Below, piece by piece: positions 1 through 64,000 of a stretch of 64,000 nucleotides of DNA. Both the position numbers and the translations under genes were made by a program. This stretch comes from Allorhodopirellula solitaria (lineage in GTDB: Bacteria > Planctomycetota > Planctomycetia > Pirellulales > Pirellulaceae), in the NCBI RefSeq assembly GCF_007859855.1, contig NZ_SJPK01000003.1, positions 565,182 through 629,181 on the forward strand. Direction: 5' to 3'. Numbering within the stretch: the stretch's first letter is position 1; each line of letters starts with the position of its first letter. The notes beneath the pieces were generated by a model. That model did not search any database. It was not told where the DNA came from and was given only the letters and a program-made list of their open reading frames with translations.

Positions 1-535
1 GTTTTGCTACGCATGCTTTGGGTCGGCTGATAGCCATCGAGCCAAATGTACTCCAACTTGCACTTGGTCATAAAACGAGAGTCTCCTCAGACTGGTTGGG
101 CCTGCGAAACAGATGTTCGCAATGGCCTGGAATCGGAACTTTGGGACAAAAAAACGATCTACCCAACCGCACCTGTCCACACGGCTGAGCAGGGTTACCC
201 ACCGCCGTCTGCTAACGCACATAAAGTAGCGGAATTTCAATAACTTTCCAGTGGTCCGGCCGCTGGCCTATTGGCGGGAATCCGCCCCCCGCCGCAGACG
301 AACGAGGGCTAGGGAGAGGTCGCGCCCCCGCGGTGTGATTTCACCGTCCCCTCTCCCGCCCGATGGGGTGAGAAACCGCCCCACCGAATCGAGCCGCTCC
401 AGCGGCGGCGCGCCGTCTGGAGCTACAAAATGATTGTAAAAAAAGAGCTCTTTTAGTAGACGCTGCCACGATTGACGCGGCTTTTGGGTGCGCAGCGAGC
501 CAAGTTTTCCGAGTCCTCAGACGGTAAACCTCCAG
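1..535. other. No supported gene; intergenic stretch
   Basis: Only short overlapping open frames on both strands are present, with no recognisable motifs, so no gene is called. The one visible structure is a perfect 14-bp palindrome, AAAAGAGCTCTTTT at 441-454. It lies beyond the 3' end of the minus-strand GNAT gene and could act as a weak transcription stop. Confidence 0.4.
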
Positions 536-1639
536 CTATCCCAGTTCTTTCGTCCACTGCTTGCCCTGCTCGACGCATTCAAATTTCAATTGCCCGAGCT
601 GTTCGATGAGCTTGCGGTCGTCGCGATCGACCGCCGTCTCGACAGTCAGGATTTGACGGTTGGACAGCGATTGGACGAGTGACGAAATCAAAAACTGACA
701 CTCCACCGATAGCTCGTGCGACTCCGGGTCGACAAAACGCTTCGATGGGACGGGAACGGGTTGACCGTTGTAGAGACGACCGCCCATCGGACTGAGCGAG
801 AGGATTGCCCGGGAACTCTCCATCACCTGGACCTCTGGATCTCCCAACCAAAATTCGCAGGTCGCGAGCATCTGCTGCTGTTGATGATCGACGAGCGTGT
901 GACGCTCGAGATCAAAATGGCTCATCGCCGCTGCCACTCGCTGGCTCCCCGGCAGCAGCGGTGTTTGATCGAGCCGCGTGCTCCGCCGCAGCTGCAGAAA
1001 CGAGCGGTTGACGGGCGGGCGATACGTCGATGTCTGGACAGCCAAGCGATCCACGCTACGGGCGACATGGTACCCATTGCGAGAGAGCAATGAACCGGTG
1101 CGTGCGTCGGAAACGGGGACGCCAATGCCGTGTCCGATCGGGGCCAGCCCGGAGTAGCCATTGCTGACGTCTCGGACGGGACCGACATCGATCCGGGTGA
1201 CTCCCTCGCGGTGCAGCTGCGCCTCGACGGCCCGCAGCAGTTGATCGCAAACCGCGATCCCGGGCTCGTCGGCAAAACACAGGGCGGCGAGCATCGCGGT
1301 CGTCTCGCCGCCGTCTCTCGCAGACTCCTGGCCGGCGTCATTCTCGAGGTCATCCTCGGCGCCGCTCTTGGCAACGCTCTCGTGCCGGAATGGGGCGCCG
1401 TCGTCTTCGTCGGGCTCGTCACTGAGCTCATGCGAGAGCGAATGGGCCCATGCGATCACTCGTTCGTCCTCCACCGCGACCATCAAATCGGTCGGTCGAA
1501 AGAAGCTGCGAGACAGAATCGCACGCTCCAAAATCGAAACACTGACCGGTGGGGATTGGCGGGCCGCCATCCAGTGCCGCATCCAGACCTCAAAGATGCC
1601 CGGTAAATCCGAATTCTGGAAAGGTCGAATGGTTGCCAT
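536..1639 (-). CDS. GNAT-family N-acetyltransferase-like protein
   Basis: The 367-residue product begins with a typical GNAT opening: MATIRPFQNSDLPGIFEVW, then a helix and later the strand LMVAVEDERVIAWAHSL. An acidic, low-complexity insert follows at about residues 75-110. A second GNAT-like stretch runs from about 115, with ALCFADEPG and the helix AVCDQLLRAVEAQLHREGV, and contains the glycine-rich GHGIGVPVSD. GNAT enzymes transfer an acetyl group from acetyl-CoA to an amine; nothing here identifies the substrate. The C-terminal third (SLSPMGGRLYNGQPVPVPSK onward) is of unknown role. The gene is transcribed away from lysC, with about 220 bp between them. The family call is fairly safe and the substrate unknown. 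Confidence 0.75.
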   Translation of the reverse strand: MATIRPFQNSDLPGIFEVWMRHWMAARQSPPVSVSILERAILSRSFFRPTDLMVAVEDERVIAWAHSLSHELSDEPDEDDGAPFRHESVAKSGAEDDLENDAGQESARDGGETTAMLAALCFADEPGIAVCDQLLRAVEAQLHREGVTRIDVGPVRDVSNGYSGLAPIGHGIGVPVSDARTGSLLSRNGYHVARSVDRLAVQTSTYRPPVNRSFLQLRRSTRLDQTPLLPGSQRVAAAMSHFDLERHTLVDHQQQQMLATCEFWLGDPEVQVMESSRAILSLSPMGGRLYNGQPVPVPSKRFVDPESHELSVECQFLISSLVQSLSNRQILTVETAVDRDDRKLIEQLGQLKFECVEQGKQWTKELG

Positions 1640-1860
1640 CGGATTAATCTCCTCTCCGACACAGGCAACTCGGATGACATCACCTGCAGTACTTGCTCGT
1701 GCGTTACAGCCCAGCCCAAGGTGGCTGGACCTGAAAACTAACCTAGCCCGGCCTCGTACACAATCGGCTTTTAGGAACTTCCGCTGGCTGGTAAGCTCCT
1801 GGGCCAGAAAAAATCAGTCCCCTGTCCGTCTCCATCGCGATACGTAGAAACCGCTTTACC

Positions 1861-3648
1861 ATGTCCTTGATCGTCCAGAAGTTTGGTGGCACGTCGGTTG
1901 CCGATCCTGAGAAGATTCGCGCCGCGGCCCGCCGCGCGATCCGGGCGCAGAATCAGGGACATCGGGTCGTCATGGTCGTCAGCGCGATGGGCAAACAAAC
2001 CGACGAGCTACTGCGTTTGGCGACTGCTGTCAGCGAAAAACCGCCGGCGCGCGAAATGGACATGCTGCTCAGCACCGGGGAACAAACCAGCGTCGCGCTG
2101 GTCGCGATGGCGATCGATGATCTCGGGGCCAAAGCCGTCAGCCTCACCGGGGGGCAGTTCGGCATGAAGACTGACAACAGCTACAGCAAGGCTCGTATCC
2201 GGTCGATCGATACCTCGCGCATCGAGTCGCTACTCGACGAAGGCAACATCGTCGTCGCAGCCGGTTTCCAAGGCATCGATGATGACCTGAACATCACCAC
2301 GCTCGGCCGCGGCGGTAGCGATACGACCGCCGTTGCCCTCGCCGCGGTTTTGGGCGCGGATGCTTGCGAAATCCATACCGACGTCGATGGGGTGTACACG
2401 ACCGATCCACGCCTGTTGCCCGAAGCACGCCGCGTGGACGTGATCAGCTACGACGAAATGCTCGAACTGGCGTCCCTCGGCGCCGGCGTGATGCACTCTC
2501 GCTCCATCGAGTTCGCCAAGAAGTTTCGTGTTCCCATCCACGTCCGCAGCAGTTTCTCTGACCGCGAGGGCACCATGATCGTGTCCCCAGCCGAATCGGA
2601 GAGCTCGCCGGTCAGCGGCGCGGCGTTAACAAAGGACGAAGCCCGTATCACGGTGCTCGGCGTGCCCGATGTTCCCGGGATGAGCCAAGCGATCTTTTCG
2701 GCAATCGCCGCCCAGAAGGTCGCCGTGGACATGGTCGTGCAGAATGTCGGTGCCCAAGGCAAAGCCGATGTCTCCTTCACCGTCCCCCGGCAAGAACTCC
2801 AGGTGACCCTCGATGCGATCGAGGCGATCATGGAAACGATCGGTGCCTCGGGGGTGACCCACGATGCCGAGGTGGCGAAAGTCAGCGTGGTGGGTTTGGC
2901 TATGGCGCGGCAAAAGTCAGTCGCCGCACGCATGTTTCGCGCACTCGCCGATGCGGGCGTCAACATTCACATGATCACGACCAGCGAAATCAAAATCTCA
3001 GCTCTGGTACCACGCGACCACGCCGCCGACGCGTTGCGGGCAGTGCACGAGTCCTTCCAGCTCGATCAACGCCCCGCGGACGCAAAAACCTGGGCCGAGA
3101 TTCAAGCCGGCTCCAGCCCCCATGCTGATATGGACGACGTTGTCACGCGTCTGCAAAACGATGCGCTCGAAGCGCTGACCCTCACCGACATCGCGATCCT
3201 CGAAGGCCAAGCCCGTGTGACCCTCGACGGCGTTCCCGACCGTGTGGGGGTGGCAGCAGAGATCTTTGACGAGATCGGTCGCGCCGGAATCTTTGTCGAT
3301 CTGATCGTCCAGGGCTACGATGGCCAGGACGGCAGTACCAGCGTCAGCTTCACGATCGGACAATCCGATCTCGAGCCCGCGATGAAAGTCGCGCAGTCAA
3401 TCTGCCAAACGCACGCCATGCGAGATGTCCGCGGCGCCGACGGGATCACCAAACTTAGCGTCAGCGGCATCGGACTGCGCAGCCACACCCAAGTCGGTAC
3501 GGTGCTCTTCGAGCAACTCGCGTCAGCCAAGATCAACGTGGAAATGATCGCGACGAGCGAACTGCAAGTCAACGTCGTCATCGACTCCGCCCGCGGAGAC
3601 GACGCGAAAAACTGCCTCCGCGCCGCCTTCGCCGACGCCCTGAGCTAA
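1861..3648 (+). CDS. lysC: Aspartate kinase with extended ACT regulatory region
   Basis: This enzyme phosphorylates L-aspartate, the first step of the aspartate pathway to lysine, threonine, methionine and diaminopimelate. The N-terminal amino-acid kinase domain (about 1-240) opens with the family signature KFGGTSV at residues 7-13. It also has LLSTGEQTS, the glycine-rich TTLGRGGSDTTAVALA and EIHTDVDGVYTTDPR. The rest is ACT-domain sequence: two units at about 265-410 (VTVLGVPD-like and VSVVGLAMA motifs) and two more at about 440-595 (VTLDGVPDRVGVAAEI and LSVSGIGLRS). At 595 residues it is longer than the usual 400-450 because the ACT pair is duplicated; I believe this is common in planctomycetes. 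No clear Shine-Dalgarno sequence precedes the ATG. Its last 198 bases recur at 8510-8707. Confidence 0.95.
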   Translation: MSLIVQKFGGTSVADPEKIRAAARRAIRAQNQGHRVVMVVSAMGKQTDELLRLATAVSEKPPAREMDMLLSTGEQTSVALVAMAIDDLGAKAVSLTGGQFGMKTDNSYSKARIRSIDTSRIESLLDEGNIVVAAGFQGIDDDLNITTLGRGGSDTTAVALAAVLGADACEIHTDVDGVYTTDPRLLPEARRVDVISYDEMLELASLGAGVMHSRSIEFAKKFRVPIHVRSSFSDREGTMIVSPAESESSPVSGAALTKDEARITVLGVPDVPGMSQAIFSAIAAQKVAVDMVVQNVGAQGKADVSFTVPRQELQVTLDAIEAIMETIGASGVTHDAEVAKVSVVGLAMARQKSVAARMFRALADAGVNIHMITTSEIKISALVPRDHAADALRAVHESFQLDQRPADAKTWAEIQAGSSPHADMDDVVTRLQNDALEALTLTDIAILEGQARVTLDGVPDRVGVAAEIFDEIGRAGIFVDLIVQGYDGQDGSTSVSFTIGQSDLEPAMKVAQSICQTHAMRDVRGADGITKLSVSGIGLRSHTQVGTVLFEQLASAKINVEMIATSELQVNVVIDSARGDDAKNCLRAAFADALS

Positions 3649-3757
3649 ACCCCGCCGCTCTACCAAATTGAGCCGAGTGCCGTAAGGCACCGGGTAGCAC
3701 CACCTACCCGGCCGCTTACGCGTCTCGGCTCACCAGCCGATAGCCCGCGGTATTGCA
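3449..3757 (+). repeat. lysC 3'-end repeat, left (intact) copy
   Basis: The last 66 codons of lysC plus about 100 bases beyond the stop are repeated at 8507-8785 and continue at 8975-9000, an offset of 5059 bases. I counted seven differences in the 198 coding bases, all synonymous third-position changes. The segment after the stop differs by about one base in ten. The two copies bracket the attC cassette region, as expected when an integrating element carries a replacement 3' end of its target gene. Confidence 0.85.
3670..3731 (+). terminator. Nested hairpins after lysC
   Basis: An outer stem GAGCCGAG (3670-3677) / CTCGGCTC (3724-3731) encloses the hairpin GTGCC-gtaa-GGCAC and the 8-bp hairpin CCGGGTAG (3690-3697) / CTACCCGG (3704-3711). 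There is no U-run, so it may be a transcript-end structure or a repeat element. The same fold is present, but interrupted, in the second lysC-tail copy near 8725. Confidence 0.4.
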
Positions 3758-3783
3758 GGGGAAAGCGAAGTCAGGGTGAGAAG

Positions 3784-3857
3784 TCAGAGGGACACGGCAC
3801 CATTCGGAGAAGTGTGACTTCGCCTGGTGGACAAAGTGCTCTGTCCCCGTGGTCCCC
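3784..3857 (+). repeat. 74-bp palindromic repeat, left flank of cassette region
   Basis: This block has inverted ends (GGGACACGGCAC and GTGCTCTGTCCC) and recurs in the same orientation at 8428-8500. The two copies share the central TTCGCCTGGTGGACAAAGTG and the right end but differ on the left side of the stem. They sit just inside the two lysC 3'-end copies and so flank the cassette region as direct repeats. The role is unknown and the arrangement is REP-like. Confidence 0.7.
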
Positions 3858-4198
3858 TGTGCTCATTGGTCAGTCCTTTGGGGCATGTCATCGCATACCG
3901 CCGCACCCACTTGGGGAACCAAACCCGATCGCTCTCCCCCACTCCGTCGGCAGACGCCACAGCGATCTCAAATTTCAAAAGTGTCATCAGAATGATCCTT
4001 CGAGTTGACGGGGTTGCTTTTGCTGCCCGAGAGAACTATCATCAACTACCACTCTAGCGGCCTGCAGGGTATTTGGTCAAACAACCACACTCACTTAGGT
4101 CGTATTGGAAAGATTCCCGAATACGACCCTACTGACAAGGGTTGAAGCTATTGTTATTTGGCAACACTCCAATCCCGTTTTACTGAGAGGATTTCGCA

Positions 4199-4945
4199 AT
4201 GCAACTTTCGATCCGCCACCTTCCGACGACTCTCCTGCTTCTGGCATGCACCGCTTGCCACGCCACCACCGCACGTGCTGATGACGCTCCAAAGACGATC
4301 GACGAAGCATACCAACGGCTAGCCACACTCTTTGGAAAACCTCAAGATCCCGCGAAGCTAACTCGGTTCGTTATTGATGAAGAGATCGAAACTCAACCCG
4401 ACAAAGATGGCCCAAAGGTAATCGTCGTTAACAAAGGCCAAGAGGTCTTAACCAATCCAACCATCGATGGCGAGTCGATTGTTTACTCTCAGAATGAAAT
4501 TCTGGTCCGCGACGTCTTCAACGAATCGAACGATGGAAAAAGAAAACTGAATCGGCACCTTGACCGCACATATGCGATGGAAAATCGGATCACGCGGTTC
4601 TCCGGGTTGTGGATCGTCCAACGTCGGCTGGTCAATCATTCTCTTCCGCGATTCAGCCGGATGACTATATCCACTGGCACCGTCAAGTGGCTCGACAACG
4701 GTATTGAACTTGCCATGTCGGGATTCGATACTTTTTATGCCCCAGATGGAACCGTCCAGCCCAAAGCATACGTCAGCATCGACCGGTACACGACGGACGG
4801 CGACAAACTCGTGTATGAGTCGCTTTTCAAATCTTACAAGGCTGCCGCCGATCCCGATGGTGCGCAATTGCTTGCTCCAGATTTAGATAAACCATCAGGG
4901 AAACCTATTTCGCTCAAGCGCGTATCCGAACCTCGCACGAAGTAG
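4199..4945 (+). CDS. Exported protein of unknown function (cassette gene)
   Basis: The 248-residue protein has a clear signal peptide (basic start, LLLLACTACHATTARA, likely cleavage near residue 27 before DDAPKTIDEA), so it should be periplasmic or secreted. The context LLACTAC could also be a poor lipobox. The mature part begins with DEAYQRLATLFGKPQDP and is predicted mostly beta (FSRMTISTGTVKWLDNGIEL, YVSIDRYTTDGDKLVYESLF). I recognise no family. A GAGAGGA ribosome-binding sequence precedes the ATG. An attC-like site begins 16 bases after the stop, making this the first recognisable cassette of the array. Confidence 0.7.
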   Translation: MQLSIRHLPTTLLLLACTACHATTARADDAPKTIDEAYQRLATLFGKPQDPAKLTRFVIDEEIETQPDKDGPKVIVVNKGQEVLTNPTIDGESIVYSQNEILVRDVFNESNDGKRKLNRHLDRTYAMENRITRFSGLWIVQRRLVNHSLPRFSRMTISTGTVKWLDNGIELAMSGFDTFYAPDGTVQPKAYVSIDRYTTDGDKLVYESLFKSYKAAADPDGAQLLAPDLDKPSGKPISLKRVSEPRTK

Positions 4946-4960
4946 GGCGAGAAATGCCAA

Positions 4961-5048
4961 ATAACAATCGGTTCAACCGGAGCCGCGGGCTGCGCGGTTT
5001 CTGAATTCAGTATCGGTTGGCCGCGGCCCGGTTAACCGTGACGTTATC
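4961..5048 (+). other. attC site 1
   Basis: The outer arms are ATAAC (4961-4965) and GTTAT (5043-5047). The inner left arm CGGTT[C]AACCGG[A]GCCGCGG (4969-4988) pairs perfectly with CCGCGGCCCGGTTAACCG (5021-5038) except for two extrahelical bases, C and A, on the left arm only. This is the attC architecture: the unpaired bases determine which strand is recombined. Confidence 0.8.
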
Positions 5049-5063
5049 CCGCTTGGAGAATTC

Positions 5064-5432
5064 GTGTCGAACGACGAACAAGAAAGAGCCGAATGGGATG
5101 ACGCATGGTCGAAAATGCAGCATCGCAATCTGGAATCCTGGAACGCCGCTGCAATTGGCCAGATTCTAACTGCCGACTGGAATCAAAATGAAATCGTGAC
5201 CATCACTGTCACGGACAACCCAGCGAAATTTGCACCCAAAGTGCTCCGAAAATCAATCTCGTGCCCGTCGTGCGGCTTGGACGTGGGGACTGGTGAAGGA
5301 CTTCCGGTTTCAATCTATCCGACTTCCCGAATCGCTGAGAGAGAACTAACCATCGGATTCGGCGCTTGGATGCACAATTCGTGTTTCGCGGAATGCACGC
5401 AGTCCAACGAACCGACACCTATTCCATGGTAA
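5064..5432 (+). CDS. Small protein with CPSCG motif (cassette gene)
   Basis: This 122-residue protein starts at GTG with GGAG at 5055-5058, 16 bases after attC site 1, which is typical spacing for a cassette gene. The centre has SISCPSCGLDVGTG (about residues 69-82), a two-cysteine knuckle that could be half of a zinc ribbon; a later single Cys in HNSCFAECTQ may complete it. The N-terminus is acidic with a tryptophan-rich stretch (AEWDDAWSKMQ). No signal peptide or membrane segment is seen, so it is probably cytoplasmic. I do not recognise the family. It ends in PTPIPW just before attC site 2. Confidence 0.65.
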   Translation: MSNDEQERAEWDDAWSKMQHRNLESWNAAAIGQILTADWNQNEIVTITVTDNPAKFAPKVLRKSISCPSCGLDVGTGEGLPVSIYPTSRIAERELTIGFGAWMHNSCFAECTQSNEPTPIPW

Positions 5433-5460
5433 AATGAGTGCAATCCCGCACGCAATCGCG

Positions 5461-5551
5461 GGATAACAATGTGATGCACGCGAAGCCGGACTTGCGCGTG
5501 CGAGTTGAAATAACGATTTCCGTTCCGGCTCGGTGATCACTGCCGACTATG
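5461..5551 (+). other. attC site 2 (degenerate)
   Basis: The left arm is GATAAC then TGTGAT[G]CACGCG[A]AGCCGGA. The right arm is TCCGGCTCGGTGATCACTG then ACTATG. The inner stem and the two extrahelical bases match the other sites, but the terminal GTT of the right outer arm is replaced, so recombination activity may be lost. A 7-bp hairpin ATCCCGC/GCGGGAT precedes it at 5443-5464. Confidence 0.6.
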
Positions 5552-5622
5552 AAGTCCAAGGTTTGACAAGTGGCGTTGGGTTGTTTTTGTCTTACTTCAT
5601 TTTTTTCCACTGGTGGAGGTGA

Positions 5623-5701
5623 GGTGCCGTTCGCCGGAGGCTTTTTTCGGTCGCTCGCCCGTAAGTGGCGACCGAAAAAAGGCGCAGGTGAATGGCACCG
5701 G
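5623..5701. repeat. Long hairpin element (14-bp perfect inner stem)
   Basis: CTTTTTTCGGTCGC (5641-5654) pairs perfectly with GCGACCGAAAAAAG (5668-5681) around a 13-base loop. An outer, imperfect stem GGTGCCGTTCGCC / GGTGAATGGCACC (11 of 13) extends it to nearly 80 bases. The A- and U-rich stem ends could terminate transcription in either direction; it could also be a miniature palindromic element. Confidence 0.6.
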
Positions 5702-5820
5702 TTTCCATCTCGGTTGATGTCGATCGGTGGCGCATCAACGGCTTCTGACACGAACGGGTAAGGAGCTGGATTAAACGACTATTCGAGGTGTGAACGCTCT
5801 TGGTCCTGGTGGGCCAACAG

Positions 5821-5929
5821 GGAAGAAAAAGGTGACGGGGAAGAAAAAGGTGACGGGGAAGAAAAAGGTGACGGGGGTAGTTTTAGCTGATTGGGAAGAA
5901 AAAGGTGACGGGGGTAGTTTTAGCTGATT
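5821..5929 (+). repeat. Two-module 18-bp tandem repeat beside transposase remnant
   Basis: Module A is GGAAGAAAAAGGTGACGG (5821, 5839, 5857 and 5894). Module B is GGGTAGTTTTAGCTGATT (5875 and 5912). The order is A-A-A-B-A-B. An inverted, diverged A/B junction (CTCCGTCACCTTTTCTTTT) lies at about 6182-6200 on the other side of the transposase fragment, as expected for repeats mobilised by a REP-associated transposase. Confidence 0.75.
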
Positions 5930-5977
5930 CAGTCGTTCAAAATGAGCCTTTCTACGCAATTATCCTTGAGGCGAGCC

Positions 5978-6214
5978 ATGCCCCGGCAAAAGCGATCTGA
6001 CGAAGCGGGGATCATTTGCCATGCCCTGAATCGTGGAAATGATCGGAATGAAAATTTCAAGAAGCCTGAGGACTACGATGCGTTCATTCGCATCGTCGAT
6101 GAAGGATTGCAGAAGTACCCCGTCGAATTGTTCTCATTCAGTCTGATGCCCAATCATTGGCACCTTGTTCTCAATTATTACCTCCGTCACCTTTTCTTTT
6201 CTACGCTACACTGA
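5978..6214 (+). pseudogene. REP-associated tyrosine transposase, 5' fragment
   Basis: The frame from ATG 5978 begins MPRQKRSDEAGIICHALNRG and reaches the HUH metal-binding motif MPNHWHLVL, both diagnostic of the IS200-like Y1 transposase family (RAYT branch). After about 66 codons it runs into an inverted copy of the neighbouring A/B repeat and stops at 6214. The catalytic tyrosine helix and the rest of the usual 150-300 residues are missing. An in-frame ATG at 5942 is less likely as the start. The fragment is inactive, but it identifies the machinery that probably made the A/B repeats. Confidence 0.8.
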
Positions 6215-6220
6215 AAGACT

Positions 6221-6308
6221 CGTAACAATGCGATGATACGGAGCGGCGTGGTCGCCGTTCTCGCAGGGGTGAGTCGCTCGCCGCCGCCCGCATATCGCCG
6301 CCGTTATT
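6221..6308 (+). other. attC site 3
   Basis: The outer arms are GTAAC (6222-6226) and GTTAT (6303-6307). The inner left arm GCGAT[G]ATACGG[A]GCGGCG pairs with CGCCGCCCGCATATCGC except for one A/C mismatch and the two extrahelical bases. Spacing between the extrahelical bases is the same as in the other sites. Confidence 0.7.
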
Positions 6309-6628
6309 TGATTTAGCGGCGTCGTCCAACGCCTGTCGAATCCGCGCTCCCGTTAGCGTTTCGGCCCAACGATCGGCACGGCGACAATTGCCGTGGTAGC
6401 CGAACACGATGTCCGCAGCACGACCCTGCGGAAGCCAGTGCCGATCAACTCCAACGCCTGATGAATCCAACGCGTGCCAATCCCAAAGCGTGACAACTTC
6501 AACGCCTGGCGAACCCCAGGTCCGAAGTTGTGTCGTGAACCCCACACCGATACAATGGCCGTAAGACTGGTTGCTGCTGGCCGCCTCACGGCGTTTCGCT
6601 AAAGCCTAAACCATCCAACGCCCTGCAA
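6309..6628. other. Cassette interior without a convincing gene
   Basis: Between attC sites 3 and 4 there is no credible plus-strand gene. The longer minus-strand frames (6201-6545 and 6353-6589) show no family features. A degenerate motif CAACGCCTG occurs near 6329, 6450 and 6508 (CAACGCCCTG near 6613), suggesting decayed repeats. Promoter-only or non-coding cassettes are known in integrons, so this may be one. Confidence 0.45.
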
Positions 6629-6715
6629 ATAACAATGCCATGCAATGGGGGACGGCGTTCACGTCTTGGCAGGTGAACGTCGCTCTACCGTCCCCATTGA
6701 CGGCAACCGTTCTTC
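6629..6715 (+). other. attC site 4
   Basis: The left arm is ATAAC then GCCAT[G]CAATGGGG[G]ACGG. The right arm is CCGTCCCCATTGACGGC then GTTCT (6709-6713). The inner stem has two extrahelical G residues on the left arm and one A/C mismatch. A second hairpin CGTTCAC/GTGAACG (6656-6662 / 6673-6679) forms the variable terminal structure. Confidence 0.75.
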
Positions 6716-6762
6716 CATTCAGATAAACCTTCTACCGTAATTGAGTTTACTCGTTTCCTCGC

Positions 6763-7554
6763 ATGAATCATCCACAGTCCGATTTTGCACAACCACTAAT
6801 TCGTCCATGGCACATTCGGCGGCCGGGCGTCTATCGGTATTTAGACACGAAGTACGTCGACGATTTCTTTCAAACGGGCCGACTTCGAATTAGTTCCTTC
6901 AATCGCTTCGCCGAGCATTCTGATGAACAGCGGGCTGATGTTTCTGAAGGGTTTTGCTTTGTCATGCATCGCAATTCCGAAGGAACAGGACAAACGATTC
7001 TCTCGACAATGTCGTTCGGCAAGAATGCGTTTGTTCTTTGCGGCTCTACTGTCTATTCAGATGCTCTGAAAAAGTCATTTGGTACAGAAGACGGATTTAA
7101 GATCACTGACCCAACGAAATTCGGAGAAGCGATTGCGTTTCACTTACCAGGTTTTGCCAGAGGACTTGAAGGAATATGCCATTACTTGCCGGTGAGATCG
7201 ATATCTCGCGACATGGGACCGCAAGATCTGTCTCGGTTCCAGGTAGGTGAGAACGGAGCACTAAACGCTGCTGCCGAACAGTTCCTCGGTCAAGTTGCGA
7301 GCAACGACCCATTCTTCATTAAACATCAAAGCTACTTCGCACAATCAGAGTACCGTCTGCTTTGGTTCATGTACGATTCGGTTCCACCACACATCGATAT
7401 CGTATGCCCTGAGGCTAGGCAGTTTTGCACGCGTTTTCGCGACTTGTTTGACGAACATGCACCAGATTCGCCTACAGTTGCCGAGTTTCATCAGAGAAAT
7501 CACGAGAAGCTGATGCGTCGAACGTCGAATGAGGCACAGAAGGAAGAACAATGA
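6763..7554 (+). CDS. DUF2971-like protein (cassette gene)
   Basis: This 263-residue cytoplasmic protein follows attC site 4 by 48 bases. It has the layout of DUF2971 proteins: an N-terminal YRYLDTKYVDDFFQTGRLRI and SSFNRFAEHSDEQRADVSEG (matching the 'fNDPfE' region), and a C-terminal FIKHQSYFAQSEYRLLWFMY (matching the conserved K...Y..E.EyR signature). DUF2971 has no established biochemical activity that I can state. Members often sit in accessory regions, which agrees with its cassette location. The C-terminus is charged (NEAQKEEQ) and its last codons lie inside attC site 5, so that tail is partly dictated by the recombination site. Family call by motif only. Confidence 0.65.
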   Translation: MNHPQSDFAQPLIRPWHIRRPGVYRYLDTKYVDDFFQTGRLRISSFNRFAEHSDEQRADVSEGFCFVMHRNSEGTGQTILSTMSFGKNAFVLCGSTVYSDALKKSFGTEDGFKITDPTKFGEAIAFHLPGFARGLEGICHYLPVRSISRDMGPQDLSRFQVGENGALNAAAEQFLGQVASNDPFFIKHQSYFAQSEYRLLWFMYDSVPPHIDIVCPEARQFCTRFRDLFDEHAPDSPTVAEFHQRNHEKLMRRTSNEAQKEEQ

Positions 7555-7633
7555 CATGCACCGAAGGACGCGAGCCGAGCGGTTTGGCAATGGTGGCTTT
7601 TTCGCGCGTCCTCGGTGATGTCAGCCGTTCTGC
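7545..7633 (+). other. attC site 5
   Basis: The outer arms are AGAAC (7545-7549) and GTTCT (7627-7631). The inner left arm TGACAT[G]CACCGA[A]GGACGCG pairs perfectly with CGCGTCCTCGGTGATGTCA apart from the two extrahelical bases. Compared with sites 4 and 6 the stem bases differ in compensated pairs, so structure rather than sequence is conserved. Confidence 0.85.
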
Positions 7634-7647
7634 CACAAAGTGGCCAT

Positions 7648-7688
7648 CGTGCTCGTGCTCAGTGAAACGGTGCTCGTGCTCGTAATCG
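7648..7688. repeat. About 40-bp inverted repeat, left arm
   Basis: TGCTCGTGCTCAG ... CGGTGCTCGTGCTCGTAATCG upstream of the four-helix-bundle gene matches, in inverted orientation, 8096-8136 near that gene's 3' end (CGATTACGAGCACGAGCACCG ... CTGAGCACGAGCA). Only the 5 central bases differ. Transcripts could fold into a long stem with the gene in the loop. A diverged arm (GTACTCGTACTC repeats, 8246-8292) precedes the second gene copy. Confidence 0.8.
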
Positions 7689-7701
7689 AAATGGCGCAAC
7701 C

Positions 7702-8220
7702 ATGACCGAACCAATCTTCGACCACGATCGACTCGACGTCTACCGTTTGTCAATCGGATACGTCGCTGCTGCATTCGACGTTTCGAAATCGCTGAGCGGA
7801 TTGCATCGCCACGCTCGTGATCAATGGCTTCGCGCTGCTCAATCGATTCCGCTGAACATCGCCGAGGGTAACGGCAAGCGCAGCTTGAAAGATCGTGCTC
7901 GATTTTTCGACATTGCTCGCGGATCTGCGTTTGAACGTGCTGCGATTCAAGATGCTCTGGTTGCGACGGACGGTTTGGAGGACGTGGCGAGTCGAGAACT
8001 GAAACGGATGCTCAAACGAATTGTCTCGATGCTAACTCGAATGGCGATGAAGTTTGACGGCGTTAGGGAGCCGTCGGTAGACTATGAGCTGGGGAACGAT
8101 TACGAGCACGAGCACCGCGATGCTGAGCACGAGCAAGAAAGAAAGCCAGAACCAAGCCGTGCACCTAAGGACGGCTTGCGCGATTATACCAATGGTAAAT
8201 CAATCGTCCGTCCTAGGTGA
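7702..8220 (+). CDS. Four-helix-bundle (S23-like) protein with EHEH tail (cassette gene)
   Basis: Residues 1-125 match the four-helix-bundle family related to the protein encoded in 23S rRNA intervening sequences. Visible features are FDHDRLDVYRLSIGYV, the conserved QWLRAAQSIPLNIAEGNGK centre, FFDIARGSAFERAAIQDAL and the final helix RELKRMLKRIVSMLTRMAMK. Such proteins are about 115-125 residues and of unclear function. This one continues to 172 because the frame runs through an inverted repeat, giving YEHEHRDAEHEQE, and then through attC site 6, where it finds its stop. The tail is therefore probably a by-product of flanking structure. A second, truncated copy follows. The gene is unusually well bracketed by repeats and may belong to a selfish cassette. 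Confidence 0.8.
   Translation: MTEPIFDHDRLDVYRLSIGYVAAAFDVSKSLSGLHRHARDQWLRAAQSIPLNIAEGNGKRSLKDRARFFDIARGSAFERAAIQDALVATDGLEDVASRELKRMLKRIVSMLTRMAMKFDGVREPSVDYELGNDYEHEHRDAEHEQERKPEPSRAPKDGLRDYTNGKSIVRPR
8096..8136. repeat. About 40-bp inverted repeat, right arm
   Basis: This is the partner of 7648-7688. It lies inside the coding sequence and encodes the alternating Glu-His tail of the four-helix-bundle protein. Confidence 0.8.
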
Positions 8221-8236
8221 CGGCAACCGTTCTGGC
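8145..8236 (+). other. attC site 6
   Basis: This is the best-preserved site. Outer arms GCCAGAAC (8145-8152) and GTTCTGGC (8229-8236) are perfectly complementary. The inner left arm GCCGT[G]CACCTA[A]GGACGG pairs perfectly with CCGTCCTAGGTGACGGC (8208-8224) except for the two extrahelical bases. The stop codon of the preceding gene is within the right arm. Confidence 0.9.
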
Positions 8237-8305
8237 ACGAAGTGACATCGTACTCGTACTCAGGCGTCAGCCGGTACTCGTACTCCTACTCGACTCGGGG
8301 CACCA

Positions 8306-8422
8306 ATGAGCGAACCGATTTTCGACCACGATAGACTCGAAGTTTATCGCCTCTCGCTCGAGTATGTCGCTTCCTCATTCGCCGTTGCAAAGGATTTGAA
8401 CGGCTGCCATCGTGATGCTTGA
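8306..8422 (+). pseudogene. Second four-helix-bundle gene, truncated
   Basis: The frame from ATG 8306 gives MSEPIFDHDRLEVYRLSLEY and continues VASSFAVAKDLNGCHRDA. It is closely similar to the first 38 residues of the upstream four-helix-bundle protein, then stops at 8420-8422. The sequence switches there to the 74-bp palindromic repeat and the lysC fragment. Its upstream region also matches that of the first copy (GTACTCGTACTC repeats), so the two were neighbouring related cassettes. The truncation marks the right edge of the cassette array. Confidence 0.8.
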
Positions 8423-8427
8423 AGGAG

Positions 8428-8500
8428 TCAGAGGGACACAGCACCTTTTCGAACGAGTTTGACTTCGCCTGGTGGACAAAGTGCTATGTCCCCGTGGTCC
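8428..8500 (+). repeat. 74-bp palindromic repeat, right flank of cassette region
   Basis: Second copy of the block at 3784-3857, same orientation. Stem changes relative to the first copy (GGGACACAGCAC / GTGCTATGTCCC) largely keep pairing. It abuts the lysC fragment directly. Confidence 0.7.
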
Positions 8501-8506
8501 CGCTCT

Positions 8507-8785
8507 CCCAAACTCAGCGTCAGCGGCATCGGACTGCGCAGCCACACCCAAGTCGGTACGGTGCTCTTCGAGCAACTAGCGTCGGCCAAAATCAACGTGG
8601 AAATGATCGCGACGAGCGAACTGCAAGTCAACGTCGTCATCGATTCCGCCCGCGGAGACGACGCGAAAAACTGCCTCCGCGCTGCCTTCGCTGACGCCCT
8701 GAGCTAAACCCCGTCGCTTTACCAAGTTGAGCTGAGTGCCGTAACGGCACCGGGTAGCACCGCCCACCCGGTCGCTTAGCAACGC
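8507..8785 (+). pseudogene. lysC 3'-end fragment (duplicate)
   Basis: From 8510 to 8707 this encodes the last 65 residues of aspartate kinase, identical in protein to the complete gene (KLSVSGIGLRS ... AAFADALS) but with seven synonymous base changes. It has no kinase domain and no start of its own; an ATG at 8459 inside the palindromic repeat merely opens the frame. The post-stop hairpin region follows and is interrupted at about 8786 by a REP-bearing insert before its end reappears at 8975. Absence of amino-acid changes argues that the copy arrived recently from another functional lysC. Confidence 0.85.
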
Positions 8786-8974
8786 GTGATCAATAAGTAG
8801 CGAATTTAGCAAAAGCCTTTCTGCGGTGGACGAGGGGACGAACTGTCGTATCCGGTGGTGTTGGCTTACGCTCAAACCACCGGCTGTTTTCTATCATCCC
8901 TGACGGGATACTTCTGGATATTGAGCAACTCGTTGGTTCGTCCCACACGACACTGATTCCTCCCCCGCTTCTTA
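8786..8974. repeat. REP-type insert interrupting the lysC-tail copy
   Basis: Relative to 3712-3725 this copy contains about 190 extra bases. The insert carries the hairpin CCGGTGGTG...AACCACCGG (8852-8883) and a small hairpin ATCCC-TGAC-GGGAT (8896-8909). No coding frame is apparent. It looks like a short palindromic repeat element inserted into the outer stem of the lysC trailer. Confidence 0.55.
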
Positions 8975-9017
8975 CGCGTCTCGGCACACCAACCGCTTGC
9001 CCGACCGCAAACCGCGT

Positions 9018-9062
9018 TTTCGGGCTTCGCTGTCACGCGGGCGGAGCCCGCACGGGAGGAGA
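9018..9062. repeat. Dispersed intergenic repeat, partial copy
   Basis: GCTTCGCTGTCACGCGGGCGGAGCCCGCACGGGAG resembles segments at about 14796-14822 and 39887-39920. It carries the GCGGGC/GCCCGC hairpin of that repeat family. Confidence 0.5.
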
Positions 9063-9167
9063 CTCTTCGAAACTCCGAACGATAGCTGCCGGTGAGTTCG
9101 GTCCCATTTTTGCAGCGACTGGGATCTCAGCTAACTTTGCTTGTCACCCTACGCTCAGGAGAACCCC

Positions 9168-9668
9168 GTGTCGAATACAGACCTAAGCAACCAAGACGCT
9201 GTTGCAAAACTCAAAGAGCTCGCTGAGTCCATCGATTTTGCGATGCTGTGCACCGATATGGCTGCCAAGCCATTTCATGCGATCCCCATGAGCACGAAGA
9301 AAGTAGATGCCGATGGACGCATCTGGTTTCTGAGCGGCCGAGATAGCACGCACAACGACAATATACGACGCGATAACCAAGTGGAGGTGCTCTATTCCGA
9401 CCCCAGTTCCATGCGGTTCCTGAACGTTTACGGCAAAGCGGAAATCCGACGAGATCGGGAGATTTTGAAAGAGTTGTATGGCAGCGCCGATGACTCATGG
9501 TTCGACGGCCTCGATGACCCGAATCTCAGCGCGATCGAGATTGCTCCGCTACAAGCTCATTATTGGGACGTGAAAGGAAATAGACTGGTTGCGCTTTTGA
9601 AGATGGGTTGGGGCGGGGTGACGGGGTCGGAACCCGATCTCGCCCAACATGGCGATCTCAAGATGTGA
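9168..9668 (+). CDS. Pyridoxamine 5'-phosphate oxidase-like (general stress protein 26) protein
   Basis: This 166-residue soluble protein has a split-barrel FMN-binding fold by sequence pattern: AESIDFAMLCTDMAAKPFHA, then IPMSTKKVDADGRIWFLSGR, then the ERRDNQVEVLYSDPSSMRFL-like strand and LNVYGKAEIRRDREILKELY. It closes with IEIAPLQAHYWDVKGN, matching general stress protein 26-type flavoproteins, which bind FMN or F420-like cofactors; the substrate is unknown. The GTG at 9168 is chosen as start because AGGAG lies at 9157-9161. A TTG further upstream is in frame but has no such signal. It stands alone between repeats and the convergent udgX operon. Confidence 0.8.
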   Translation: MSNTDLSNQDAVAKLKELAESIDFAMLCTDMAAKPFHAIPMSTKKVDADGRIWFLSGRDSTHNDNIRRDNQVEVLYSDPSSMRFLNVYGKAEIRRDREILKELYGSADDSWFDGLDDPNLSAIEIAPLQAHYWDVKGNRLVALLKMGWGGVTGSEPDLAQHGDLKM

Positions 9669-9783
9669 CTACAGCACTGGATGCAGCAACCAACCGCTCG
9701 GCCGCGTCGGCGGCCTCCCGCGGATAGGGGCTGGCCGTGAATCTACGGCAGTGATTCTAGGATGTTAGGCAGATGCGGTGAGG

Positions 9784-11229
9784 TCAGCCGGCCTGAACCT
9801 GCACCGCTGTTCGCAGGTCTTCGGTCAGCTCGTCTCGCATTCGCTCACGCCGAGTCTCGTCGGGCATCCGCAAGATTGCTGCCGGATGCCACGTCGCAAG
9901 GGTTCGCTGACACCACTCCGTCGTTAGCAATTTGCCACGTTGACTCGTAAGTCGAAAGTCCCTTCCGAAAATAGCTTGCGAGGGTGTCGCCCCCAGACAG
10001 ACGATGGTGTCCGGACGGACCGCAGCGATCTCCGCTTCAAGCCACGGGCGGCAAGCGAATATCTCGCGAGAATCTGGCTTCTTATGCAGACGACGTTTGC
10101 CGCGTTGGGGGCCGCCCGTCGGTTCGGATTCAATGAACTTAAAGTGCTTTACCACATTGGTGAGGTATACCTCTTTGCGATCGATGCCAACCTTAAGCAG
10201 TGCTGCATCGAGCACCTGCCCTGCCGGCCCCACGAAAGGCTCGCCGACGATGTCTTCGCGGTCGCCAGGTTGTTCACCGATAATCATCAATTTGGCATCA
10301 GGGTTTCCTTGGCCAAATACGGTCTGGGTTGCGGGACCGTGCAACGGGCAGGCTTGGCAACTGCCGGCAGCCAACCTTAGCTTGTCGAGGCTCAACTCGG
10401 TGGGCATGAATCGCATTGCTGTTTGCGAGATACCTTCCGAATTCGCAATCATTTCATCAACGCGGGCCGGTGCCCGCCGGAGAAGATCATCGATCAAGCT
10501 GGCTTCCGGAAGCGTTTTCCAATGCCGCACCGGCATCTCGCGTTTCATCGTGGCATCTTTGATACGCGCAGGGTTGAAGATCGACGCATAGTAAGTTCGC
10601 CAAAGTCCCTCGAGTGCATCCTCGTGAGGCGCTTCGCTTGCAGGGACCCCAGGACCGTAAGTCAACTTTCCCTGCTCCCAAACCACCGATTCGTCCGGCG
10701 TCAGGATGGACCAATTCATGTCATTGAATCGCCGCGCGAAGAAGGGAGCCGCTAGCCGCACGATCTGGTGATCAGGACGGTGCCAAGCGACATAGGTATC
10801 TCCTTCCCGATCGTCAGAAACTTTGCGGAAACGTACGAACGCTTTCATCTTGTGCACGTCTCGAGAGACCGCTTTTCGCATCTGCGCCAGCGCATGCACA
10901 TCATCATCGGTCACCCGTTTGAGCAGTTGGTATTCGCTGTGAAGCAATCGCCACAGCGTGCGGTAGAGCAATTCCCAGCGGACTGTATCCCGATGACACG
11001 CCACTTCGCGAGCGAGCGAAACGAACGCGTGGGGCACCGTGAAGGTTGACGAGGGCGGAGGCGGGCTCTCGGCGAGTGCCTCCGCCTGAGCAGATAATCC
11101 GGCGTCGAACAGCGATGGCTGCGCTGATGCGGTCGCCCAGTGAATCTCTGGCGGCGCCACCTTCTGCACAATCAATCGACGGGCTTCGGATCGCCACTGA
11201 TCGAACGAGTTGACTTCGACGAAATGCAT
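9784..11229 (-). CDS. udgX: DUF4130 / UdgX-type uracil-DNA glycosylase fusion
   Basis: This 481-residue protein is a fusion. Residues 1-245 form the DUF4130 (TIGR03915) 'probable DNA metabolism' domain (VRWELLYRTLWRLLHSEY, HKMKAFVRFRKV, YVAWHRPDHQIVRLAAPFF). Residues 275-481 are a family-4-like uracil-DNA glycosylase with iron-sulphur ligands Cys291, Cys294 and Cys393, the active-site loop GEQPGDRED (318-326) and the HPAAILR motif (448-454). The insert KRRLH (378-382) is the UdgX signature, whose histidine in characterised UdgX bonds covalently to the abasic site after uracil removal. Here Leu replaces the usual Ile. The ATG overlaps the stop of the upstream radical SAM gene (TAATG), so the two are probably coupled in translation and work together in DNA repair. 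Confidence 0.9.
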   Translation of the reverse strand: MHFVEVNSFDQWRSEARRLIVQKVAPPEIHWATASAQPSLFDAGLSAQAEALAESPPPPSSTFTVPHAFVSLAREVACHRDTVRWELLYRTLWRLLHSEYQLLKRVTDDDVHALAQMRKAVSRDVHKMKAFVRFRKVSDDREGDTYVAWHRPDHQIVRLAAPFFARRFNDMNWSILTPDESVVWEQGKLTYGPGVPASEAPHEDALEGLWRTYYASIFNPARIKDATMKREMPVRHWKTLPEASLIDDLLRRAPARVDEMIANSEGISQTAMRFMPTELSLDKLRLAAGSCQACPLHGPATQTVFGQGNPDAKLMIIGEQPGDREDIVGEPFVGPAGQVLDAALLKVGIDRKEVYLTNVVKHFKFIESEPTGGPQRGKRRLHKKPDSREIFACRPWLEAEIAAVRPDTIVCLGATPSQAIFGRDFRLTSQRGKLLTTEWCQRTLATWHPAAILRMPDETRRERMRDELTEDLRTAVQVQAG

Positions 11230-12482
11230 TACACTTCGCCCGAAAAAGCGGATGACGCGGCGTCAAAGAGCAGAAGCTGCTGCGTCTGGGGCCGGATTCT
11301 TCGGCCGAGATCCAACTTGTCCAGATCGGCGAGCCCAGGATTATGGTCACCTGTCTGTATAAACGACTTGGCTCGCTTCCAAGCAATGCGGAGTTTCTTC
11401 AAATCGCTCGTCGCAACCTTTTGAAGGCGCCGCAGCTTGAGTATTCGGTCGACCGATCGCACGCCGATGCCTGGAATTCGCAGCAGTTCTTCACGGCTGG
11501 CACGATTGATATCGACGGGAAAGAAATGACGATTGGCGATCGCCCAGGCAAGCTTTGGATCCATCTCCAGCGACAGGTTTTGATCTGCCTCCGTGACGAT
11601 TTCACTGGCGTCGAAACCGTAGAACCGCATCAGCCAATCGGCCTGGTAGAGGCGATGCTCGCGTACCAAAGGTGGTGACTGGCCCGGCAAGCGAGCATCG
11701 GCATGCGGGATCGGACTGTAGGCCGAGTAATAAACGCGTCGGAGCCGCTGTTGGGTGTAGAGCGATGACGCGGTCCGTAGGATTTCGACGTCAGGTGTCT
11801 TCGTCGCCCCCACGATCATTTGGGTGCTCTGGCCAGCGGGAGCAAACCGCGGCGGCTGAAATCCAGCTTTGACTTCGTGCTTGTATTCGTCGATCTTGCC
11901 TCGGATACCTTGCATCGCTTGTTCGATTTGAGGCTTCTTCTTCTCGGGAGCGAGTTGCACCAAATCCTGTTCCGTGGGCAACTCGATGTTGACGCTCAGG
12001 CGATCTGCCCACCGCCCCGCTTCATCGATTAAACCGTCGGCCGCATTCGGGATTGTTTTGAGATGGATGTAACCGCCGTAATGATGCTCTACCCGCAGCT
12101 TCTTCGCGACCGCGATCAGTTGTTCCATCGTGTAGTCGGAGGTCTGGATGATTCCGGAACTCAAAAACAGGCCTTCGATGTAGTTCCGGCGGTAGAACTC
12201 CAACGTCAGATCGACGACCTCGTCAACGGTGAACCGGGCGCGCCGCGTGTCGCTCGAGATGCGATTGACGCAGTACTGGCAGTCATAGATGCAATAGTTG
12301 GTTAGCAGGATTTTCAACAGTGATACACAGCGTCCGTCCGGTGTGTAGCTGTGGCAAATCCCCATCCCCTCGGTGCTGCCGATCAGCGAGTCCGGTCGCG
12401 TGCTCTTGGAGCCACTGCTGGCGCATGACGCATCGTATTTGGCAGCGTCAGCGAGTATCGCGAGTTTCTTACGGACGTCCAT
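11229..12482 (-). CDS. Putative DNA modification/repair radical SAM protein
   Basis: This 417-residue protein matches TIGR03916, the usual partner of DUF4130/UdgX proteins. After the conserved opening MDVRKKLAILADAAKYDASC it has the radical SAM cluster motif CxxxCxxC as C64-IYD-C68-QY-C71. The barrel follows, with GLFLSSGIIQ, YGGYIHLKTIP and SVNIELPTEQ. A helix-hairpin-helix (FPVDINRASREELLRIPGIG, about residues 325-345) suggests DNA binding. The reaction is unknown; the family is inferred to act on DNA lesions. The start at 12482 agrees with the conserved opening; an in-frame extension upstream looks non-coding. It is first in the two-gene operon with udgX. Confidence 0.9.
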   Translation of the reverse strand: MDVRKKLAILADAAKYDASCASSGSKSTRPDSLIGSTEGMGICHSYTPDGRCVSLLKILLTNYCIYDCQYCVNRISSDTRRARFTVDEVVDLTLEFYRRNYIEGLFLSSGIIQTSDYTMEQLIAVAKKLRVEHHYGGYIHLKTIPNAADGLIDEAGRWADRLSVNIELPTEQDLVQLAPEKKKPQIEQAMQGIRGKIDEYKHEVKAGFQPPRFAPAGQSTQMIVGATKTPDVEILRTASSLYTQQRLRRVYYSAYSPIPHADARLPGQSPPLVREHRLYQADWLMRFYGFDASEIVTEADQNLSLEMDPKLAWAIANRHFFPVDINRASREELLRIPGIGVRSVDRILKLRRLQKVATSDLKKLRIAWKRAKSFIQTGDHNPGLADLDKLDLGRRIRPQTQQLLLFDAASSAFSGEV

Positions 12483-12678
12483 AGTGCACTGGAATGGTTC
12501 GGTATGCGGAAAAGTCTTCGTGGGAAAGCAGGGACGGGCTAACCGCAAATCGCAGACCGGGGTAACACGGAATTTCGAGAATCTCGGTCCGCTCACGTCA
12601 TCGCCCAGCCTGCAATTTGGCCCGCAATTTGCTCTTTCACTAACCATCCAGATCCTGCAACCTTCAAGGACACCACCG

Positions 12679-12897
12679 ATGACGCAGCAGTTTCGCATTC
12701 GCCAGCACGTCAGCTGGAACTACGCAGGCAACACCGCGCGTGGCCAAATCAAGGAAGCTTTCACGGACAAAGTCAGGCGTACCATCGAAGGCACCGAGGT
12801 GACTCGGAACGCGACAAAAGAGCAGCCGGCTTACCTGATCGAGCAAGAGAACGGCGGCGAGGTCCTCAAGAGTGAGAGTGAGTTGTCTGAACCATGA
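12679..12897 (+). CDS. DUF2945 (Hva1-TUDOR-like) small protein
   Basis: This 72-residue protein matches the DUF2945 / hypervirulence-associated TUDOR family from end to end: RIRQHVSWNYAGNTARGQI (the W-x-x-G pattern), then GTEVTRNATKEQPAYLIEQE and NGGEVLKSESEL. The fold is a small SH3/TUDOR-like barrel of unknown ligand. Its stop overlaps the start of the downstream SDR gene (ATGA), so the two are probably co-transcribed. It is divergent from the radical SAM/udgX operon; the 196 bases between hold both promoters. Confidence 0.85.
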   Translation: MTQQFRIRQHVSWNYAGNTARGQIKEAFTDKVRRTIEGTEVTRNATKEQPAYLIEQENGGEVLKSESELSEP

Positions 12898-13913
12898 ATA
12901 CAATTTCAAAGCTTGCTCTGGGAGCGGTCGGCGGATACGCGGCGATCCAGTTGAGCCGACGCGTAATACGCAGCCGACGTCATTTTAGTTGGCAAGGTAA
13001 ACGGGTTGTGATCACGGGTGCTTCGCGAGGCCTGGGATTGGTGATGGCCCGTCACCTCGCTGATCAGGGTGCGCGTCTTGCGATTTGCGCACGGTCGCGC
13101 GCCGACCTCGAAGTGGCAAAATCAGAGTTAAGGCATCGCGGCGCCGAGGTAATCGCGGCGCCTTGTGACGTTCGCGACGACACTGAAGTAGCTGCGTTTG
13201 TTGACGGCGTTCGCGCGCGTTTCGGCGGAGTCGACGTCCTGTTCAACGTAGCCGGTATCATCACGGCTGGACCGCTCGATGCAATGACGATGGATGATTT
13301 CGAGGATTCCATGCAAACGAATTGCTGGGGTGCCCTGAGAATGTCGCGGCACGTCCTGCCATCCATGCGTGATCAAGGCTGGGGGCGGATCGTCAATGTC
13401 GCTTCAATCGGTGGGAAGCGGGCCGTCCCCCACATGCTTCCCTACGCGGCGAGTAAATTTGCGCTGGTTGGCTTGTCCAACGGCATGCGGGCCGAACTGA
13501 AGCAAGAGAATATCTTCGTCACCACAGCTTGCCCGGGACTCATGCGGACGGGCAGCCCCCGTAATGCGAATTTCAAGGGTCAGCATCGTGCTGAGTACGC
13601 GTGGTTCAGTATCGGAGATTCGCTGCCAGTCATGTCCATGAGCGCAGAGACCGCCGCTCACCAGATCACGCAGGCCTGTCAGGATGGACGCGGCGAAGTA
13701 TTCATTCACAGTCCGATGAACGTTACGATTGCGCTGCAAAACCTGTTTCCAGAGGTCACCCAGGAGATCCTTTCGCTAGCAGCGACAGTGCTGCCCACAA
13801 TGGGCGGCATCGGACGTGACTCAGCCAAAGGGTTCGAGAGCGAATCAGTTTGGTCGCCGTCCGTGTTAACAACCTTGACCCAGCAAGCAGCCATCGCCAA
13901 TAACGAAGCGTAG
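12894..13913 (+). CDS. SDR-family NAD(P)-dependent oxidoreductase
   Basis: This 339-residue short-chain dehydrogenase has a Rossmann glycine motif VVITGASRGLGLVMARHL (about residues 38-55), NVAGII (NNAG equivalent), a catalytic Ser in NVASIGGKRAV and the YxxxK pair in MLPYAASKFALVG, followed by a PG motif (TACPGLMRTG). The N-terminal 20 residues (ISKLALGAVGGYAAIQLSRR) are hydrophobic, so it may be membrane-anchored. The C-terminal extension of about 90 residues is longer than classical SDRs of about 250 residues. The substrate is unknown. It is translationally coupled to the DUF2945 gene. Confidence 0.9.
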   Translation: MNTISKLALGAVGGYAAIQLSRRVIRSRRHFSWQGKRVVITGASRGLGLVMARHLADQGARLAICARSRADLEVAKSELRHRGAEVIAAPCDVRDDTEVAAFVDGVRARFGGVDVLFNVAGIITAGPLDAMTMDDFEDSMQTNCWGALRMSRHVLPSMRDQGWGRIVNVASIGGKRAVPHMLPYAASKFALVGLSNGMRAELKQENIFVTTACPGLMRTGSPRNANFKGQHRAEYAWFSIGDSLPVMSMSAETAAHQITQACQDGRGEVFIHSPMNVTIALQNLFPEVTQEILSLAATVLPTMGGIGRDSAKGFESESVWSPSVLTTLTQQAAIANNEA

Positions 13914-14150
13914 ACCCCGCTCGCTAACCAACCCTGTTCTTCGAGGTGTCTTGAACGATTTCAGTTCTCAAGCAGGCAAAATGTCGGTGACGACTCAGCC
14001 ACCTGATTGCCGCGATTCTTACGTCTTTGGAACCCCTCACCCTTGTTCGGATGCAGGAGCCTATGCCTTAAAAATCCAGCATCCTGGATGCCTGAGACTA
14101 AATTCCGAGAAGAACCTCGCCGTGCGGATACTCTTCGCAATGGAGTGCTG

Positions 14151-14756
14151 ATGAATAGCGACGTTCTGCACAGTTGGAAAGTTGGAGTTCTGTCGTTGCT
14201 GACTCTGCTCACGGTGGCGGCAGCCGGATTTGCGTTGCTGAGATTTTCAGTTATTCAAGTTTCAACGGTTACAGAGCACGAAGTCGTTTTCAGTTGTCAA
14301 CTTTGGGAGTATCGCGCTCAGACATCTGGCCTCAACGCGGTTTTGGTTCGTTCGTCACAACTGAATTACGCTGGAAACTCGATATCGCAGTCACTCGCTA
14401 GCCGCGGATTCTCGATCGCGACTCCGATCGGAAAGTTTTCACCCTTGAACGGTGTCTGGGTTCCGCACTCTACGCAGCCGCCATGGTGGTCGAGTCGCTA
14501 CAAACCATCCTGCACTCGCGAGGTAGCCGAGGTTGCTCATTTCAAGCAGGTTAGAGAATTGACGGAACGAGGTTTCTATAGAACTCCGGTCGATGGGGTG
14601 GTCGTCCGAGAGTCATGGGGCGATGTGAGACTCAAAGGGACACCTTCTAGCTGGGCGCATATCGAGCGAAATGGCAGCGGATTTTGGTTCGACCCCGAAC
14701 GAATTGAAATCGTCCTCGCGGTGCTGAAAGTCGAACGGGTGTCCAGTAGCCAATAG
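14151..14756 (+). CDS. Membrane-anchored protein of unknown function
   Basis: This 201-residue protein starts at ATG 14151 with GGAG at 14142-14145. One N-terminal transmembrane segment or uncleaved signal (VGVLSLLTLLTVAAAGFALL, about residues 11-30) anchors a mostly beta extracytoplasmic domain (TEHEVVFSCQLWEYRAQT, GFWFDPERIEIVLAVLKVE). No family is recognised. It stands alone, between the SDR gene and the repeat/terminator region at the edge of the tRNA-Gln island. Confidence 0.6.
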   Translation: MNSDVLHSWKVGVLSLLTLLTVAAAGFALLRFSVIQVSTVTEHEVVFSCQLWEYRAQTSGLNAVLVRSSQLNYAGNSISQSLASRGFSIATPIGKFSPLNGVWVPHSTQPPWWSSRYKPSCTREVAEVAHFKQVRELTERGFYRTPVDGVVVRESWGDVRLKGTPSSWAHIERNGSGFWFDPERIEIVLAVLKVERVSSSQ

Positions 14757-14759
14757 CCC

Positions 14760-14892
14760 GACGCCTGTCTCGGGACGGGGCTGTCAAACTTTGCTTTCAC
14801 GCGGGGCGAGCCCGCATGGGGGAGCCGTCTGGACGCTGGACTAGCCCTCATCGCAAAACGTGGATTCCCGTCGGACCAGCCGACGGGGGATC
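14760..14892. repeat. Dispersed intergenic repeat with three hairpins
   Basis: This block shares its order of elements with 39840-39990: ACTTTGCT then the hairpin GCGGGGC..GCCCGCATGGG, then CAAAACG, then a hairpin followed by GGGGATC. The last hairpin is CCCGTCGG (14867-14874) / CCGACGGG (14880-14887) here and CCTGTCAG/CTGACAGG there. The stem bases have changed in compensated pairs, so the structure is conserved. Confidence 0.65.
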
Positions 14893-14937
14893 CGAATGCA
14901 GGGACGTTCCCCAGTGGGAGGCGTTTGCCATGAAATG

Positions 14938-14962
14938 AAAAAAGCCCGCCAGTGGCGGGCTT
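14938..14962 (-). terminator. Rho-independent terminator, ancestral tRNA-Gln terminator
   Basis: On the minus strand a 9-bp stem AAGCCCGCC / GGCGGGCTT with loop ACT is followed by a run of T. It lies 34 bases below the displaced tRNA 3'-end fragment, exactly where the terminator of tRNA-Gln would have been before the island inserted. Confidence 0.85.
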
Positions 14963-14995
14963 GAGCAGCGTCGATATCGGTAGATACCAACGCTT

Positions 14996-15016
14996 TCAGC
15001 TACCCCGCTAGGACTC
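14996..15016. repeat. attL: 21-bp copy of tRNA-Gln 3' end
   Basis: TCAGCTACCCCGCTAGGACTC is identical to 29412-29432. It is the tRNA 3' end (acceptor and T-arm half) left behind at the far edge of the island. Confidence 0.92.
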
Positions 15017-15238
15017 TCACAGCCATCTGATTCCCTGGGAAATACGCACATCGACGAAACGGCGGTCCCGTGGGCGGTCCCATCGCTGCAGGAAGGCGAC
15101 GAACGAGCCGCCGAACTGCTGCGGGTCTGGCAATGGCTCGATGATACCGCCCGCGATGATCTGCTGAGCGTGGCACGTGGGCTAATGAGCAATCTGGCTA
15201 GCCCGTCCGCTACCTCCACCGGGGCAAAACGATCATGA
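15017..15238 (+). pseudogene. Displaced 3' coding segment of the integrase
   Basis: Reading in the frame set by the attachment core, bases 14996-15235 are open: SATPLGL then SQPSDSLGNTHIDETAVPWA, a helical AAELLRVWQWLDDTARDDL and LSVARGLMSN, ending in TGA at 15236-15238. No start codon belongs to it. Joined across the 21-bp core to the integrase frame at 29432 it would give a 512-residue integrase in the excised circle, against 464 in the integrated form. The TGA overlaps the ATG of the next gene (ATGA). Confidence 0.75.
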
Positions 15239-15624
15239 GCGGTAACAGACCAACACTGTCGAAAATGACACCTGAGCAGCGATGCCGATTTATCGGGGGC
15301 AGGAACGCACGAGCGGCCCGTAGACGATGCCTAGCCGAGCTGCGCCGGGTCGAAGTCGCTCGACGGCTAAAGAGCGTCAACGTGGGCGTGAGAGGCTGGA
15401 AGGCTGAGCTATGCCGAGAACTGGGCATTCACCGCGACACGCTCAACAACGATCTGCGAGAAATCGCGAAGGCGGCCAACGAAGCACGGCAAGCCAAGGT
15501 CGATGCACGGCAGGCACTAGCTAGCGAGTATGCCCGCAAGCTGGAATCGTCGATCAACCCGGACCCGCTCTACCAAGCGATGAGACGACGGGGCACGCCA
15601 CCAACCCAACATTTTGTTCTCTAG
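15235..15624 (+). CDS. Small basic HTH-like protein
   Basis: This 129-residue Arg-rich protein has an N-terminal LSKMTPEQRCRFIGGRNARA and a helix-turn-helix-like stretch KAELCRELGIHRDTLNNDLR (about residues 58-77) followed by a long helix. It is probably DNA-binding, but no family is recognised. Its ATG overlaps the stop of the displaced integrase segment, so in the excised circle it would be translated in tandem with the integrase, which makes a directionality or copy-control role plausible. In the integrated state it has lost that upstream gene and its promoter is unclear. Confidence 0.6.
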   Translation: MSGNRPTLSKMTPEQRCRFIGGRNARAARRRCLAELRRVEVARRLKSVNVGVRGWKAELCRELGIHRDTLNNDLREIAKAANEARQAKVDARQALASEYARKLESSINPDPLYQAMRRRGTPPTQHFVL

Positions 15625-15629
15625 CTGAT

Positions 15630-16388
15630 CTACGTCGTGTTTTCACGAACGGCCCGAACATCTTCAGCAATGCAGAACACAACGATACCGGTCTCGAGAA
15701 CAAGCCGGATAGAAATTAGAAAGATGATCGCAAACGCGATTGAGACGATGTAGTGAATCACACCCCCAACGAGATTCCCTGCTTCGTCAGGCTGCTCCAG
15801 CTCACGATTAGAATCACCGTAGATTGAATCGAAATCTCTATTCTGTGGGATGGAAAGCTGCGGTGAGGAATTAGAAAAACGAGGCGATCCATCTCGGAAC
15901 GGATAGGTAACAACAGATGCCGCACCGAAGATCAACGACAAAACGGTCAAGATGATGGCAAACACCCAGTAGACGCGAATGATCCACGGCGTCACATACG
16001 TTTGGAAGCGAAAATCAATCAAGCCCCAGCAGGCGTCCAGGAATGTGGTTGGTATGCTTGGCCTGAAATCTGACTTTCGCATGTGCTGATTGGCTGATGC
16101 TTGAACAAAGCCTCCTGGCGACCCGTCCTCGTTGAACTCAAACGCATGCGGTGGACTGTCAACGGAAGGAGGAATGTTCTTGTGGAACTCCTCGATTGCC
16201 AAGGCGATTGGTCGAATGAGACCGACCGCGACCCACTGCCCTCGCGTATGCATCTCATGCATCACTTCGGAGTCTTCTGCAACGCTGCCAACTTTAGCAG
16301 CGTCCACAAGTGCTGGCATTGTATATGGACCGTGTATTTCGCCGTCATGGTGTTTTAGCATCCACGCGGCGTCGGCTGTCGATGTCAT
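15630..16388 (-). CDS. GYF_2 / DUF4282 membrane protein
   Basis: This 252-residue protein starts with a GYF_2-type domain (WMLKHHDGEIHGPYTMPALV, about residues 9-28, with the W..G...GP pattern). After a linker comes a DUF4282-like membrane part, LIDFRFQTYVTPWIIRVYW, with two transmembrane segments (about 136-160 and 208-235) separated by a polar loop of about 45 residues. DUF4282 proteins have no assigned function. It lies 8 bases downstream of the restriction-modification gene on the same strand and may be its passenger or a membrane partner. Confidence 0.7.
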   Translation of the reverse strand: MTSTADAAWMLKHHDGEIHGPYTMPALVDAAKVGSVAEDSEVMHEMHTRGQWVAVGLIRPIALAIEEFHKNIPPSVDSPPHAFEFNEDGSPGGFVQASANQHMRKSDFRPSIPTTFLDACWGLIDFRFQTYVTPWIIRVYWVFAIILTVLSLIFGAASVVTYPFRDGSPRFSNSSPQLSIPQNRDFDSIYGDSNRELEQPDEAGNLVGGVIHYIVSIAFAIIFLISIRLVLETGIVVFCIAEDVRAVRENTT

Positions 16389-16396
16389 TAATTCAC

Positions 16397-19300
16397 CTAT
16401 GAAGCTTTCGTTTTCGGCCCTGGTCCAACCGTAAATCGGCCGTCGTCCAGTTGCCGGATGCTACCAACGGCAACAAGTGTCGCCAGCAAGGATTCGACAT
16501 CTGACTTGTTCGCGCGGGTATAGTAGGCTGCGATGTCCTTCGGATTGGCTGGGCGAGCATGTTGCGTCAACGCGGCGTGAACGGCGACCATTCGTTCGGT
16601 CGGCCCCTTTGGCCAAAGTTGCTTTTTGATTTTGGCCGGGCCGGCTCTCTTCGATTCGGCTGTCCGGCCATCGTCTGCGAAACCTGTCTGATTGGCCCCG
16701 TTGGGGTTTTGGAAATCAGGCCGCAGCCATCGTATGATGCCGCGACTCTCCTCTTCGGCTCGCTCGTAATTCAGATCGACGAGACGCTGCAAAATCTCTT
16801 CGTCGTCCAGATCGTGCGGCCAACCGTAAGCATCGAATACGGCGGCGTCCAGTTCGTCATGCTTCTGACGCAACACCGATACGAGCCCCTGTTCGTAAAT
16901 TGTCTGCTCTTTCCTTGTTAGTTCCTCTCCCAATCGAAGTTTCTCCAGCACATTGTACATGCCGGTCATCGTTAGCGAGGGGTGTAAATCCTGTTGCCGC
17001 TTGCGATGTGCGTCAAGTTGTTCGGCGCGATGGCGGATACGTTGCTTGGTGGCAGCGTTAGTGGTGGGGAAAGGAAAACTGTCAAAGCATGCCGACTTCA
17101 CGTACGTAGGATCGTTGCCGACGCCGAGATGAGCGCCCGTCTGATTGCTAAAGGAGACGTGAGCTCGCGACGAAAGCACCCCCATATGGAACGCGTCGCT
17201 AGACGCTATTACGACCAATTTGCTGTCCGGTAGCGTCCCCCCCTCCAGGAAGGTGAAGTACCGAAACTTCGCCGTCTTAACTGTAACCGCAAATCTCGGA
17301 AGCTCCTTCAGCGCAGCTCGCATTTCGGTATTCTTTCGACCGAACAGCCACCAGTTCTCCCTGCGGTACTTCTCATTGTTTTGATCTCGCTCGGGCTTGA
17401 CGTAGGTGTAAACGTGTTGAAACAGTGAGGGGAATTTCTCACGGACTTCATTCTCCGAAAGCCCATGCAGGTCGATTATCAGTGCGTTACGATCTTTCGC
17501 AGCGATATCTCTCCCATTTTTGTATCCTACGATGACGTCATTCATACGGCTGTCGCTGTTTCGACCGAACGCAGTTGCTTGGTCGTGAGTTAAAACAAAT
17601 CCCATTCCGTGGGGCTTGATTCCCTCGGCCGACAAGCCATTGTTCGCTTTCAAAGATTTCAGCGAACCTATGTCAGCGCCAACAGTTAAATGCGAGGTGA
17701 CCCTGCCGATCCGTACATTCTCGATAGCTTCGTCTGCGTCGGGTCTCGCTTTGCAGGAGAAGAATGCTCGGCCGAGCTGATTGCCCGCTATGCCAACTGT
17801 CATCGCAATTCGAACAGCGGCACACATCGCCGTATCCACCCAAGGGTGATCGGGAACCGCAAAGTGAATCGAGAGCGGATTCTTGGCATCGACGTGGAGA
17901 GAGACGACTCGTCGATTGAACGTTTGTCGCAAGCTGTTTGTGGTGATCAACCCAAAACGGTTGGCTTGACCGTCACGAACTTTCTCTGCAGCGTTGTGCC
18001 ACCAGTACATGACATAGTCGCACGATTCGGGCAGCTCTTTGTATGCTCCACGAATTGTTTTTGTGTAACCATCGCCAAGGGCGTCACGCATTCTCGACGT
18101 GCCAATGAACGGCGGATTGCCGACTATATAATCAGTTTCCGGCCACTCCGCTTTTCTGGGGCGCATGTACCGCAATTCTTGAACTCGCGCCCTTTCGTCG
18201 GGAATCTCCTCGCCCGTAATGGGATTTGGTTTGGTCGTACTCCCGTCCCAACGGGTAACGGGATTGCCATCATCGTCAATAACTGCGTCGATCGCGTCCC
18301 AGGTCAACACTGCGTCCCGGCACTCGATATTCTTGTAGTCTTTTAGAATCGGCTCTGGCGGGGCGACTTCGTCTCGCGTTTTCACATGCCACTGAATGAA
18401 TCCGATCCACAGCACCAATTCCGCCAACGCTGCAGCGCGTGGGTTGATTTCGATTCCGAGAAACTGATGCGGATCGATTGTGATTCCCGGAAGCACGTCC
18501 GCATCGAATGATGTGAGCGCAACAACAACTTCGCCTTCAAGCCGTTTCATCAACTCCATCGCTACGTACAGGAAGTTGCCGCTACCGCAGGCTGGGTCCA
18601 GAACTCGTGTTTCGCATAGCTGTCCGTGGAAGTCTTGAATCAATCGAACCGCTTGTTTGCGTTTGCCCTCTTCGTCCAACTGGATGGCGGCCGCGTAGGT
18701 GGCGTCCCATTGTTCGCGTAACGGTTCAATGATCGTCGGCATCACGAGACGCTCGACGTAGACTCGCGGTGTGTAGTGAGCGCCGAGCTTATGGCGTTCG
18801 ACGGGATCGAGAGCACGTTCAAGCAGCGTGCCGAAAATCGCTGGCTCGACTTCGCGCCAGTCGTGCTCGGCGGCTTCGATGAGCAAATCAAGTTGATCTT
18901 TCGTGACCGGTAGCGCGGTCTTGTCTTTGAAAAACTTACCGTTGAAGTGTCGCACCTTTTCACGTAGGAACTGGGAGAATTTCCCCTCGTCCATCGCCGA
19001 CCAAAGCCCCTCGACCATGGGCGCAAAGTTGTCCAGTTCGAATCGCAGGCTCAGCAGCAGTTCGGTGAAGCCGCCCTTTCGGATCAGATCAACATCCTCG
19101 GCAAACATCGTGAAAAGACATCGCATCAGGAATCCGGCAACAACTTCGGGTTCATGCTCGCCTTCGAGACTCTTTGCCAACTTAGCCAACCGAGTCGCGA
19201 TATCACGGGTGACGTCGGCGGCATGTTTACTCGGGTCGAGCCCATGAGGATCGGTCCACAGTAGTTTCAGCTGCTTGCGTATCGACTCGTCCCGCAAGCG

Positions 19301-19840
19301 GCCAACCGGGATTCGGAATGAACGTGGATCGGGAAACGGAACGTAGTTCTTCCCAGTGCCAGTGAAATCCGCGTAAAGATCGAAGCAATAGCCCACATCC
19401 GCGACAACTAAGAACGGCGGCCATTCGTCAGGAATCGCCTCAGCGTAGCCTTTGGCCTGTTCTCGAGCCTTCCGCATCGCCTTTTCCCAGCCCGGTGTAC
19501 CTCGGGAAGCGGTCCCAGCATGCTTGGCGGCTTGCTTTGTTTTAGTCGCTAATGCCTCGGCCAACTCGGCGGCCTTGCGTTCGCTTCCCTGTTTCGACTC
19601 AAGCACAAAGCATCCGGCCCGGTATAGATCGACACGGCCTTGAGAGAACGTGCCGTCGCCATTATTGAACCGGACCGATTTCTCGAACACGTATCGGTTT
19701 TCTTCCTTGTCCGTGGTGGTCACATCGGGCTGGTCCACATCGAGCAAGTCGCAAAGCTCTTTGAGAAACGACTGCGAGTTTGCCAGTTCCGCGCCACCGG
19801 ACTTTTCCCACCGCAATACAAATTCATCTGGAGTCATCAT
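16397..19840 (-). CDS. MmeI-like (type IIL/IIG) restriction-modification enzyme
   Basis: This 1147-residue single-chain enzyme should both methylate and cut DNA. The N-terminal nuclease domain has the PD-(D/E)XK-like VDLYRAGCFVLESKQG (about residues 68-84). A helical connector follows. The gamma-class adenine methyltransferase core has motif I LDPACGSGNF (about 412-421) and catalytic motif IV NPPF (about 573-576, context YIVGNPPFIGTSRM). The remainder is the target-recognition region (for example RENWWLFGRKNTEMR) and C-terminal helices. Length and order match MmeI-family 'class I SAM-dependent DNA methyltransferase' proteins. Here the catalytic tetrad is NPPF. No separate restriction or specificity gene is present, as expected for this class. 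It is defence cargo of the tRNA-Gln island. Confidence 0.88.
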   Translation of the reverse strand: MMTPDEFVLRWEKSGGAELANSQSFLKELCDLLDVDQPDVTTTDKEENRYVFEKSVRFNNGDGTFSQGRVDLYRAGCFVLESKQGSERKAAELAEALATKTKQAAKHAGTASRGTPGWEKAMRKAREQAKGYAEAIPDEWPPFLVVADVGYCFDLYADFTGTGKNYVPFPDPRSFRIPVGRLRDESIRKQLKLLWTDPHGLDPSKHAADVTRDIATRLAKLAKSLEGEHEPEVVAGFLMRCLFTMFAEDVDLIRKGGFTELLLSLRFELDNFAPMVEGLWSAMDEGKFSQFLREKVRHFNGKFFKDKTALPVTKDQLDLLIEAAEHDWREVEPAIFGTLLERALDPVERHKLGAHYTPRVYVERLVMPTIIEPLREQWDATYAAAIQLDEEGKRKQAVRLIQDFHGQLCETRVLDPACGSGNFLYVAMELMKRLEGEVVVALTSFDADVLPGITIDPHQFLGIEINPRAAALAELVLWIGFIQWHVKTRDEVAPPEPILKDYKNIECRDAVLTWDAIDAVIDDDGNPVTRWDGSTTKPNPITGEEIPDERARVQELRYMRPRKAEWPETDYIVGNPPFIGTSRMRDALGDGYTKTIRGAYKELPESCDYVMYWWHNAAEKVRDGQANRFGLITTNSLRQTFNRRVVSLHVDAKNPLSIHFAVPDHPWVDTAMCAAVRIAMTVGIAGNQLGRAFFSCKARPDADEAIENVRIGRVTSHLTVGADIGSLKSLKANNGLSAEGIKPHGMGFVLTHDQATAFGRNSDSRMNDVIVGYKNGRDIAAKDRNALIIDLHGLSENEVREKFPSLFQHVYTYVKPERDQNNEKYRRENWWLFGRKNTEMRAALKELPRFAVTVKTAKFRYFTFLEGGTLPDSKLVVIASSDAFHMGVLSSRAHVSFSNQTGAHLGVGNDPTYVKSACFDSFPFPTTNAATKQRIRHRAEQLDAHRKRQQDLHPSLTMTGMYNVLEKLRLGEELTRKEQTIYEQGLVSVLRQKHDELDAAVFDAYGWPHDLDDEEILQRLVDLNYERAEEESRGIIRWLRPDFQNPNGANQTGFADDGRTAESKRAGPAKIKKQLWPKGPTERMVAVHAALTQHARPANPKDIAAYYTRANKSDVESLLATLVAVGSIRQLDDGRFTVGPGPKTKAS

Positions 19841-20067
19841 GCCCCCGTGCTCGCTTTTCAGTTGACGCTAAAATCGGTGCGAATTTCGCAACACGCAGAA
19901 CCCTGTGATTCCGCACTGCACGAAGTCGCCGAAAGCCCCCCAGTCTAGCGGCGATACAACGCCTAAAGAACCAGACGCACCGCAGGGCGAAAGACTGCCT
20001 AGGTAAGCGTGGGCAACGGTTTCGCCCTGGTAGTCCCACGTTCACCCGACTGCTGTACGATACCCAC

Positions 20068-20400
20068 ATGGACGAAAGACAACTCTGCCGGAACTACATT
20101 CAACTCATCGACTCGATGCCGCAGCCGGTCCCGTGGATCGTCATCGCAGTCGGCACCGACATCTTGGTTGTCGATGCCCGCGAAGAAGCCACGACGATGA
20201 TCATGGAAGCCGTTGCAGAGCGTTTCGGTGAGATCTTAGCCACAGAGTCTATTCCATCGCGGAGGCGTGACGCTGGCTCCCTTCTTGGCTGTCTCATTCG
20301 GATTGATAGCGGTGACGTCGACGACATGGCAGGCGAGGTTCGAGCGGCCTTCTGGCTGGCCACTGAACCGGAACAAGGCGGAGACAAGCAACCGTTCTGA
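20068..20400 (+). CDS. Small protein of unknown function
   Basis: This 110-residue acidic soluble protein reads MDERQLCRNYIQLIDSMPQP, then the hydrophobic strand VPWIVIAVGTDILVVDAREE and a helix TTMIMEAVAERFGEILA. The pattern suggests a small alpha/beta domain, but I recognise no family. It is divergent from the restriction-modification gene, with 227 bases between; that gap holds no other visible gene. Confidence 0.5.
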   Translation: MDERQLCRNYIQLIDSMPQPVPWIVIAVGTDILVVDAREEATTMIMEAVAERFGEILATESIPSRRRDAGSLLGCLIRIDSGDVDDMAGEVRAAFWLATEPEQGGDKQPF

Positions 20401-20520
20401 CGGGATTCAGTTTCGGCAAAAATACTTTCGGGGGATATAGCGTTACGATATTGCCTGGTGGATATCGTGATGATATAGTGGTGATGTTGATTGAGCCATC
20501 GCCACCCCCGAGAGAAAATC
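20401..20520 (+). promoter_or_regulatory. Palindrome-rich upstream region
   Basis: GATAT motifs cluster here: CGATAT-tgcctggtgg-ATATCG (20446-20467) is a 6-bp inverted repeat, and GATATAG occurs at 20434 and 20472. The arrangement suggests operator sites for a regulator, possibly the HTH protein at 20809-21426. GAGAG precedes the next ATG. Confidence 0.4.
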
Positions 20521-20805
20521 ATGTCAGAAAACTTCGTCACCTTTCATCGCAACGGTCTCGAGCTTCACGTCTGCAAACTGAACGGCTTCCGTTTCGTTTC
20601 GTTCGGAATGATTACGGGTTACGTCAACGGCGTTGCTTGTGTCGAATCCGTCATTGTTCAAGAGCCATCGGGCCGTCGACACGTCGTGACCGAAAAGGAC
20701 ACGAGAGGGGCGTCGACGATCAGAGTTCAATCCCCTCGCGGAAAACCGGCGTACTGCGGACTCGCCGACGCCGCGACTGTCTCGCTCGTCAATGCGGAGG
20801 TTTGA
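20521..20805 (+). CDS. Small protein of unknown function
   Basis: This 94-residue protein is chosen to start at ATG 20521 (MSENFVTFHRNGLELHVCKL) after GAGAG. It is beta-rich (FRFVSFGMITGYVNGVACVE, ASTIRVQSPRGKPAYCGLAD) with no signal peptide. It lies 3 bases upstream of the HTH/DUF6794 gene, and the pair has the size and order of a two-gene antitoxin-toxin-like or regulator unit, but no toxin family is recognised. Confidence 0.5.
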   Translation: MSENFVTFHRNGLELHVCKLNGFRFVSFGMITGYVNGVACVESVIVQEPSGRRHVVTEKDTRGASTIRVQSPRGKPAYCGLADAATVSLVNAEV

Positions 20806-20808
20806 TCG

Positions 20809-21426
20809 ATGGCCAAGAAGAAGGCATCGGCGGGACACTCCAAGCGATTGGACCCCACCCGCCATGGCATTCACTTGTCGGCGATCCTGGAGGAGATCAA
20901 GCCTCACCTGGATGGAATGACGCAAGCCGAGATCGGCAAACACGCGGACCTAAAACCGATGGTAATTTCGCACCTTATGACCGGATATCGCGACCCATCG
21001 CTCGGAGCCGTCGCCGCGTTGGCCGATGCCGCCGGTGGTCGCCTCGTCGTGAAGTTCGAGCCGCCCGCGAAGCCGAAAGCATCGAAGCCAAAAACCGCCA
21101 AAGGGGAAAACATCGTGAACATCGATCCCAACAACACGCCGCGAACCGTGGACGATGCCGCGCGGCAGCTACTCGACAGCCTCACCGATGCCGAGCGGGC
21201 CGTATTTCGCGAGTCAGAACCGCATGAACTGCACCTCGGCATCGGTCTGGAGATCCGCAACGCTTGGCGATTGCATGATCACGACACGCCGATCCGCCGG
21301 GATGCAATGGCTAGCAAGGGCTTCAGCGACAGCGGCTATGATCCGCTGGATGGCGATGCGGTCAGCAACATGATCATAGCGACCGCTCAGGAGATGGGTT
21401 GCAGGGAAGCTGGCGTTGACAACTGA
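20809..21426 (+). CDS. HTH protein with DUF6794-like C-terminal domain
   Basis: This 205-residue protein has two parts. Residues 1-80 include a Cro/C1-like helix-turn-helix (MTQAEIGKHADLKPMVISHL, then YRDPSLGAVAALADAAGG). Residues 100-190 resemble DUF6794: PRTVDDAARQLLDSLTDAER, then LHLGIGLEIRNAWRLHD with the conserved IRN and a final DAVSNMIIATA. A Lys/Pro-rich linker joins them. It is likely a DNA-binding regulator whose C-terminal domain senses or binds something unknown. It sits immediately after the 94-residue gene and may bind the GATAT palindromes upstream. Confidence 0.6.
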   Translation: MAKKKASAGHSKRLDPTRHGIHLSAILEEIKPHLDGMTQAEIGKHADLKPMVISHLMTGYRDPSLGAVAALADAAGGRLVVKFEPPAKPKASKPKTAKGENIVNIDPNNTPRTVDDAARQLLDSLTDAERAVFRESEPHELHLGIGLEIRNAWRLHDHDTPIRRDAMASKGFSDSGYDPLDGDAVSNMIIATAQEMGCREAGVDN

Positions 21427-21461
21427 TAGAGGGAATATCCCTCTGTGTCACAGATCCCAGA

Positions 21462-22871
21462 ATGGCGCATCTTGCGATCGTCGAAGTCTCCGGCTGCGTC
21501 CTGGAAGCAACGGTCTCGCCGAAAGTGAATCACGCAGATTTAACCAGGGAGGTGCCTGACTCCCCGCTGGTGTGCAGTTGTGGTATGCTTTCGATTCAGC
21601 CGCTCAAAAGTGCATCGAGCCGCTCTCTTTTAGGAAGTGGTAACGCACAGAAGTCGAGTACTGGGTCAGAAGTACGCGAGGTCAATGATCTCGATTCGTA
21701 CAAGCAGCCAGTATGTTCTAACGACGCAATCCATCAATGGGAAACAATAGACTTTGAAGGTATGGCGAAAGAAAAAAACGAGAAAGCCGATTCAGTCATG
21801 CTTCCTGGCGTGTACCGACAACTGGATCTTCAGTGCAATGCACGTGATATTTCAGATTTGCTAGAGAAAATTCAAGAACGCTCAACTGATGCGAGAAAGG
21901 CTCTGAGGCGATCCGGATCCAAGCGCGACGTGATTTTGAATCTAAAACACGCTATTGATTCACGGTATGCTGAGTTCTCTGAAGTGGTCGATCTGTTGCA
22001 AAAAGGCGAAGAATCCGGACATCAATCAATCTTTCTGTTTAAAGCTCGGACCGAGGCAGTCAGAACGCGTTTACGCTCAGGTAGCGAGATTGCTGAGCGG
22101 TTGTTTGGCGAAGATTGGGGTGACGATTTCTTTCCGCTATTTGAACGCCCGATCAAAGGGATGCAGTGGGTCGATTGTCGGCTCGGTCTTGCCGGAAAGC
22201 CCAGGGACTGGTTGCTGAAGGCGTACGGACACGATCAACGGGAGGAAACGACCGACAACAAGTTTGGCGAAAGGCTCGGCGACGGCCTATTTCAAGATCG
22301 CCGTTTGTACCGCGTTCGAGACATCAATACAGTGATGGTGGTTCGCTGGCGAGATCCCGAATATCTTGAGATTCGCGTCGACAAGTCACTTGCACGAAAT
22401 TTCAGCGACACACTTGCTCGTCTGGGAACGGTGGCGGAGCTACTTCGCCCAGCTGTCGACGTGAAATCCGAATTAGTCAAACTTTCGATGCGAGCCCGAG
22501 TAACCGCGTTGGCTAGGGATCGCCGCGAGTTTGGAAGCGGAAAAAGCGGGAAAAGTAGAGTTTACCGATTAGGCAGGATGACGGTTCTGGACGGTGTGCT
22601 GGAAGGCGCAGTGGAATTTCGCCCCGGTTCCGACGATGATAGTATAGACGAAGACCACGCGATGGCAGCGTCGTTGGACGCGCTTCTCGAACAAGGGGGC
22701 ATGTCTGACCGAACGCCAATAGAATGGCTTGCCCCTGAAAAGTCAATCGAAAGATACGTACCACTCCGAACGGTCGTCGAAGGTCCGTCCCTTAACGTCG
22801 TCACAGTTCAAAGCCGCGTTAGTCCGGAAGCACTAGACTATGTCCTTGAAAAGCTTACTTCCAATTCGTGA
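21462..22871 (+). CDS. Protein of unknown function, first gene of a three-gene cassette
   Basis: The open frame allows 469 residues. The first 100 look unlike a folded domain, and the real start may be ATG 21762 (MAKEKNEKADSVMLPGVYRQ) or 21798; none has a convincing ribosome-binding site. The body has a helical N-part (DISDLLEKIQERSTDARKAL, then EFSEVVDLLQKGEESGHQSI) and a long beta-rich C-part (VMVVRWRDPEYLEIRVD, RMTVLDGVLEGAVEFRPG). No catalytic motif or family is recognised. The gene overlaps the next by 32 bases. This stretch looks more AT-rich than the rest of the island. Position among defence-type cargo makes an effector or sensor role conceivable but unproven. Confidence 0.55.
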   Translation: MAHLAIVEVSGCVLEATVSPKVNHADLTREVPDSPLVCSCGMLSIQPLKSASSRSLLGSGNAQKSSTGSEVREVNDLDSYKQPVCSNDAIHQWETIDFEGMAKEKNEKADSVMLPGVYRQLDLQCNARDISDLLEKIQERSTDARKALRRSGSKRDVILNLKHAIDSRYAEFSEVVDLLQKGEESGHQSIFLFKARTEAVRTRLRSGSEIAERLFGEDWGDDFFPLFERPIKGMQWVDCRLGLAGKPRDWLLKAYGHDQREETTDNKFGERLGDGLFQDRRLYRVRDINTVMVVRWRDPEYLEIRVDKSLARNFSDTLARLGTVAELLRPAVDVKSELVKLSMRARVTALARDRREFGSGKSGKSRVYRLGRMTVLDGVLEGAVEFRPGSDDDSIDEDHAMAASLDALLEQGGMSDRTPIEWLAPEKSIERYVPLRTVVEGPSLNVVTVQSRVSPEALDYVLEKLTSNS

Positions 22872-23196
22872 ACAGCGACCGGAACTGCGCGAAGCAGCCG
22901 ATCAGCTCGATCACTGGTTGGGAAGCCAACGGCGGCAAGACATATTTACAAGCCGCCGCGTTGTTCGAGATCTATCCGATGTCCTGTCACACCAAGAGAT
23001 TTTCGACACTTTACAAGCCTTGCGTGAGTTGGGCTTAGTTCGCGTTTATTATCGCGTAATTGATCAGCAAGGCGGTTTGGTTGGCAAATGCTACGGCACT
23101 CCAGATGAGATACCGCATGAAGCGAGCGATGCGTACGGCGACGTTTTCGAGGTTGATCGAACAAGGATTGCTCAGGTGTTTGAGTTTATTAAGTGA
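22840..23196 (+). CDS. Small winged-helix-like protein, second gene of cassette
   Basis: This 118-residue soluble protein has the pattern TSRRVVRDLSDVLSHQEIFD, then TLQALRELGLVRVYYRVIDQ, resembling a helix-helix-wing arrangement (a recognition helix followed by a beta hairpin). It could bind nucleic acid or act as a protein adaptor. It overlaps the upstream gene by 32 bases and the downstream gene by 4 (GTGA), so all three are probably translated together. No family is assigned. Confidence 0.55.
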   Translation: MSLKSLLPIREQRPELREAADQLDHWLGSQRRQDIFTSRRVVRDLSDVLSHQEIFDTLQALRELGLVRVYYRVIDQQGGLVGKCYGTPDEIPHEASDAYGDVFEVDRTRIAQVFEFIK

Positions 23197-23765
23197 CCGA
23201 GGAAGACAATGCAGCCTTGGTTCAGCTTGCGGAAATCAAAAGACTCCAGCCCTCAGAAAGGCCCGTCGCGCGTAAGAAGTGGAAAGAGCGATGGAAACGG
23301 AGAATCGACGTACACTCTATTTTTCTGCTTGAGGAAATCGCTGACAGCGATTTTTCAGAAGTCGAATCAGGCTCTGATGCTGTTCTAACGAGTACGACCT
23401 CTACTTCTGGCAACTGGTGGCCAATCATGATTGTCAGTGGCATTTTTCTCGCAGCATGCCTAATTGGCTTGTCTGTACCATTTCCTGTTCAGGTTTGCAT
23501 GGGCTTGACGGGCGGACTCGCCGTCGTATTGACATACTTTGACTATATGAGGTCGCGTTGGCCGCGTTGGCTTGCTTCGACTGTTGCCACATCAATCGTT
23601 GCCAATGGATTGTCTCCATGGTTTGCCAAGGCAACGGCGGGGAATGAGCAAATCGCGTATTACGCTGAGCTGTTGGTCAACACTGAACAATCCGAGAGTT
23701 TCTCGGCATTCTGTATTGTGTTCGGGTTTGCTGCCCTATGGGTCGCACTGACGAAAATCAAGTGA
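23193..23765 (+). CDS. Membrane protein, third gene of cassette
   Basis: This 190-residue protein starts at GTG 23193 inside the previous stop. A basic, Trp-rich N-terminal part (ARKKWKERWKRRIDVHSIFL) of about 70 cytoplasmic residues is followed by about four hydrophobic segments: WWPIMIVSGIFLAACLIGL, QVCMGLTGGLAVVLTYF, LASTVATSIVANGL and FSAFCIVFGFAALWVALT. There are no transporter motifs. A membrane protein coupled to two soluble partners is an arrangement often seen in abortive-infection or signalling systems; that reading is inference only. Confidence 0.55.
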   Translation: MTEEDNAALVQLAEIKRLQPSERPVARKKWKERWKRRIDVHSIFLLEEIADSDFSEVESGSDAVLTSTTSTSGNWWPIMIVSGIFLAACLIGLSVPFPVQVCMGLTGGLAVVLTYFDYMRSRWPRWLASTVATSIVANGLSPWFAKATAGNEQIAYYAELLVNTEQSESFSAFCIVFGFAALWVALTKIK

Positions 23766-24275
23766 TGTACTTAGCCAAGCAGAGGTTTCGATCTACGGCA
23801 GCTGCAGGATCACTATTTGAAACGCGGGCAAACTATCGTTGCCGATTGAGACTAGATCGCGGTCGTATAGCCCCAGCCGGACAATTTACACTCCAATCTC
23901 ATCAGAAGATTCAGTATTCATTGAGCGTTCGATAGACCGATTGTTTCTGCCCGGCTTGCGTGTCTGGACGCACAATATTTTGCGATAGTCAGAATCGCTG
24001 GAACCTTGACATCGCGAGGTACGGCAGACGATAGTGAGAGAGCATCGCCGCGCGTGTCTGAATTCGGGAGAGGCGCCGAGCCAGACCGAAAAAACTCACC
24101 TGCCAATGCTTGTGTCGATCCCGCGAGCTTGTGCGCGATTTTAGAAAGGCGAATATGCAAGCCAAGCAACGCACCTAAACGATGTGGGCATCGAAGTCAG
24201 GCACAGGAAGGCGGGCCTTGACACAGTCAGGTGTAGCCCAATACAGTTTGAACACGTAATCGCGTGACCGATCAA
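23766..24275. other. Intergenic, no gene seen
   Basis: About 0.5 kb between the cargo half and the replication half of the island. Only short shadow frames are present, with no motifs. It probably holds the promoter of the downstream operon. Confidence 0.4.
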
Positions 24276-24314
24276 CGGAGCGCATCACCCTATCACATCT
24301 GGGGTGACGCTCCG
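24276..24314 (+). promoter_or_regulatory. Leader hairpin before DUF1580 gene
   Basis: CGGAGCG (24276-24282) and TCACCC (24285-24290) pair with GGGTGA and CGCTCCG (24302-24314), giving a 13-bp stem with a 2-base bulge and an 11-base loop. It lies 46 bases before the ATG with no U-run, so it may be a leader structure or operator of the replication operon. Confidence 0.4.
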
Positions 24315-24359
24315 TTTCTACCTCACCGGCAGCGTCATCCCCTATTTGGAGATGATGCC

Positions 24360-24605
24360 ATGTCGGTATCTGCTGAGCGAATCGAGCCATTGTCTGAGGC
24401 TCGACATTTCTTTCACGGTAAGCCACCAGCCGCCATAACGATGAGGCGGTATGTTACCGCTGGCATCCGTGGCGTCGTATTAGAGAGCGTTCTGCATTTA
24501 GGCAAGCGTCATACGAGCCGTGAGGCTGTCGCCCGATTTGAGCAAGCGATTAGCGTCCCAGTCCGTCACCGGACCACCGCCGAATCTAGCGAGGCCACGT
24601 CATGA
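24360..24605 (+). CDS. DUF1580 protein
   Basis: This 81-residue protein matches the planctomycete DUF1580 family: RIEPLSEARHFFHGKPPAAI, then TMRRYVTAGIRGVVLESVLH (the T..RW...GV.G..LE signature) and HTSREAVARFEQAI. It is a small MerR/excisionase-like DNA-binding module, commonly encoded near integrases in these bacteria. ATG 24360 is chosen because GGAG lies at 24348-24351; the frame is open further upstream through the leader hairpin. It overlaps the next gene by 4 bases (ATGA) and opens a five-gene run ending with the integrase. Confidence 0.75.
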   Translation: MSVSAERIEPLSEARHFFHGKPPAAITMRRYVTAGIRGVVLESVLHLGKRHTSREAVARFEQAISVPVRHRTTAESSEATS

Positions 24606-24898
24606 GTAGCCTATTTTTGCAGGGCATCGCCCCGGACGAACTGATTGACGCAATCGCCGCTGCCGTGCTCGACCAGATACGACCGGCGCTCTCGGAGTCA
24701 TCCGCTCCGCTACTAGTCGATCGAGACGAGATGGCACGTCTGGCTAGCATCAGCCCGCCGATGGTCGACAAACTCAGAGCCGCTGGCACGATACCAAGTG
24801 TGCTGGCTGGCCGTCGTCGACTCTACCGGCCCGACGCGGTCATCGAGGCATTGACCGCCGCGACCAGAAACGAAAAGGGGGGTGCGATCAATGGCTAA
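24602..24898 (+). CDS. Excisionase-like helix-turn-helix protein
   Basis: This 98-residue protein has a C-terminal helix-turn-helix of the MerR/excisionase type: DRDEMARLASISPPMVDKLR, then AAGTIPSVLAGRRRLYRPDA (helix, wing with RRR, next helix), about residues 40-85. The N-terminus IAPDELIDAIAAAVLDQI is helical and may dimerise. It could serve as recombination directionality factor or replication regulator for the island. It overlaps the DUF1580 gene upstream and the next gene downstream (ATGGCTAA). Confidence 0.7.
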   Translation: MSSLFLQGIAPDELIDAIAAAVLDQIRPALSESSAPLLVDRDEMARLASISPPMVDKLRAAGTIPSVLAGRRRLYRPDAVIEALTAATRNEKGGAING

Positions 24899-25295
24899 TC
24901 AATCACACCCCCAAAGGTTTCGCGACCTGAATTGTAGCAGGTATCCGGCCGTTACGACAATCGACGGTAAGGTGCATTCAGTAGATGCAAACGGGATAAT
25001 CTCGCCTTCACGTCGACTCGAATCACCGCCAGCTAAGCGAGAGATTGACGACGCAATTCAATGGCTTGCGACAATGAAGCCCGCGAAATCATGCTGGATA
25101 TCCTCGTACGGTGCAAAGCACTCCTGCGAGCGATCGGCAGTTGGATACGTGAGTAACGGCGCGATGATCGTAGCCGTAGATCGAGCAGGATATCGACAAG
25201 AGCACCGCCCGCATGACGGACCGAATACTGGCATCGGCATTTGCGCCAAGACCTACCGGGCAATCGTGGAGCGAGTTACGGAGGTGGAGCTATGA
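24891..25295 (+). CDS. Small protein of unknown function
   Basis: This 134-residue protein starts at ATG 24891, overlapping the preceding stop by 8 bases. It reads SRYPAVTTIDGKVHSVDANG, then DDAIQWLATMKPAKSCWISS, SYGAKHSCERSAVGYVSNGA and a C-terminal THICAKTYRAIVERV-like helix, suggesting a compact alpha/beta domain. No family is recognised. Its position between the excisionase-like gene and the replication gene suggests a replication accessory role. Its stop overlaps the start of the replication gene (ATGA). Confidence 0.6.
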   Translation: MANQSHPQRFRDLNCSRYPAVTTIDGKVHSVDANGIISPSRRLESPPAKREIDDAIQWLATMKPAKSCWISSYGAKHSCERSAVGYVSNGAMIVAVDRAGYRQEHRPHDGPNTGIGICAKTYRAIVERVTEVEL

Positions 25296-27697
25296 GCAGT
25301 GCAACCACCGATGCACCGGAGCCGGTCTCACTGGCACCGCCCGCCGCTACGAAGCCGGTCGAGTCGCACGACATGGAGCGGTTTCTGTCGCTCCTGCATC
25401 CCGATGGATGCTTTGAAATTCGCATTCCCGACTGCCCGGCCAAAAAGGGCAGTACGTTCCGAAAAACGGCAAGCGGGTACTTCGTCAGTCGTCACGATGC
25501 GAGAAAACATATTGAGTTTTTCGCAAACCGCGAACCGGCTGGAATCTATTGCACAATGAATCCAGTTGATGGTTCGCTGCTGGGTCGATCGTGCAACGCG
25601 ATTACGCATGACGCCAAGAGCACTACCACCGATGCCGACATCGTAGAGCGTCGATGGATTCTGGTCGACATTGACCCGAAACGACCGACCGGGACGTCTG
25701 CGAGCGCGGACGAAAACAAGGCGGCAATCATGGCAGCCGCAGGCATACGACACTGGCTTGCTGGACGTGGTTGGCCCGAGCCGCTGCGGTGCATGTCTGG
25801 CAATGGTGCGTATTTGATTTATCGTGTTTCGCTACCCAACGATAAGCAAGCCAAGGAGCTGGCTGCATCGTTCCTAAAGGTCATTGGCGATAGGTTCAAC
25901 AGTGAACGAGTCGACATTGATCATAGCGTCTACAACGCTGGCCGAATCCTCAAGGTTTGCGGCACTGTCGCCCGCAAAGGATCGGACCTGCGAGGCGTCG
26001 ACGGTATTGAGGATCGACCGCACCGGCGATCGTTCTTTATCGACACCGGCAAGCCGATCGAGGTTGGAGATCGTTCGCTAATCGAGTCGCTGGTAGCGGA
26101 ATTTGCCGAGCGGAAAGACGATGCACCGGAGACGGTAAAGCCAACGGCAAGCCAAGTTGCTTCGACGTCGCCACGTTCTGCCATCGACCGATGCCGCAAA
26201 TATCTAGCGTCGATGCAACCGGCAATCGAAGGGCAAAACGGATCGGCTAAGACGTTGGAGGCGGGGGCGGTTGTGGAGCGGTTTGGCTTGTCGCTCGATG
26301 ATGGCCTGCCGCTGATGCACAGATACAACGCCCGATGCGTTCCCCCGTGGGATGAGCGAGATTTGGAGCGGAAATTGACGGAGGGAATGCGGGTAGCAAG
26401 GGAGGCCGGCGAGACTGAGCGGATGCTGTGGGATGATCGGCAGCTAGCCAAATCACCACCGCTCGCCGTGACGGCATCGGCACCCGAGTACCGCGCCATT
26501 GCACCGGGGGAGCGGGTTCACGCTGGAGACCGGGGCAATGTCGGCACGGTGGAGTCGGATGACGGCGATACCTGTTCTGTTTTGTTCGTGTCCAAAGAAG
26601 GAAACGAAAAACGGAAATCACTCCCCAAGTCAGAGCTGCGGGCGATGGACGGTACGCCGCTGGCTTCGACGGACGAGCTAGCCACCGATGCCGACCTGAT
26701 CGTGTCCGCCGCTGATCTGATTGCCGAGTATCCCGCACTGCGGGAGCCGATCATTCAGGGCGTTTGCCGACGCGGCGAAACGGTCAATATCATTGGAGCG
26801 CCGAAGCTAGGTAAGTCGTGGTTTATCCACTCGCTCTTGTTGTCGGTTGCTTCCGGCCGCCCGTGGCTTGGACGGTTCGAGACTAAGCAGGGGCCGGTCC
26901 TGCTTATCGACAACGAGCTGCACCGGGAGACGCTATCGGAGCGGCTGTTGATGGTGGCTACCACGATGGGAGTTCCCGATTCAGTGGTGAGAGACAACGT
27001 CGACGTGCTTTCATTGCGGGGCAAGCTGACGGACGTGAACGGACTTCGTGACTTGCTATCGAAGCGTAAGGAGCGTGGCTACCACATTGCCGCCCTGGAC
27101 GCCTTCTACCGGGCTCTGCCTTCTGACGTGAACGAAAACGACAACGCCCAGATGGCGGGAGTTTACAACGCGATTGACGCTATCGCCGATTCGCTGGGTT
27201 GCGGTTTCGTCCTGAATCACCATTCGAGCAAGGGCGACCAATCGAGCAAGTCAGTTACCGACGTCGGCAGCGGAGCCGGTTCAATTAGCCGCGCTGCCGA
27301 TACTCACATCATCCTGCGACCGCACCGCGAGGACGGGCACGCGGTGATGGATGGGGTATGCCGATCGTTTCGACCGTTTGACCCGATGAGCCTGCACTTT
27401 GACTTCCCGATGTTTCGGGCAAGCGATCTGGAGCCGGAGGTTCGATTGCCCGAGCCGAAGCAAGCCAGCCACCAGCGATCCCGTGACCGTGAGACCGATT
27501 CGCAAGTGCTCGAAATGCTGAGGGGCTGCGACGGCGCGTTTCCGAAGTCGATACGTGCCGATCTAGGTTTCGGAACAGAACGGATTGAACGCGCCCTCAA
27601 GCGATTGTACGACGCAAAAAAAATCTATTTCGAGGAAAAGAAATCCCCTGGAAACGGAAAACTTGGAAAATTCTGGTTCGCGACACCGCCGGAATAA
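25292..27697 (+). CDS. Primase/RepA-like helicase replication protein
   Basis: This 801-residue protein starts at ATG 25292 with GGAG upstream and a 4-base overlap with the previous gene. The N-terminal half resembles archaeo-eukaryotic primase-type domains of mobile elements: RRWILVDIDPKRPTG, then RCMSGNGAYLIYRVSLPND and NAGRILKVCGTVARKGSD. The C-terminal half is a RecA-like hexameric helicase of the RepA/AAA_25 type with Walker A GAPKLGKSW (about residues 501-509), Walker B VLLIDNELH and the sensor VLNHHSSKG (about 642). It is followed by a winged-helix-like tail. Such proteins drive autonomous replication of plasmids and integrative elements, so the excised island probably replicates. A repeat-rich candidate origin follows directly. 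Confidence 0.85.
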   Translation: MSSATTDAPEPVSLAPPAATKPVESHDMERFLSLLHPDGCFEIRIPDCPAKKGSTFRKTASGYFVSRHDARKHIEFFANREPAGIYCTMNPVDGSLLGRSCNAITHDAKSTTTDADIVERRWILVDIDPKRPTGTSASADENKAAIMAAAGIRHWLAGRGWPEPLRCMSGNGAYLIYRVSLPNDKQAKELAASFLKVIGDRFNSERVDIDHSVYNAGRILKVCGTVARKGSDLRGVDGIEDRPHRRSFFIDTGKPIEVGDRSLIESLVAEFAERKDDAPETVKPTASQVASTSPRSAIDRCRKYLASMQPAIEGQNGSAKTLEAGAVVERFGLSLDDGLPLMHRYNARCVPPWDERDLERKLTEGMRVAREAGETERMLWDDRQLAKSPPLAVTASAPEYRAIAPGERVHAGDRGNVGTVESDDGDTCSVLFVSKEGNEKRKSLPKSELRAMDGTPLASTDELATDADLIVSAADLIAEYPALREPIIQGVCRRGETVNIIGAPKLGKSWFIHSLLLSVASGRPWLGRFETKQGPVLLIDNELHRETLSERLLMVATTMGVPDSVVRDNVDVLSLRGKLTDVNGLRDLLSKRKERGYHIAALDAFYRALPSDVNENDNAQMAGVYNAIDAIADSLGCGFVLNHHSSKGDQSSKSVTDVGSGAGSISRAADTHIILRPHREDGHAVMDGVCRSFRPFDPMSLHFDFPMFRASDLEPEVRLPEPKQASHQRSRDRETDSQVLEMLRGCDGAFPKSIRADLGFGTERIERALKRLYDAKKIYFEEKKSPGNGKLGKFWFATPPE

Positions 27698-27950
27698 TCC
27701 AAGCACCGATCCAAGGCCCGGCGGTGCTTGGATTCAGGCCCCGTGGGCAATCCAGGGCACGGCCCGGTCCCCTAAAGGGAGACCGGGCCTGCCTTGGATT
27801 TGCCCAGCCCTTGGAAGATTAGAGAGAGTGCCGCCGGGCCTTGGATTGACGACGAGGAGACCGGCAGCGGATGCGAAACAAAATTACGCGAAACAAAAAA
27901 AACGAAATAGAAAATTCTCGACGAAATAAACTTCCCGACGAGGAATAGAT
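27697..27950. other. Candidate replication origin
   Basis: Between the replication gene and the integrase there are three strong inverted repeats: ATCCAAGCACCG (27697) / CGGTGCTTGGAT (27722), CCAAGGCCCGGCGG (27711) / CCGCCGGGCCTTGG (27831), and GGCCCGGTC (27761) / GACCGGGCC (27781). Iteron-like GC(C)TTGGATT units sit at 27727, 27791 and 27838. An AT-rich tract with runs of A follows at about 27880-27930. Inverted repeats, iterons and an AT-rich region beside a replicase gene fit an origin; some hairpins may simply be terminators. Confidence 0.5.
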
Positions 27951-28115
27951 TGTGTGCGTGGCTTGCCGCCTTCCCCGGCATTCCCGCCCGCGCGATTGAC
28001 CAGGACGACGACATAGACGTACTATCACTTCACCACGGCTAGGGGTTGCTCCCGAACACCGGCCTAACTCACCGGCTGCCGTTGGTTTCTTCTGAGTTGC
28101 ATAGGAGTTGATGCG

Positions 28116-29510
28116 GTGGCAAGTTTACGCAAAGAGAACGACCGGGGCCGAGTTGGTTGGCGGTTGCGGTTTTACATCGACCGAAAACGCAAGTCACTTT
28201 GGCTGAGCGATCCAAGCAAACGACGGGCGGAGTCTGTCATGCGGCACGTCGATGAGTTGGTGAGGGCGAGAGCAGCGGGCGGTGGCGGTGTCGATCCTGC
28301 TACGGTTCGGTGGGTTGCTGATCTAGACGGTAAGCTGTTTGATTCTCTGGCACGCATCGGTTTGGTCGATGCCCGCCGCGATCGTTCCACTGGCGACGAG
28401 GGGCGGCTACTGGGGCCGTTCTGCGATGCCTACACCGCTTCACGTACCGACGTGGCACAATCTACGCGAGACAATTACGGGCACGCTCGACGGCTGCTTG
28501 TGGAGCGATTTGGAGAGCGTCACCTGATTGCAGCAATCACGGCGGGTGATGCTGAGCGTTGGCGTCGATGGCTGCTTGCACGTCCGGTGGCGTGGGATGA
28601 GCAGGGCAACGTGACTAAGACGATGGCGGTTGCGACCGTGAGCAAGCACGTTAAGCGGGCCAAAACGATATTCGACGAGGCTGTGCGGGACCGGTTGCTA
28701 GCGGAGAACCCATTCAAGGACTTGAAGACGGGATCGGAGGCAAACCGCGACCGCGACCACTATATTGACCGAACCACGGCAGCATCGGTTCTAAGTGGCT
28801 GCCCCGATGTTCAGTGGCGATTGATCTTCGCTCTTGCTCGTTTCGGAGGCTTGCGTCGATGCGAGTTGCTGGTGCTCGCATGGGGTGACGTTCAGTGGGA
28901 CGGCGGCAAACTGCGCATCGACTCCCCTAAGACGGGCGTTCGGTTCTGTCCGATCTTCCCCGAGGTGATGCCGCTACTTCGCGAAGCGTTCGACGCCGCC
29001 CCCGAGGGCACAACCCGAATCATCCATCGGTATCACCGCACCGCGAACTTGGGCACACAGATGAACAGGATCATTGAGCAGGCGGGTTTGCCGATCTGGG
29101 AAAAGACTTTTCAGAATCTGCGAGCAACTCGGCGAACCGAATTGCAAGAGAAATTCCAGGATCACGTTGTAAATGCGTGGCTAGGGCATAGTTCAGCGAC
29201 CGCGGCCAAGCACTACCTTCAAGTGACGGATGAGCACTTCGCGTCTGGATTGAGCACCGAAACGGGCGAGCCAATGAGCACCGCCGATTTTGGCGGTCCC
29301 ACTGGCGGTCCCATTCCTGCTGATATGGGCCACTACAGAGAAAACCCGAAAACGAAAAAAACCCGTAAAACACTTGGTTCTACGGGGTCTGTGTTAGTGC
29401 ATAACGGTGGCTCAGCTACCCCGCTAGGACTCGAACCTAGAATGGCTGGACCAAAACCAGCTGTGTTGCCAATTACACCACGGGGTAGTGGTGGCGGGAG
29501 ATTGCGGTGA
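28116..29510 (+). CDS. Tyrosine-type site-specific integrase (integrated form)
   Basis: This 464-residue integrase starts at GTG 28116 with AGGAG 8 bases upstream. It has an N-terminal arm-binding part, a SAM-like core-binding domain (TRDNYGHARRLLVERFGERH) and a catalytic domain: box I FGGLRRCELLVLAWGDV (about 241-257), a beta-hairpin Lys in DSPKTGVRF, box II ATRRTELQEKF (Arg-Arg rather than the usual His-x-x-Arg), GHSSATAAKHY (about 357-367) with the nucleophile Tyr. Residues 433-464 are encoded by the attachment core and the antisense of tRNA-Gln, so the true C-terminus is replaced on integration. In the circle the frame instead continues through 15017-15238. Confidence 0.92.
   Translation: MASLRKENDRGRVGWRLRFYIDRKRKSLWLSDPSKRRAESVMRHVDELVRARAAGGGGVDPATVRWVADLDGKLFDSLARIGLVDARRDRSTGDEGRLLGPFCDAYTASRTDVAQSTRDNYGHARRLLVERFGERHLIAAITAGDAERWRRWLLARPVAWDEQGNVTKTMAVATVSKHVKRAKTIFDEAVRDRLLAENPFKDLKTGSEANRDRDHYIDRTTAASVLSGCPDVQWRLIFALARFGGLRRCELLVLAWGDVQWDGGKLRIDSPKTGVRFCPIFPEVMPLLREAFDAAPEGTTRIIHRYHRTANLGTQMNRIIEQAGLPIWEKTFQNLRATRRTELQEKFQDHVVNAWLGHSSATAAKHYLQVTDEHFASGLSTETGEPMSTADFGGPTGGPIPADMGHYRENPKTKKTRKTLGSTGSVLVHNGGSATPLGLEPRMAGPKPAVLPITPRGSGGGRLR
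29352..29390 (-). terminator. Island-borne terminator below tRNA-Gln
   Basis: On the minus strand ACCCCGTA ... TACGGGT forms a stem (one bulged C) followed by T7. It lies 26 bases below the tRNA 3' end and inside the integrase coding sequence. It replaces the native tRNA terminator now 14.4 kb away and should stop tRNA transcription from running antisense through the integrase. Confidence 0.65.
29412..29432. repeat. attR: 21-bp core in tRNA-Gln 3' end
   Basis: Identical to 14996-15016. It covers the acceptor and T-arm 3' half of the intact tRNA, so insertion preserves tRNA function. The next base on each side differs between the two copies. Confidence 0.92.
29416..29487 (-). tRNA. tRNA-Gln (anticodon UUG)
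   Basis: Read on the minus strand: acceptor TACCCCG/CGGGGTA, a D-arm GTGT/ACAC, anticodon stem GCTGG/CCAGC with loop TTTTGGT (anticodon TTG, reads CAA), T-arm CTAGG/CCTAG with loop TTCGAGT, and a discriminator G. CCA is not encoded. The gene is the integration target of the 14.4-kb island and overlaps the integrase 3' end in antisense. Confidence 0.95.
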
Positions 29511-29634
29511 ATCCCTCGTTGTGTGCGGAGTTTAGCATTCCGAGCCAGGTTGCTAAAGAGGACTCTGGAAGATTCTCAGCCGTTGGCGGGAAAAAATTCC
29601 GTTGGTCGTCGATTGCGTGCGATCCTGGGGTGAA

Positions 29635-31113
29635 TTAGCTCATCAAGGCCGTCACGGCTTGGCCTTTAACCAGCTCGCGGGGTTGGTTGAGGTGGTTGTA
29701 GACCATCGTTTCGGGGGAGATTCCGAAGCTGTGGTAGATCGTGGCGAGCAGATCGGCGGGGTGGACCGGGTTCTCGATCGGCGCTGACGAGGTCTCATCG
29801 CTCTTGCCGTAGACCAATCCACGTTGCATCCCCGCGCCGGCCATGATCGCGGTGTAGCAGTAGGGCCAGTGGTCGCGTCCGTCATCGGAATTGTTGTTGC
29901 CGCTCGTGCTGACCCCACGCTGGGGACTGCGGCCGAACTCGCCGACGGCCACGACGAGTGTCTCATCGAGGATCCCACGTTGGTCAAGATCCTCGATCAA
30001 GGTCGTCAATCCAGCGTCGAGCATGGGGGCAGACTGCGTTTTCATGCGTTTACTGAGGTCTTTGTGGTGGTCCCAGGAATGATTGTCGCTGTTGGCGACC
30101 TTGGGCCAGATGACTTCCACTACCCGCGTGCCGGCTTCGACCAGTCGCCGAGCCAACAGGCAGCTTTGACCGAAGGTATTGCGCCCATAGGCATCCCGCA
30201 GTACATCCTCTTCATCGCTGAGTTTGAAAGCGTCTCGGGCGCGACCGGAGATGATCAGCGAGAGGGCGCGATCGTAGTATTGGTCCAGTTGGAAGTTTTC
30301 GACAGCGTGATTGATCGCTGGCATCTGCTCGTTGAGCAACTGCCGCAGATTCGCACGCCGCTGCAAACGAATATCAAACACCTCGTCTCGCAGACTCAGA
30401 TCGTCTGTGCGAATCCGCTCCATTTTATCCATCGACATGTCATCGCCGCTGGGGTAGAGCGTGTAGGGATCAAACGCTTTACCGAGGAATCCCGCTGTGC
30501 CTCCTTTTCCGATGACGTTGGATTCCTGCAACGGCCGGGGCAACATCACGAACGGCAGCATTGGTTCATCGATGGGCCGCATCTTGACGATATTGCTGCC
30601 GAAGTTGGGGAAGTCCTTGGGCGATGGTGGCTCGAGTTGCCCCGATGGACTGACCTTGTCGGTCGTGTACCCGGTCATCATTTGGTAGATCGCCGCGGTA
30701 TGGTTGAATAAACCGTTGGGCGTGTAGGACATCGACCGAATGGTCGTGAAGCGATCATTGATCTGGCTGAGTCGGGGCAGATTCTCAGTGAACTTGACAC
30801 CCGGGATCTTCGTGCTGATGGGCGCGAACTGACTGCGCACGTTATCGGGCACGTTCTCTTTCGGGTCCCAGAGATCGAGTTGGCTGGGACCGCCTTGCAG
30901 GTACACCATGATAATCGACTTGGCCTTGTTCCAGCCGGGGCCGCCCCCATGCTCGCCAGCCTTGGATTCGCCTTGAGCCGACTGCAACTGCAGCAACTGG
31001 GGCAGCGAAAGTCCGAGCATCCCGGCGCCACCGACGCGCAGAAAACTTCGTCGCGTGGATCCGAGTTGGGAATCACAAAGGTCTTTGGCGGCATGCCCTT
31101 TGAATGACAACAT
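29635..31113 (-). CDS. DUF1501 protein, Tat-exported
   Basis: This 492-residue planctomycete protein has a twin-arginine signal [16 protein letters not shown] (Arg21-Arg22). The mature domain is DUF1501, a sulfatase/alkaline phosphatase-like fold: [20 protein letters not shown], then [39 protein letters not shown] and [16 protein letters not shown]. These are predicted metalloenzymes often found beside DUF1549/DUF1553 cytochrome proteins and thought to work with them. That partner is the next gene on the same strand, upstream at 31390-36675. Substrate unknown; exported to the periplasm. It is probably second in a two-gene operon. Confidence 0.93.
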
Positions 31114-31389
31114 GGGAGTTCCTTTTGTTAGCTACTAGCTACTAGCTACTAGCTTTTTGGAAAGTGGGGAGGATACTCGGGAGGGACGTTGATCGAATTG
31201 TTGACGACTGTGCTGTCGCGAAAACCCAACGCGGATTCGCTGTCAGCTTGGAAAGCTGAGCGACGTTGGCAGGCGGCTGACGCCGCTCCGCTAAACTGCA
31301 AATGCGTCAGTCATAAAATCGATGTCCCAAGCGAGCAAATTTGATATTGCGAGAGCTAGTAGCTAGACGCCAATAGCTAGCAAGCTTCT
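31114..31389. repeat. TAGCTAC tandem repeat between the DUF1501 and PSCyt genes
   Basis: A 7-bp unit TAGCTAC is repeated 3.7 times at 31129-31154. An inverted, shorter copy GCTAGTAGCTAG lies at 31354-31365. The unit is itself nearly palindromic, so the region could form alternative hairpins in the operon mRNA. No gene is seen. Confidence 0.6.
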
Positions 31390-34300
31390 TCAATGATTGA
31401 ACAGGAATGCGGAGGAATTGATCAGCGCCCAAACGAGATCCTCGGCTGCAGTCAACCGCACGTGTTCTCGTTGTGTTTCACTCCGTTTGACGTTCGCGCG
31501 GAGGGCGACTAGGTCGGGATCATCGGCAGTCTTCGTGGCGAAGCGTTCTTGCCGTGCTTGCAGAGCGAGGAGTTCTTGATCCGGTGGAACCGGCTTGCGA
31601 GCGGTAGCGAGTTGAGCTTGGGCTCTCTGGACGGCTGCATCGCGAGCGGTCACGTAATCATGCAACAGCTTGGTTTGGGATTCGCTGCGCTGCTCGGCCG
31701 GAGCAGCCGACGCGACCGCCAGGGCTTCGGTCGTGCTCAGCGGAATGGCGCCTTGGTGGGTGGTCAGGCTGATGCGGAAACGGCCTAACAGGTGATTGGC
31801 TGCCGCGTGGTTCTGAGCGATGACGAAACGCAGCCGTGTTTTGCTGTCCGAGCTGACAGGTTTCTCGCTGGCAGGCACCTCGCTAGCAAACTGAAAGGTG
31901 GCCCAATGGTCTTTGCCCAATCGCGGTGAAACCGCCCACGCACTCTGGTTACCAGGTTTCCCATCGAAAGCCAGGTCGACGGAGAAACCACCCTGCAAGA
32001 AGTCCGCCTTGCCGCTGGCGATCTTTGCCACGGGGAGTTTTTGGAACGGCACGGTGGGCTCACTGCCGGCGCGAACGGTGATTTCGGTGACAACGAAGTT
32101 CCCGTTCTTGGGCAGTCCAGGGCCGCCACTGGGAAGCGACTCATCGGCGATCGCTTCGACACGGAAACCGGTGATCTGTCTCAGATCGGTTTCGAAGTCG
32201 AGTGTGTAGGTGGCTTTGGCAGCCTTGCCGCTCGCCAGAACACTGCGGTCGGGCAGGACGCTCAATTTGACATCGCCGCTGGCGGAGTAGGCTGCCGGAG
32301 CGAGCGGGAACCATTCGGGGCTACCCTCGGTCCCGTTCTTCGCGATCCAAGCCTCGATGGCGTCGGGGATCGCTGCGTGGGCGGCAGCGAGAGTTTCCTC
32401 GGCTCGCGAGATCGCTGCGTCGCGGTGCTCGTTCGATCGAGTGCGTTCGCCGGCGATCGCTTTTTCTCTCGATGCGATTTGCTGTTCGATTTTCTGCAGT
32501 GTTGCCAGCCGGGCGGCTTCTCGGCTCTCCAGTTCACCCTGCCAATCCGATTCAGCAGCCGCGAGCCGCTCGACGAGCCGCTCGTGGTCGGACTGAATCT
32601 GCTCCGTCATCGACGCAAACGCCTCGACTTCCGCAGGTTTAGGAAAGCGTCCAAGGGCACGCAAAAAGATTTCCTCGGCAAGAGCCTGGTCGTTGGCATG
32701 TTTGGTCACGATGCTCTGTAGGTCGTTCTCGGGGTCGCTGATTGCTGAACCGATCGTCGGACCGCTGATCAACGCCATGACTGGACCGAGTTGCAGATCG
32801 TCGCTGCGTTCGCATTCGCAGGCAGTCTCACGAACGGGACGCCCTAGATTAGCGAGGAATCCGTCTGGGAGGGCAACTTCAGCATCTGTGGCAGCGGCGG
32901 CACGCGAACCGGCTGGCATCCCGGGAAGCTTGCTCAGCGAGCCGGTGAGCGCATGCACGGCATCGTAGATCACCTCGGCTGGCAAGCGGCGTGGTGTCGC
33001 GTGGGAGTAGTTCTGTTGATCGTCAACGTTCCAGCGGTTGGTTTGGACCGATAACCCGTAGGTGCGTGAACGGCAGATCAGCCGGATGAGGGCACGTGAG
33101 TCGAATCCAGAACGTATGAACTCGTCGGTGAGATAGTCGAGAAGCTCGGGATTGGTTGCGGGATTGCCAGCGCGGATGTCATCGACCGGTTCGATCAAAC
33201 CGACCCCGGTGAGGTCCGCCCAAATGCGATTGACGTAGCTACGAGCGAAATAGGGATTATCGGGGTGCGTGATCCAAGTCGCGAGTTGTTCGCGACGACT
33301 TGGGACGGCTTCCTCCTTCGCTTTATCAGTTGCCGGATCGATGCTCAGCGCCGTCAGTGTCTCACTGGCGCGAACGGACTGGCCCGATCGAGCCTGCTCC
33401 TGTTCAGACGGCCCGTGATCCGATGGACCATCATCAGACGGCCCGTGATCAGTCAGCTCGTACGGGAAGGCTGGCTGCACCGAGTCGCCCGTGCGGGCGT
33501 GGGGAACTTCGCTCTGCGCGGAATCGTCGATGATCTCATACAACGCTGTTGCTTTTTCCACTGCGGTACCGCCGACCTTGCGATCCCCCGACGCGGGATC
33601 GGGCTTGCGATTGACGTGAGCAAAAAACGCTGCCATCTCGTAGTACTGGTCCTGCGTCCAGCGTTCGAAGGGATGGTCGTGGCACTGGTTGCAATTGAAC
33701 CGAATTCCCAAGAACAGTTGCGTCGTGTTCTCCATCGTTTCCTTCGGCGTGCGAAGGACTTTGAAGTATGATGCGGGCGGATTGGCCTGGTTGGATCCCG
33801 ATGCGGTGAGGATTTGACGAGCGAATTGATCGTAGGGGCGATTCTGATCAACAGCTTCGCGGATCCATTGTCGGTATTCCCGGCTGCCGTCAACGCCCAA
33901 GAACTTTCGATTGACCTGCAGGAGATCTGCCCATTTGTTCGTCCAAAAAACGGCAAACTCTTCACCACCGATGAGCCCGTCGATCACGTTTTCTCGTTTC
34001 TCGCGCGACGATGTCGTGTCTGCCAGAAACTCACGCACGGCGTCACTTGTCGGCGGGAGTCCGGTGAGGTCCAGGTGCACACGTCTGAAAAAGGTAGCGT
34101 CGTCGGCTAGGTCACTGGGGACAATCTTCATCCGCTCCCATTTCTGGGCGACCAGTTCGTCGATCCGATTCCAAGCCGGTGCCTCCGTGTTCTGATAGCC
34201 GCTGCGATCTCCCATTACGGTCAGTGTGGTTGCCGCGTAAGCGCCTTCGTAACGCGCCAGCACCGGGGCTTCGCCACGGCGAATAGCCAGCAACACGCCG

Positions 34301-36675
34301 CCTGAGTCCGCTGTCGCCACTTCGGTATCGCCGCTTTCAATCACGGCTTCGCGAGTGACATCTCGAGAGGTACCGTCGCCGTAATGCGCAACCACGCGTA
34401 CCTGTTGACGCGCCGAGGTCGACTGCACGACTGGATTGGCCGGCGAGAGTTCGAGTGACGTGACAGGTGGTGTGTCGCGGTTCCAGTGGGAACCAGTGGC
34501 GATCCATTGACGCAGCACGGCATGGTAGGGGGCCCCCTGTGAAACCAGGGTACCACCCTCATGCGGAGTCAGCCCCAATGGTTTACGGAGCATCAGGGAA
34601 TGTTCTGGGGCGGCGGGATTGATGCGACGCGCGGCGAGGTCATCCGTCAGTGCTCGGATATCAAAGAGCGGGTCGTACCCCCGCAGTGATAGACGAAAAC
34701 CGTTTTTTCCTTTCTGCGCGCCGTGGCAGGTCCCCTGGTTGCACCCGAGTCGGCTGAGGACCGGATTGACATCACGGATGAAGTCGACGTCGTCATTCTC
34801 GTTTCCGGTGTTGGTAAAGGGAATCGTCTGCTGATGTTGCCCGATGCTGACTACGAGATTTCCTGTCGCGTTGCGAACCGGCCGGACCAAACCATCGGTC
34901 TGAACCGCAAATGCCGTGTGTGGTTGAATCTTGATTCGGTCGGTGACGTCGACCCGTTGTCCGTCCTTCGTCGACGCGACCGCGACGAATTGTACGTATT
35001 CGTAGGGCGAGTTCAGCTGCACTTTCGCTGGCGAGACGTCCAATGAGGTGATGTTGAATTCGTCGAGCGAAGTGGAGTCGACATCCGCTGAGCTAGGGTT
35101 CTCTTCCTGACGTGAATTCACTTTCGCAATCCGCGCGTTCTCGGCCTGCGTCCACTGCTCGGCATCAAACCGCGTGCCTTGCGGCGCTTCATCCGAAATT
35201 TCGTGAGCAATCGAAACGGAGGTCAACAGTCTGCCGGCCGGACCGATATGTCGGACCAGCCCGTCGTTGGCGCCAACCCAGACGCTCCCATCGCTCGCGA
35301 GATCGAGGCTATATGCCGCTACATCGGGCAAGTCGAACTGCATCGTTCGGTGCACCGCTTGGTCCTTGACTGACTTTTCTGCGTCGACGTCGTATTGCCA
35401 GACGCAGATTTGGCTGGTGCCATCGATTGTTGCAACCGCTGCGACAAGGCTGCCATCGGTGCTGACGGCAACCTGATCAATGCGCCCGGTCATCGCGGGA
35501 AATCGTTTGAGCAGGTTGGCGTCGTCGCCAATTTTTCGCGCCGAGTTGCGGAACACGCGGTAGATCTTCACGATGCCATCAGCACCGCCGACGACAATCT
35601 GGTCATGCGCCGGATGGATCGCGATACTCGATAGTCCGCCCGACAAAGCACCTGGTGTGATCGACGTGACATTGTCAATGAATCGCTGGGTAGCAACCTC
35701 GGTGAGCTTGCAGGTCATATCTCTGGCCACCGAAACGAGGTGCTTTCCGTCGTTGGTAAACACCGTATCGCGAACCCAATCGTCGTGAGCGCCTTGATAG
35801 AGAACCTGCTCGCCGGTCGCGGATTCGAACGCGCGAACGGTATGATCGTTCGCTCCCAAGGCGATTTGGCTGTCGTCGGGTGACCAAGACAATCCCGTAA
35901 GCGTGTCGTAGGTGACACTCTTGGAAAGCTGCAACTCGCCTGTGCGGGCGTCCCAAACCTGCAGTTCACCCATCTCGCCCGGCGTACCGCCCGCTGCTGC
36001 AATCCGCGAGCTATCGTGCGAGAATGCCACGGAGTTGATCCGGGGGCTGATACCGATGAGCCGGTGGCAAACGTCCCTCGACTCGGGATCGAGCAGGAGG
36101 ATTTCATGGTATCCCGCGACGGCGAGGGTCGACTGATCCGCCGATAGATCAATCGCGGGGACCGTGGGCGATCCACGATACTGCGGTGGATTCTCAGGCG
36201 TGTACCGCGGCCCGCTGGGAGATTCCGAGTCGTTGATAGCACCTTGATTGATCCAGCGGCCGATTAACTCCACCTCGCTAGGAACGAGCGGTGTCTGTGG
36301 TGATTTGGGCATCGCGGCCACGCCACCGTCCGAGATGATTTGTGCATACAGATAGCTGGCTTCCGCGTCACCGGGGACGATGGCCGGTTCGCCTGACTCG
36401 CCGCCACCCACCAACGCATCGAACTCTGTCATCCGGTACTCGCCAAGCTGTTTGGCGCCCTGGTGACATCCAAAGCACTTGGAACGAAGCAATGGCAAGA
36501 TATCTTGCTGGTAACTCACCGCCCGTTCGTTGGTGGATGGCTTGGTCGAATCGGTTAATTCCGACGCGGTCGCGAACAGCCCTATTGAGAGGCTCAGCGC
36601 GAGTCCCAAGATGGGTGCCAGGGAGCGCAGGCTAAAGATCTGAATGATATTCATCACGACGATTGTCCTCATCAT
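31390..36675 (-). CDS. PSCyt1-WD40-DUF1549-DUF1553 giant exported protein
   Basis: This 1761-residue protein has an N-terminal signal (LAPILGLALSLSIGLFATAS). Domains in order: a cytochrome-like PSCyt1 with haem motif CFGCH (67-71); a WD40-type propeller (about 160-480, for example LTGLSWSPDDSQIALGAND); an Ig-like domain; a second cytochrome-like module with the unusual CX4CH motif CNQGTCH (about 645); another Ig-like domain; DUF1549/PSCyt2 (about 830-1010, with FNCNQCHDHPFERW); then DUF1553/PSD1, interrupted and extended by a coiled-coil (ESREAARLATLQKIEQQ) and a beta-rich insert, ending NSSAFLFNH. These planctomycete-specific proteins are inferred to be periplasmic redox or polysaccharide-related, but the function is unproven. 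It pairs with the DUF1501 gene. Confidence 0.92.
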   Translation of the reverse strand: MMRTIVVMNIIQIFSLRSLAPILGLALSLSIGLFATASELTDSTKPSTNERAVSYQQDILPLLRSKCFGCHQGAKQLGEYRMTEFDALVGGGESGEPAIVPGDAEASYLYAQIISDGGVAAMPKSPQTPLVPSEVELIGRWINQGAINDSESPSGPRYTPENPPQYRGSPTVPAIDLSADQSTLAVAGYHEILLLDPESRDVCHRLIGISPRINSVAFSHDSSRIAAAGGTPGEMGELQVWDARTGELQLSKSVTYDTLTGLSWSPDDSQIALGANDHTVRAFESATGEQVLYQGAHDDWVRDTVFTNDGKHLVSVARDMTCKLTEVATQRFIDNVTSITPGALSGGLSSIAIHPAHDQIVVGGADGIVKIYRVFRNSARKIGDDANLLKRFPAMTGRIDQVAVSTDGSLVAAVATIDGTSQICVWQYDVDAEKSVKDQAVHRTMQFDLPDVAAYSLDLASDGSVWVGANDGLVRHIGPAGRLLTSVSIAHEISDEAPQGTRFDAEQWTQAENARIAKVNSRQEENPSSADVDSTSLDEFNITSLDVSPAKVQLNSPYEYVQFVAVASTKDGQRVDVTDRIKIQPHTAFAVQTDGLVRPVRNATGNLVVSIGQHQQTIPFTNTGNENDDVDFIRDVNPVLSRLGCNQGTCHGAQKGKNGFRLSLRGYDPLFDIRALTDDLAARRINPAAPEHSLMLRKPLGLTPHEGGTLVSQGAPYHAVLRQWIATGSHWNRDTPPVTSLELSPANPVVQSTSARQQVRVVAHYGDGTSRDVTREAVIESGDTEVATADSGGVLLAIRRGEAPVLARYEGAYAATTLTVMGDRSGYQNTEAPAWNRIDELVAQKWERMKIVPSDLADDATFFRRVHLDLTGLPPTSDAVREFLADTTSSREKRENVIDGLIGGEEFAVFWTNKWADLLQVNRKFLGVDGSREYRQWIREAVDQNRPYDQFARQILTASGSNQANPPASYFKVLRTPKETMENTTQLFLGIRFNCNQCHDHPFERWTQDQYYEMAAFFAHVNRKPDPASGDRKVGGTAVEKATALYEIIDDSAQSEVPHARTGDSVQPAFPYELTDHGPSDDGPSDHGPSEQEQARSGQSVRASETLTALSIDPATDKAKEEAVPSRREQLATWITHPDNPYFARSYVNRIWADLTGVGLIEPVDDIRAGNPATNPELLDYLTDEFIRSGFDSRALIRLICRSRTYGLSVQTNRWNVDDQQNYSHATPRRLPAEVIYDAVHALTGSLSKLPGMPAGSRAAAATDAEVALPDGFLANLGRPVRETACECERSDDLQLGPVMALISGPTIGSAISDPENDLQSIVTKHANDQALAEEIFLRALGRFPKPAEVEAFASMTEQIQSDHERLVERLAAAESDWQGELESREAARLATLQKIEQQIASREKAIAGERTRSNEHRDAAISRAEETLAAAHAAIPDAIEAWIAKNGTEGSPEWFPLAPAAYSASGDVKLSVLPDRSVLASGKAAKATYTLDFETDLRQITGFRVEAIADESLPSGGPGLPKNGNFVVTEITVRAGSEPTVPFQKLPVAKIASGKADFLQGGFSVDLAFDGKPGNQSAWAVSPRLGKDHWATFQFASEVPASEKPVSSDSKTRLRFVIAQNHAAANHLLGRFRISLTTHQGAIPLSTTEALAVASAAPAEQRSESQTKLLHDYVTARDAAVQRAQAQLATARKPVPPDQELLALQARQERFATKTADDPDLVALRANVKRSETQREHVRLTAAEDLVWALINSSAFLFNH

Positions 36676-36921
36676 ATTGGAACGATCATCGCCGGTCCTA
36701 TTCAGGCAGTCCTAAACAGGTAGCCACTCAGGAGGAGGCAGGCGGGGCGAGCCCAGCAGGTTTGGGTGGTGCTGACGCTCGTACCCGCAGCTTAGTGGCG
36801 GATTCCTAGCCGGTCAAGGATGAAGTTGGGCGACCAGCCCGTCGCGACATCTCCGGCAGTACACTGCACCGATTTGGTGAGTTAGCTGGAACGTCGCTTT
36901 TTTCACTCGAAAATGACGGGG

Positions 36922-37335
36922 CTAATCGTGCTTGGGCCAACCGTTGAGCAAGATTTTCTTCATCGCTGCGAGCGTCTGTTTGCTGACGTGATGCTCGATC
37001 CCCTCACTGTCGATTGTGGCGATCTGCTCGCTCACGCCGAGCTTTTGTAGGAACGATTTGACGATCTCGTGGCGCTGCCGCGACTTCACAGCCAATCGCC
37101 GTCCGGCGGCTGTCAGTTCAATCGGCTGGTACGGCTCGGTTTGGACCAAGCCGTCACGCTGCAATCGTGAGATTGTATTGTTGACCGTCGCATGGGTAAC
37201 CTCGAAATGACGCACCAGGTCCACCGCGCGGCAGACGCCGGCGTGGTCGATCGCATCCGCGATTGCTTCGACATAGTCTTCGGCCACCTCACTGGCGTGA
37301 TCGAGCCGGGTTCGTTGATGGCGAGGACTGGACAT
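36922..37335 (-). CDS. mntR: MntR/DtxR-family metal-dependent regulator
   Basis: This 137-residue regulator has an N-terminal winged helix (VAEDYVEAIADAIDHAGVCR, then VDLVRHFEVTHATVNNTISR with the recognition helix) and a metal-binding dimerisation domain containing DSEGIEHHVSKQT, the E-x-x-EHH metal site typical of MntR. It should sense manganese or iron and repress metal uptake genes. The start at 37335 (MSSPRHQ) is preferred over an in-frame upstream extension of 103 codons with no family similarity. It is last in a same-strand run of TPR and membrane genes behind a Fur-like box, though a 196-base gap separates it from them. Confidence 0.85.
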   Translation of the reverse strand: MSSPRHQRTRLDHASEVAEDYVEAIADAIDHAGVCRAVDLVRHFEVTHATVNNTISRLQRDGLVQTEPYQPIELTAAGRRLAVKSRQRHEIVKSFLQKLGVSEQIATIDSEGIEHHVSKQTLAAMKKILLNGWPKHD

Positions 37336-37531
37336 GCGGGCACGCTGCTCTCTGCAAAGTAACGATCGAGTGGCGGAGCATCGTAAACGAAACCAGGCTG
37401 TCGCGGAATCTGTTGCACGGTCGACGTCGAGAAATTCCCCGCCTGCCCTTCCAAACAGGCGGGGAAATCGCTTGCCGTGAGGAAGCTCGCGCTGCATCGA
37501 ACGCTGTGCCTGCCTGCGTGCGGGCTCGTCG

Positions 37532-38281
37532 TTAGCGTTGGATGCCGCGCAAGCGTTGATAACAAACCGCCATTCGGTCGTGATCATCGAAGCAATCGAA
37601 GATGCAGACCAGTCGCCACAAGCAGCACTCGCAGTCCAGCTCAATCGATTGGCCCGAGACTACTTGGCAGACGACCTCGTAGGCTTCGCTGGGCAAGTCC
37701 ATCTGAATCAACAGCGTCGCGGCGGTCACCCGAAACTCCGCGACTTCGGGCGCCAGCAAGATCGCGTTCTCGACGGACTGCAGGCACACCGCCGGTGACT
37801 CTCCAAGCCGTGACTCAATGGCAGAAAGCTCGTGCCATAGCAACGGCTCGCGGCGATTTCGCTGCAGCGCGCTGCGGATCACACTAGCAGATAGCTCGGG
37901 ATGCCCCAACGTCAGCAGGTCATGGGAGATCAATCGAGTCATCGCTGTTGCTAATGGGGCGGAGACCCCGAGCGTGTACAGCAATCCAACGGCCGTTTTC
38001 TCCCGTCCGATCGCCAAGTACTGCATTGCCATGATCCGCGAGGACCACACTTCGAGCGAAACCAGCTCTCGGGCCCGTTCGAAATAGCGAACGGCGAGAT
38101 TGGGCCGGCCCGATTGGGCCTGCAGTAGTCCACGAAGCTCCCAGGCACCGCCATGATCAGAGTGCACGCGGCAGATCACATCGAGTTGCTCCAGAGCAGC
38201 GTCGGTGTCGCCGTCGGACAGTGCGACGGAAAGCTCATCGTATAACTGCTGTACCGTGCGTTGGTTCATTGAAGTTGCCAT
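37532..38281 (-). CDS. TPR-type protein
   Basis: This 249-residue soluble protein is made of helical tetratricopeptide-like repeats: LYDELSVALSDGDTDAALEQ, then GAWELRGLLQAQSGRPNLAV with RYFERARELV, and EPLLWHELSAIESRLG. The C-terminal part is Cys-rich (ELDCECCLWRLVCIFDCF). It is a protein-interaction scaffold of unknown partner. Its start lies inside the 3' end of the preceding small membrane-protein gene (16-base overlap), so they are probably in one operon with the other TPR gene. Confidence 0.7.
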   Translation of the reverse strand: MATSMNQRTVQQLYDELSVALSDGDTDAALEQLDVICRVHSDHGGAWELRGLLQAQSGRPNLAVRYFERARELVSLEVWSSRIMAMQYLAIGREKTAVGLLYTLGVSAPLATAMTRLISHDLLTLGHPELSASVIRSALQRNRREPLLWHELSAIESRLGESPAVCLQSVENAILLAPEVAEFRVTAATLLIQMDLPSEAYEVVCQVVSGQSIELDCECCLWRLVCIFDCFDDHDRMAVCYQRLRGIQR

Positions 38282-38574
38282 CGGCTCGATCTCCAGTAGC
38301 AGGTTGGTAAACGGGTTCGCCCCGGTAGGTCAGGGATGGAGGAAGTGGTTGCGGAGGTCGCGGAATGCCCTCGCTGAGCGGCCATCGTGAAAGGGGCATC
38401 CGAGCAAGTCTCTCTTGGAGACTCTGATCGAGGGTTTGCCATATCGCGGGCCGCCCGGTCGACTGCGCACACTCGCTCACCTCCATAGATGATGAGGGTT
38501 GCCACGATCGTGATCGCAACAAACCCCGCAACAAGGAGAGCAGCATGAAAGAGAAGTAACGGAGTCGGATTCAT
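38266..38574 (-). CDS. Small single-pass membrane protein
   Basis: This 102-residue protein has one N-terminal transmembrane helix (LLLFHAALLVAGFVAITIVA, about residues 6-28) and a polar, Ser/Thr/Arg-rich tail that looks disordered. Its ATG overlaps the stop of the upstream TPR gene by 4 bases and its end overlaps the next gene by 16, which supports it as real despite the lack of a family. It may tether the two TPR proteins to the membrane. Confidence 0.5.
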   Translation of the reverse strand: MNPTPLLLFHAALLVAGFVAITIVATLIIYGGERVCAVDRAARDMANPRSESPRETCSDAPFTMAAQRGHSATSATTSSIPDLPGRTRLPTCYWRSSRWQLQ

Positions 38575-39413
38575 CGTCGGGCTCCCTCAGGATGCTTGGA
38601 TCCAGATTCGATTTTGGCGGCGCGAAGCTGCGCCGCTTTTTCTTCGCAGTCATCGGCCAAGCCAAAGAACCCGCGGCGGCCGAGCAATTCACCGATGCGG
38701 GAGAGACAGCTCGCGCAGGTCACCCTCTCGATGTCGTCTTCGTTGAAGTTGCCGAGTGCGTAGATAGCTTCGTTCTCGCGGTCCAATTGGATGAGCAGCG
38801 AAACCAACCCGATTCGAAAGTGCAGGTTTCCCGGATCCAGTTGCAAGGCCCGCTGCGTCAACGCTTCGGTGAGGTATAGCGGCTGGCCCGACCGCGCCGA
38901 GTAAAACCCCATGTCGTAGTACGCCTGCGCCACCGTTTCGTCTTTCTCGGTGACCCATTCGCAGACCTGCATGGCGAGTTGAGGGGAGTCGATCGCTTCC
39001 AGTCCGGCTGCGACTTGCAGCATCAACTCGGGCGGTAATTGGCGGCGGATCGCCAGTTGCAGGTAGAGGTCGCGGGCCAGATCGATGCGCAGCAGCTCGG
39101 CGTAGCAGGATGCGAGAACGATCCGGGTTTCGTCAGCGATGGGCGAAACCAGGCTGGCCTTTTCGATCGCGTCGGCGGCCTGGTGGGGATGGCCGAGGTC
39201 ATGCCAAGCCCGGCCGAGCAATTCCAGCCACGGGCCTTGGCCGTTCTCGGGCAATCCATCGTCGGCGGGATGTTCCACCGCTCGGGTCGCCATTGCCACG
39301 ACTTCGTCCAGTCGCCCCGCTTGGTAGCGGGCTCGAGCCAGTTGAAGTTGCTCGAGTGGGGCTGGCTGCTCACCAGCGGCCAGTTGTTGTTGCTGAGATC
39401 CTGATTCAGCCAT
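38571..39413 (-). CDS. TPR-type protein
   Basis: This 280-residue protein starts at ATG 39413 (MAESGSQQQQLAAGEQPAP), with an in-frame upstream extension of 59 codons judged unlikely. TPR motifs include LARARYQAGRLDEVVAMATR, then GPWLELLGRAWHDLGHPHQA with ADAIEKASLV, and VAQAYYDMGFYSARSGQPLY. Near the C-terminus CASCLSRIGELLG gives a CxxC. It opens the possible metal-responsive operon, with a Fur-like box about 180 bases upstream, and is followed by the small membrane protein and a second TPR protein. Confidence 0.7.
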   Translation of the reverse strand: MAESGSQQQQLAAGEQPAPLEQLQLARARYQAGRLDEVVAMATRAVEHPADDGLPENGQGPWLELLGRAWHDLGHPHQAADAIEKASLVSPIADETRIVLASCYAELLRIDLARDLYLQLAIRRQLPPELMLQVAAGLEAIDSPQLAMQVCEWVTEKDETVAQAYYDMGFYSARSGQPLYLTEALTQRALQLDPGNLHFRIGLVSLLIQLDRENEAIYALGNFNEDDIERVTCASCLSRIGELLGRRGFFGLADDCEEKAAQLRAAKIESGSKHPEGARR

Positions 39414-39592
39414 GCGAAAACACCTTTCCGAAAAGGCGGTCCGATCCATCGGAGGTCCAGACCGCGCGTCAAGAAGCCCGGCGCACCGTACGCGATGCGC
39501 GGGGGCAACCTGGGCGTGGCTGGCTGGCCGATCACCACGTGCATCGAGCACACACATCGCGATCAAGCTAGCTTGCTGCGTCGCCAGCAATT

Positions 39593-39611
39593 GCTAATGA
39601 GAATGAATTGC
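39593..39611 (-). promoter_or_regulatory. Fur-like operator
   Basis: GCTAATGAGAATGAATTGC matches the E. coli Fur consensus GATAATGATAATCATTATC at 13 of 19 positions and is embedded in the inverted repeat ATTGC...GCAAT. It lies upstream of a minus-strand operon that ends with a DtxR/MntR-type regulator, which makes iron or manganese control plausible. Confidence 0.5.
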
Positions 39612-39779
39612 AATAGTATCGCCGCGCAGGAGTACTGTCAAGCGGTCTCGGGACACGCTTGCGAAGGAACAGGCGAGTGAACTTGCGGGCAATCAACAGG
39701 CGGCAACAAGTCCTTTCGCTTGGCGGGATCGATTGACTTGAGGGACTCGTCGCCTCTTCATGAATCCCCACCAGTCAGC

Positions 39780-39992
39780 TCCCCCGTGTGCTTGTCACAC
39801 GGGAAGCCAAGTTTTGAAATTAGAAAACCGCGGCATCGACACGTGTTCCCTTGTCAGCTTGTCTGACAGGAAACTAAGCCGGCAGACTTTGCTGTCATGC
39901 GGGGCAAGCCCGCATGGGAGCGGGGTGAACGCTCTCTTGTTCTAATCACAAAACGGCGATTCCTGTCAGGCAAGCTGACAGGGGATCTGGTC
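39780..39992. repeat. Dispersed intergenic repeat with hairpins
   Basis: Hairpins CCCGTGTG-cttgt-CACACGGG (39783-39803), CTTGTCAG-cttgt-CTGACAGG (39850-39871), GCGGGGC..GCCCGC (39900-39913) and CCTGTCAG-gcaag-CTGACAGG (39962-39982) alternate with ACTTTGCTGTCA and CAAAACGG. The second half aligns with 14796-14892. No gene is seen in this 1.1-kb gap (39414-40517). Confidence 0.65.
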
Positions 39993-40245
39993 TAGCCATG
40001 CCCCGAACGGGGCCAAGGTAAGTGCCGACGGCGCTGGCCGCGGGGGTACACGGAAATAGCGGTTTGTAGAGCCCGCGGCGAGCGCCGAATGCCACTTACT
40101 TTAGTTTTCGAAGCGGTCTTGGTAACCCGACGCGTGAGCGAGGATGATCTATTAACCACGCGAAACACTGCAGTTTCCTCGCTGACGCATCGGGTTACCA
40201 ACTTAGCCATGCTCCAAACGGGGCCAAAATAGGTGCCATTCGGCT
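39993..40245. repeat. Nested REP/MITE-like palindromes
   Basis: Two large inverted repeats lie side by side. GTAAGTGCCGACGGCGCTGG (40018) pairs with the inverted GCGAGCGCCGAATGCCACTTAC ending at 40099. TTGGTAACCCGACGCGTGAG... (40119-40144) pairs with its inverse at 40176-40201, 24 of 26 positions. The pair is flanked by direct copies of TAGCCATGC-CC-AACGGGGCCAA (39993 and 40204). I recognise the TTGGTAACCCGA type of repeat as frequent in Rhodopirellula-like genomes. Confidence 0.75.
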
Positions 40246-40517
40246 AGCGCCGTCGACTCACGTCATTGCACTGAGGGCTCGTTTCTCGACCCTCCCCGCT
40301 CCTGCTGTGCTTGGGAGGGGGAAGACCCTTCCGGCAGTGTTCACTCATGCACAAACCGCCGATTATTTTTTCTAGCTGGCGCTCGGCGTCGGGAATGGAC
40401 CAAGAGTCTCAGGCAGTGGTTTTATGTTAAAAATTCCCCACCGCGCAGGTGCTGCCAATCAGGTTGGTCGGACCGTTGGTCGACATCAACCCACGCGGCG
40501 GGGAGGAACTCAAACGC

Positions 40518-41858
40518 TCACTCGCCGAAGGCGGCCATTCGCGCAGGTTGCCCTTCGACGGAGAACGTTTCCTGAACGGTCCAATCCGACAGTGAAATCA
40601 ACGAGAGTGTGCCGTCGGCTGGATTGCTAACGAGCAGATGGCGTCTCGACGGCAGTTGCAGTGCTTGGTGGTGTCCTCCGTGGCCTTGGATCTGATTGCG
40701 CCCGATGTCGACGGTATGCGTGAGCGCCGCGTCTTCCCAGTTGCCGTCCCGGTTGGCATCGACATCGATAACGAGGAGTTCGTCCGTTTCGGGAGCATTT
40801 CGGTTTTCGCGGAACAGGAGGATCAAGGACTTGCCACCCCGCGACTTGATCGCGAGCGGTGTCGTCAGCGATTCGTCGCCGGATAATTCGATTGGGAGCG
40901 ATTCGATCGAGGGCGAGTCGCTGCTGGCGTCGATCCAGCACAATTTGGCGTTTTCGCCCTTGCCGGCGGTGAACACGACACGCTGATCCAGATTTTCGAA
41001 TGCACCGGTGCGAAGGGGGGCATCGTCGTCGTCTTTGCCGAGGGATAGGTAATGCACGTCTACAGTCTCCGGTGCGTCGTCGCACTCGAGGTCAGCGTCG
41101 ACCCAGCAGACGCCATCCGACGGTGCCAAGAACACTTTGCCAGAGTTGGCGGTCGCACCGTGCAGACCACCGCTCGGGCATTGAATCGAATACTTTTTCC
41201 CCTCGTTGTCCCCGAGTCCAACAACATCAACGCGGCCGCTATCATCGCCATCGCGTGCGATCCAAGTCGAGTAGGCAACTTGATCCTCGATGACCGCGAG
41301 CGTGATGTGTCCATTGCCTCCGTCGTAGAACTTCGCTGCATCCGGTGCGGATTCGGACGATCGCAACGCCGAGGCGCTCGTGATCGTGAATCCGTTTTTG
41401 GCATCGTTTGCCAAGACAAAAGATTTGCCGTACTGGTACACGTGTGCTGGATTGCCTTGGTCGACACCGATGTTCACATGCAGGACACTCGGTGAGTTGT
41501 TCAGACGCCAGTGGGAGTGGTCGCCGTGAGGTTCTTCCTCGGCACCTGATTCGACCGCGACCCAGCCACTGCCGAGTTCACCATTGGCGTCATCTCGCAC
41601 GCCAATGAGCAACAGGCCGTCGTCGGAGCGCATCTGGACTAGCGATTGCGCGTCGATGTCAAGTTTCGGGAAATCAGTGATCGGAGTCGGTTGGATCGAC
41701 CAACCTTCCGCAGACCGTTTTAGGTCACCGTAGCGAACAGTGGCATCGGTGTCGTCTTGCCAGAACACGCGAGCGACCGTGCGGCCTTCGGCGAAACATA
41801 GCGACGTACTGGCTAGTACGAGACAACATGAGGTTAGGAATCGGAAAGAGGTTCTCAT
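40518..41858 (-). CDS. Secreted beta-propeller-like protein with His motif
   Basis: This 446-residue protein has a signal peptide (FLTSCCLVLASTSLCFA, cleavage near residue 23). The mature part shows repeated beta-strand pairs typical of a propeller (VYQYGKSFVLANDAKNGFTI, GHITLAVIEDQVAYSTWIAR, RHLLVSNPADGTLSLISL). A metal-binding-like stretch EEEPHGDHSHWR lies near residue 110, and GHGGHHQALQLPSRRH near 405. The overall plan recalls periplasmic zinc chaperones of the AztD type, but similarity is not secure. It is last in a minus-strand set with a PQQ-like propeller, a lipoprotein and a DUF1559 protein. Confidence 0.65.
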   Translation of the reverse strand: MRTSFRFLTSCCLVLASTSLCFAEGRTVARVFWQDDTDATVRYGDLKRSAEGWSIQPTPITDFPKLDIDAQSLVQMRSDDGLLLIGVRDDANGELGSGWVAVESGAEEEPHGDHSHWRLNNSPSVLHVNIGVDQGNPAHVYQYGKSFVLANDAKNGFTITSASALRSSESAPDAAKFYDGGNGHITLAVIEDQVAYSTWIARDGDDSGRVDVVGLGDNEGKKYSIQCPSGGLHGATANSGKVFLAPSDGVCWVDADLECDDAPETVDVHYLSLGKDDDDAPLRTGAFENLDQRVVFTAGKGENAKLCWIDASSDSPSIESLPIELSGDESLTTPLAIKSRGGKSLILLFRENRNAPETDELLVIDVDANRDGNWEDAALTHTVDIGRNQIQGHGGHHQALQLPSRRHLLVSNPADGTLSLISLSDWTVQETFSVEGQPARMAAFGE

Positions 41859-41902
41859 TGGGGATTCTTTTTTGATGGGAGGTGATCAATACGTGTGAGT
41901 TG

Positions 41903-43534
41903 CTACTGAGAGATCGCGAACAGACGTGTGCCTGTGCGAACGACAATGTGTCCGTCGGACGCCGCGACGCCGTAGACGATCGGATCGCGAGACGATGCGG
42001 CAGCGTCTTTTCGTCGCTCCGCAAAGCTGGCTGCCATCGCATCGATTTCGGGTGCGCTGAGTCGGCCGTCTCCGTCGGTGTCGATCCGGGCAATCATGCC
42101 GCGGAACATCTCGGGGATCTCGTCGCCTTCTAGCACATCGTCGCCATTGCGATCGCCGGCTTTGAGCCGCGCGGCCATACCGCCGCCCGGTCCCTGGGAC
42201 GATGAGGAATCGGCATTACCGCCCGGATGGCCGCCGGCATCACCGCCGGGATGGCCGCCGCCGTGCTCGGAATGCGAATGTTGGCCGTGGGAGTGATTCG
42301 ATGCGGCGCTGGACTCGACATAGGTTTCGGGGATGGGTGGGGCATCCCGATCCCAGAGCGAATTGCTGGCCAGTTCTTGGAACTCAGGTCCCACACCGAC
42401 CACCTTGCACTCGCCGTTTTTACAGAAAAAGTACAAGCGGCCGTCACTCACGATGGGCGTTGCCCAGCAATCCCCGCCGAGGCGTTTGCGGTACAGGACA
42501 TCGCCTGTTTCGAGATCGAGGCAGTGCAGGACGTTGGCCTTGTTCAGGAAATAAGCGCATCCTGCGGCAACCACTGGGCTGGCGTACTCGCAGATGGCTT
42601 TGTCGGCCCGCCAGACGACGCGTGGTTGGCCGTCGCTGACTTCCGATAGATCCAAGCAACAGTTTGCCTGGACGGAGCCCGCGCTGGCGAATTCCGGCAA
42701 CCTCGCACCGACGACGAGGTATTGACCCGAAACGGTGGGAGAAGGCACAGAGTTACCTTCGATCCCATCAAGCTGCCACAGCTGTTCTCCAGCAGCAGCA
42801 TCGTAGCTCGTCACGGTTCCGCCGCTGCTGATGATGACTTGCTGTTGACCGTTGACGTCGGCAACAATGGGCGACGACCAGGACTTGGACGAAGGCCGGT
42901 CGGCTGTCCAAGTTGATTGACCGGTCGTCTTGTCGATCGCCGTCAGGAAGGAGGGGCCACCGTGTTCCAGGTTGACAAAAACATGTGTCGCATTTTGGGC
43001 CAAAGACGATCCGATCCCGTGCGAGTTATCGAGCTCGCCCGTCGCTTTCGTTTCATCCCGGACCCATTTCTGTTGGCCCTGGTGATCCAACGCCAACAGG
43101 TCGCCTGTTTCGAAGAACGCATAGACACCGTTTCGGTCGACAACAGGCGTTGGCGCCGCTCGCGCGTTCATGTAGTTCGAAGGATGCTCGTGCGTTGAGT
43201 CGTGGCGGTAAGACCAAACGAGTGCGCCCGTTTGCAGGTCACGACACTCGACGGCACATGCCTGACACATCGGGCCGACCACACTGGTTGTGTAGATCTT
43301 GCCCTCGTAGATGATCGGTGCGGACTGACCATAACCTTGCAGTTCAGTCTGCCACGCGATGCCTCTCTCGGCAGACCACTGCGTTGACAGGGAATCCTCC
43401 ACATGGGATGAGCCGCCGTTGCGAAACGCGGTCCAATCTCCTTGGGACGGTGTCGCCACGACAGTTGTCGCGATGGAGCAGGCGACGCCAGCAATCCAAT
43501 CGCGGGTTCGGTTTCGATTGATTTTCATCGTCAT
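41903..43534 (-). CDS. PQQ-like beta-propeller protein with inserted EF-hands
   Basis: This 543-residue exported protein (signal IAGVACSIATTVVATPSQG) opens with a PQQ-like propeller: IAWQTELQGYGQSAPIIYEG, then GALVWSYRHDS and blades repeating about every 45 residues (CLDLETGDVLYRKRLGGDCW). A linker rich in His/Gly/Ser (SNHSHGQHSHSEHGGGHPGG, about 405-435) follows, then two EF-hand calcium loops DRNGDDVLEGDE and DTDGDGRLSAPE. The last propeller strand (GHIVVRTGTRLFAIS) closes the blade after the EF-hands, so these are inserted within the propeller. The role is unknown; metal and calcium binding are likely. Its start overlaps the next upstream gene's stop. Confidence 0.85.
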   Translation of the reverse strand: MTMKINRNRTRDWIAGVACSIATTVVATPSQGDWTAFRNGGSSHVEDSLSTQWSAERGIAWQTELQGYGQSAPIIYEGKIYTTSVVGPMCQACAVECRDLQTGALVWSYRHDSTHEHPSNYMNARAAPTPVVDRNGVYAFFETGDLLALDHQGQQKWVRDETKATGELDNSHGIGSSLAQNATHVFVNLEHGGPSFLTAIDKTTGQSTWTADRPSSKSWSSPIVADVNGQQQVIISSGGTVTSYDAAAGEQLWQLDGIEGNSVPSPTVSGQYLVVGARLPEFASAGSVQANCCLDLSEVSDGQPRVVWRADKAICEYASPVVAAGCAYFLNKANVLHCLDLETGDVLYRKRLGGDCWATPIVSDGRLYFFCKNGECKVVGVGPEFQELASNSLWDRDAPPIPETYVESSAASNHSHGQHSHSEHGGGHPGGDAGGHPGGNADSSSSQGPGGGMAARLKAGDRNGDDVLEGDEIPEMFRGMIARIDTDGDGRLSAPEIDAMAASFAERRKDAAASSRDPIVYGVAASDGHIVVRTGTRLFAISQ

Positions 43535-43938
43535 CTTGTTCGTGTGAGTGGACGGACGGCGCCGCGAGGAAGTTCGATGGTTTGTGGGTCGCCGTCACCA
43601 AGTGGTGCGAGACGAACCAGACTCTTGGCGGGGTTCGTGTACTTGGGATCAAGGATCCAGCCGCCGTCGCTGAGCGATTGCAGTGAGACGCTGTACTCGC
43701 TCGGCTCGGGAGCAGGTATTTCGCGAAACGTTGCCTGCCCATCTGCTGCCGAGACGGCCTGGGCGAGCACGGGACCAGATGCTGATTCGTGCAAGCACAC
43801 CTGCACGTCCGCTAGCGGTTGGGACTGATAGGTCACCAATACGCTCGGGCCATTCGGATCCGATACGGGCAGGTCGCCCTCGCAGCCAGCGGCCACGAAA
43901 ACCAGCAGAGCCGGGAGTGAAAGTGATAGGACCCTCAT
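43531..43938 (-). CDS. Small lipoprotein, carboxypeptidase-regulatory-like
   Basis: This 135-residue protein has a lipoprotein signal with lipobox LVFVAAGC (Cys19). The mature part resembles transthyretin/carboxypeptidase-regulatory domains (VLVTYQSQPLADVQVCLH, SAADGQATFREIPAPEPSEY), a beta-sandwich common in planctomycete lipoproteins downstream of DUF1559 genes. Its ATG shares a base with the DUF1559 stop upstream and its stop overlaps the propeller gene start, showing tight co-translation. Confidence 0.8.
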   Translation of the reverse strand: MRVLSLSLPALLVFVAAGCEGDLPVSDPNGPSVLVTYQSQPLADVQVCLHESASGPVLAQAVSAADGQATFREIPAPEPSEYSVSLQSLSDGGWILDPKYTNPAKSLVRLAPLGDGDPQTIELPRGAVRPLTRTR

Positions 43939-44987
43939 TAGGGCACCTCCACGACTTCGCCGCCGTCGCGGGAGAAGAGTGCGTGATAGACGTTGCCATC
44001 GACAGAGTCCGTCAAGAAATGCACGCTGCCATCGAGCATCGCGTGCATGCTGCCGCCGGTATGATAGGATCGCGAAGAATAGAAACCCCGGCCGTGAATA
44101 CCGATGTCAGGGATGCGATCATTCGGCGTCATGTATCCATTGATGACCGTTGCGTAAGGAACGCCTCGAATCCAAGAACTGCCACGATTGCCACTATAAG
44201 ACGAGATTTCCGCTGGGAAGACGGTCGTCAGATCGGGGTTTTCAATGAGCGATCCGCCGACAGCAAAACCTGGCTCCGTTGCGCTGACTGAACTAGTGCC
44301 ACTCCAGTTAGCGATGCGGCGATGCGGCCCACTGGGCGTCGGCTCGGTCAGCCCACTGGTATGGTCGCCGAGCACGGTTTCGGCGAGCAACACGGTCGAG
44401 GAGGTGCCATCGAGACAATCCCGGAAACCCGCCCAGGAGTCCGTCCACACCATGCCGTCGGTACGAAAGCGGTCGTCGTAATTTGTTCCCGTGCCGCTGC
44501 CGTAGCTAAACATGTAGCTCAAACCGGCGGTGACGCCCGCGGTGCCGTCAGCGAAGTCGGTGGCAAATCGGGGGTCTCCGACGTCACTGGGGCAAAGATA
44601 GGTCGGCACAACGGTCTCAATGGATTGGCGGAGTACAGGATTGAAACTCGCCATCCAGGCCGGGCCAGTCAGCAGTGGCTGCTCGAAATCGATCAAGTCG
44701 CTCAAGGCAGCTTGTTCGATATAGGGAAGCACCCGGGCTTGCACCGAGTAGCTACTCGAGCCGGTCATCGCGGGAATGACTTTGAATGTGCTCTCATAGT
44801 TATGCACGGCCAGTGCGATCTGTTTCATGTTGTTGCTGCACGACATGCGACGAGCAGCTTCCCGGGCTGCTTGAACCGCAGGCAGGAGCAGGCCCACGAG
44901 GATGCCGATGATGGCGATCACGACGAGGAGCTCGACGAGAGTGAAGCCGCGAGAGGGCCCGCGGGAGCGTTTGAGTTGAAGATTCAT
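43938..44987 (-). CDS. DUF1559 pseudopilin-like protein
   Basis: This 349-residue protein has a type IV prepilin-like N-terminus, GFTLVELLVVIAIIGILVGL (cleavage after Gly14), then LLPAVQAAREAARRMSCSNN and MKQIALAVHNYESTFKVIP. The large C-terminal DUF1559 domain ends with FLTDSVDGNVYHALFSRDGGE. These are very abundant planctomycete envelope proteins, processed by prepilin peptidase and presumed structural or secretory, but unproven. The candidate peptidase in this window is at 52445. It leads the lipoprotein/propeller operon. Confidence 0.95.
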   Translation of the reverse strand: MNLQLKRSRGPSRGFTLVELLVVIAIIGILVGLLLPAVQAAREAARRMSCSNNMKQIALAVHNYESTFKVIPAMTGSSSYSVQARVLPYIEQAALSDLIDFEQPLLTGPAWMASFNPVLRQSIETVVPTYLCPSDVGDPRFATDFADGTAGVTAGLSYMFSYGSGTGTNYDDRFRTDGMVWTDSWAGFRDCLDGTSSTVLLAETVLGDHTSGLTEPTPSGPHRRIANWSGTSSVSATEPGFAVGGSLIENPDLTTVFPAEISSYSGNRGSSWIRGVPYATVINGYMTPNDRIPDIGIHGRGFYSSRSYHTGGSMHAMLDGSVHFLTDSVDGNVYHALFSRDGGEVVEVP

Positions 44988-45298
44988 TGGTTGATTGTTG
45001 GAAAGGTTGGGTGCGAAAGTCGTTCGTGGTTTGCCGAGGCGCGCAGTTACCGCCTCGAGCCTGTGTTGGTTGTCAACACACTCATTTTCAATGGTTGGAT
45101 AGTCACGCTGCCGCCGGTCGCGTTTTCGTCACGCCGGTATGCATGGATGCGTCACACCAGTTCGCGTGAACAGCCAAGCCCTGCGGCCCAAGCAGCGCGA
45201 AATATCACAAGGTCACGATCACCGACGCCAAATCAGTGGCGAGGTATCAGACGTTTGGCGCAGCAAGCGGGCGCGATGGTGATTCGCGAGCAGCAGGC
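44988..45298. other. Intergenic region upstream of DUF1559 gene
   Basis: No gene is seen. A 6-bp inverted repeat GTGTTG-gttgt-CAACAC (45063-45079) may be an operator for the minus-strand operon that starts at 44987. Confidence 0.35.
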
Positions 45299-45727
45299 TC
45301 AAGCGAGGATGGGCGGACCGCGCGGTGCAGCGACGAGGTCAAACGCGGAGAGAGATAGCGAGCAGGGCTCTGCGTCGACGTGATCTGGACACGTGCCGCT
45401 CGCGCCGATTGCGGGCTGCTGCCAAGTGGCTGCGCAAGGAGCGTCTAGTGAAAGACAGATCGAGCACGAGTCGTGGTCATGGCCAGGATGGGAGTGCTCG
45501 TGATCCTCGCCAGCCGCTGCAACCGTATCCGCAGCGGGAGCGTGATGATGATGACAGCCGTGCGAGCAAACTGACGCGGTCGGTGCCGCATTCGATGTCG
45601 CGGACGAGACGCTCTCGGATCCATGCTCGCCATCGCATGTTGCCACGTGCAGCCACGCAGGGGCGTGCCCCACAGCGATCAAACTGCAGATCAGCGCAAC
45701 GGAGAGGGGTCGGATCAGCGAGCGCAC
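45299..45727 (-). CDS. Exported Cys/His-rich small protein, paralogue 1
   Basis: This 142-residue protein is one of three paralogues in the window. Shared features are a signal peptide followed by GHAPAWLHVATCD (about residues 20-32), a His/Cys-rich middle (CSHGCHHHHAPAAD, then EDHEHSHPGHDHDSCSIC) and a C-terminus APRGPPILA. The pattern CxxC with many His residues suggests binding of a soft metal in the periplasm, somewhat like DUF2946-type proteins, but I cannot name the family with confidence. The upstream palindrome TGGTCCGACCA (45766-45776) recurs at its paralogue. Its neighbours include His-rich propeller proteins, which supports a metal-related role. Confidence 0.7.
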   Translation of the reverse strand: MRSLIRPLSVALICSLIAVGHAPAWLHVATCDGEHGSESVSSATSNAAPTASVCSHGCHHHHAPAADTVAAAGEDHEHSHPGHDHDSCSICLSLDAPCAATWQQPAIGASGTCPDHVDAEPCSLSLSAFDLVAAPRGPPILA

Positions 45728-46047
45728 GACGCCATTCTTAAGGAGGGTTCCGAAGTGAAAAATAGTGGTCCGACCAAGGACTTCTGATGCCCGGTACGCT
45801 AGCTCCTCTCGGTCGGTTCGTCAAGTTAGCGATACTGGTACTTCGCAGCGGGGCGGGCAGAATTACCGCCTTACGGTCGCTTCGAAGGTTAGGCTACCAG
45901 TACGGCAATCTCGCTAATCTTGGGACTGGGTGTCGCGGGCGATCGGGCTGATTGGGAGGTCGAGCACGCTGCGGCAGGGAAGCAGTGCGTCGAGGTCGCG
46001 AATGCGTAAGGCGCTGCGCGAATGTTCGGGCCCGCCGGACGGCAACC
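45728..46047. promoter_or_regulatory. Promoter region with TGGTCCGACCA palindrome
   Basis: Between the minus-strand Cys/His-rich gene and the 3' end of the DUF1611 gene. The perfect 11-bp palindrome TGGTCCGACCA lies at 45766-45776, about 40 bases upstream of the start at 45727. A dispersed inverted repeat (TTAGCGA...CTGGTA / TACCAG...TCGCTAA, 45824-45919) follows. AAGGAGG lies at 45740-45746, 13 bases from the start codon, on the plus strand only, so it is probably irrelevant. Confidence 0.5.
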
Positions 46048-47103
46048 TCATGAGATCTGTTCTCGTTGCAATTGCTCGACCGCATCGGCCAGCGGCCCCG
46101 CCCCATCTCGATAGACGTCGCAGGCCGGCAGGCCAGTCTCAGCGGAGATCCGTTCCAGTTCGACGGTGGCTTCCTCGTCGGTGAGTTTTCGTCCATTCAT
46201 CGAGATTCCAATGAATTGGCAGGGGTGACGCAGCGACGCCGCCATCTCATACGCTTCCATCAATCGCTTCGTCGGCAGCAACGGCACATTCTCGAGTCCT
46301 TTGACCTCTTGCCGGGTGGCTTCGTAGCAGTAGATCAGGCCATGCGGTGCCGATCCATGCAGCAATCCTAATGTCACGGCGGAAAAACTAGGGTGTGCGA
46401 TGCAGCCCTGTCCCTCGATCAAGAGGATCTCGTGATCCTCGTTGCGTCGTACCAACGCTTCGGCTGATCCGTTGACGAAGTCAGCGACCACGCAATCAAT
46501 CGGGACACCGTCGCCTGAGATCATGATCCCCGTTTGTCCGGTGGCAAGGAATTGGGCATCTCGGCCCCTGCTTTTAAGTTCTCGTTCCACCTCCAGGGTG
46601 GCGACCATTTTGCCCACGGTGCAATCATGACCGACAGTGTGGATTCGCAAACAGCCTTCGCGAAATGGAGCGGCTGTGGCGGCTACCTTCTCGGTATTGC
46701 GGCGAACATCGATCAGCCTGCTACCGGATGCTGCGGCCAGAGCGACAAAGTTGGAGTTCTCGCCGACAAAGTCGTGCAGTCCGGAAACAACATCGATTCC
46801 CCGCTCGATGGCTCGCTCAATGTGCACCCGCCAAGCACCGGGGAGCTTTCCGCCCGGGGGCGCGATTCCGATGAACAACGCATCGGCTTCCGGGGGGATG
46901 TGATCGACGACCGGAACCCCGTCACCTGTTCCCAGCACTTCGCTCGCATCCCGACCGGCATGCTCGACATCCAGAACCGCAGCGACGTCACCACGGCGGT
47001 ACCGCAGCAGACTGATCGCCGTTTTGGCCAGAAACGGGGTGGAGTATCCATCGGTCAGCAAGACGATGTGTCGATAGTTTTTCAGTTGATTGGATTGGGG
47101 CAT
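46048..47103 (-). CDS. DUF1611 (DgcN-like) P-loop protein
   Basis: This 351-residue protein starts at [19 protein letters not shown] (ATG 47103; a longer in-frame start lacks similarity). The N-terminal alpha/beta domain ([33 protein letters not shown]) is followed by a P-loop domain with GHDCTVGKM (Walker A-like, about residues 188-196), then [40 protein letters not shown] and [20 protein letters not shown]. This is the DUF1611 layout. Characterised relatives (DgcN) acetylate D-glutamate in D-amino-acid breakdown; no DgcA-like racemase/epimerase partner is next to it here, so the substrate is unassigned. Confidence 0.85.
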
Positions 47104-47415
47104 GCGTATTCCGTGGCACCGTGGTGACGTTCCCCCCGCGATGGGGAACGAGCGTTTTAGGCAAACGCGTTTGAACTTTCCTGCGAGACAGAGTTTACCC
47201 AATTTCGTCTTCGCGATGGGGCACGCAAGACCCGAATCGAATGCAACTCCCTCATTGACGCGGGTGCGTCGTCTGCCTGACGGCGGGCCCTCGTGGCATT
47301 AGCTTCTTTGTTTTTTCACGTTCAGACTCGCAGCGTTTCTTCCTGGCTGCGATCTTTCCTGTGGCGCGTCGGACAGATTGCGTGCGCACCCTCGGTGGCT
47401 GTTGATCCTGGCGAA
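47104..47415. other. Intergenic with a short hairpin
   Basis: No gene is seen between DUF1611 and the upstream lipoprotein gene. A 7-bp hairpin GTTCCCC (47129) / GGGGAAC (47143-47149) lies about 25 bases above the DUF1611 start and may be a leader structure. Confidence 0.35.
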
Positions 47416-47847
47416 CTATTCTTCAAGAACAATTACCATCGGCGGCGTATCGCTTTCGGTGGTCGTGATACGAAGATCGCTGGTGTAGTAGTCAGCGTAA
47501 CGGCGAGGCACGGTTTGGCCATGAGTATGTGCTTCGGCGGCCAAATCTTCAGTTAGAACGATTTGAACAACCACAATCTCATAGGTATCCGGAGGGACAA
47601 ACGTAGTTCCATCCTGGTCGGCCAATTCAAAACTGCCGTCCTTTGAAATGCGGCTGGCGTAGCGGGTGCCGCGATCAACGGAACGAAATTCGATGCTGCC
47701 GGATTGAACCCGCTCACCATCGGAAAATTGAACAACCCCTACCGCGGTTTCGCGTTGGTCTCCGCACCCCACCACGCTGGCGAGGATTATGGTCCAGGAG
47801 AGCAAGACTATCGATCGAGTTGCAGGCATTCGCTTCGCACGCATCAA
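47416..47847 (-). CDS. Small lipoprotein downstream of DUF1559 gene
   Basis: This 143-residue protein has a lipoprotein signal ending LASVVGC (start may be an internal Met). The mature part, GVVQFSDGERVQSGSIEFRS, then RISKDGSFELADQDGTTFVP and PDTYEIVVVQIV, is the small beta-sandwich (transthyretin-like) protein that usually follows DUF1559 genes. It includes HTHGQTVPRRYADYYTSDL, the conserved 'P.kYa.p.tS.L' motif of that family. Its start overlaps the DUF1559 stop by 4 bases. Confidence 0.8.
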   Translation of the reverse strand: MMRAKRMPATRSIVLLSWTIILASVVGCGDQRETAVGVVQFSDGERVQSGSIEFRSVDRGTRYASRISKDGSFELADQDGTTFVPPDTYEIVVVQIVLTEDLAAEAHTHGQTVPRRYADYYTSDLRITTTESDTPPMVIVLEE

Positions 47848-48869
47848 TGCGCAAGCTCCACGACTCGCGCGTCTCGCCGATTCGCCAGCGAGCCGAGTAG
47901 TTTGGTATCCGTTTCGGAACTAAATAATCGCACGCTGCCGTCGACGAGCGCAAAGTGGACGCCCGCCGGATGCCAACTGCCGAAAGAGAACGAATCTGCC
48001 AGCACGTCGCTGGGGCCATTGGCAAGTCGCAGGCCAGGACCCGCTAGCCGACACGAGGCAGGTAAGTGGTCGCCATCGTACGCAGGCGAGTCTTCAGGGA
48101 ACCGCCCGAGTCCATCGAGAGGTATGAATTTCTCACCAAACAGAAGCGTGCTCGATGTTCCATCGGTCACCGACGACATCCGCACCCGGTCCAGCGGAGC
48201 GACGGCCTTTCCCGCACTGCATTGTGGGCGAACACTGATGATTACCCCTGTGCCGTTGCCGCCAAAGTAGAAATCGGTTGGCTCGCCCGTCGCACCAGGC
48301 GTTAGATCACCGTGATTACCTGCGTAATCGCTTAAAGCTCCTTCCACATTCAGCGAGACGTCGACCGGGCGTGGCGCAGCCGGGCAACCACACGGCAGTC
48401 GTCCGCTTCCGCCTGTGTCGGTTGTTTGCAAGCTGCGAGTCCCAAGCGGGCGTGTCCCCGCGCGACGTGATGGGCAAAGAAAAATGTCCGGGACAACGGT
48501 TCTCACGCTCTCTGGATGCTCGTGCCACGGTTTTGATAAATCCCATTGCTCTGCGAGGGATGCCTGTTCAATGTATGGCATTACCCGTGCGAGCCAGGTC
48601 GGCGTTTCCAGACCGCAGCTTGCTGCCGCCTCAGCATCCGGTCGCGACTCATATCGCGCCGGAGGAAAATAGCCGAGCGAGTCATGGTGCATGTGTGTCG
48701 CCAAAGCCAGTTGACGAACGCGGTTCGTACAGTCCACGCCCCGCGCTGCTTCGCGTGCCGCCTGAACGGCAGGCAGCAACACCGCGATCAGAACGCCGGT
48801 GATCGCAATGACAACCAGTAGTTCAATCAGCGTGAAGCCGCGTAGAGAATTTCGTTTAACGACAAGCAT
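47844..48869 (-). CDS. DUF1559 pseudopilin-like protein
   Basis: This 341-residue protein has the prepilin-like N-terminus LRGFTLIELLVVIAITGVLI and AVLLPAVQAAREAARGVDCT, then LALATHMHHDSLGYFPPARY and the closing HFALVDGSVRLFSSETDTKL. The central part is Cys-rich (CGCPAAPRPVD, QCSAGKAV), unlike the other copy in this window. It probably forms an operon with the lipoprotein gene that overlaps it. The N-terminus should be cleaved by a prepilin peptidase. Confidence 0.93.
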   Translation of the reverse strand: MLVVKRNSLRGFTLIELLVVIAITGVLIAVLLPAVQAAREAARGVDCTNRVRQLALATHMHHDSLGYFPPARYESRPDAEAAASCGLETPTWLARVMPYIEQASLAEQWDLSKPWHEHPESVRTVVPDIFLCPSRRAGTRPLGTRSLQTTDTGGSGRLPCGCPAAPRPVDVSLNVEGALSDYAGNHGDLTPGATGEPTDFYFGGNGTGVIISVRPQCSAGKAVAPLDRVRMSSVTDGTSSTLLFGEKFIPLDGLGRFPEDSPAYDGDHLPASCRLAGPGLRLANGPSDVLADSFSFGSWHPAGVHFALVDGSVRLFSSETDTKLLGSLANRRDARVVELAH

Positions 48870-48970
48870 GTTTTGAAGCTTCCGCAGGTAGGTGCATCGA
48901 GTCCGGTCCGATTATCGCTGATTGTAATCTGAGCAAACTGCGAATGTCAGTCTGCCTGGCAAAAGAAGGT

Positions 48971-49282
48971 TCATCCGACGGACGCGTGCGCAGAGCACAG
49001 CGGAAGGTTTTTTGAGGCATGGCTCTAGTATTCAATGATCGTTCAAAAATGCGTCCCTGACGAAGAAACGCTCGCCAGAGACCGACAATACCATTGGCGT
49101 ACGGCTATTGCAGGGAAACGCTGGCGACCGAGATATCCCTTGCCAAGCCAGCACCTCTGCAGAGCTCGGCTCCGTTTCTCCCGGCAGTGCCAGTCCAACA
49201 TTGATAATCACATCCCACAAATAAATCCTTCGATACGGGAGCCATGCCTTGAAAACCTCGGGCGCACGCTTCCGTCGGATGA
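48971..49282. repeat. MITE-like palindromic element, copy 1
   Basis: This 312-bp block has inverted ends: TCATCCGACGGACGCGTGCG at the left and the inverse of TCATCCGACGGAAGCGTGCG at the right. Further in, both arms contain GGTTTT-AAGGCATGGCTC. It contains no coding frame. A second copy lies at 50830-51073. Both sit upstream of a Cys/His-rich protein gene, and the central part (AAAAATGCGTCCCTGACGAA, CATTGGCGTAC, ATATCCCTTGCCAAGCCAGC) is conserved between the copies. Confidence 0.75.
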
Positions 49283-49471
49283 GCCCAAAAGAATCGAAGT
49301 CAGCCAGTTTCTGAGACGGACGTATTTTGCTTGATCGGTCGAAGTTGCCCCGTCCGTCTGGACCTGATCGGCGAGTGAGTGCATCCGTTGGAGTTAGGAT
49401 CTCCAAAAACTTTCTCAATCATCTTGACGAATGGAACCGTTACGGTCACTCTACTAAACAGCAATCGTCTT

Positions 49472-49482
49472 TGGTCGGACCA
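49472..49482. promoter_or_regulatory. TGGTCGGACCA palindrome
   Basis: A perfect 11-bp palindrome 38 bases before the start of Cys/His-rich paralogue 2, in the context TTGGTCGGACCATTTTCGCACT. The corresponding strand upstream of paralogue 1 reads TTGGTCGGACCACTATTTTT. Confidence 0.55.
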
Positions 49483-49519
49483 TTTTCGCACTCGAATCTC
49501 TCTTGCCCGAACGTCGTTG

Positions 49520-49945
49520 ATGACTTCGCTGATCCGGCCCCTCCTTGCGATCATTCTGTGCTGTGTGACTGCCCTCGGGCATGCACCAGCTTGGTTGCAC
49601 GTGGCCACTTGCGACTGCCATTCTCAGGCTCAGCCCAGCGTATCGGGTTCGACGGCAGCTTCGTCTTGTTCACATTGTTGCCAACACCACCATGTTGATG
49701 AACCTGTGGCTGTGGTGCCGGATTGCGCGCCGTTCGACGGGGATGAAGAATCGCACGACGAGCCCCCTGCGGGTTGCTGCTTTATCTGCCAGTCGTTGGC
49801 TGGCCCTTGCGGTGTAGCGTCCGAGATCGACCTTCCGTTGGTCGCCGGTCGTGTTTTGCAATCGCCCGTAGCCGCGGTCGAGCCTGTATTCGTATCGGCT
49901 GCTCTCACAGTCGCTCACCCTCGCGGTCCACCCACTGTAGCGTGA
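49520..49945 (+). CDS. Exported Cys/His-rich small protein, paralogue 2
   Basis: This 141-residue protein, from ATG 49520 (MTSLIRPLLAIILCCVTALG), has the family signature GHAPAWLHVATCD right after the signal peptide. A Cys/His middle follows (CSHCCQHHHVDEP, then AGCCFICQSLAGPCG) and the C-terminus is HPRGPPTVA. It aligns along its whole length with the paralogues at 45299 and 51191. In-frame sequence upstream of 49520 is open but has no family similarity. It precedes the first Flp pilin gene, and the two together form a unit that is duplicated downstream. A periplasmic metal-binding role is suspected. Confidence 0.7.
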   Translation: MTSLIRPLLAIILCCVTALGHAPAWLHVATCDCHSQAQPSVSGSTAASSCSHCCQHHHVDEPVAVVPDCAPFDGDEESHDEPPAGCCFICQSLAGPCGVASEIDLPLVAGRVLQSPVAAVEPVFVSAALTVAHPRGPPTVA

Positions 49946-50331
49946 TCGCCGGTTTTCTTTGCATGGCTGGGTTTCGAGTCTGTCTGCCGCGGTTGAAAGC
50001 CTGCGCAGCAGATTGACAGTATCTCCACGTCGTTGGAAATACGTGCTTCGCTCGGTTGCGCTGACATGGATCGGCGATTGACTCGCGATCTCACACGTCC
50101 CGCCGCGTGCGGTGCGGCCGGTTATCGGTCCGACCAAACCCGATCGGTTGTGCTCACACGGCGGGGCTCCTTCAACATCAATGCTACCGAGGCGATGCCA
50201 ATCGCACGGTAGGCAATGATCCATTCGTGCGCGGTTCGTTTGTCGCCGCCGCACACGGCCTGCACTGGTCATGCAATTCACTACTCAGGCGGCAAACACA
50301 TTCGATTTCGTTTTCTCAAAGGAAAATAACT
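49946..50331 (+). promoter_or_regulatory. Upstream region of flp 1 with GGTCCGACC site
   Basis: No gene is seen. GGTCCGACCAAACCC lies at 50128-50142, 204 bases before the pilin ATG. The same sequence at 51778 lies 212 bases before the second pilin ATG. The flanks also match (CGCCGCGTGC before it, CGGTTGTG after it), so this is a duplicated promoter region. AAAGGA precedes the ATG by 9 bases. Confidence 0.5.
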
Positions 50332-50685
50332 ATGCGTAAAATGTTTCGTAACAAGAAGGGCCAAGGCTTGGTCGAGTACGGCTTGATCATCGCCGGCGTG
50401 GCATTGATTTGTGCCGCGGCCGTTTCCGTATTCGGTCACAAGACTAGCGATTTGATTAGTGCGGTGGCCGTGATCCTGCCGTGTTCTCACGCCGATGACA
50501 ACGGTCCGATGGTCAGCGGGAAGTTGATTGAGACCACCAGCGCCGAAGATGGCGGCACGATTTCACTGGACGCAGTTACCATCGCGGCTAACAGCGGGAC
50601 TTCGCGTCTGGGGAACAACACCGGTGTCATCGGTGAGGACTTCGGGGGCTTGATCCTCGAAGCGGGAGCACCCACGACACCGTAG
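50332..50685 (+). CDS. flp: Flp-type pilin 1
   Basis: This 117-residue pilin precursor has a short basic leader MRKMFRNKKG, then QGLVEYGLIIAGVALICAAA: the Flp signature, cleaved after Gly10 by the TadV/CpaA-type peptidase, with the conserved Glu-Tyr. Unlike typical Flp pilins of about 50-70 residues it has a C-terminal extension of about 70 residues (HADDNGPMVSGKLIETTSAE, SGTSRLGNNTGVIGEDFGGL) that should be exposed. The second pilin shares most of this. AAAGGA 9 bases upstream sets the start. A strong hairpin follows the gene, so it may be expressed separately from the tad operon. Confidence 0.92.
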   Translation: MRKMFRNKKGQGLVEYGLIIAGVALICAAAVSVFGHKTSDLISAVAVILPCSHADDNGPMVSGKLIETTSAEDGGTISLDAVTIAANSGTSRLGNNTGVIGEDFGGLILEAGAPTTP

Positions 50686-50717
50686 GTCAATTGAGAATTG
50701 CAGGGATGTATCGACCC

Positions 50718-50747
50718 CCCCCATGGCGAGCGAGTTCGCCATGGGGG
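50718..50747 (+). terminator. Terminator-like hairpin after flp 1
   Basis: A perfect 12-bp stem CCCCCATGGCGA (50718-50729) / TCGCCATGGGGG (50736-50747) with a 6-base loop, followed by CTCTTTC. The U-run is weak but the stem is very stable. Confidence 0.7.
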
Positions 50748-50829
50748 CTCTTTCATTGAGCACGCGCGGATGCTGCGGGCTGGTAACGCTCGGATCGCCG
50801 ACTGACGGAATTGGCTCAACCGACAAATC

Positions 50830-51073
50830 TGGCTCATCCGACGGAAGCGTGCGCGGAGCACAGGGGGAAGGTTTTTCTAGGCATGGCTCTCGTATCCAAT
50901 AATCTTACAAAAATGCGTCCCTGACGAACGAATGTCCGCCAGGGACCGGCAACGCCATTGGCGTACCGTCGACCGACATATCCCTTGCCAAGCCAGCACC
51001 TCCGACAAATCAATCATTGGATACTGGAGCCATGCCTTGAAAACCTCCAGCGCACGCTTCCGTCGGATGAGCC
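50830..51073. repeat. MITE-like palindromic element, copy 2
   Basis: This 244-bp block has terminal inverted repeats whose outer 25 bp (TGGCTCATCCGACGGAAGCG and the next five bases) are identical. The inner arms also pair (GGCATGGCTC..GTATCCAAT, 50881-50900 with 51016-51036). It shares arms and centre with the element at 48971-49282. No coding capacity. Confidence 0.8.
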
Positions 51074-51190
51074 ACAAATCTTCCCTTTGCTCTTGACGAA
51101 CCCTACCCTCTGACTCATCGTAGATAAGCAGCATTGGTTCCTAGTTGAACCGTTCTGCATCACTTCTCCTGTCTTCACGAACGTTGTTTC

Positions 51191-51613
51191 ATGACGTCGC
51201 TGGTCCAATCCATCGTATCGACCATCTTATGCTGTGCGATTGCCTTCGGGCATGCACCGGCGTGGTTGCACGTGGCTGGCTGTGAAGACGGTTGTGGATC
51301 GATGCTCGCGCAGGTGCCGCAGAGCACCGGTGCAATCTGCCCGCATTCTTGCTGTCATGACACATCCCAGCCGACGGTTTCTGCGTCGGCTGACGAATCG
51401 ACCGATTCTCCCGTCAGTTCATCGGTTCCGCATGATTCCGATACCTGCGCGACTTGCCAATCTCTGGCGGGTTCATTTGGTGTGATCCCTCCCGGCATGG
51501 TGACGCTCTCACCGGAGCGTGCGAGCGTACCTGTCTCGCTCAGCTCCGCTGAAGCTGCGGTCGCCGGCTCAATCTCCATCGCGAAGCCACGCGGCCCGCC
51601 CGCAGCGGTCTAG
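51191..51613 (+). CDS. Exported Cys/His-rich small protein, paralogue 3
   Basis: This 140-residue protein has a signal peptide MTSLVQSIVSTILCCAIAFG, then GHAPAWLHVAGCEDGCGS. The middle is less His-rich than its paralogues (CPHSCCHDTSQPTVSAS, DSDTCATCQSLAGSFG) but keeps the cysteine spacing and the C-terminal KPRGPPAAV. It precedes the second Flp pilin exactly as paralogue 2 precedes the first, so the pair arose by tandem duplication. Loss of histidines suggests divergence of ligand. The TGGTCGGACCA palindrome is not present directly upstream. Confidence 0.7.
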   Translation: MTSLVQSIVSTILCCAIAFGHAPAWLHVAGCEDGCGSMLAQVPQSTGAICPHSCCHDTSQPTVSASADESTDSPVSSSVPHDSDTCATCQSLAGSFGVIPPGMVTLSPERASVPVSLSSAEAAVAGSISIAKPRGPPAAV

Positions 51614-51989
51614 GTGCTTCGGTTTGCCTAGTGTCGCAATCGGTCTACAGCCGGCCGTGTCAGTCAAAAGCTGACTGGCTGCAAAGGCTTTCCCGCGATC
51701 TCTGCACCCGCTGGACTGCCGACTGCTCACGCCGCGCCGCGTGCAGTGTGATCGGTTAACGGGCCGACCAAATAACGGTCCGACCAAACCCGGCCGGTTG
51801 TGTTTGCGAGGTGGGGTTTTTGTTATCGACGCGGCGTCATCGCTGCTCAGACATTGCGCGGGAGCGCTATCGAACACACGTGTGCGGACTGCCTGCCGTC
51901 GCCGCGCACGCCTGCATGGGGCATCCGTACCCATGGTTCAGGCGGCAAATCATTTCTCGATAAACTCGTTTTCAACGAAGGAAAACAAA
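51614..51989 (+). promoter_or_regulatory. Upstream region of flp 2 with paired GGNCCGACC sites
   Basis: No gene is seen. GGGCCGACCAAA (51761) and GGTCCGACCAAA (51778) lie 17 bases apart, about 212-229 bases before the pilin start. The second matches the site upstream of flp 1. Such close repetition is typical of operators. Confidence 0.5.
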
Positions 51990-52331
51990 ATGCTTACGAT
52001 GTTCCGAAATAAAAAAGGTCAGGGTCTGGTCGAATACGGTTTGATCATTGCCGGTGTGGCATTGATCTGCGCTGCCGCCGTTTCGGTGTTCGGTCACAAG
52101 ACCAGTGATTTGATCTCCGCTGTCGCCACGATTCTGCCTGGGGCTCATGCCGATGACAACGGTCCGATGGTCAGTGGCAAATTGATTGAGACAACTAGCG
52201 CCGAGGATGGCGGAGAGATCTCGCTGGACGCAGTTGCCATTGCGGGAGAATCCGGAACGACGCGTCTCAGCAACAACACCGGTGCGAACTTCAGTGGATT
52301 GATCCTCGAAGCGGGCGACCATGATGACTGA
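51990..52331 (+). CDS. flp: Flp-type pilin 2
   Basis: This 113-residue pilin precursor has MLTMFRNKKG then QGLVEYGLIIAGVALICAAA, nearly identical to pilin 1 through residue 60, with the same long C-terminal extension (DDNGPMVSGKLIETTSAEDG) ending AGDHDD. Divergence is concentrated in the last 40 residues, the part expected to face outside. GAAGGAAAAC upstream provides the ribosome-binding site. A terminator with a U8 run follows before the prepilin peptidase gene. Confidence 0.92.
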   Translation: MLTMFRNKKGQGLVEYGLIIAGVALICAAAVSVFGHKTSDLISAVATILPGAHADDNGPMVSGKLIETTSAEDGGEISLDAVAIAGESGTTRLSNNTGANFSGLILEAGDHDD

Positions 52332-52369
52332 ACGCCATGAGCCGAATGGCGGACGCATGGATGCATGAC

Positions 52370-52407
52370 CACCCAAGGCGGCTCAGACCGCCATGGGTGT
52401 TTTTTTT
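52370..52407 (+). terminator. Rho-independent terminator after flp 2
   Basis: Stem CACCCA-A-GGCGG / CCGCC-A-TGGGTG (one A/A mismatch, loop CTCAGA) followed by a run of eight T. It separates the pilin from the tad operon, allowing high pilin mRNA levels. Confidence 0.85.
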
Positions 52408-52444
52408 GCGTGCTGCCTGCTGCTCCTGATGTCCTTTCACCGCA

Positions 52445-52867
52445 ATGTTGATCCTCACCCTCACTGTCACGTTCGTGTTATTGCTGGTCGCAACTGTTTG
52501 TGACTATCGCTCGCGGGAGATTCCCGATTGGATCTCCATTGGGATCGCGATCGTAGCGGTCATCGCGTCGAGCGCGGGCTGGCTGGGGATCGGGTTGCCT
52601 TGGGTGATCTTCGGTGGAGTCGTCGGTTTGCTGATCGGCTACGGGTTGTTTCGGTTCGCTCAGCTTGGAGGCGGCGATGCCAAATTAATCGCCGCGTTGG
52701 GCATGACGTTCGGCCCAGTTGGAATTTTGATCTTGTTGTTTGGTATGGCTATCATAGGTGGCGTGTTATCGCTGATCGCAATGCTTCGAGGTCAGCGTGA
52801 TTATGCTTATGTGCCTGCCATCACCGGTGGATTCATTTGGTATGTCAGTGTCGTTTCACTGATTTAG
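52445..52867 (+). CDS. tadV: Prepilin peptidase, A24 family (TadV/CpaA type)
   Basis: This 140-residue integral membrane aspartyl protease is the short form without the methylase domain. The two catalytic aspartates are in CDYRSREIPDW (Asp20) and GGGDAK (Asp78), with about six hydrophobic segments. It should cleave the Flp, TadE and TadG leaders and possibly the DUF1559 proteins. It leads the tad operon: a 27-codon frame and the TadE gene follow closely. Confidence 0.93.
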   Translation: MLILTLTVTFVLLLVATVCDYRSREIPDWISIGIAIVAVIASSAGWLGIGLPWVIFGGVVGLLIGYGLFRFAQLGGGDAKLIAALGMTFGPVGILILLFGMAIIGGVLSLIAMLRGQRDYAYVPAITGGFIWYVSVVSLI

Positions 52868-52891
52868 TTTTCGCACAAAGAGATAAAACAG

Positions 52892-52975
52892 ATGTCTGAG
52901 TTCATGGTGACATCGCGACACGAAGAGCTGCAAGACGTTCTGGCTGAGTTAAAGAGGTTAATGAAGACCGTTTAA
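52892..52975 (+). CDS. 27-residue coupled small open frame
   Basis: ATG 52892 encodes MSEFMVTSRHEELQDVLAEL then KRLMKTV and ends in TAA overlapping the ATG of the TadE gene (TAATG). The peptide would be a single amphipathic helix. A real but very small gene, or a translational-coupling leader for tadE, are both possible. Its codon pattern looks coding. Confidence 0.4.
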   Translation: MSEFMVTSRHEELQDVLAELKRLMKTV

Positions 52976-53865
52976 TGACCCGCTCGCGTCTCCAGTTCCG
53001 TTCCGGCCAATCGCTTGTCGAATTCGCCGTCGTCGCACTTGTCCTGTACATGTTGCTGGCCGCGATCTTGACATTCGGTCATGCCCTGTATGTTGCGCAG
53101 AGTTTGCAGGGAGCGGCTGACGTGGCGGCGCGGGAGATTTCGCGGACTCCATTACCGGCCGTGACCACCTTCGAAGCACTGATTGAGAATGGATCGCTCG
53201 ACGATATATACAGCAAGAATCTGCTGGTGTTCGATCTCGATTCGCTCGGCGATCAATCGTTCTTCGAAGACGTTGTGCCGCAATGGCCGGTTGTGAATCA
53301 GCAGTTAGCAACCGTGATGATCGTCGATCGTCCCGACTTCGACGGCGACGGAACGCCCGATGCTCGTTTGATTCGGTATCCAGGCGCTTTGCTGAGTGAT
53401 CCGACAACGGACAGCGGATACACCGTCGGTATTCCATTGGTGACCGGGCGTGATGAATCAGGTACGGAGACCATTCGCTGGGTCGACGTAGTGGAAGAGA
53501 TTGAGAGCGATGAGAATTTAGACCCGTTCAGCATTGACTCTCCCCAGCAAGGCGTCGTTGCCTTGAGGATTAACTATCCTTTCCAATCGGCGTCGATGAG
53601 CAGTTTTCAGCCCAACGTAAACGGCCCCTTCGAACCGAACCTCGGGAACCCCAACGCTGCCAACGACGGCGGAGTGAACGAAACCAACGAGGAAGACCGC
53701 CCGGGCGATTTGATCGGCCAACCGCTGGTCGCCGATGGTACGTACTCGGGTACCTATGGCGGGCAGTATGGGCTCGGTGCTCAAGGAGCGTTTGGGCAAA
53801 CGGTGCGGCCGTTTCGCCGTGTGATTTCAGCCCAAGCGATTTATCGCCGTGAGGTGTTCGAGTGA
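52975..53865 (+). CDS. tadE: TadE-like pseudopilin
   Basis: This 296-residue protein has the leader FRSGQSLVEFAVVALVLYML and LAAILTFGHALYVAQSLQGA, with the (G/Q)xLVEF prepilin cleavage region and the conserved Glu. It continues ADVAAREISRTPLP and has a large extracytoplasmic domain including an Asp-rich stretch PDFDGDGTPDARLIRYPG that looks like a calcium-binding loop. It ends IYRREVFE. TadE is processed by the prepilin peptidase and is needed for Flp fibre assembly. It is longer than typical TadE (about 160-200). Confidence 0.85.
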   Translation: MTRSRLQFRSGQSLVEFAVVALVLYMLLAAILTFGHALYVAQSLQGAADVAAREISRTPLPAVTTFEALIENGSLDDIYSKNLLVFDLDSLGDQSFFEDVVPQWPVVNQQLATVMIVDRPDFDGDGTPDARLIRYPGALLSDPTTDSGYTVGIPLVTGRDESGTETIRWVDVVEEIESDENLDPFSIDSPQQGVVALRINYPFQSASMSSFQPNVNGPFEPNLGNPNAANDGGVNETNEEDRPGDLIGQPLVADGTYSGTYGGQYGLGAQGAFGQTVRPFRRVISAQAIYRREVFE

Positions 53866-53953
53866 TCAACACGAAGCGTTTTCCAATGATGCAATCCAAC
53901 ACGCCTGTGAAGGGTCAGCCCCCTTTCTGACTAGGCTATTAAGAAGAACTGAA

Positions 53954-56575
53954 ATGCCACCACGAAACTATCGCACGACATCACGACGATCACGAACCCC
54001 ATTCTTGTTGCTAGGTGGGATTGGCATGTTTGCGCTATTGGCAGCCGGCGTCGTCGGCACGCTATGGCTTGCCGGCGTGCCTCTGAATCCGTTTGCTCAG
54101 CGAGTAGCGGTCGAGGACCCGTTCATGATTCGCATTCCCATCAATTCGCGACCCATTCCCGCCTATCGTCGGGTCGACAGGATGGATTTGATGAACCCGA
54201 CCGATGGCGGGTTGATGTTCCAGAAGGTCCCCCCGCAAGCCGCAGTCGGGATGGCGATCGTGGGTGTCGACCAAAACGGGTCGCACGTGGAGGGTCGTGT
54301 GGAGTCGATCAAGAACGACAACGATCAGGTGGTGTTTGTTGTCGACGGCGGAGCAGAGGTCCGCCAAGAACAAACTCTCTCGCTCGGCGGTGCGATGATG
54401 AGCCTCAACGCGATCATCGGTCGAGTCGTCAAAGCGGATAAGCGAGCGGGGATGGGTTTTCGCGAAAGCACGTTCTTCCCCAAAGGAACGCCGGAAGGAT
54501 TGGCCGGAGCGACACCCACGGGCATGCGAGCGATCACGTTGGATGCGACTCGGTTGACGGGGGTTCATTCACTCGGTGCGGGCGACATGATCGACTTGCT
54601 AACGAACATCCCGCTGGGCGAGAGTTCGTCCTCGGATTCGGAGAAAAGTAGCAAGGTGCACCTGCTGGCCCAGAACGCGAAAGTTCTGCGCCCGGTCTAC
54701 GTTCGCAATGAAGTCGCTTCCTCCGCATCGTTAATGAACGGCAAGACGATGCAGAGCGTGCCTAAGTATGAGGTGGCTATCGCGGTCGCCGCCGATGATG
54801 TGATGCCGCTGCAAGAAGCACTTCATCATGAACGATCGATCACCTGTATCGCGCATTCGATGAAGCCCGAATCGGCCGCTGATGCGAATTTGGCATCGAC
54901 GCGTGCCGATGAAGTGCAGGTGCCGGTCACCGTACGACCTGTTTTGGCCTACGCGGTGGTGGTTCGCGACGCGTTTGTCAGTCCCGCGACGAGGACGCTC
55001 AATACCGAGTGGATTTCACGCAAAGAAGCGGAACGTCTCGACGTTATCGTGTCGCTGGAGGAGGCTTTGGGGGCGATCACCCGGCAGGACATTCCAGCCG
55101 GACATTATCTGCGTCGCGGTGATTTACTCAGCGGCCCTCCCACTGCACCGACCGAGGATTCCGTCGCATTTCCCACGGCCCGCGAAAGCGATCCAGCGGA
55201 CCGACGAAGCAGTCATCCGACGGGGCCTGAGCAAAGGCGAAATTCCGATTCACCCGCATCGACTCCTCATCCGAAGGAGCAGTTCGTGTCTGTGCTTCAG
55301 GAACCGGCCGATGTGACGTCCTCCGCTCCCTCGGCGACAGCTGTGGGGGATCGTCCGGCGATCACACGATTCATTCCGCCCGGGCATACAGCGTTTGCGA
55401 TCCCGTTGCGTCAAATTTACGGCGCCGAGCACCTGCAAATCGGTGATTCCATCGACTTGATGGCCAGCTACTCGCTCCAACGGCTCCGCGATGAAGAGGA
55501 GACCGAGACGAGACCCGACGGAACGGTCATCGTCCGCAAGTCTGAATCGTTAACGCCCCAAACGACTCAACGAACCTGGGAAGAAACCTTCGGCAATCGA
55601 GCCGAACCGTGGTTCGTCGCTTCCGATGCGATCGTGGTCGCGCCCGTTGGCTTCCCCGCGCCTGCGTCGGCGCTGCGTGCAATCGAATCGACAGGCGACT
55701 CGGCGACGAGGCGAGATAACGCCAGAGGCTTCGACGGCCCGCCGGTTATCATTGCGGTCGATGACCGCGACGTCGAAGCGGTCGCGACGGCGCTGGCGAC
55801 GCGTGACGCCCTCTTCACTGTCGCTTTTCACGCTTCGGAAAAGGCGACTTCGAACAGCCGCCAAAAGGTGATCGCGGTCGCTCCCGAATCGATTCCGGCG
55901 CTGAGTGAATTGTCGGAGTCCGTATGGCACGGTAACCGCCGTGGCGTCGTCTCGCGAGTGGTGTCCGCGTCCGATCCTCAGTTTCACGATGCATTGACGG
56001 TATCGCAATTGAAGGCGTTCTACGGGCGTGTTCTGAAAGGGGACAAGCACCGTGGGGACAGATTCACCGTCGACGATTTTCTGCCCCATGGAACCCAGCC
56101 CGGGATTGGGGCGATCGCTCGGGTCGGCTACACGTTGTTGCCGATCGCGGATCGGGAGATCGAAGGGTTGGAAGCGTTCAGCGAAGGCGACCATCTCTCG
56201 ATCCTACTGCGTGGTGTTGTACGATCCCCATTGACACAGCAGGTGTCTGGGGATGCGGGCGTGGCCACGGCTAACGTGTTGGCACCATCGGTACGGGTCG
56301 TTCGGGGATCGATCGCTGGCCAGTCGGTTCTCGAGATCCCCAACGAATCACTCACACGAATTCAAGCGGCGATGGCGCGTTCGTTGAACGATCGCGACGA
56401 TTTAAATGCTCGTTCGCACTTGGTTGCCGTCGGCGTGCCGCCAACCCAAACCGACAATACACCGGCCGTGGATGCGAGCATCCCGGCGTTTGATCCATTG
56501 CAGAACGTCAAAACGACTGAGGTTTATATCGGTGGCAAACGGACAGTCAAAGTCTTTGGGGGCAGCGGATCATGA
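53954..56575 (+). CDS. rcpC: RcpC/CpaB-like SAF-domain protein, very long
   Basis: This 873-residue protein starts at ATG 53954 (MPPRNYRTTSRRSRTPFLLL; the open frame extends 35 codons upstream). An N-terminal transmembrane helix LLLGGIGMFALLAAGVVGTL precedes three SAF/CpaB-type units: about 35-280 (FFPKGTPEGLAGATPTGMRA, then GAGDMIDLLTNI), about 310-560 (QDIPAGHYLRRGDLL, then IPPGHTAFAIPLRQIYGAEH and IGDSIDLMASYSL) and about 670-790 (FLPHGTQPGIGAIARVGYTL, SEGDHLSILLRG). CpaB proteins are normally 250-350 residues with one unit; triplication is unusual. It is thought to stabilise the outer-membrane secretin. It overlaps the next gene by 4 bases. Confidence 0.85.
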   Translation: MPPRNYRTTSRRSRTPFLLLGGIGMFALLAAGVVGTLWLAGVPLNPFAQRVAVEDPFMIRIPINSRPIPAYRRVDRMDLMNPTDGGLMFQKVPPQAAVGMAIVGVDQNGSHVEGRVESIKNDNDQVVFVVDGGAEVRQEQTLSLGGAMMSLNAIIGRVVKADKRAGMGFRESTFFPKGTPEGLAGATPTGMRAITLDATRLTGVHSLGAGDMIDLLTNIPLGESSSSDSEKSSKVHLLAQNAKVLRPVYVRNEVASSASLMNGKTMQSVPKYEVAIAVAADDVMPLQEALHHERSITCIAHSMKPESAADANLASTRADEVQVPVTVRPVLAYAVVVRDAFVSPATRTLNTEWISRKEAERLDVIVSLEEALGAITRQDIPAGHYLRRGDLLSGPPTAPTEDSVAFPTARESDPADRRSSHPTGPEQRRNSDSPASTPHPKEQFVSVLQEPADVTSSAPSATAVGDRPAITRFIPPGHTAFAIPLRQIYGAEHLQIGDSIDLMASYSLQRLRDEEETETRPDGTVIVRKSESLTPQTTQRTWEETFGNRAEPWFVASDAIVVAPVGFPAPASALRAIESTGDSATRRDNARGFDGPPVIIAVDDRDVEAVATALATRDALFTVAFHASEKATSNSRQKVIAVAPESIPALSELSESVWHGNRRGVVSRVVSASDPQFHDALTVSQLKAFYGRVLKGDKHRGDRFTVDDFLPHGTQPGIGAIARVGYTLLPIADREIEGLEAFSEGDHLSILLRGVVRSPLTQQVSGDAGVATANVLAPSVRVVRGSIAGQSVLEIPNESLTRIQAAMARSLNDRDDLNARSHLVAVGVPPTQTDNTPAVDASIPAFDPLQNVKTTEVYIGGKRTVKVFGGSGS

Positions 56576-57588
56576 ACCGTAGGCGGACCAACCCACCACG
56601 CGGTGGTTATGTGATGGTGCTCTTCGCGATGATGCTGTTTGGATTGATGGCCATGGCAGCGCTCGTGATCGACCTGGGCTTTGCCCGACTCGCCCAGCGG
56701 CAGATGCAAACGGCAGCGGACGCCGCAGCGCTGGAAGGATTGCGTTATGCCAGTACCGACGGTAGGCAACGGGCGGCGGATGTCGTTGCGTGGACGTTGG
56801 AGGGTGATTTTGATCCTTCGAGTGAATCGTCTGGCCCCAATCGGCTCGCATCGAATCCGGGCGATGACAAACGCGGCGACATGCTTGACGGGCTCTACGC
56901 CTTCGATCCGCCAGCAAGCTCCACAGCACAAGATTCGCGTCAGTTTCATCGTGAAGCCAATGATTACACCCGTAGCGATTTTCCCAATCCAAACCCGTCG
57001 GACGACTCCAGCATGGAAACTCACGAAGCTTTCTTGGTGCGAGTGCGTCGAACGGACGAAGTGTTCGACGACGGTGTTGGGACTGCGGGGCCAGCGTTGC
57101 CTTTCCTTTTTGGTCACGGCTCGATGTTGAATCGCGAATCGGTTGGTGACGGCATTGCGGTCAGAGCGACATCCATTGCGGCACTTCAACCGGTGGTTTG
57201 CGTTGGAAGCTCAGATGAGACCAACGACGTTCCAGGAAAACTCGATGTCGCAGTCCCTTTAAGTGAATGGGAAGTCGGTTCCGGAGAGACGTTTCGCGAA
57301 TATGCTGAACATGCTATCGGTGGCGAAGCGACTGACAACGCAGCTCCTGAAGCTGGGACAGGCTACGTCGCGATCTACGACGAAGAGATCAACGACCGCG
57401 TCATTGGTTTCGGTGCGGCCTCGATCTCGGACGGTGTTTTTACCGAAGTGGAGCCTTTTGGAATCTCGAATGCATCGGCCACGTTTTGTTATTCGTACGC
57501 AGGCACACCGGATGACACTGATATGGTTTTTAAATCGCGCCAGGACAACCGCGAAGTTTTATGCCAACTACCTGTGTCGGCGAGGTAA
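56572..57588 (+). CDS. tadG: TadG-like protein
   Basis: This 338-residue protein has the N-terminal TadG pattern GGYVMVLFAMMLFGLMAMAA then LVIDLGFARLAQRQMQTAAD and AAALEGLR: a membrane helix followed by the conserved Asp and the 'QtAADAAALagA' motif. The C-terminal half is beta-rich and secreted. TadG is a minor pilin-like or assembly protein of the Tad system. It overlaps the rcpC stop (ATGA) and is 3 bases from tadZ. Confidence 0.88.
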   Translation: MNRRRTNPPRGGYVMVLFAMMLFGLMAMAALVIDLGFARLAQRQMQTAADAAALEGLRYASTDGRQRAADVVAWTLEGDFDPSSESSGPNRLASNPGDDKRGDMLDGLYAFDPPASSTAQDSRQFHREANDYTRSDFPNPNPSDDSSMETHEAFLVRVRRTDEVFDDGVGTAGPALPFLFGHGSMLNRESVGDGIAVRATSIAALQPVVCVGSSDETNDVPGKLDVAVPLSEWEVGSGETFREYAEHAIGGEATDNAAPEAGTGYVAIYDEEINDRVIGFGAASISDGVFTEVEPFGISNASATFCYSYAGTPDDTDMVFKSRQDNREVLCQLPVSAR

Positions 57589-57591
57589 TAC

Positions 57592-58875
57592 ATGTCGATC
57601 ACTGCATCCGTCCTGATCCTCAGCACCGACGACAAGATCGTCGAGGAGGCCAAACTGGCTCTTGATGGAATGGGCGAGACCGCACCTCGGTTTCGTTTGG
57701 TCAAAGAATCGAGCTATTTGTTTGAATCGCTGCGGACTCAGCCAATCTCTCTCGTCCTGATTGAGTTCACCGAGGATCCCAAAGAACTGATCCGAGTTGT
57801 CAATCAAGTGCGATCCGCTTCGCCGCCAACCCGCATCGCGGCCATTTTGCGACCCGAGGGGTTTCCCGAGAACGTCAACGAGTCAGCGGCCTTGATCGAC
57901 GCGATGCGAGGGGGCGTTTGTGATTTCTTGCGGCGGCCACTCTCGACGTCGGACCTATCGCGTCTGATCTCGCAGCCCTCGGCAGCTGGCAATGCCGGTT
58001 CCTCCTCCACCCAGACGCTTGGTCGTGTTGTTTCATTCATTAGTAACAAGGGCGGCGTGGGGAAATCGACGTTGTCGACGAACGCTGCGGTGGCGATCGC
58101 GCGGCGCGGCCAAAAGAGCGTGTTGCTGATCGATGGGTCGATTCAGATGGGCGTCGGGGCCGCGTTGCTCGACCTGCACCCGACAGCGACTCTGACCGAT
58201 TTGGCCCGAGAGGCGGACCGCCTGGATCCAACCATGATTCGTCAAACTGCAGCGATTCATTCCAGTGGACTGCATCTGTTGGCCGCACCGGCCGATGCCG
58301 TTGAAGCGATGGAGATCGACGATTTGTTGATCGCGCGCATCATCACGTTGGCCCGCCAAACCTATGATGTCGTGATCGTCGATACGTTTCCGATGTTCGA
58401 TCAAGTCGTGATTGCGGCTCTCGACCTAAGTGATCGTGTGTTCGTGGTCCTGGAGAATGTCCTGCCGACGTTGTTGGGCGGTGCGAAGTTGCTGAGTGTT
58501 TTGGAGCGGATTGGTTACCCGGCCGAGCGCCAGTCGATCATATTGAATCGACAACAAAGGGTGACCGGTAGTTTGTCGGTCGATGATGTGGCGGAGCGGT
58601 TGCAGCGTGAGATCGATCATGTGTTGCCATTCGATAAGCGGGTCATGGCGGCGGCGAATTGCGGTGTTCCAATCGCTACTGCGACAGTCCGTCTGAGCGG
58701 ATTCAGCCGCGCGTTGGAACGCCTGACCGATGATGTTTTGGGACGTACCGACTCGGCAGCGCCAAGAGTCGAACAAGCCGAGCCACCCTTGGTCGCCCAG
58801 CGGGAGGGCCAGGTGCCCGCCGAGTATCCATCCACCCGCGGCACCGCCGATTTGCCATCGAATCCGTTGGAATAA
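57592..58875 (+). CDS. tadZ: TadZ/CpaE ATPase
   Basis: This 427-residue protein has a receiver-like atypical N-terminal domain (TASVLILSTDDKIVEEAKLA, about 1-130) and a MinD/ParA-like ATPase with deviant Walker A FISNKGGVGKSTLSTNAA (about 149-166), VLLIDGSIQMGVGAALLDL and VVIVDTFPMFDQVV (Walker B). TadZ localises the Tad machine to the pole or assembly site. It continues the operon between TadG and TadA; 45 bases separate it from tadA. Confidence 0.93.
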   Translation: MSITASVLILSTDDKIVEEAKLALDGMGETAPRFRLVKESSYLFESLRTQPISLVLIEFTEDPKELIRVVNQVRSASPPTRIAAILRPEGFPENVNESAALIDAMRGGVCDFLRRPLSTSDLSRLISQPSAAGNAGSSSTQTLGRVVSFISNKGGVGKSTLSTNAAVAIARRGQKSVLLIDGSIQMGVGAALLDLHPTATLTDLAREADRLDPTMIRQTAAIHSSGLHLLAAPADAVEAMEIDDLLIARIITLARQTYDVVIVDTFPMFDQVVIAALDLSDRVFVVLENVLPTLLGGAKLLSVLERIGYPAERQSIILNRQQRVTGSLSVDDVAERLQREIDHVLPFDKRVMAAANCGVPIATATVRLSGFSRALERLTDDVLGRTDSAAPRVEQAEPPLVAQREGQVPAEYPSTRGTADLPSNPLE

Positions 58876-58920
58876 CCCCCCGGCAGCGTCTCGCGTCAAT
58901 CGTCCTCCCTATCCAACGCT

Positions 58921-60399
58921 ATGTCCCATCCTCCCGACAACACCACGACGGCGCGCGAACTGTTCACGCGAACGAGTCTACGATTGCCCAGTGAACGGGT
59001 ACGCGACGAGTCGACGCGTCAATCGAGCAAGAGCTTTGCCGGTGCGCCTGCCGCCATGCCGGCTGCTGGGAACGCGTCGTTTGCATCTGTCAAAGCGGCG
59101 ATGCACACGCAACTGTTAGAGGACCTTGATCGGCGTGATCGGATCACGGCCAGCGAAGACGAGTTGGCTGAATTGGTCAAAGAATATGTCGTTGACGCAT
59201 TGGCGACTCAAGACTGGCCGCTCAACGATTCCGAGCGCCGGCAACTGGTCGATGATTTGATAGAAGAAACGATCGGTGTCGGGCCGCTTGCGCCGCTATT
59301 GGCCGATCCGGCCGTGACTGACATTTTGGTCAACGGCCCTCACACGGTGTTTGTCGAACGTTTCGGGCAGCTCGAACCGACCGCAGTTCATTTTCGCGAT
59401 GACGAACACTTGGTCCGCATCATCGGTCGGATTGCCTCTCGCGTGGGGCGGCGAATCGACGAAAGCTCACCGATGGTCGACGCTCGACTTCCCGATGGTA
59501 GCCGCGTCAACGCAACCCTGCCGCCCGTTACCATCGACGGCCCGACGTTGTCGATTCGCCGATTCGGCAGACGCCGGCTTCGCAGTGACGACCTGATGCG
59601 ACTGGGGATGTTTTCACCCGCCATGTTGCAGTTCTTGCGTTTGGCGATCCGCGGTCGCATCAACATGATCGTCTCGGGCGGCACCGGTTCCGGGAAATCC
59701 ACATTTTTGGGGGCACTCGCCGAGGCGATCCCAGACACCGAACGTATCATCACGATCGAGGATGCCGCTGAATTGCAGCTCGATCAGCGACATGTCGTTC
59801 GCATGGAGACCCGACCGCCAAATATCGAAGGCCAGGGCCGCATTGTAGCCCGTGATCTCGTCGTCAATGCGTTGCGTATGCGCCCCGACCGAATCATCGT
59901 TGGCGAAGTCCGCGCCGGTGAAGCACTCGACATGATGCAGGCTATGAATACCGGCCACGACGGATCACTGACGACGATTCATGCCAACTCGCCGCGGGAT
60001 GCCGTGTCGCGATTGGAAACGATGGTATTGATGGCGGGAATCGATTTGCCAGCTCGTGCGATTCGTGAACAAGCCGTGTCAGCGATCGATATCATTGTTC
60101 AGGTCAAACGTTACGAAGACGGCGTGCGGCGTGTGCAATCCATTTCAGAACTGGTGGGCATGGAGGGTGAAACGGCACAGTTGCAGGAGATTTTTCGGTT
60201 TCAGTCAACGGGGAAAGCCAATCGTCGCATCCAGGGTAATTTTGTCGCCACAGGGGTCGTGCCGCGAGTCGCTGAGCATTTGCGAGAGAATCACATTGAC
60301 GTGCCTATGGAGTGGTTCCACCGACCATCAGACACCTCCATGGTGGGTTCCGACGCTTCGGCGAGCGTCGATGAATCTGATCGGCGACGATCATGGTAG
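58921..60399 (+). CDS. tadA: TadA/CpaF secretion ATPase
   Basis: This 492-residue type II/IV secretion ATPase powers pilus extension (and retraction in some systems). Walker [17 protein letters not shown] (about 252-267), Asp box [12 protein letters not shown], Walker B-region [20 protein letters not shown] and His box [17 protein letters not shown] are all present. The N-terminal domain has [20 protein letters not shown]. It overlaps tadB by 7 bases. No defect is seen. Confidence 0.96.
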
Positions 60400-61286
60400 T
60401 GGTGGGAGTCGTCGCGCTGTGGGCAGTCATTGGCTTGATCTGCGTGGGGGGGTATCAGATTTACGCCCGTCGCCAACGAACGCTCGATCGGTTCGTCGAA
60501 GCGACGCAGCAAGAGGGAGAGTATGAGGAGGGAGCGGCCAGTCGCAGCGCCGAGTCGACGCGCCGATCGCCGCCATCGACGCGCCGCTTAGCCCGTCGTT
60601 GGATCTGGGTGCCGTGGACGATCGGGGCGATCACTGCCCTGGTCGTGTGGATCGGCTTCGGGTGGCCGTTGCAGTACGTTTTGGCCATTGGTGCCGTGGT
60701 TGCGTTGCTGCTCAGCCAAGTCGAGAGTTTTTTGCACACCCGCCACATCGCCAAACTGGAGCGACAACTCGCCGATGCCATCGACATCATGGTCGGGGCG
60801 GTCAGTGCGGGCGCGGCGTTGGGACCCGCGATGGAAGCCGCGACTCACGAAACCGATCGTCCACTGAAGCGGTATTTACAAGAAATCTCCGGTCGAATTC
60901 GCTTGGGCGATGACCCCGCGTCGGTATTTCGATCGTTGGCCGATCGCGTACCGCTCGAGACGTTTCTACTTTTCTCGTCGTCGTTAGCCGTCCACTTCGA
61001 AGTCGGCGGTAGGCTCGCTCCCACACTTGCGATCGTGGGGCGGACCATCCGCGACCGCATTGAAATCACACGGCGGATCCAATCCAACATCGCCCAATCG
61101 CAGTTCAGCACATTTGCGATCTTGGGGTTGGTGTACTTGATCGCTGTGATCGTCTGGCGAAACGGTCCCGAACCCATGCGCGAGTTCGTGACCTCGACCG
61201 TCGGTAGTTGGTTCATTGCCGGCTCGGTCATCCTGCAAGCCGTCGGGATTGCTTGGATGGGTATTATCTCTAAACCGAAGTTCTAG
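60393..61286 (+). CDS. tadB: TadB-type inner-membrane platform protein
   Basis: This 297-residue protein of the T2SS-F family has an N-terminal membrane helix, a polar Arg/Ser-rich stretch, two further helices (IGAITALVVWIGFGWPLQYV) and the F-domain: LADAIDIMVGAVSAGAALGP, AMEAATHETDRPLKRYLQEI and RIRLGDDPASVFRSLADRVP. C-terminal helices follow. It forms the platform with TadC under the TadA ATPase. Confidence 0.92.
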   Translation: MVVVGVVALWAVIGLICVGGYQIYARRQRTLDRFVEATQQEGEYEEGAASRSAESTRRSPPSTRRLARRWIWVPWTIGAITALVVWIGFGWPLQYVLAIGAVVALLLSQVESFLHTRHIAKLERQLADAIDIMVGAVSAGAALGPAMEAATHETDRPLKRYLQEISGRIRLGDDPASVFRSLADRVPLETFLLFSSSLAVHFEVGGRLAPTLAIVGRTIRDRIEITRRIQSNIAQSQFSTFAILGLVYLIAVIVWRNGPEPMREFVTSTVGSWFIAGSVILQAVGIAWMGIISKPKF

Positions 61287-61408
61287 AAACGCATCTGAAA
61301 AGGGGCCGCTCCTCTCCGTCGAGGCCGTGAAAAAACATGCAAAGTGATTCGCCATTAAAGGGGCAGACCCTCATTCAGATCGACTGCAATGCGTCAGGGA
61401 CGAACTGA

Positions 61409-62320
61409 ATGAGCTCGCTATTCCTCACACTTCCTCTGCTCTTGGCGTTCACTGCGGTGGCGTTCCTGGCGGCGCGATATCTGTTCGCTCGCGAACGGAC
61501 GCTCGCCCGTTGGCATTCCGACATGGATGTCAACGTCGCTCTGGATTCTTCATCGCCGCGCGGTTGGTTGTCGGGTTGGTTGTTCCTGGCTGGTTATCGC
61601 AGCGTTTCGGCACCGTGGGTCTTTGTTGGGGCGATGACTGCGTGCACGTTGTTCGGTTTGGGGGCGGCGACGCTGTTCGTGCTGTCCGGTTTGCAAGGTG
61701 CGATGGAACGCACCGTTGTGTTGGTTCCCGGCGGCGTCGGCGATACATTCTTGCCCGTCGTTTGGGTCGCTCCCTGGATTATGGCGATTCTCTTGATCTG
61801 TATACCTGTCACCACTGTGCGTTCCGCTCGACGCAAACGAGTCGCGTTGATTGAACAAGACCTACCACTGGCGATGGAATTGATGGCAACACTCAGCGAA
61901 GCGGGTTTGAGTTTCGATTCGGCGCTCCTCCGGGTTCTGAGAACCCGCCTTGCCGGTCGACCGCTCGCCAATGAACTGAACCTCTATCACGCCGATCTGC
62001 TGGCGGGGCGCCCCAGAATCCAATCGTTGCGTCGGCTGAGCGGTCGAGTGCGGATTGGTTCGATCTCGATTCTGGTCTCGGCGCTCGTACAAGCGGAGCA
62101 GATGGGGATGGGGATCGCCAAAGTCCTTCGCACTCAGGCCGACGACATCCGCGCCCGGCGACGCGAGCGCGCGATCGCGTTTGCCAATGCGTTGCCCGTT
62201 AAGCGTCTTTTCCCGCTGGTGATCTGTTTCTTGCCCGGCTTGTTCGTCTGGACTCTCGGGCCCGCGTTCGTACAGCTGTTCAAGCTCACCGAAACCTTCA
62301 CCAGTGGCGGGGGTTTGTGA
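61409..62320 (+). CDS. tadC: TadC-type inner-membrane platform protein
   Basis: This 303-residue protein of the T2SS-F family has three N-terminal hydrophobic segments, then LPLAMELMATLSEAGLSFDS, ALLRVLRTRLAGRPLANELN, IGSISILVSALVQAEQMGMG and IAKVLRTQADDIRARRRERA. The last helix is PLVICFLPGLFVWTLGPAFV. It is the partner of TadB. 122 bases separate it from tadB with no gene. It overlaps the DUF192 gene by 4 bases. Confidence 0.92.
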   Translation: MSSLFLTLPLLLAFTAVAFLAARYLFARERTLARWHSDMDVNVALDSSSPRGWLSGWLFLAGYRSVSAPWVFVGAMTACTLFGLGAATLFVLSGLQGAMERTVVLVPGGVGDTFLPVVWVAPWIMAILLICIPVTTVRSARRKRVALIEQDLPLAMELMATLSEAGLSFDSALLRVLRTRLAGRPLANELNLYHADLLAGRPRIQSLRRLSGRVRIGSISILVSALVQAEQMGMGIAKVLRTQADDIRARRRERAIAFANALPVKRLFPLVICFLPGLFVWTLGPAFVQLFKLTETFTSGGGL

Positions 62321-62673
62321 TGACGAAACTGTTCAACACCGAGACCGGCGACCTATTGTTGGATGATCTGCAGATTGCGGACACTTTCTGGAAACGCTTC
62401 CGTGGGCTGCAGTTTCGCGGTTCGCTGCCGGAAAGTTCCGGCTTGCTGTTGACGCCGTGTTCGTCCATTCACACCTGCTGGATGCGGTTTTCCATTGACG
62501 TGATCATGCTCGACTGCGAGCGTTGTGTGTTGGGCATCCGAACGCGCGTTTCGCCTTGGCGCGCGGTCGTCTGCGAGCGCGGGACCGCTCACGTGATCGA
62601 AGTCCGACCTGGCTCAGTCGGTGTTCCGAAAGGGGCAAGATTGGATTGGAATGGACCACCATCTACCGGATAG
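62317..62673 (+). CDS. DUF192 protein
   Basis: This 118-residue protein matches DUF192: IADTFWKRFRGLQFRGSLPE, SSGLLLTPCSSIHTCWMRFS and IDVIMLDCERCVLGIRTRVS, ending VIEVRPGSVGVPKGARLDW. The family is a small beta-barrel of unknown function that often sits at the end of Tad loci. Here it lacks a signal peptide and overlaps tadC (GTGATGA), so it belongs to the operon. It has five cysteines. Confidence 0.9.
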   Translation: MMTKLFNTETGDLLLDDLQIADTFWKRFRGLQFRGSLPESSGLLLTPCSSIHTCWMRFSIDVIMLDCERCVLGIRTRVSPWRAVVCERGTAHVIEVRPGSVGVPKGARLDWNGPPSTG

Positions 62674-62730
62674 TAGTAACGACGTATCCCCAAGCGAACG
62701 ACATGCCTTTTAGAAAGAGAACGGGACTCG

Positions 62731-63435
62731 ATGCATCAACACTCTCATGAACTCACCCTGGGACTCGCGTATTTCTTGGGTGCTTTGCACGCGCTCGAGC
62801 CGGGCCACGGGAAGACCGCGATGCTGGTGTACCTCTCCGGCCAGCGGCGTAGCTATTGGCACCCGCTGGTGATGGGGGTATCAAGCGGGATGGCACACTC
62901 GGTGTCGTTGATCGCAATCGCCATGGCTGTTCATCTGACTCATCACCTCGTCACCGGTGATCACCACCATGATGATCAACGGGTTACAAATGGTTTGCAG
63001 TGGATCAGTGCCTGCTTGGTTTTATGCGTTGGCCTGTGGATGTTGTGGTCGGCATGGCGATCCAAACCGATGAAATGCGTTTGCCAATCGCATCGTCATG
63101 AGTGCGATTCGAAGCCGCCTTCAGCAAAATCCAGCTATTCGATGAGCGCATTGCTCGGCGTGGCGTTTGGATTGCTGCCCTGTCCATCCGCGCTGGCGGC
63201 ATACTTCACCAGCATGTCGACGGGATCCCCGGTTGCCGCGTACGCGGTCATCGGCTTATTCGCCGCAGGAATTGCCACGTCATTGACCTGTGTCGGCATG
63301 TTGTTGCAGCGTTTTGGTGGGAGCTTGATCCGCAAAGACAGTCGGCTCGGAGCGTTGCCCTGGTCTTACATCCGAGCGCTCCTGATCCTTGGTGTTGGCA
63401 TGTTCTATACGGCTCGATTGGCGTTTGCGGCGTAG
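62731..63435 (+). CDS. NicO/RcnA-family nickel-cobalt transporter
   Basis: This 234-residue membrane protein is of the HoxN/NicO/RcnA superfamily: about six helices, with the metal motif HALEPGHGKTAMLVYLSGQ in the first, MAHSVSLIAIAMAVH, then a cytoplasmic His loop (THHLVTGDHHHDD) and a second loop with CVCQSHRHECD. Later comes LLGVAFGLLPCPSALAAYF. Family members move Ni2+ or Co2+ across the inner membrane, usually outward for RcnA types. The His-rich N-terminus MHQHSHE may pre-bind metal. It is 57 bases after the DUF192 gene on the same strand, but is not functionally part of the Tad machine. Confidence 0.88.
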   Translation: MHQHSHELTLGLAYFLGALHALEPGHGKTAMLVYLSGQRRSYWHPLVMGVSSGMAHSVSLIAIAMAVHLTHHLVTGDHHHDDQRVTNGLQWISACLVLCVGLWMLWSAWRSKPMKCVCQSHRHECDSKPPSAKSSYSMSALLGVAFGLLPCPSALAAYFTSMSTGSPVAAYAVIGLFAAGIATSLTCVGMLLQRFGGSLIRKDSRLGALPWSYIRALLILGVGMFYTARLAFAA

Positions 63436-63917
63436 CGACAATGGATGGAAAACCCGAAGGAATCGTGCTGGCTGTAGGCGGTTTTTGAGAGAATTCCGTC
63501 GGATGACCCAAGATTTTCCATATTCAGTTAACTGGAAATCGATCTGCGTCGCGGTGCAGTGCCACGGCATTCGCTACGGGACCGCTCTCGCGCAGCTCCT
63601 TGTCGTTGACCATCGGCTCTCGACAGAATCTTGAACCGTCAATCCTGCCAGTGCAAAGTGTTTGCATCTGCGATTGACACGTGGTGGGCTGTTGTTGATA
63701 ATTGCAGGGCAATTGCAATTGTGACTCTTGGCTCCACAGGTTTTTCCATGGCAACTCGACTGTTTTGCTTTCGCCGTGAATCGTTTTTTGGGGCGTTGCC
63801 TGTGTGCGGTATGGCTGCACAGGTCCGGGTGACTTTGTTGGCGGCCGTAGACGAACGATGGACCCGCATTCGCGACGTTGGCACTTTGCGTTTGTGTGCC
63901 ATCACCGAGAACGATTG
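63436..63917 (+). other. Intergenic, possible tiny gene and palindromic operator
   Basis: TTGATAATTGCAGGGCAATTGCAATTG (63694-63720) contains overlapping inverted repeats (AATTGC..GCAATT) reminiscent of Fur-family sites. A plus-strand frame from 63631 or ATG 63750 ends in TGA overlapping the next ATG (TGATG) and would give 56-95 residues with no recognisable motif. I do not call it a gene. Confidence 0.3.
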
Positions 63918-64000
63918 ATGGCCGAGTCAATCGAGTGCCGCTTGGATCCGAACGTTGGTCATTCATCTTACGATCCTTTTGATGAATCGCTGTGGGGCGA
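63918..64000 (+). CDS. Start of a gene cut by the window edge
   Basis: ATG 63918 opens a frame MAESIECRLDPNVGHSSYDP then FDESLWG that stays open to the window end. It overlaps the stop of the small upstream frame (TGATG). Too little is visible for a family call. Confidence 0.35.
   Translation, partial: MAESIECRLDPNVGHSSYDPFDESLWG

Follow-up and report, generated by a model that had tools for sequence, protein, structure and literature searches.

A planctomycete tRNA-Gln island with an integrase gene that very probably spans its own attP and trades a C-terminal hairpin for an antisense-tRNA tail on integration

The window, by which we mean the whole stretch of 64,000 nucleotides from Allorhodopirellula solitaria that was analysed and to which all positions refer, contains a 14.4-kb island integrated at a tRNA-Gln (ttg) gene on the minus strand (29415–29487) and bounded by two plus-strand copies of an exact 21-bp repeat, TCAGCTACCCCGCTAGGACTC, one at the tRNA end (29412–29432) and one at the far island end (14996–15016), with no extension of the identity on either side. 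The integrase ORF lies at the tRNA end (28116–29510, plus strand, GTG start) and in the integrated state encodes 464 residues, referred to below as the short form; a Pfam Phage_integrase match covers residues 229–374 (E 7e-9), and its score of 36.1 bits against a cut-off of 27.1 establishes catalytic similarity. Residues R247, K272, R336 and Y367, which we take to be the conserved tyrosine recombinase residues, are invariant in all 14 rows of the integrase alignment A1. The box II position of tyrosine recombinases is usually His; at this position, residue 334 of the window integrase, no fewer than 90% of the 14 sequences in the alignment have Asn.

A preliminary description of this DNA had placed the repeat in frame inside the integrase, and this was borne out: both copies were recovered, and the core enters the ORF in frame at codon 433, after the catalytic domain, the Pfam match to which stops at residue 374. 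The same description derived codons 433–464 from the core and the antisense tRNA, which holds for the core itself (codons 433–439) and for the antisense-tRNA codons that follow it, but not for the last few, which lie beyond the tRNA gene (short-form C-terminus from antisense tRNA and flank, stop included, 29433–29510, plus strand).

Behind the far core, positions 15017–15238 of the plus strand (73 codons and a TGA) are open in the frame that the core imposes, as had been claimed, and joining 28116–29432 to 15017–15238 yields 512 codons with one terminal stop, so that this segment would be the integrase C-terminus in the excised circle. Its TGA (15236–15238) does overlap the ATG (15235–15237) of the next gene, an ORF of 129 aa (15235–15624, plus strand). 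Within the segment, 15098–15199 (plus strand) encodes a predicted two-helix hairpin (residues 35–47 and 50–68, counted from 14996), and the hairpin codons have no in-frame start upstream of them in the window. A second frame past the far core is open for 49 codons, which makes the open join of the window, taken alone, weak evidence; that the in-frame join exceeds chance follows instead from the comparison of relatives, the codon pattern and the natural unsplit copies described below.

The core is flanked on both sides by pairs of direct repeats of the 9-mer GGCGGTCCC with a 12-bp step, one pair at 29292–29312 (120 and 108 bp before the core) and the other at 15061–15081 (45 and 57 bp after it), both on the plus strand, where the 9-mer is found four times in the window, as these two pairs; a single inverted copy of GGCGGTCCC lies at 30886. 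The pairs were recovered by a script search, a standard repeat search of the two regions having reported no repeats. Of 34 islands subjected to a strict test, 23 have repeat pairs with a 12-bp step on each side of the core and 11 do not; none of 3400 single-base shuffles has them. Lambda-like integrases have arm-type sites placed around a core, and to judge from their arrangement the pairs seen here look like such arm-type integrase sites.

On its minus strand (16397–19840) the island also has a long gene for an MmeI-like restriction-modification protein (MmeI_Mtase, E 1.6e-35), likely to be defence cargo. Upstream of the integrase, 24602–27697 encodes an HTH_17-like protein, an ORF of 137 aa and an AAA_25-domain protein of 818 aa, the last of which was matched in 2 of 20 fetched loci. 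The HTH_17-like protein (98 aa, 24602–24898, plus strand; Pfam HTH_17, E 1.4e-4, 22.5 bits, below the cut-off of 27) gave tblastn matches in 13 of these 20 loci and would be a natural candidate partner in excision. A remnant of a close relative is present in the same genome (L002, 1432–2221; G000:C4 near 600904–601251): its integrase end is 84% identical up to about the core, a piece resembling the 818-aa protein can be made out by eye, and no tRNA was found at the remnant. Of plasmid and phage records, 1 and 12 respectively match the integrase, none of them over 80% of its length.

The integrase matched 162 of 197 relatives at E ≤ 0.001, and an 80-residue query made of core plus tail matched 128 of the 197 at a loose E ≤ 10, mostly noise. 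Of the 26 tail matches listed at E ≤ 0.001, the window's own row counted, 13 share contig and strand with a related integrase from the integrase list and precede it by 4 to 18 kb. A first sample comprised 20 regions, chosen partly by tail similarity, of which 16 were usable in addition to the window (L088, L089, L090 and L092 gave no usable pair of integrase and core and stand outside the count); where several repeats were present (L076, L078, L080, L081, L086, L091) the one at the tRNA was chosen, and for L083, in which no tRNA was detected, a repeat of 15 bp was assigned manually. Every one of the 17 has its core inside the integrase ORF and an in-frame join, the imposed frame staying open for 50–107 codons beyond the core, while the two other frames reach at least 40 codons in 4/17 and 2/17.

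Because these islands had been picked partly by tail similarity, a second sample of 40 regions was taken by integrase similarity alone, 16 of the 40 being extended upstream. An overlap between integrase ORF and antisense tRNA exists in 32/40, a tRNA-type core of at least 15 bp was found in 23/40 and in 22 of these 23 it lies inside the integrase ORF; in the remaining 17 regions no such core was detected, and L103, L108 and L111, with repeats of 13–14 bp, were left out of the count, even if L108 and L111 look by eye like further split cases. At least 40 codons are open in the imposed frame in 18/22 (7 and 3 in the other frames), and at least 25 codons in 20/22 (10 and 11 in the other frames). 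A profile built from the first 17 islands only detects the tail at E < 0.01 in the imposed frame of 10/22 and in the other frames of 0/22; a leave-one-out profile, trained on a set with some close pairs (L128 and L132, for example), does so in 16/22 and 1/22 respectively. The exceptions are L130, where the core is positioned after the integrase stop, L098, L109, L117 and L123, where the joins are open for 21–33 codons only, and L097 and L104, where the join is open without a significant tail motif. L109 (G113:C1) is a counter-example in its own right, with repeats of 27 and 16 bp at a tRNA-Arg and a join open for just 23 codons.

A third set of 80 loci from named organisms, with 82 integrases and flanks of up to 10 kb yielded a core in 10/82, inside the ORF in 9/10 and with at least 40 codons open in 9/10 (1 and 2 in the other frames), five of these ten cases matching, as judged by tail and core, islands counted before (L137, L138, L145, L160, L190). 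A second tail model, searched against the phylum, matched 66 of 294 genomes at E ≤ 0.001, a number that is not a tally of split integrases, as many of the matches are partial and only one (L299) of 10 loci inspected with about 1.5 kb of flank has an integrase piece. The target tRNA changes between islands and the split and the hairpin persist; an integrase gene running through its own attP is a recurrent feature of Planctomycetota islands. Remnant or second integrases lie directly before the far core in L137, L160, L077 and L091, as if islands were stacked in tandem at one tRNA.

The conserved part of the tail reads roughly ELLxxWxxLDxxxRxxLLxVARGL in one group of islands and roughly DLAxxVxAWPxLxxxxRAxIL in another. 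An AlphaFold model built with 17 tail sequences predicts helices at 35–47 and 50–68, in blocks of mean pLDDT 96, 97 and 90. Hairpin codons of the first group differ in proportions of 0.545, 0.382 and 0.636 at codon positions 1, 2 and 3, as compared with 0.716, 0.763 and 0.705 in unaligned codons used as a control, and conserved Leu and Arg columns are written with up to five different codons; this codon-position pattern is one of selection at the protein level, and the stretch is thus kept as protein. Position 3 is also the most different in the codons of the core and of the arm pairs (0.558 and 0.578), and the one close pair tested, L128/L132, gave a dN of 0.20 and a dS of 0.45. Tail and integrase distances are correlated (n = 30, r = 0.52; p = 0.0002 with 5000 permutations) despite the two lying at opposite ends of the island. 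Identification of the tail as a known domain was ruled out, since neither the window tail nor two further end pieces match anything in Pfam or NCBIfam and a PDB search with the hairpin model returned nothing at E ≤ 10.

Integrases that carry the tail without any split were found among the viral contigs of IMG/VR, from which 70 loci were returned, 67 with a primary integrase as assigned by script. A match to the tail model (E < 0.01) lies inside the integrase ORF in 9 of these 67 (L215, L216, L222, L231, L233, L234, L236, L242 and L247), as against 0 of 80 genome loci; L215 duplicates L216, L233 duplicates L234, and L247 ends at a contig edge. At least 115 residues follow the presumed catalytic Tyr in 11/67 IMG/VR integrases and in 1/80 genome loci. 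Among the rows listed for the nine long forms, which cover all but L215, there is no tRNA overlap. In L236, 21 bp located 54 codons before its stop match a planctomycete tRNA-Val at the antisense 3' end, and L222, L233 and L242 have 13-bp tRNA matches 59–68 codons before theirs, modest when taken alone since tRNA ends are alike, while L215 and L231 have no tRNA-end match of at least 11 bp. The same repeat pair flanks the core on both sides in L242, and no pair is present in L236. The predicted structure of the long form L222, the best PDB matches of which are the Tn1549 and lambda integrases, is mostly well ordered to about residue 367, has pLDDT below 50 over 372–455 and ends in helices at 463–472 and 477–492 (block means 73 to 87). 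In L137 (Roseimaritima sediminicola) and L160, both tandem-island junctions, the frame of a partial integrase stays uninterrupted across the core and on into the tail of the next island; the tails of both are part of the model, so that their E-values by themselves prove nothing. G049:C3, considered as a further natural fusion, was dropped, its neighbouring integrase being in another frame.

Given the anatomy shared by relatives and these single-frame tailed integrases, the proposal of the preliminary description that integration swaps the integrase C-terminus stands. That description had itself named two findings that would speak against it. One, the lack of any homologue with the 73-residue segment fused to its C-terminus, is answered by the IMG/VR integrases carrying such a tail; the other, homologues that end before the core, is encountered in part among distant relatives, 39/67 IMG/VR integrases stopping less than 50 residues past the presumed catalytic Tyr (e.g., L217–L221 and L252–L260). 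The integrases that stop soon after the Tyr lack the split arrangement, which counts against the reading.

The overlap with the 129-aa ORF had been read as a switch in which the circle couples translation of the integrase to a downstream, HTH-like regulator and integration uncouples it. The window does share its ATGA overlap with one other island among 17 (L085, with an 83-aa ORF), and in 5/17 islands, the window counted, the tail end is overlapped by the start (ATG or GTG) of an ORF of at least 60 aa; the downstream ORFs shown are, however, unlike one another, and the 129-aa gene has just two clear homologues among 197 genomes, L054 and L055, neither with a nearby tail match better than E 0.1. 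The HTH-like label was not borne out either, the best Pfam matches of the 129-aa ORF being at E 0.13 or worse, below the cut-offs. Beyond this island the coupling finds no support; as a general feature it was rejected, and we regard such a switch as very unlikely. It is highly improbable that the far segment is instead a small gene of its own, expressed when integrated and agreeing in frame with the integrase by accident: an ATG, GTG or TTG lies in frame before segment codon 35 in 29/33 islands (upstream flank counted; ATG in 13/33), but the window, L087, L098 and L121 have none, start positions differ between islands, the frame matches that of the integrase through different cores, and unsplit copies exist.

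A tail that destabilises the long form as a degradation tag would recall the integration-dependent immunity of mycobacteriophages, and the geometry is that of the BPs repressor (PMC4557955), in which, according to the passages cited (PMC4557955, PMC9934374), attP likewise lies in a coding gene and integration shortens the protein and thereby changes the state. In BPs, however, the gene is a repressor and the lost end an ssrA-like tag, whereas the island gene is an integrase, none of 33 reconstructed long-form ends finishes in two alanines, no ssrA-like tag being seen, and the conserved part is an internal hairpin; we hold this reading to be scarcely probable. The probability of a chance open frame at the island end is negligible and we reject it: open frames are common in this DNA, that of 49 codons after the far core of the window being an example, but the control with other frames, the independent model, the codon pattern and the unsplit copies all stand against it. 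There could also be passive read-through, attP being placed in the gene as a compact module, its frame kept open and the C-terminus exchanged without functional effect. The high variability of linker and core, the joins that are short or lack the motif and the existence of integrases without any such tail would fit; against it, synonymous codons of the hairpin vary but its second codon positions and conserved residues are retained, and the hairpin recurs in two variants, so that we think this explanation unlikely.

Integrases encoded across attP have already been allowed for by the authors of Islander, who, in the passages cited, name Mx8 and SSV (PMC4383910). The comparison with phages that have attP in a repressor gene, drawn in the preliminary description, was fair but overlooked a closer precedent, the Myxococcus phage Mx8 (Tojo et al. 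1996, as cited in PMC4383910), which as described there also has a bacterial tyrosine integrase across attP and differs from the planctomycete islands in being a single phage and one bacterial case. The island resembles Mx8 in its way of working, with a core in frame in the integrase gene and after the catalytic domain, and in its record Mx8 Int passes through a TGLEP-like stretch ahead of the final ~110 residues and has a repeat pair of its own with an 11-bp step. The island does not belong to an Mx8-like family with a homologous C-terminal part: Mx8 Int falls below the inclusion threshold of the tail models (best E 0.014, in a two-sequence search, at 3.0 bits), and the similarity between the two integrases is weak (blastp E 5e-5 at best, along 88 residues).

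Archaeal suicidal (SSV-type) integrases share with the island an attP within the integrase gene, tRNA targets, a gene split by integration and a translated att site, and as characterised in the passages cited (PMC8371274) their split parts an N-terminal piece from a catalytic-domain piece, both described as inactive; in the island, by contrast, the core follows the catalytic domain, which stays joined to the N-terminal part. Self-disrupting recombinases are said in the same passages to occur exclusively in archaea (PMC8371274), and the planctomycete family together with Mx8 speaks against this. A further likeness is offered by orf26 of the haloarchaeal pleolipovirus SNJ2, which in the accounts cited (PMC7911831, PMC13107129) is a CDS across attP, complete only in the circle, between the integrase and the next gene; unlike the tail it is a separate CDS after the integrase and is required for SNJ2 replication. 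In searches of an open-access library, no listed paper dealt with a split integrase of this kind from Planctomycetota; as evidence of absence this is weak. As attP within an integrase gene is already known from Mx8 and archaea, what is new here is its recurrence in Planctomycetota and the conserved C-terminal module.

Taken together, it is very probable that this is a tRNA-Gln island whose integrase gene lies across its own attP and in which integration trades the hairpin for an antisense-tRNA tail. In the circle, the gene would run from the catalytic domain through paired repeats, core and paired repeats again to the two-helix hairpin (long form, 512 aa), the attP DNA being read as a disordered or flexible linker that tethers the hairpin; as the repeats step by 12 bp, or four codons, core and repeats could change with the target and the gene stay open. 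Integration at the tRNA 3' end would strand the hairpin codons at the far island end and give the integrase its short antisense-tRNA tail (short form, 464 aa) while leaving the catalytic domain whole, and, all presumed catalytic residues lying ahead of the core, we infer that both forms are made and catalytic. The exchange of the C-terminus may then alter recombination activity or direction. The hairpin would do its work in the circle, where it would most likely favour integration; once it is lost, the short form, possibly together with the HTH_17-like protein, would be biased to excision, or the element would be held in place. A role in direction would be the simplest use of a part present in the circle only, and we give such a role, in integration as against excision, somewhat less than an even chance.

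About equally probable, in our view, is a wider reading, in which self-splitting integrases form a class that extends across the phylum Planctomycetota and arose in bacteria apart from the archaeal suicidal integrases; integration would itself act as a directionality switch, the enzyme passing from an integrating state to an excising or idle state. The split arrangement aids the mapping of island ends, and it would account both for integrases that end in antisense-tRNA peptides and for small orphan frames at island ends. It also poses a testable question, namely whether the enzyme encoded in the chromosome differs from that encoded in the circle and thereby sets the direction of recombination.
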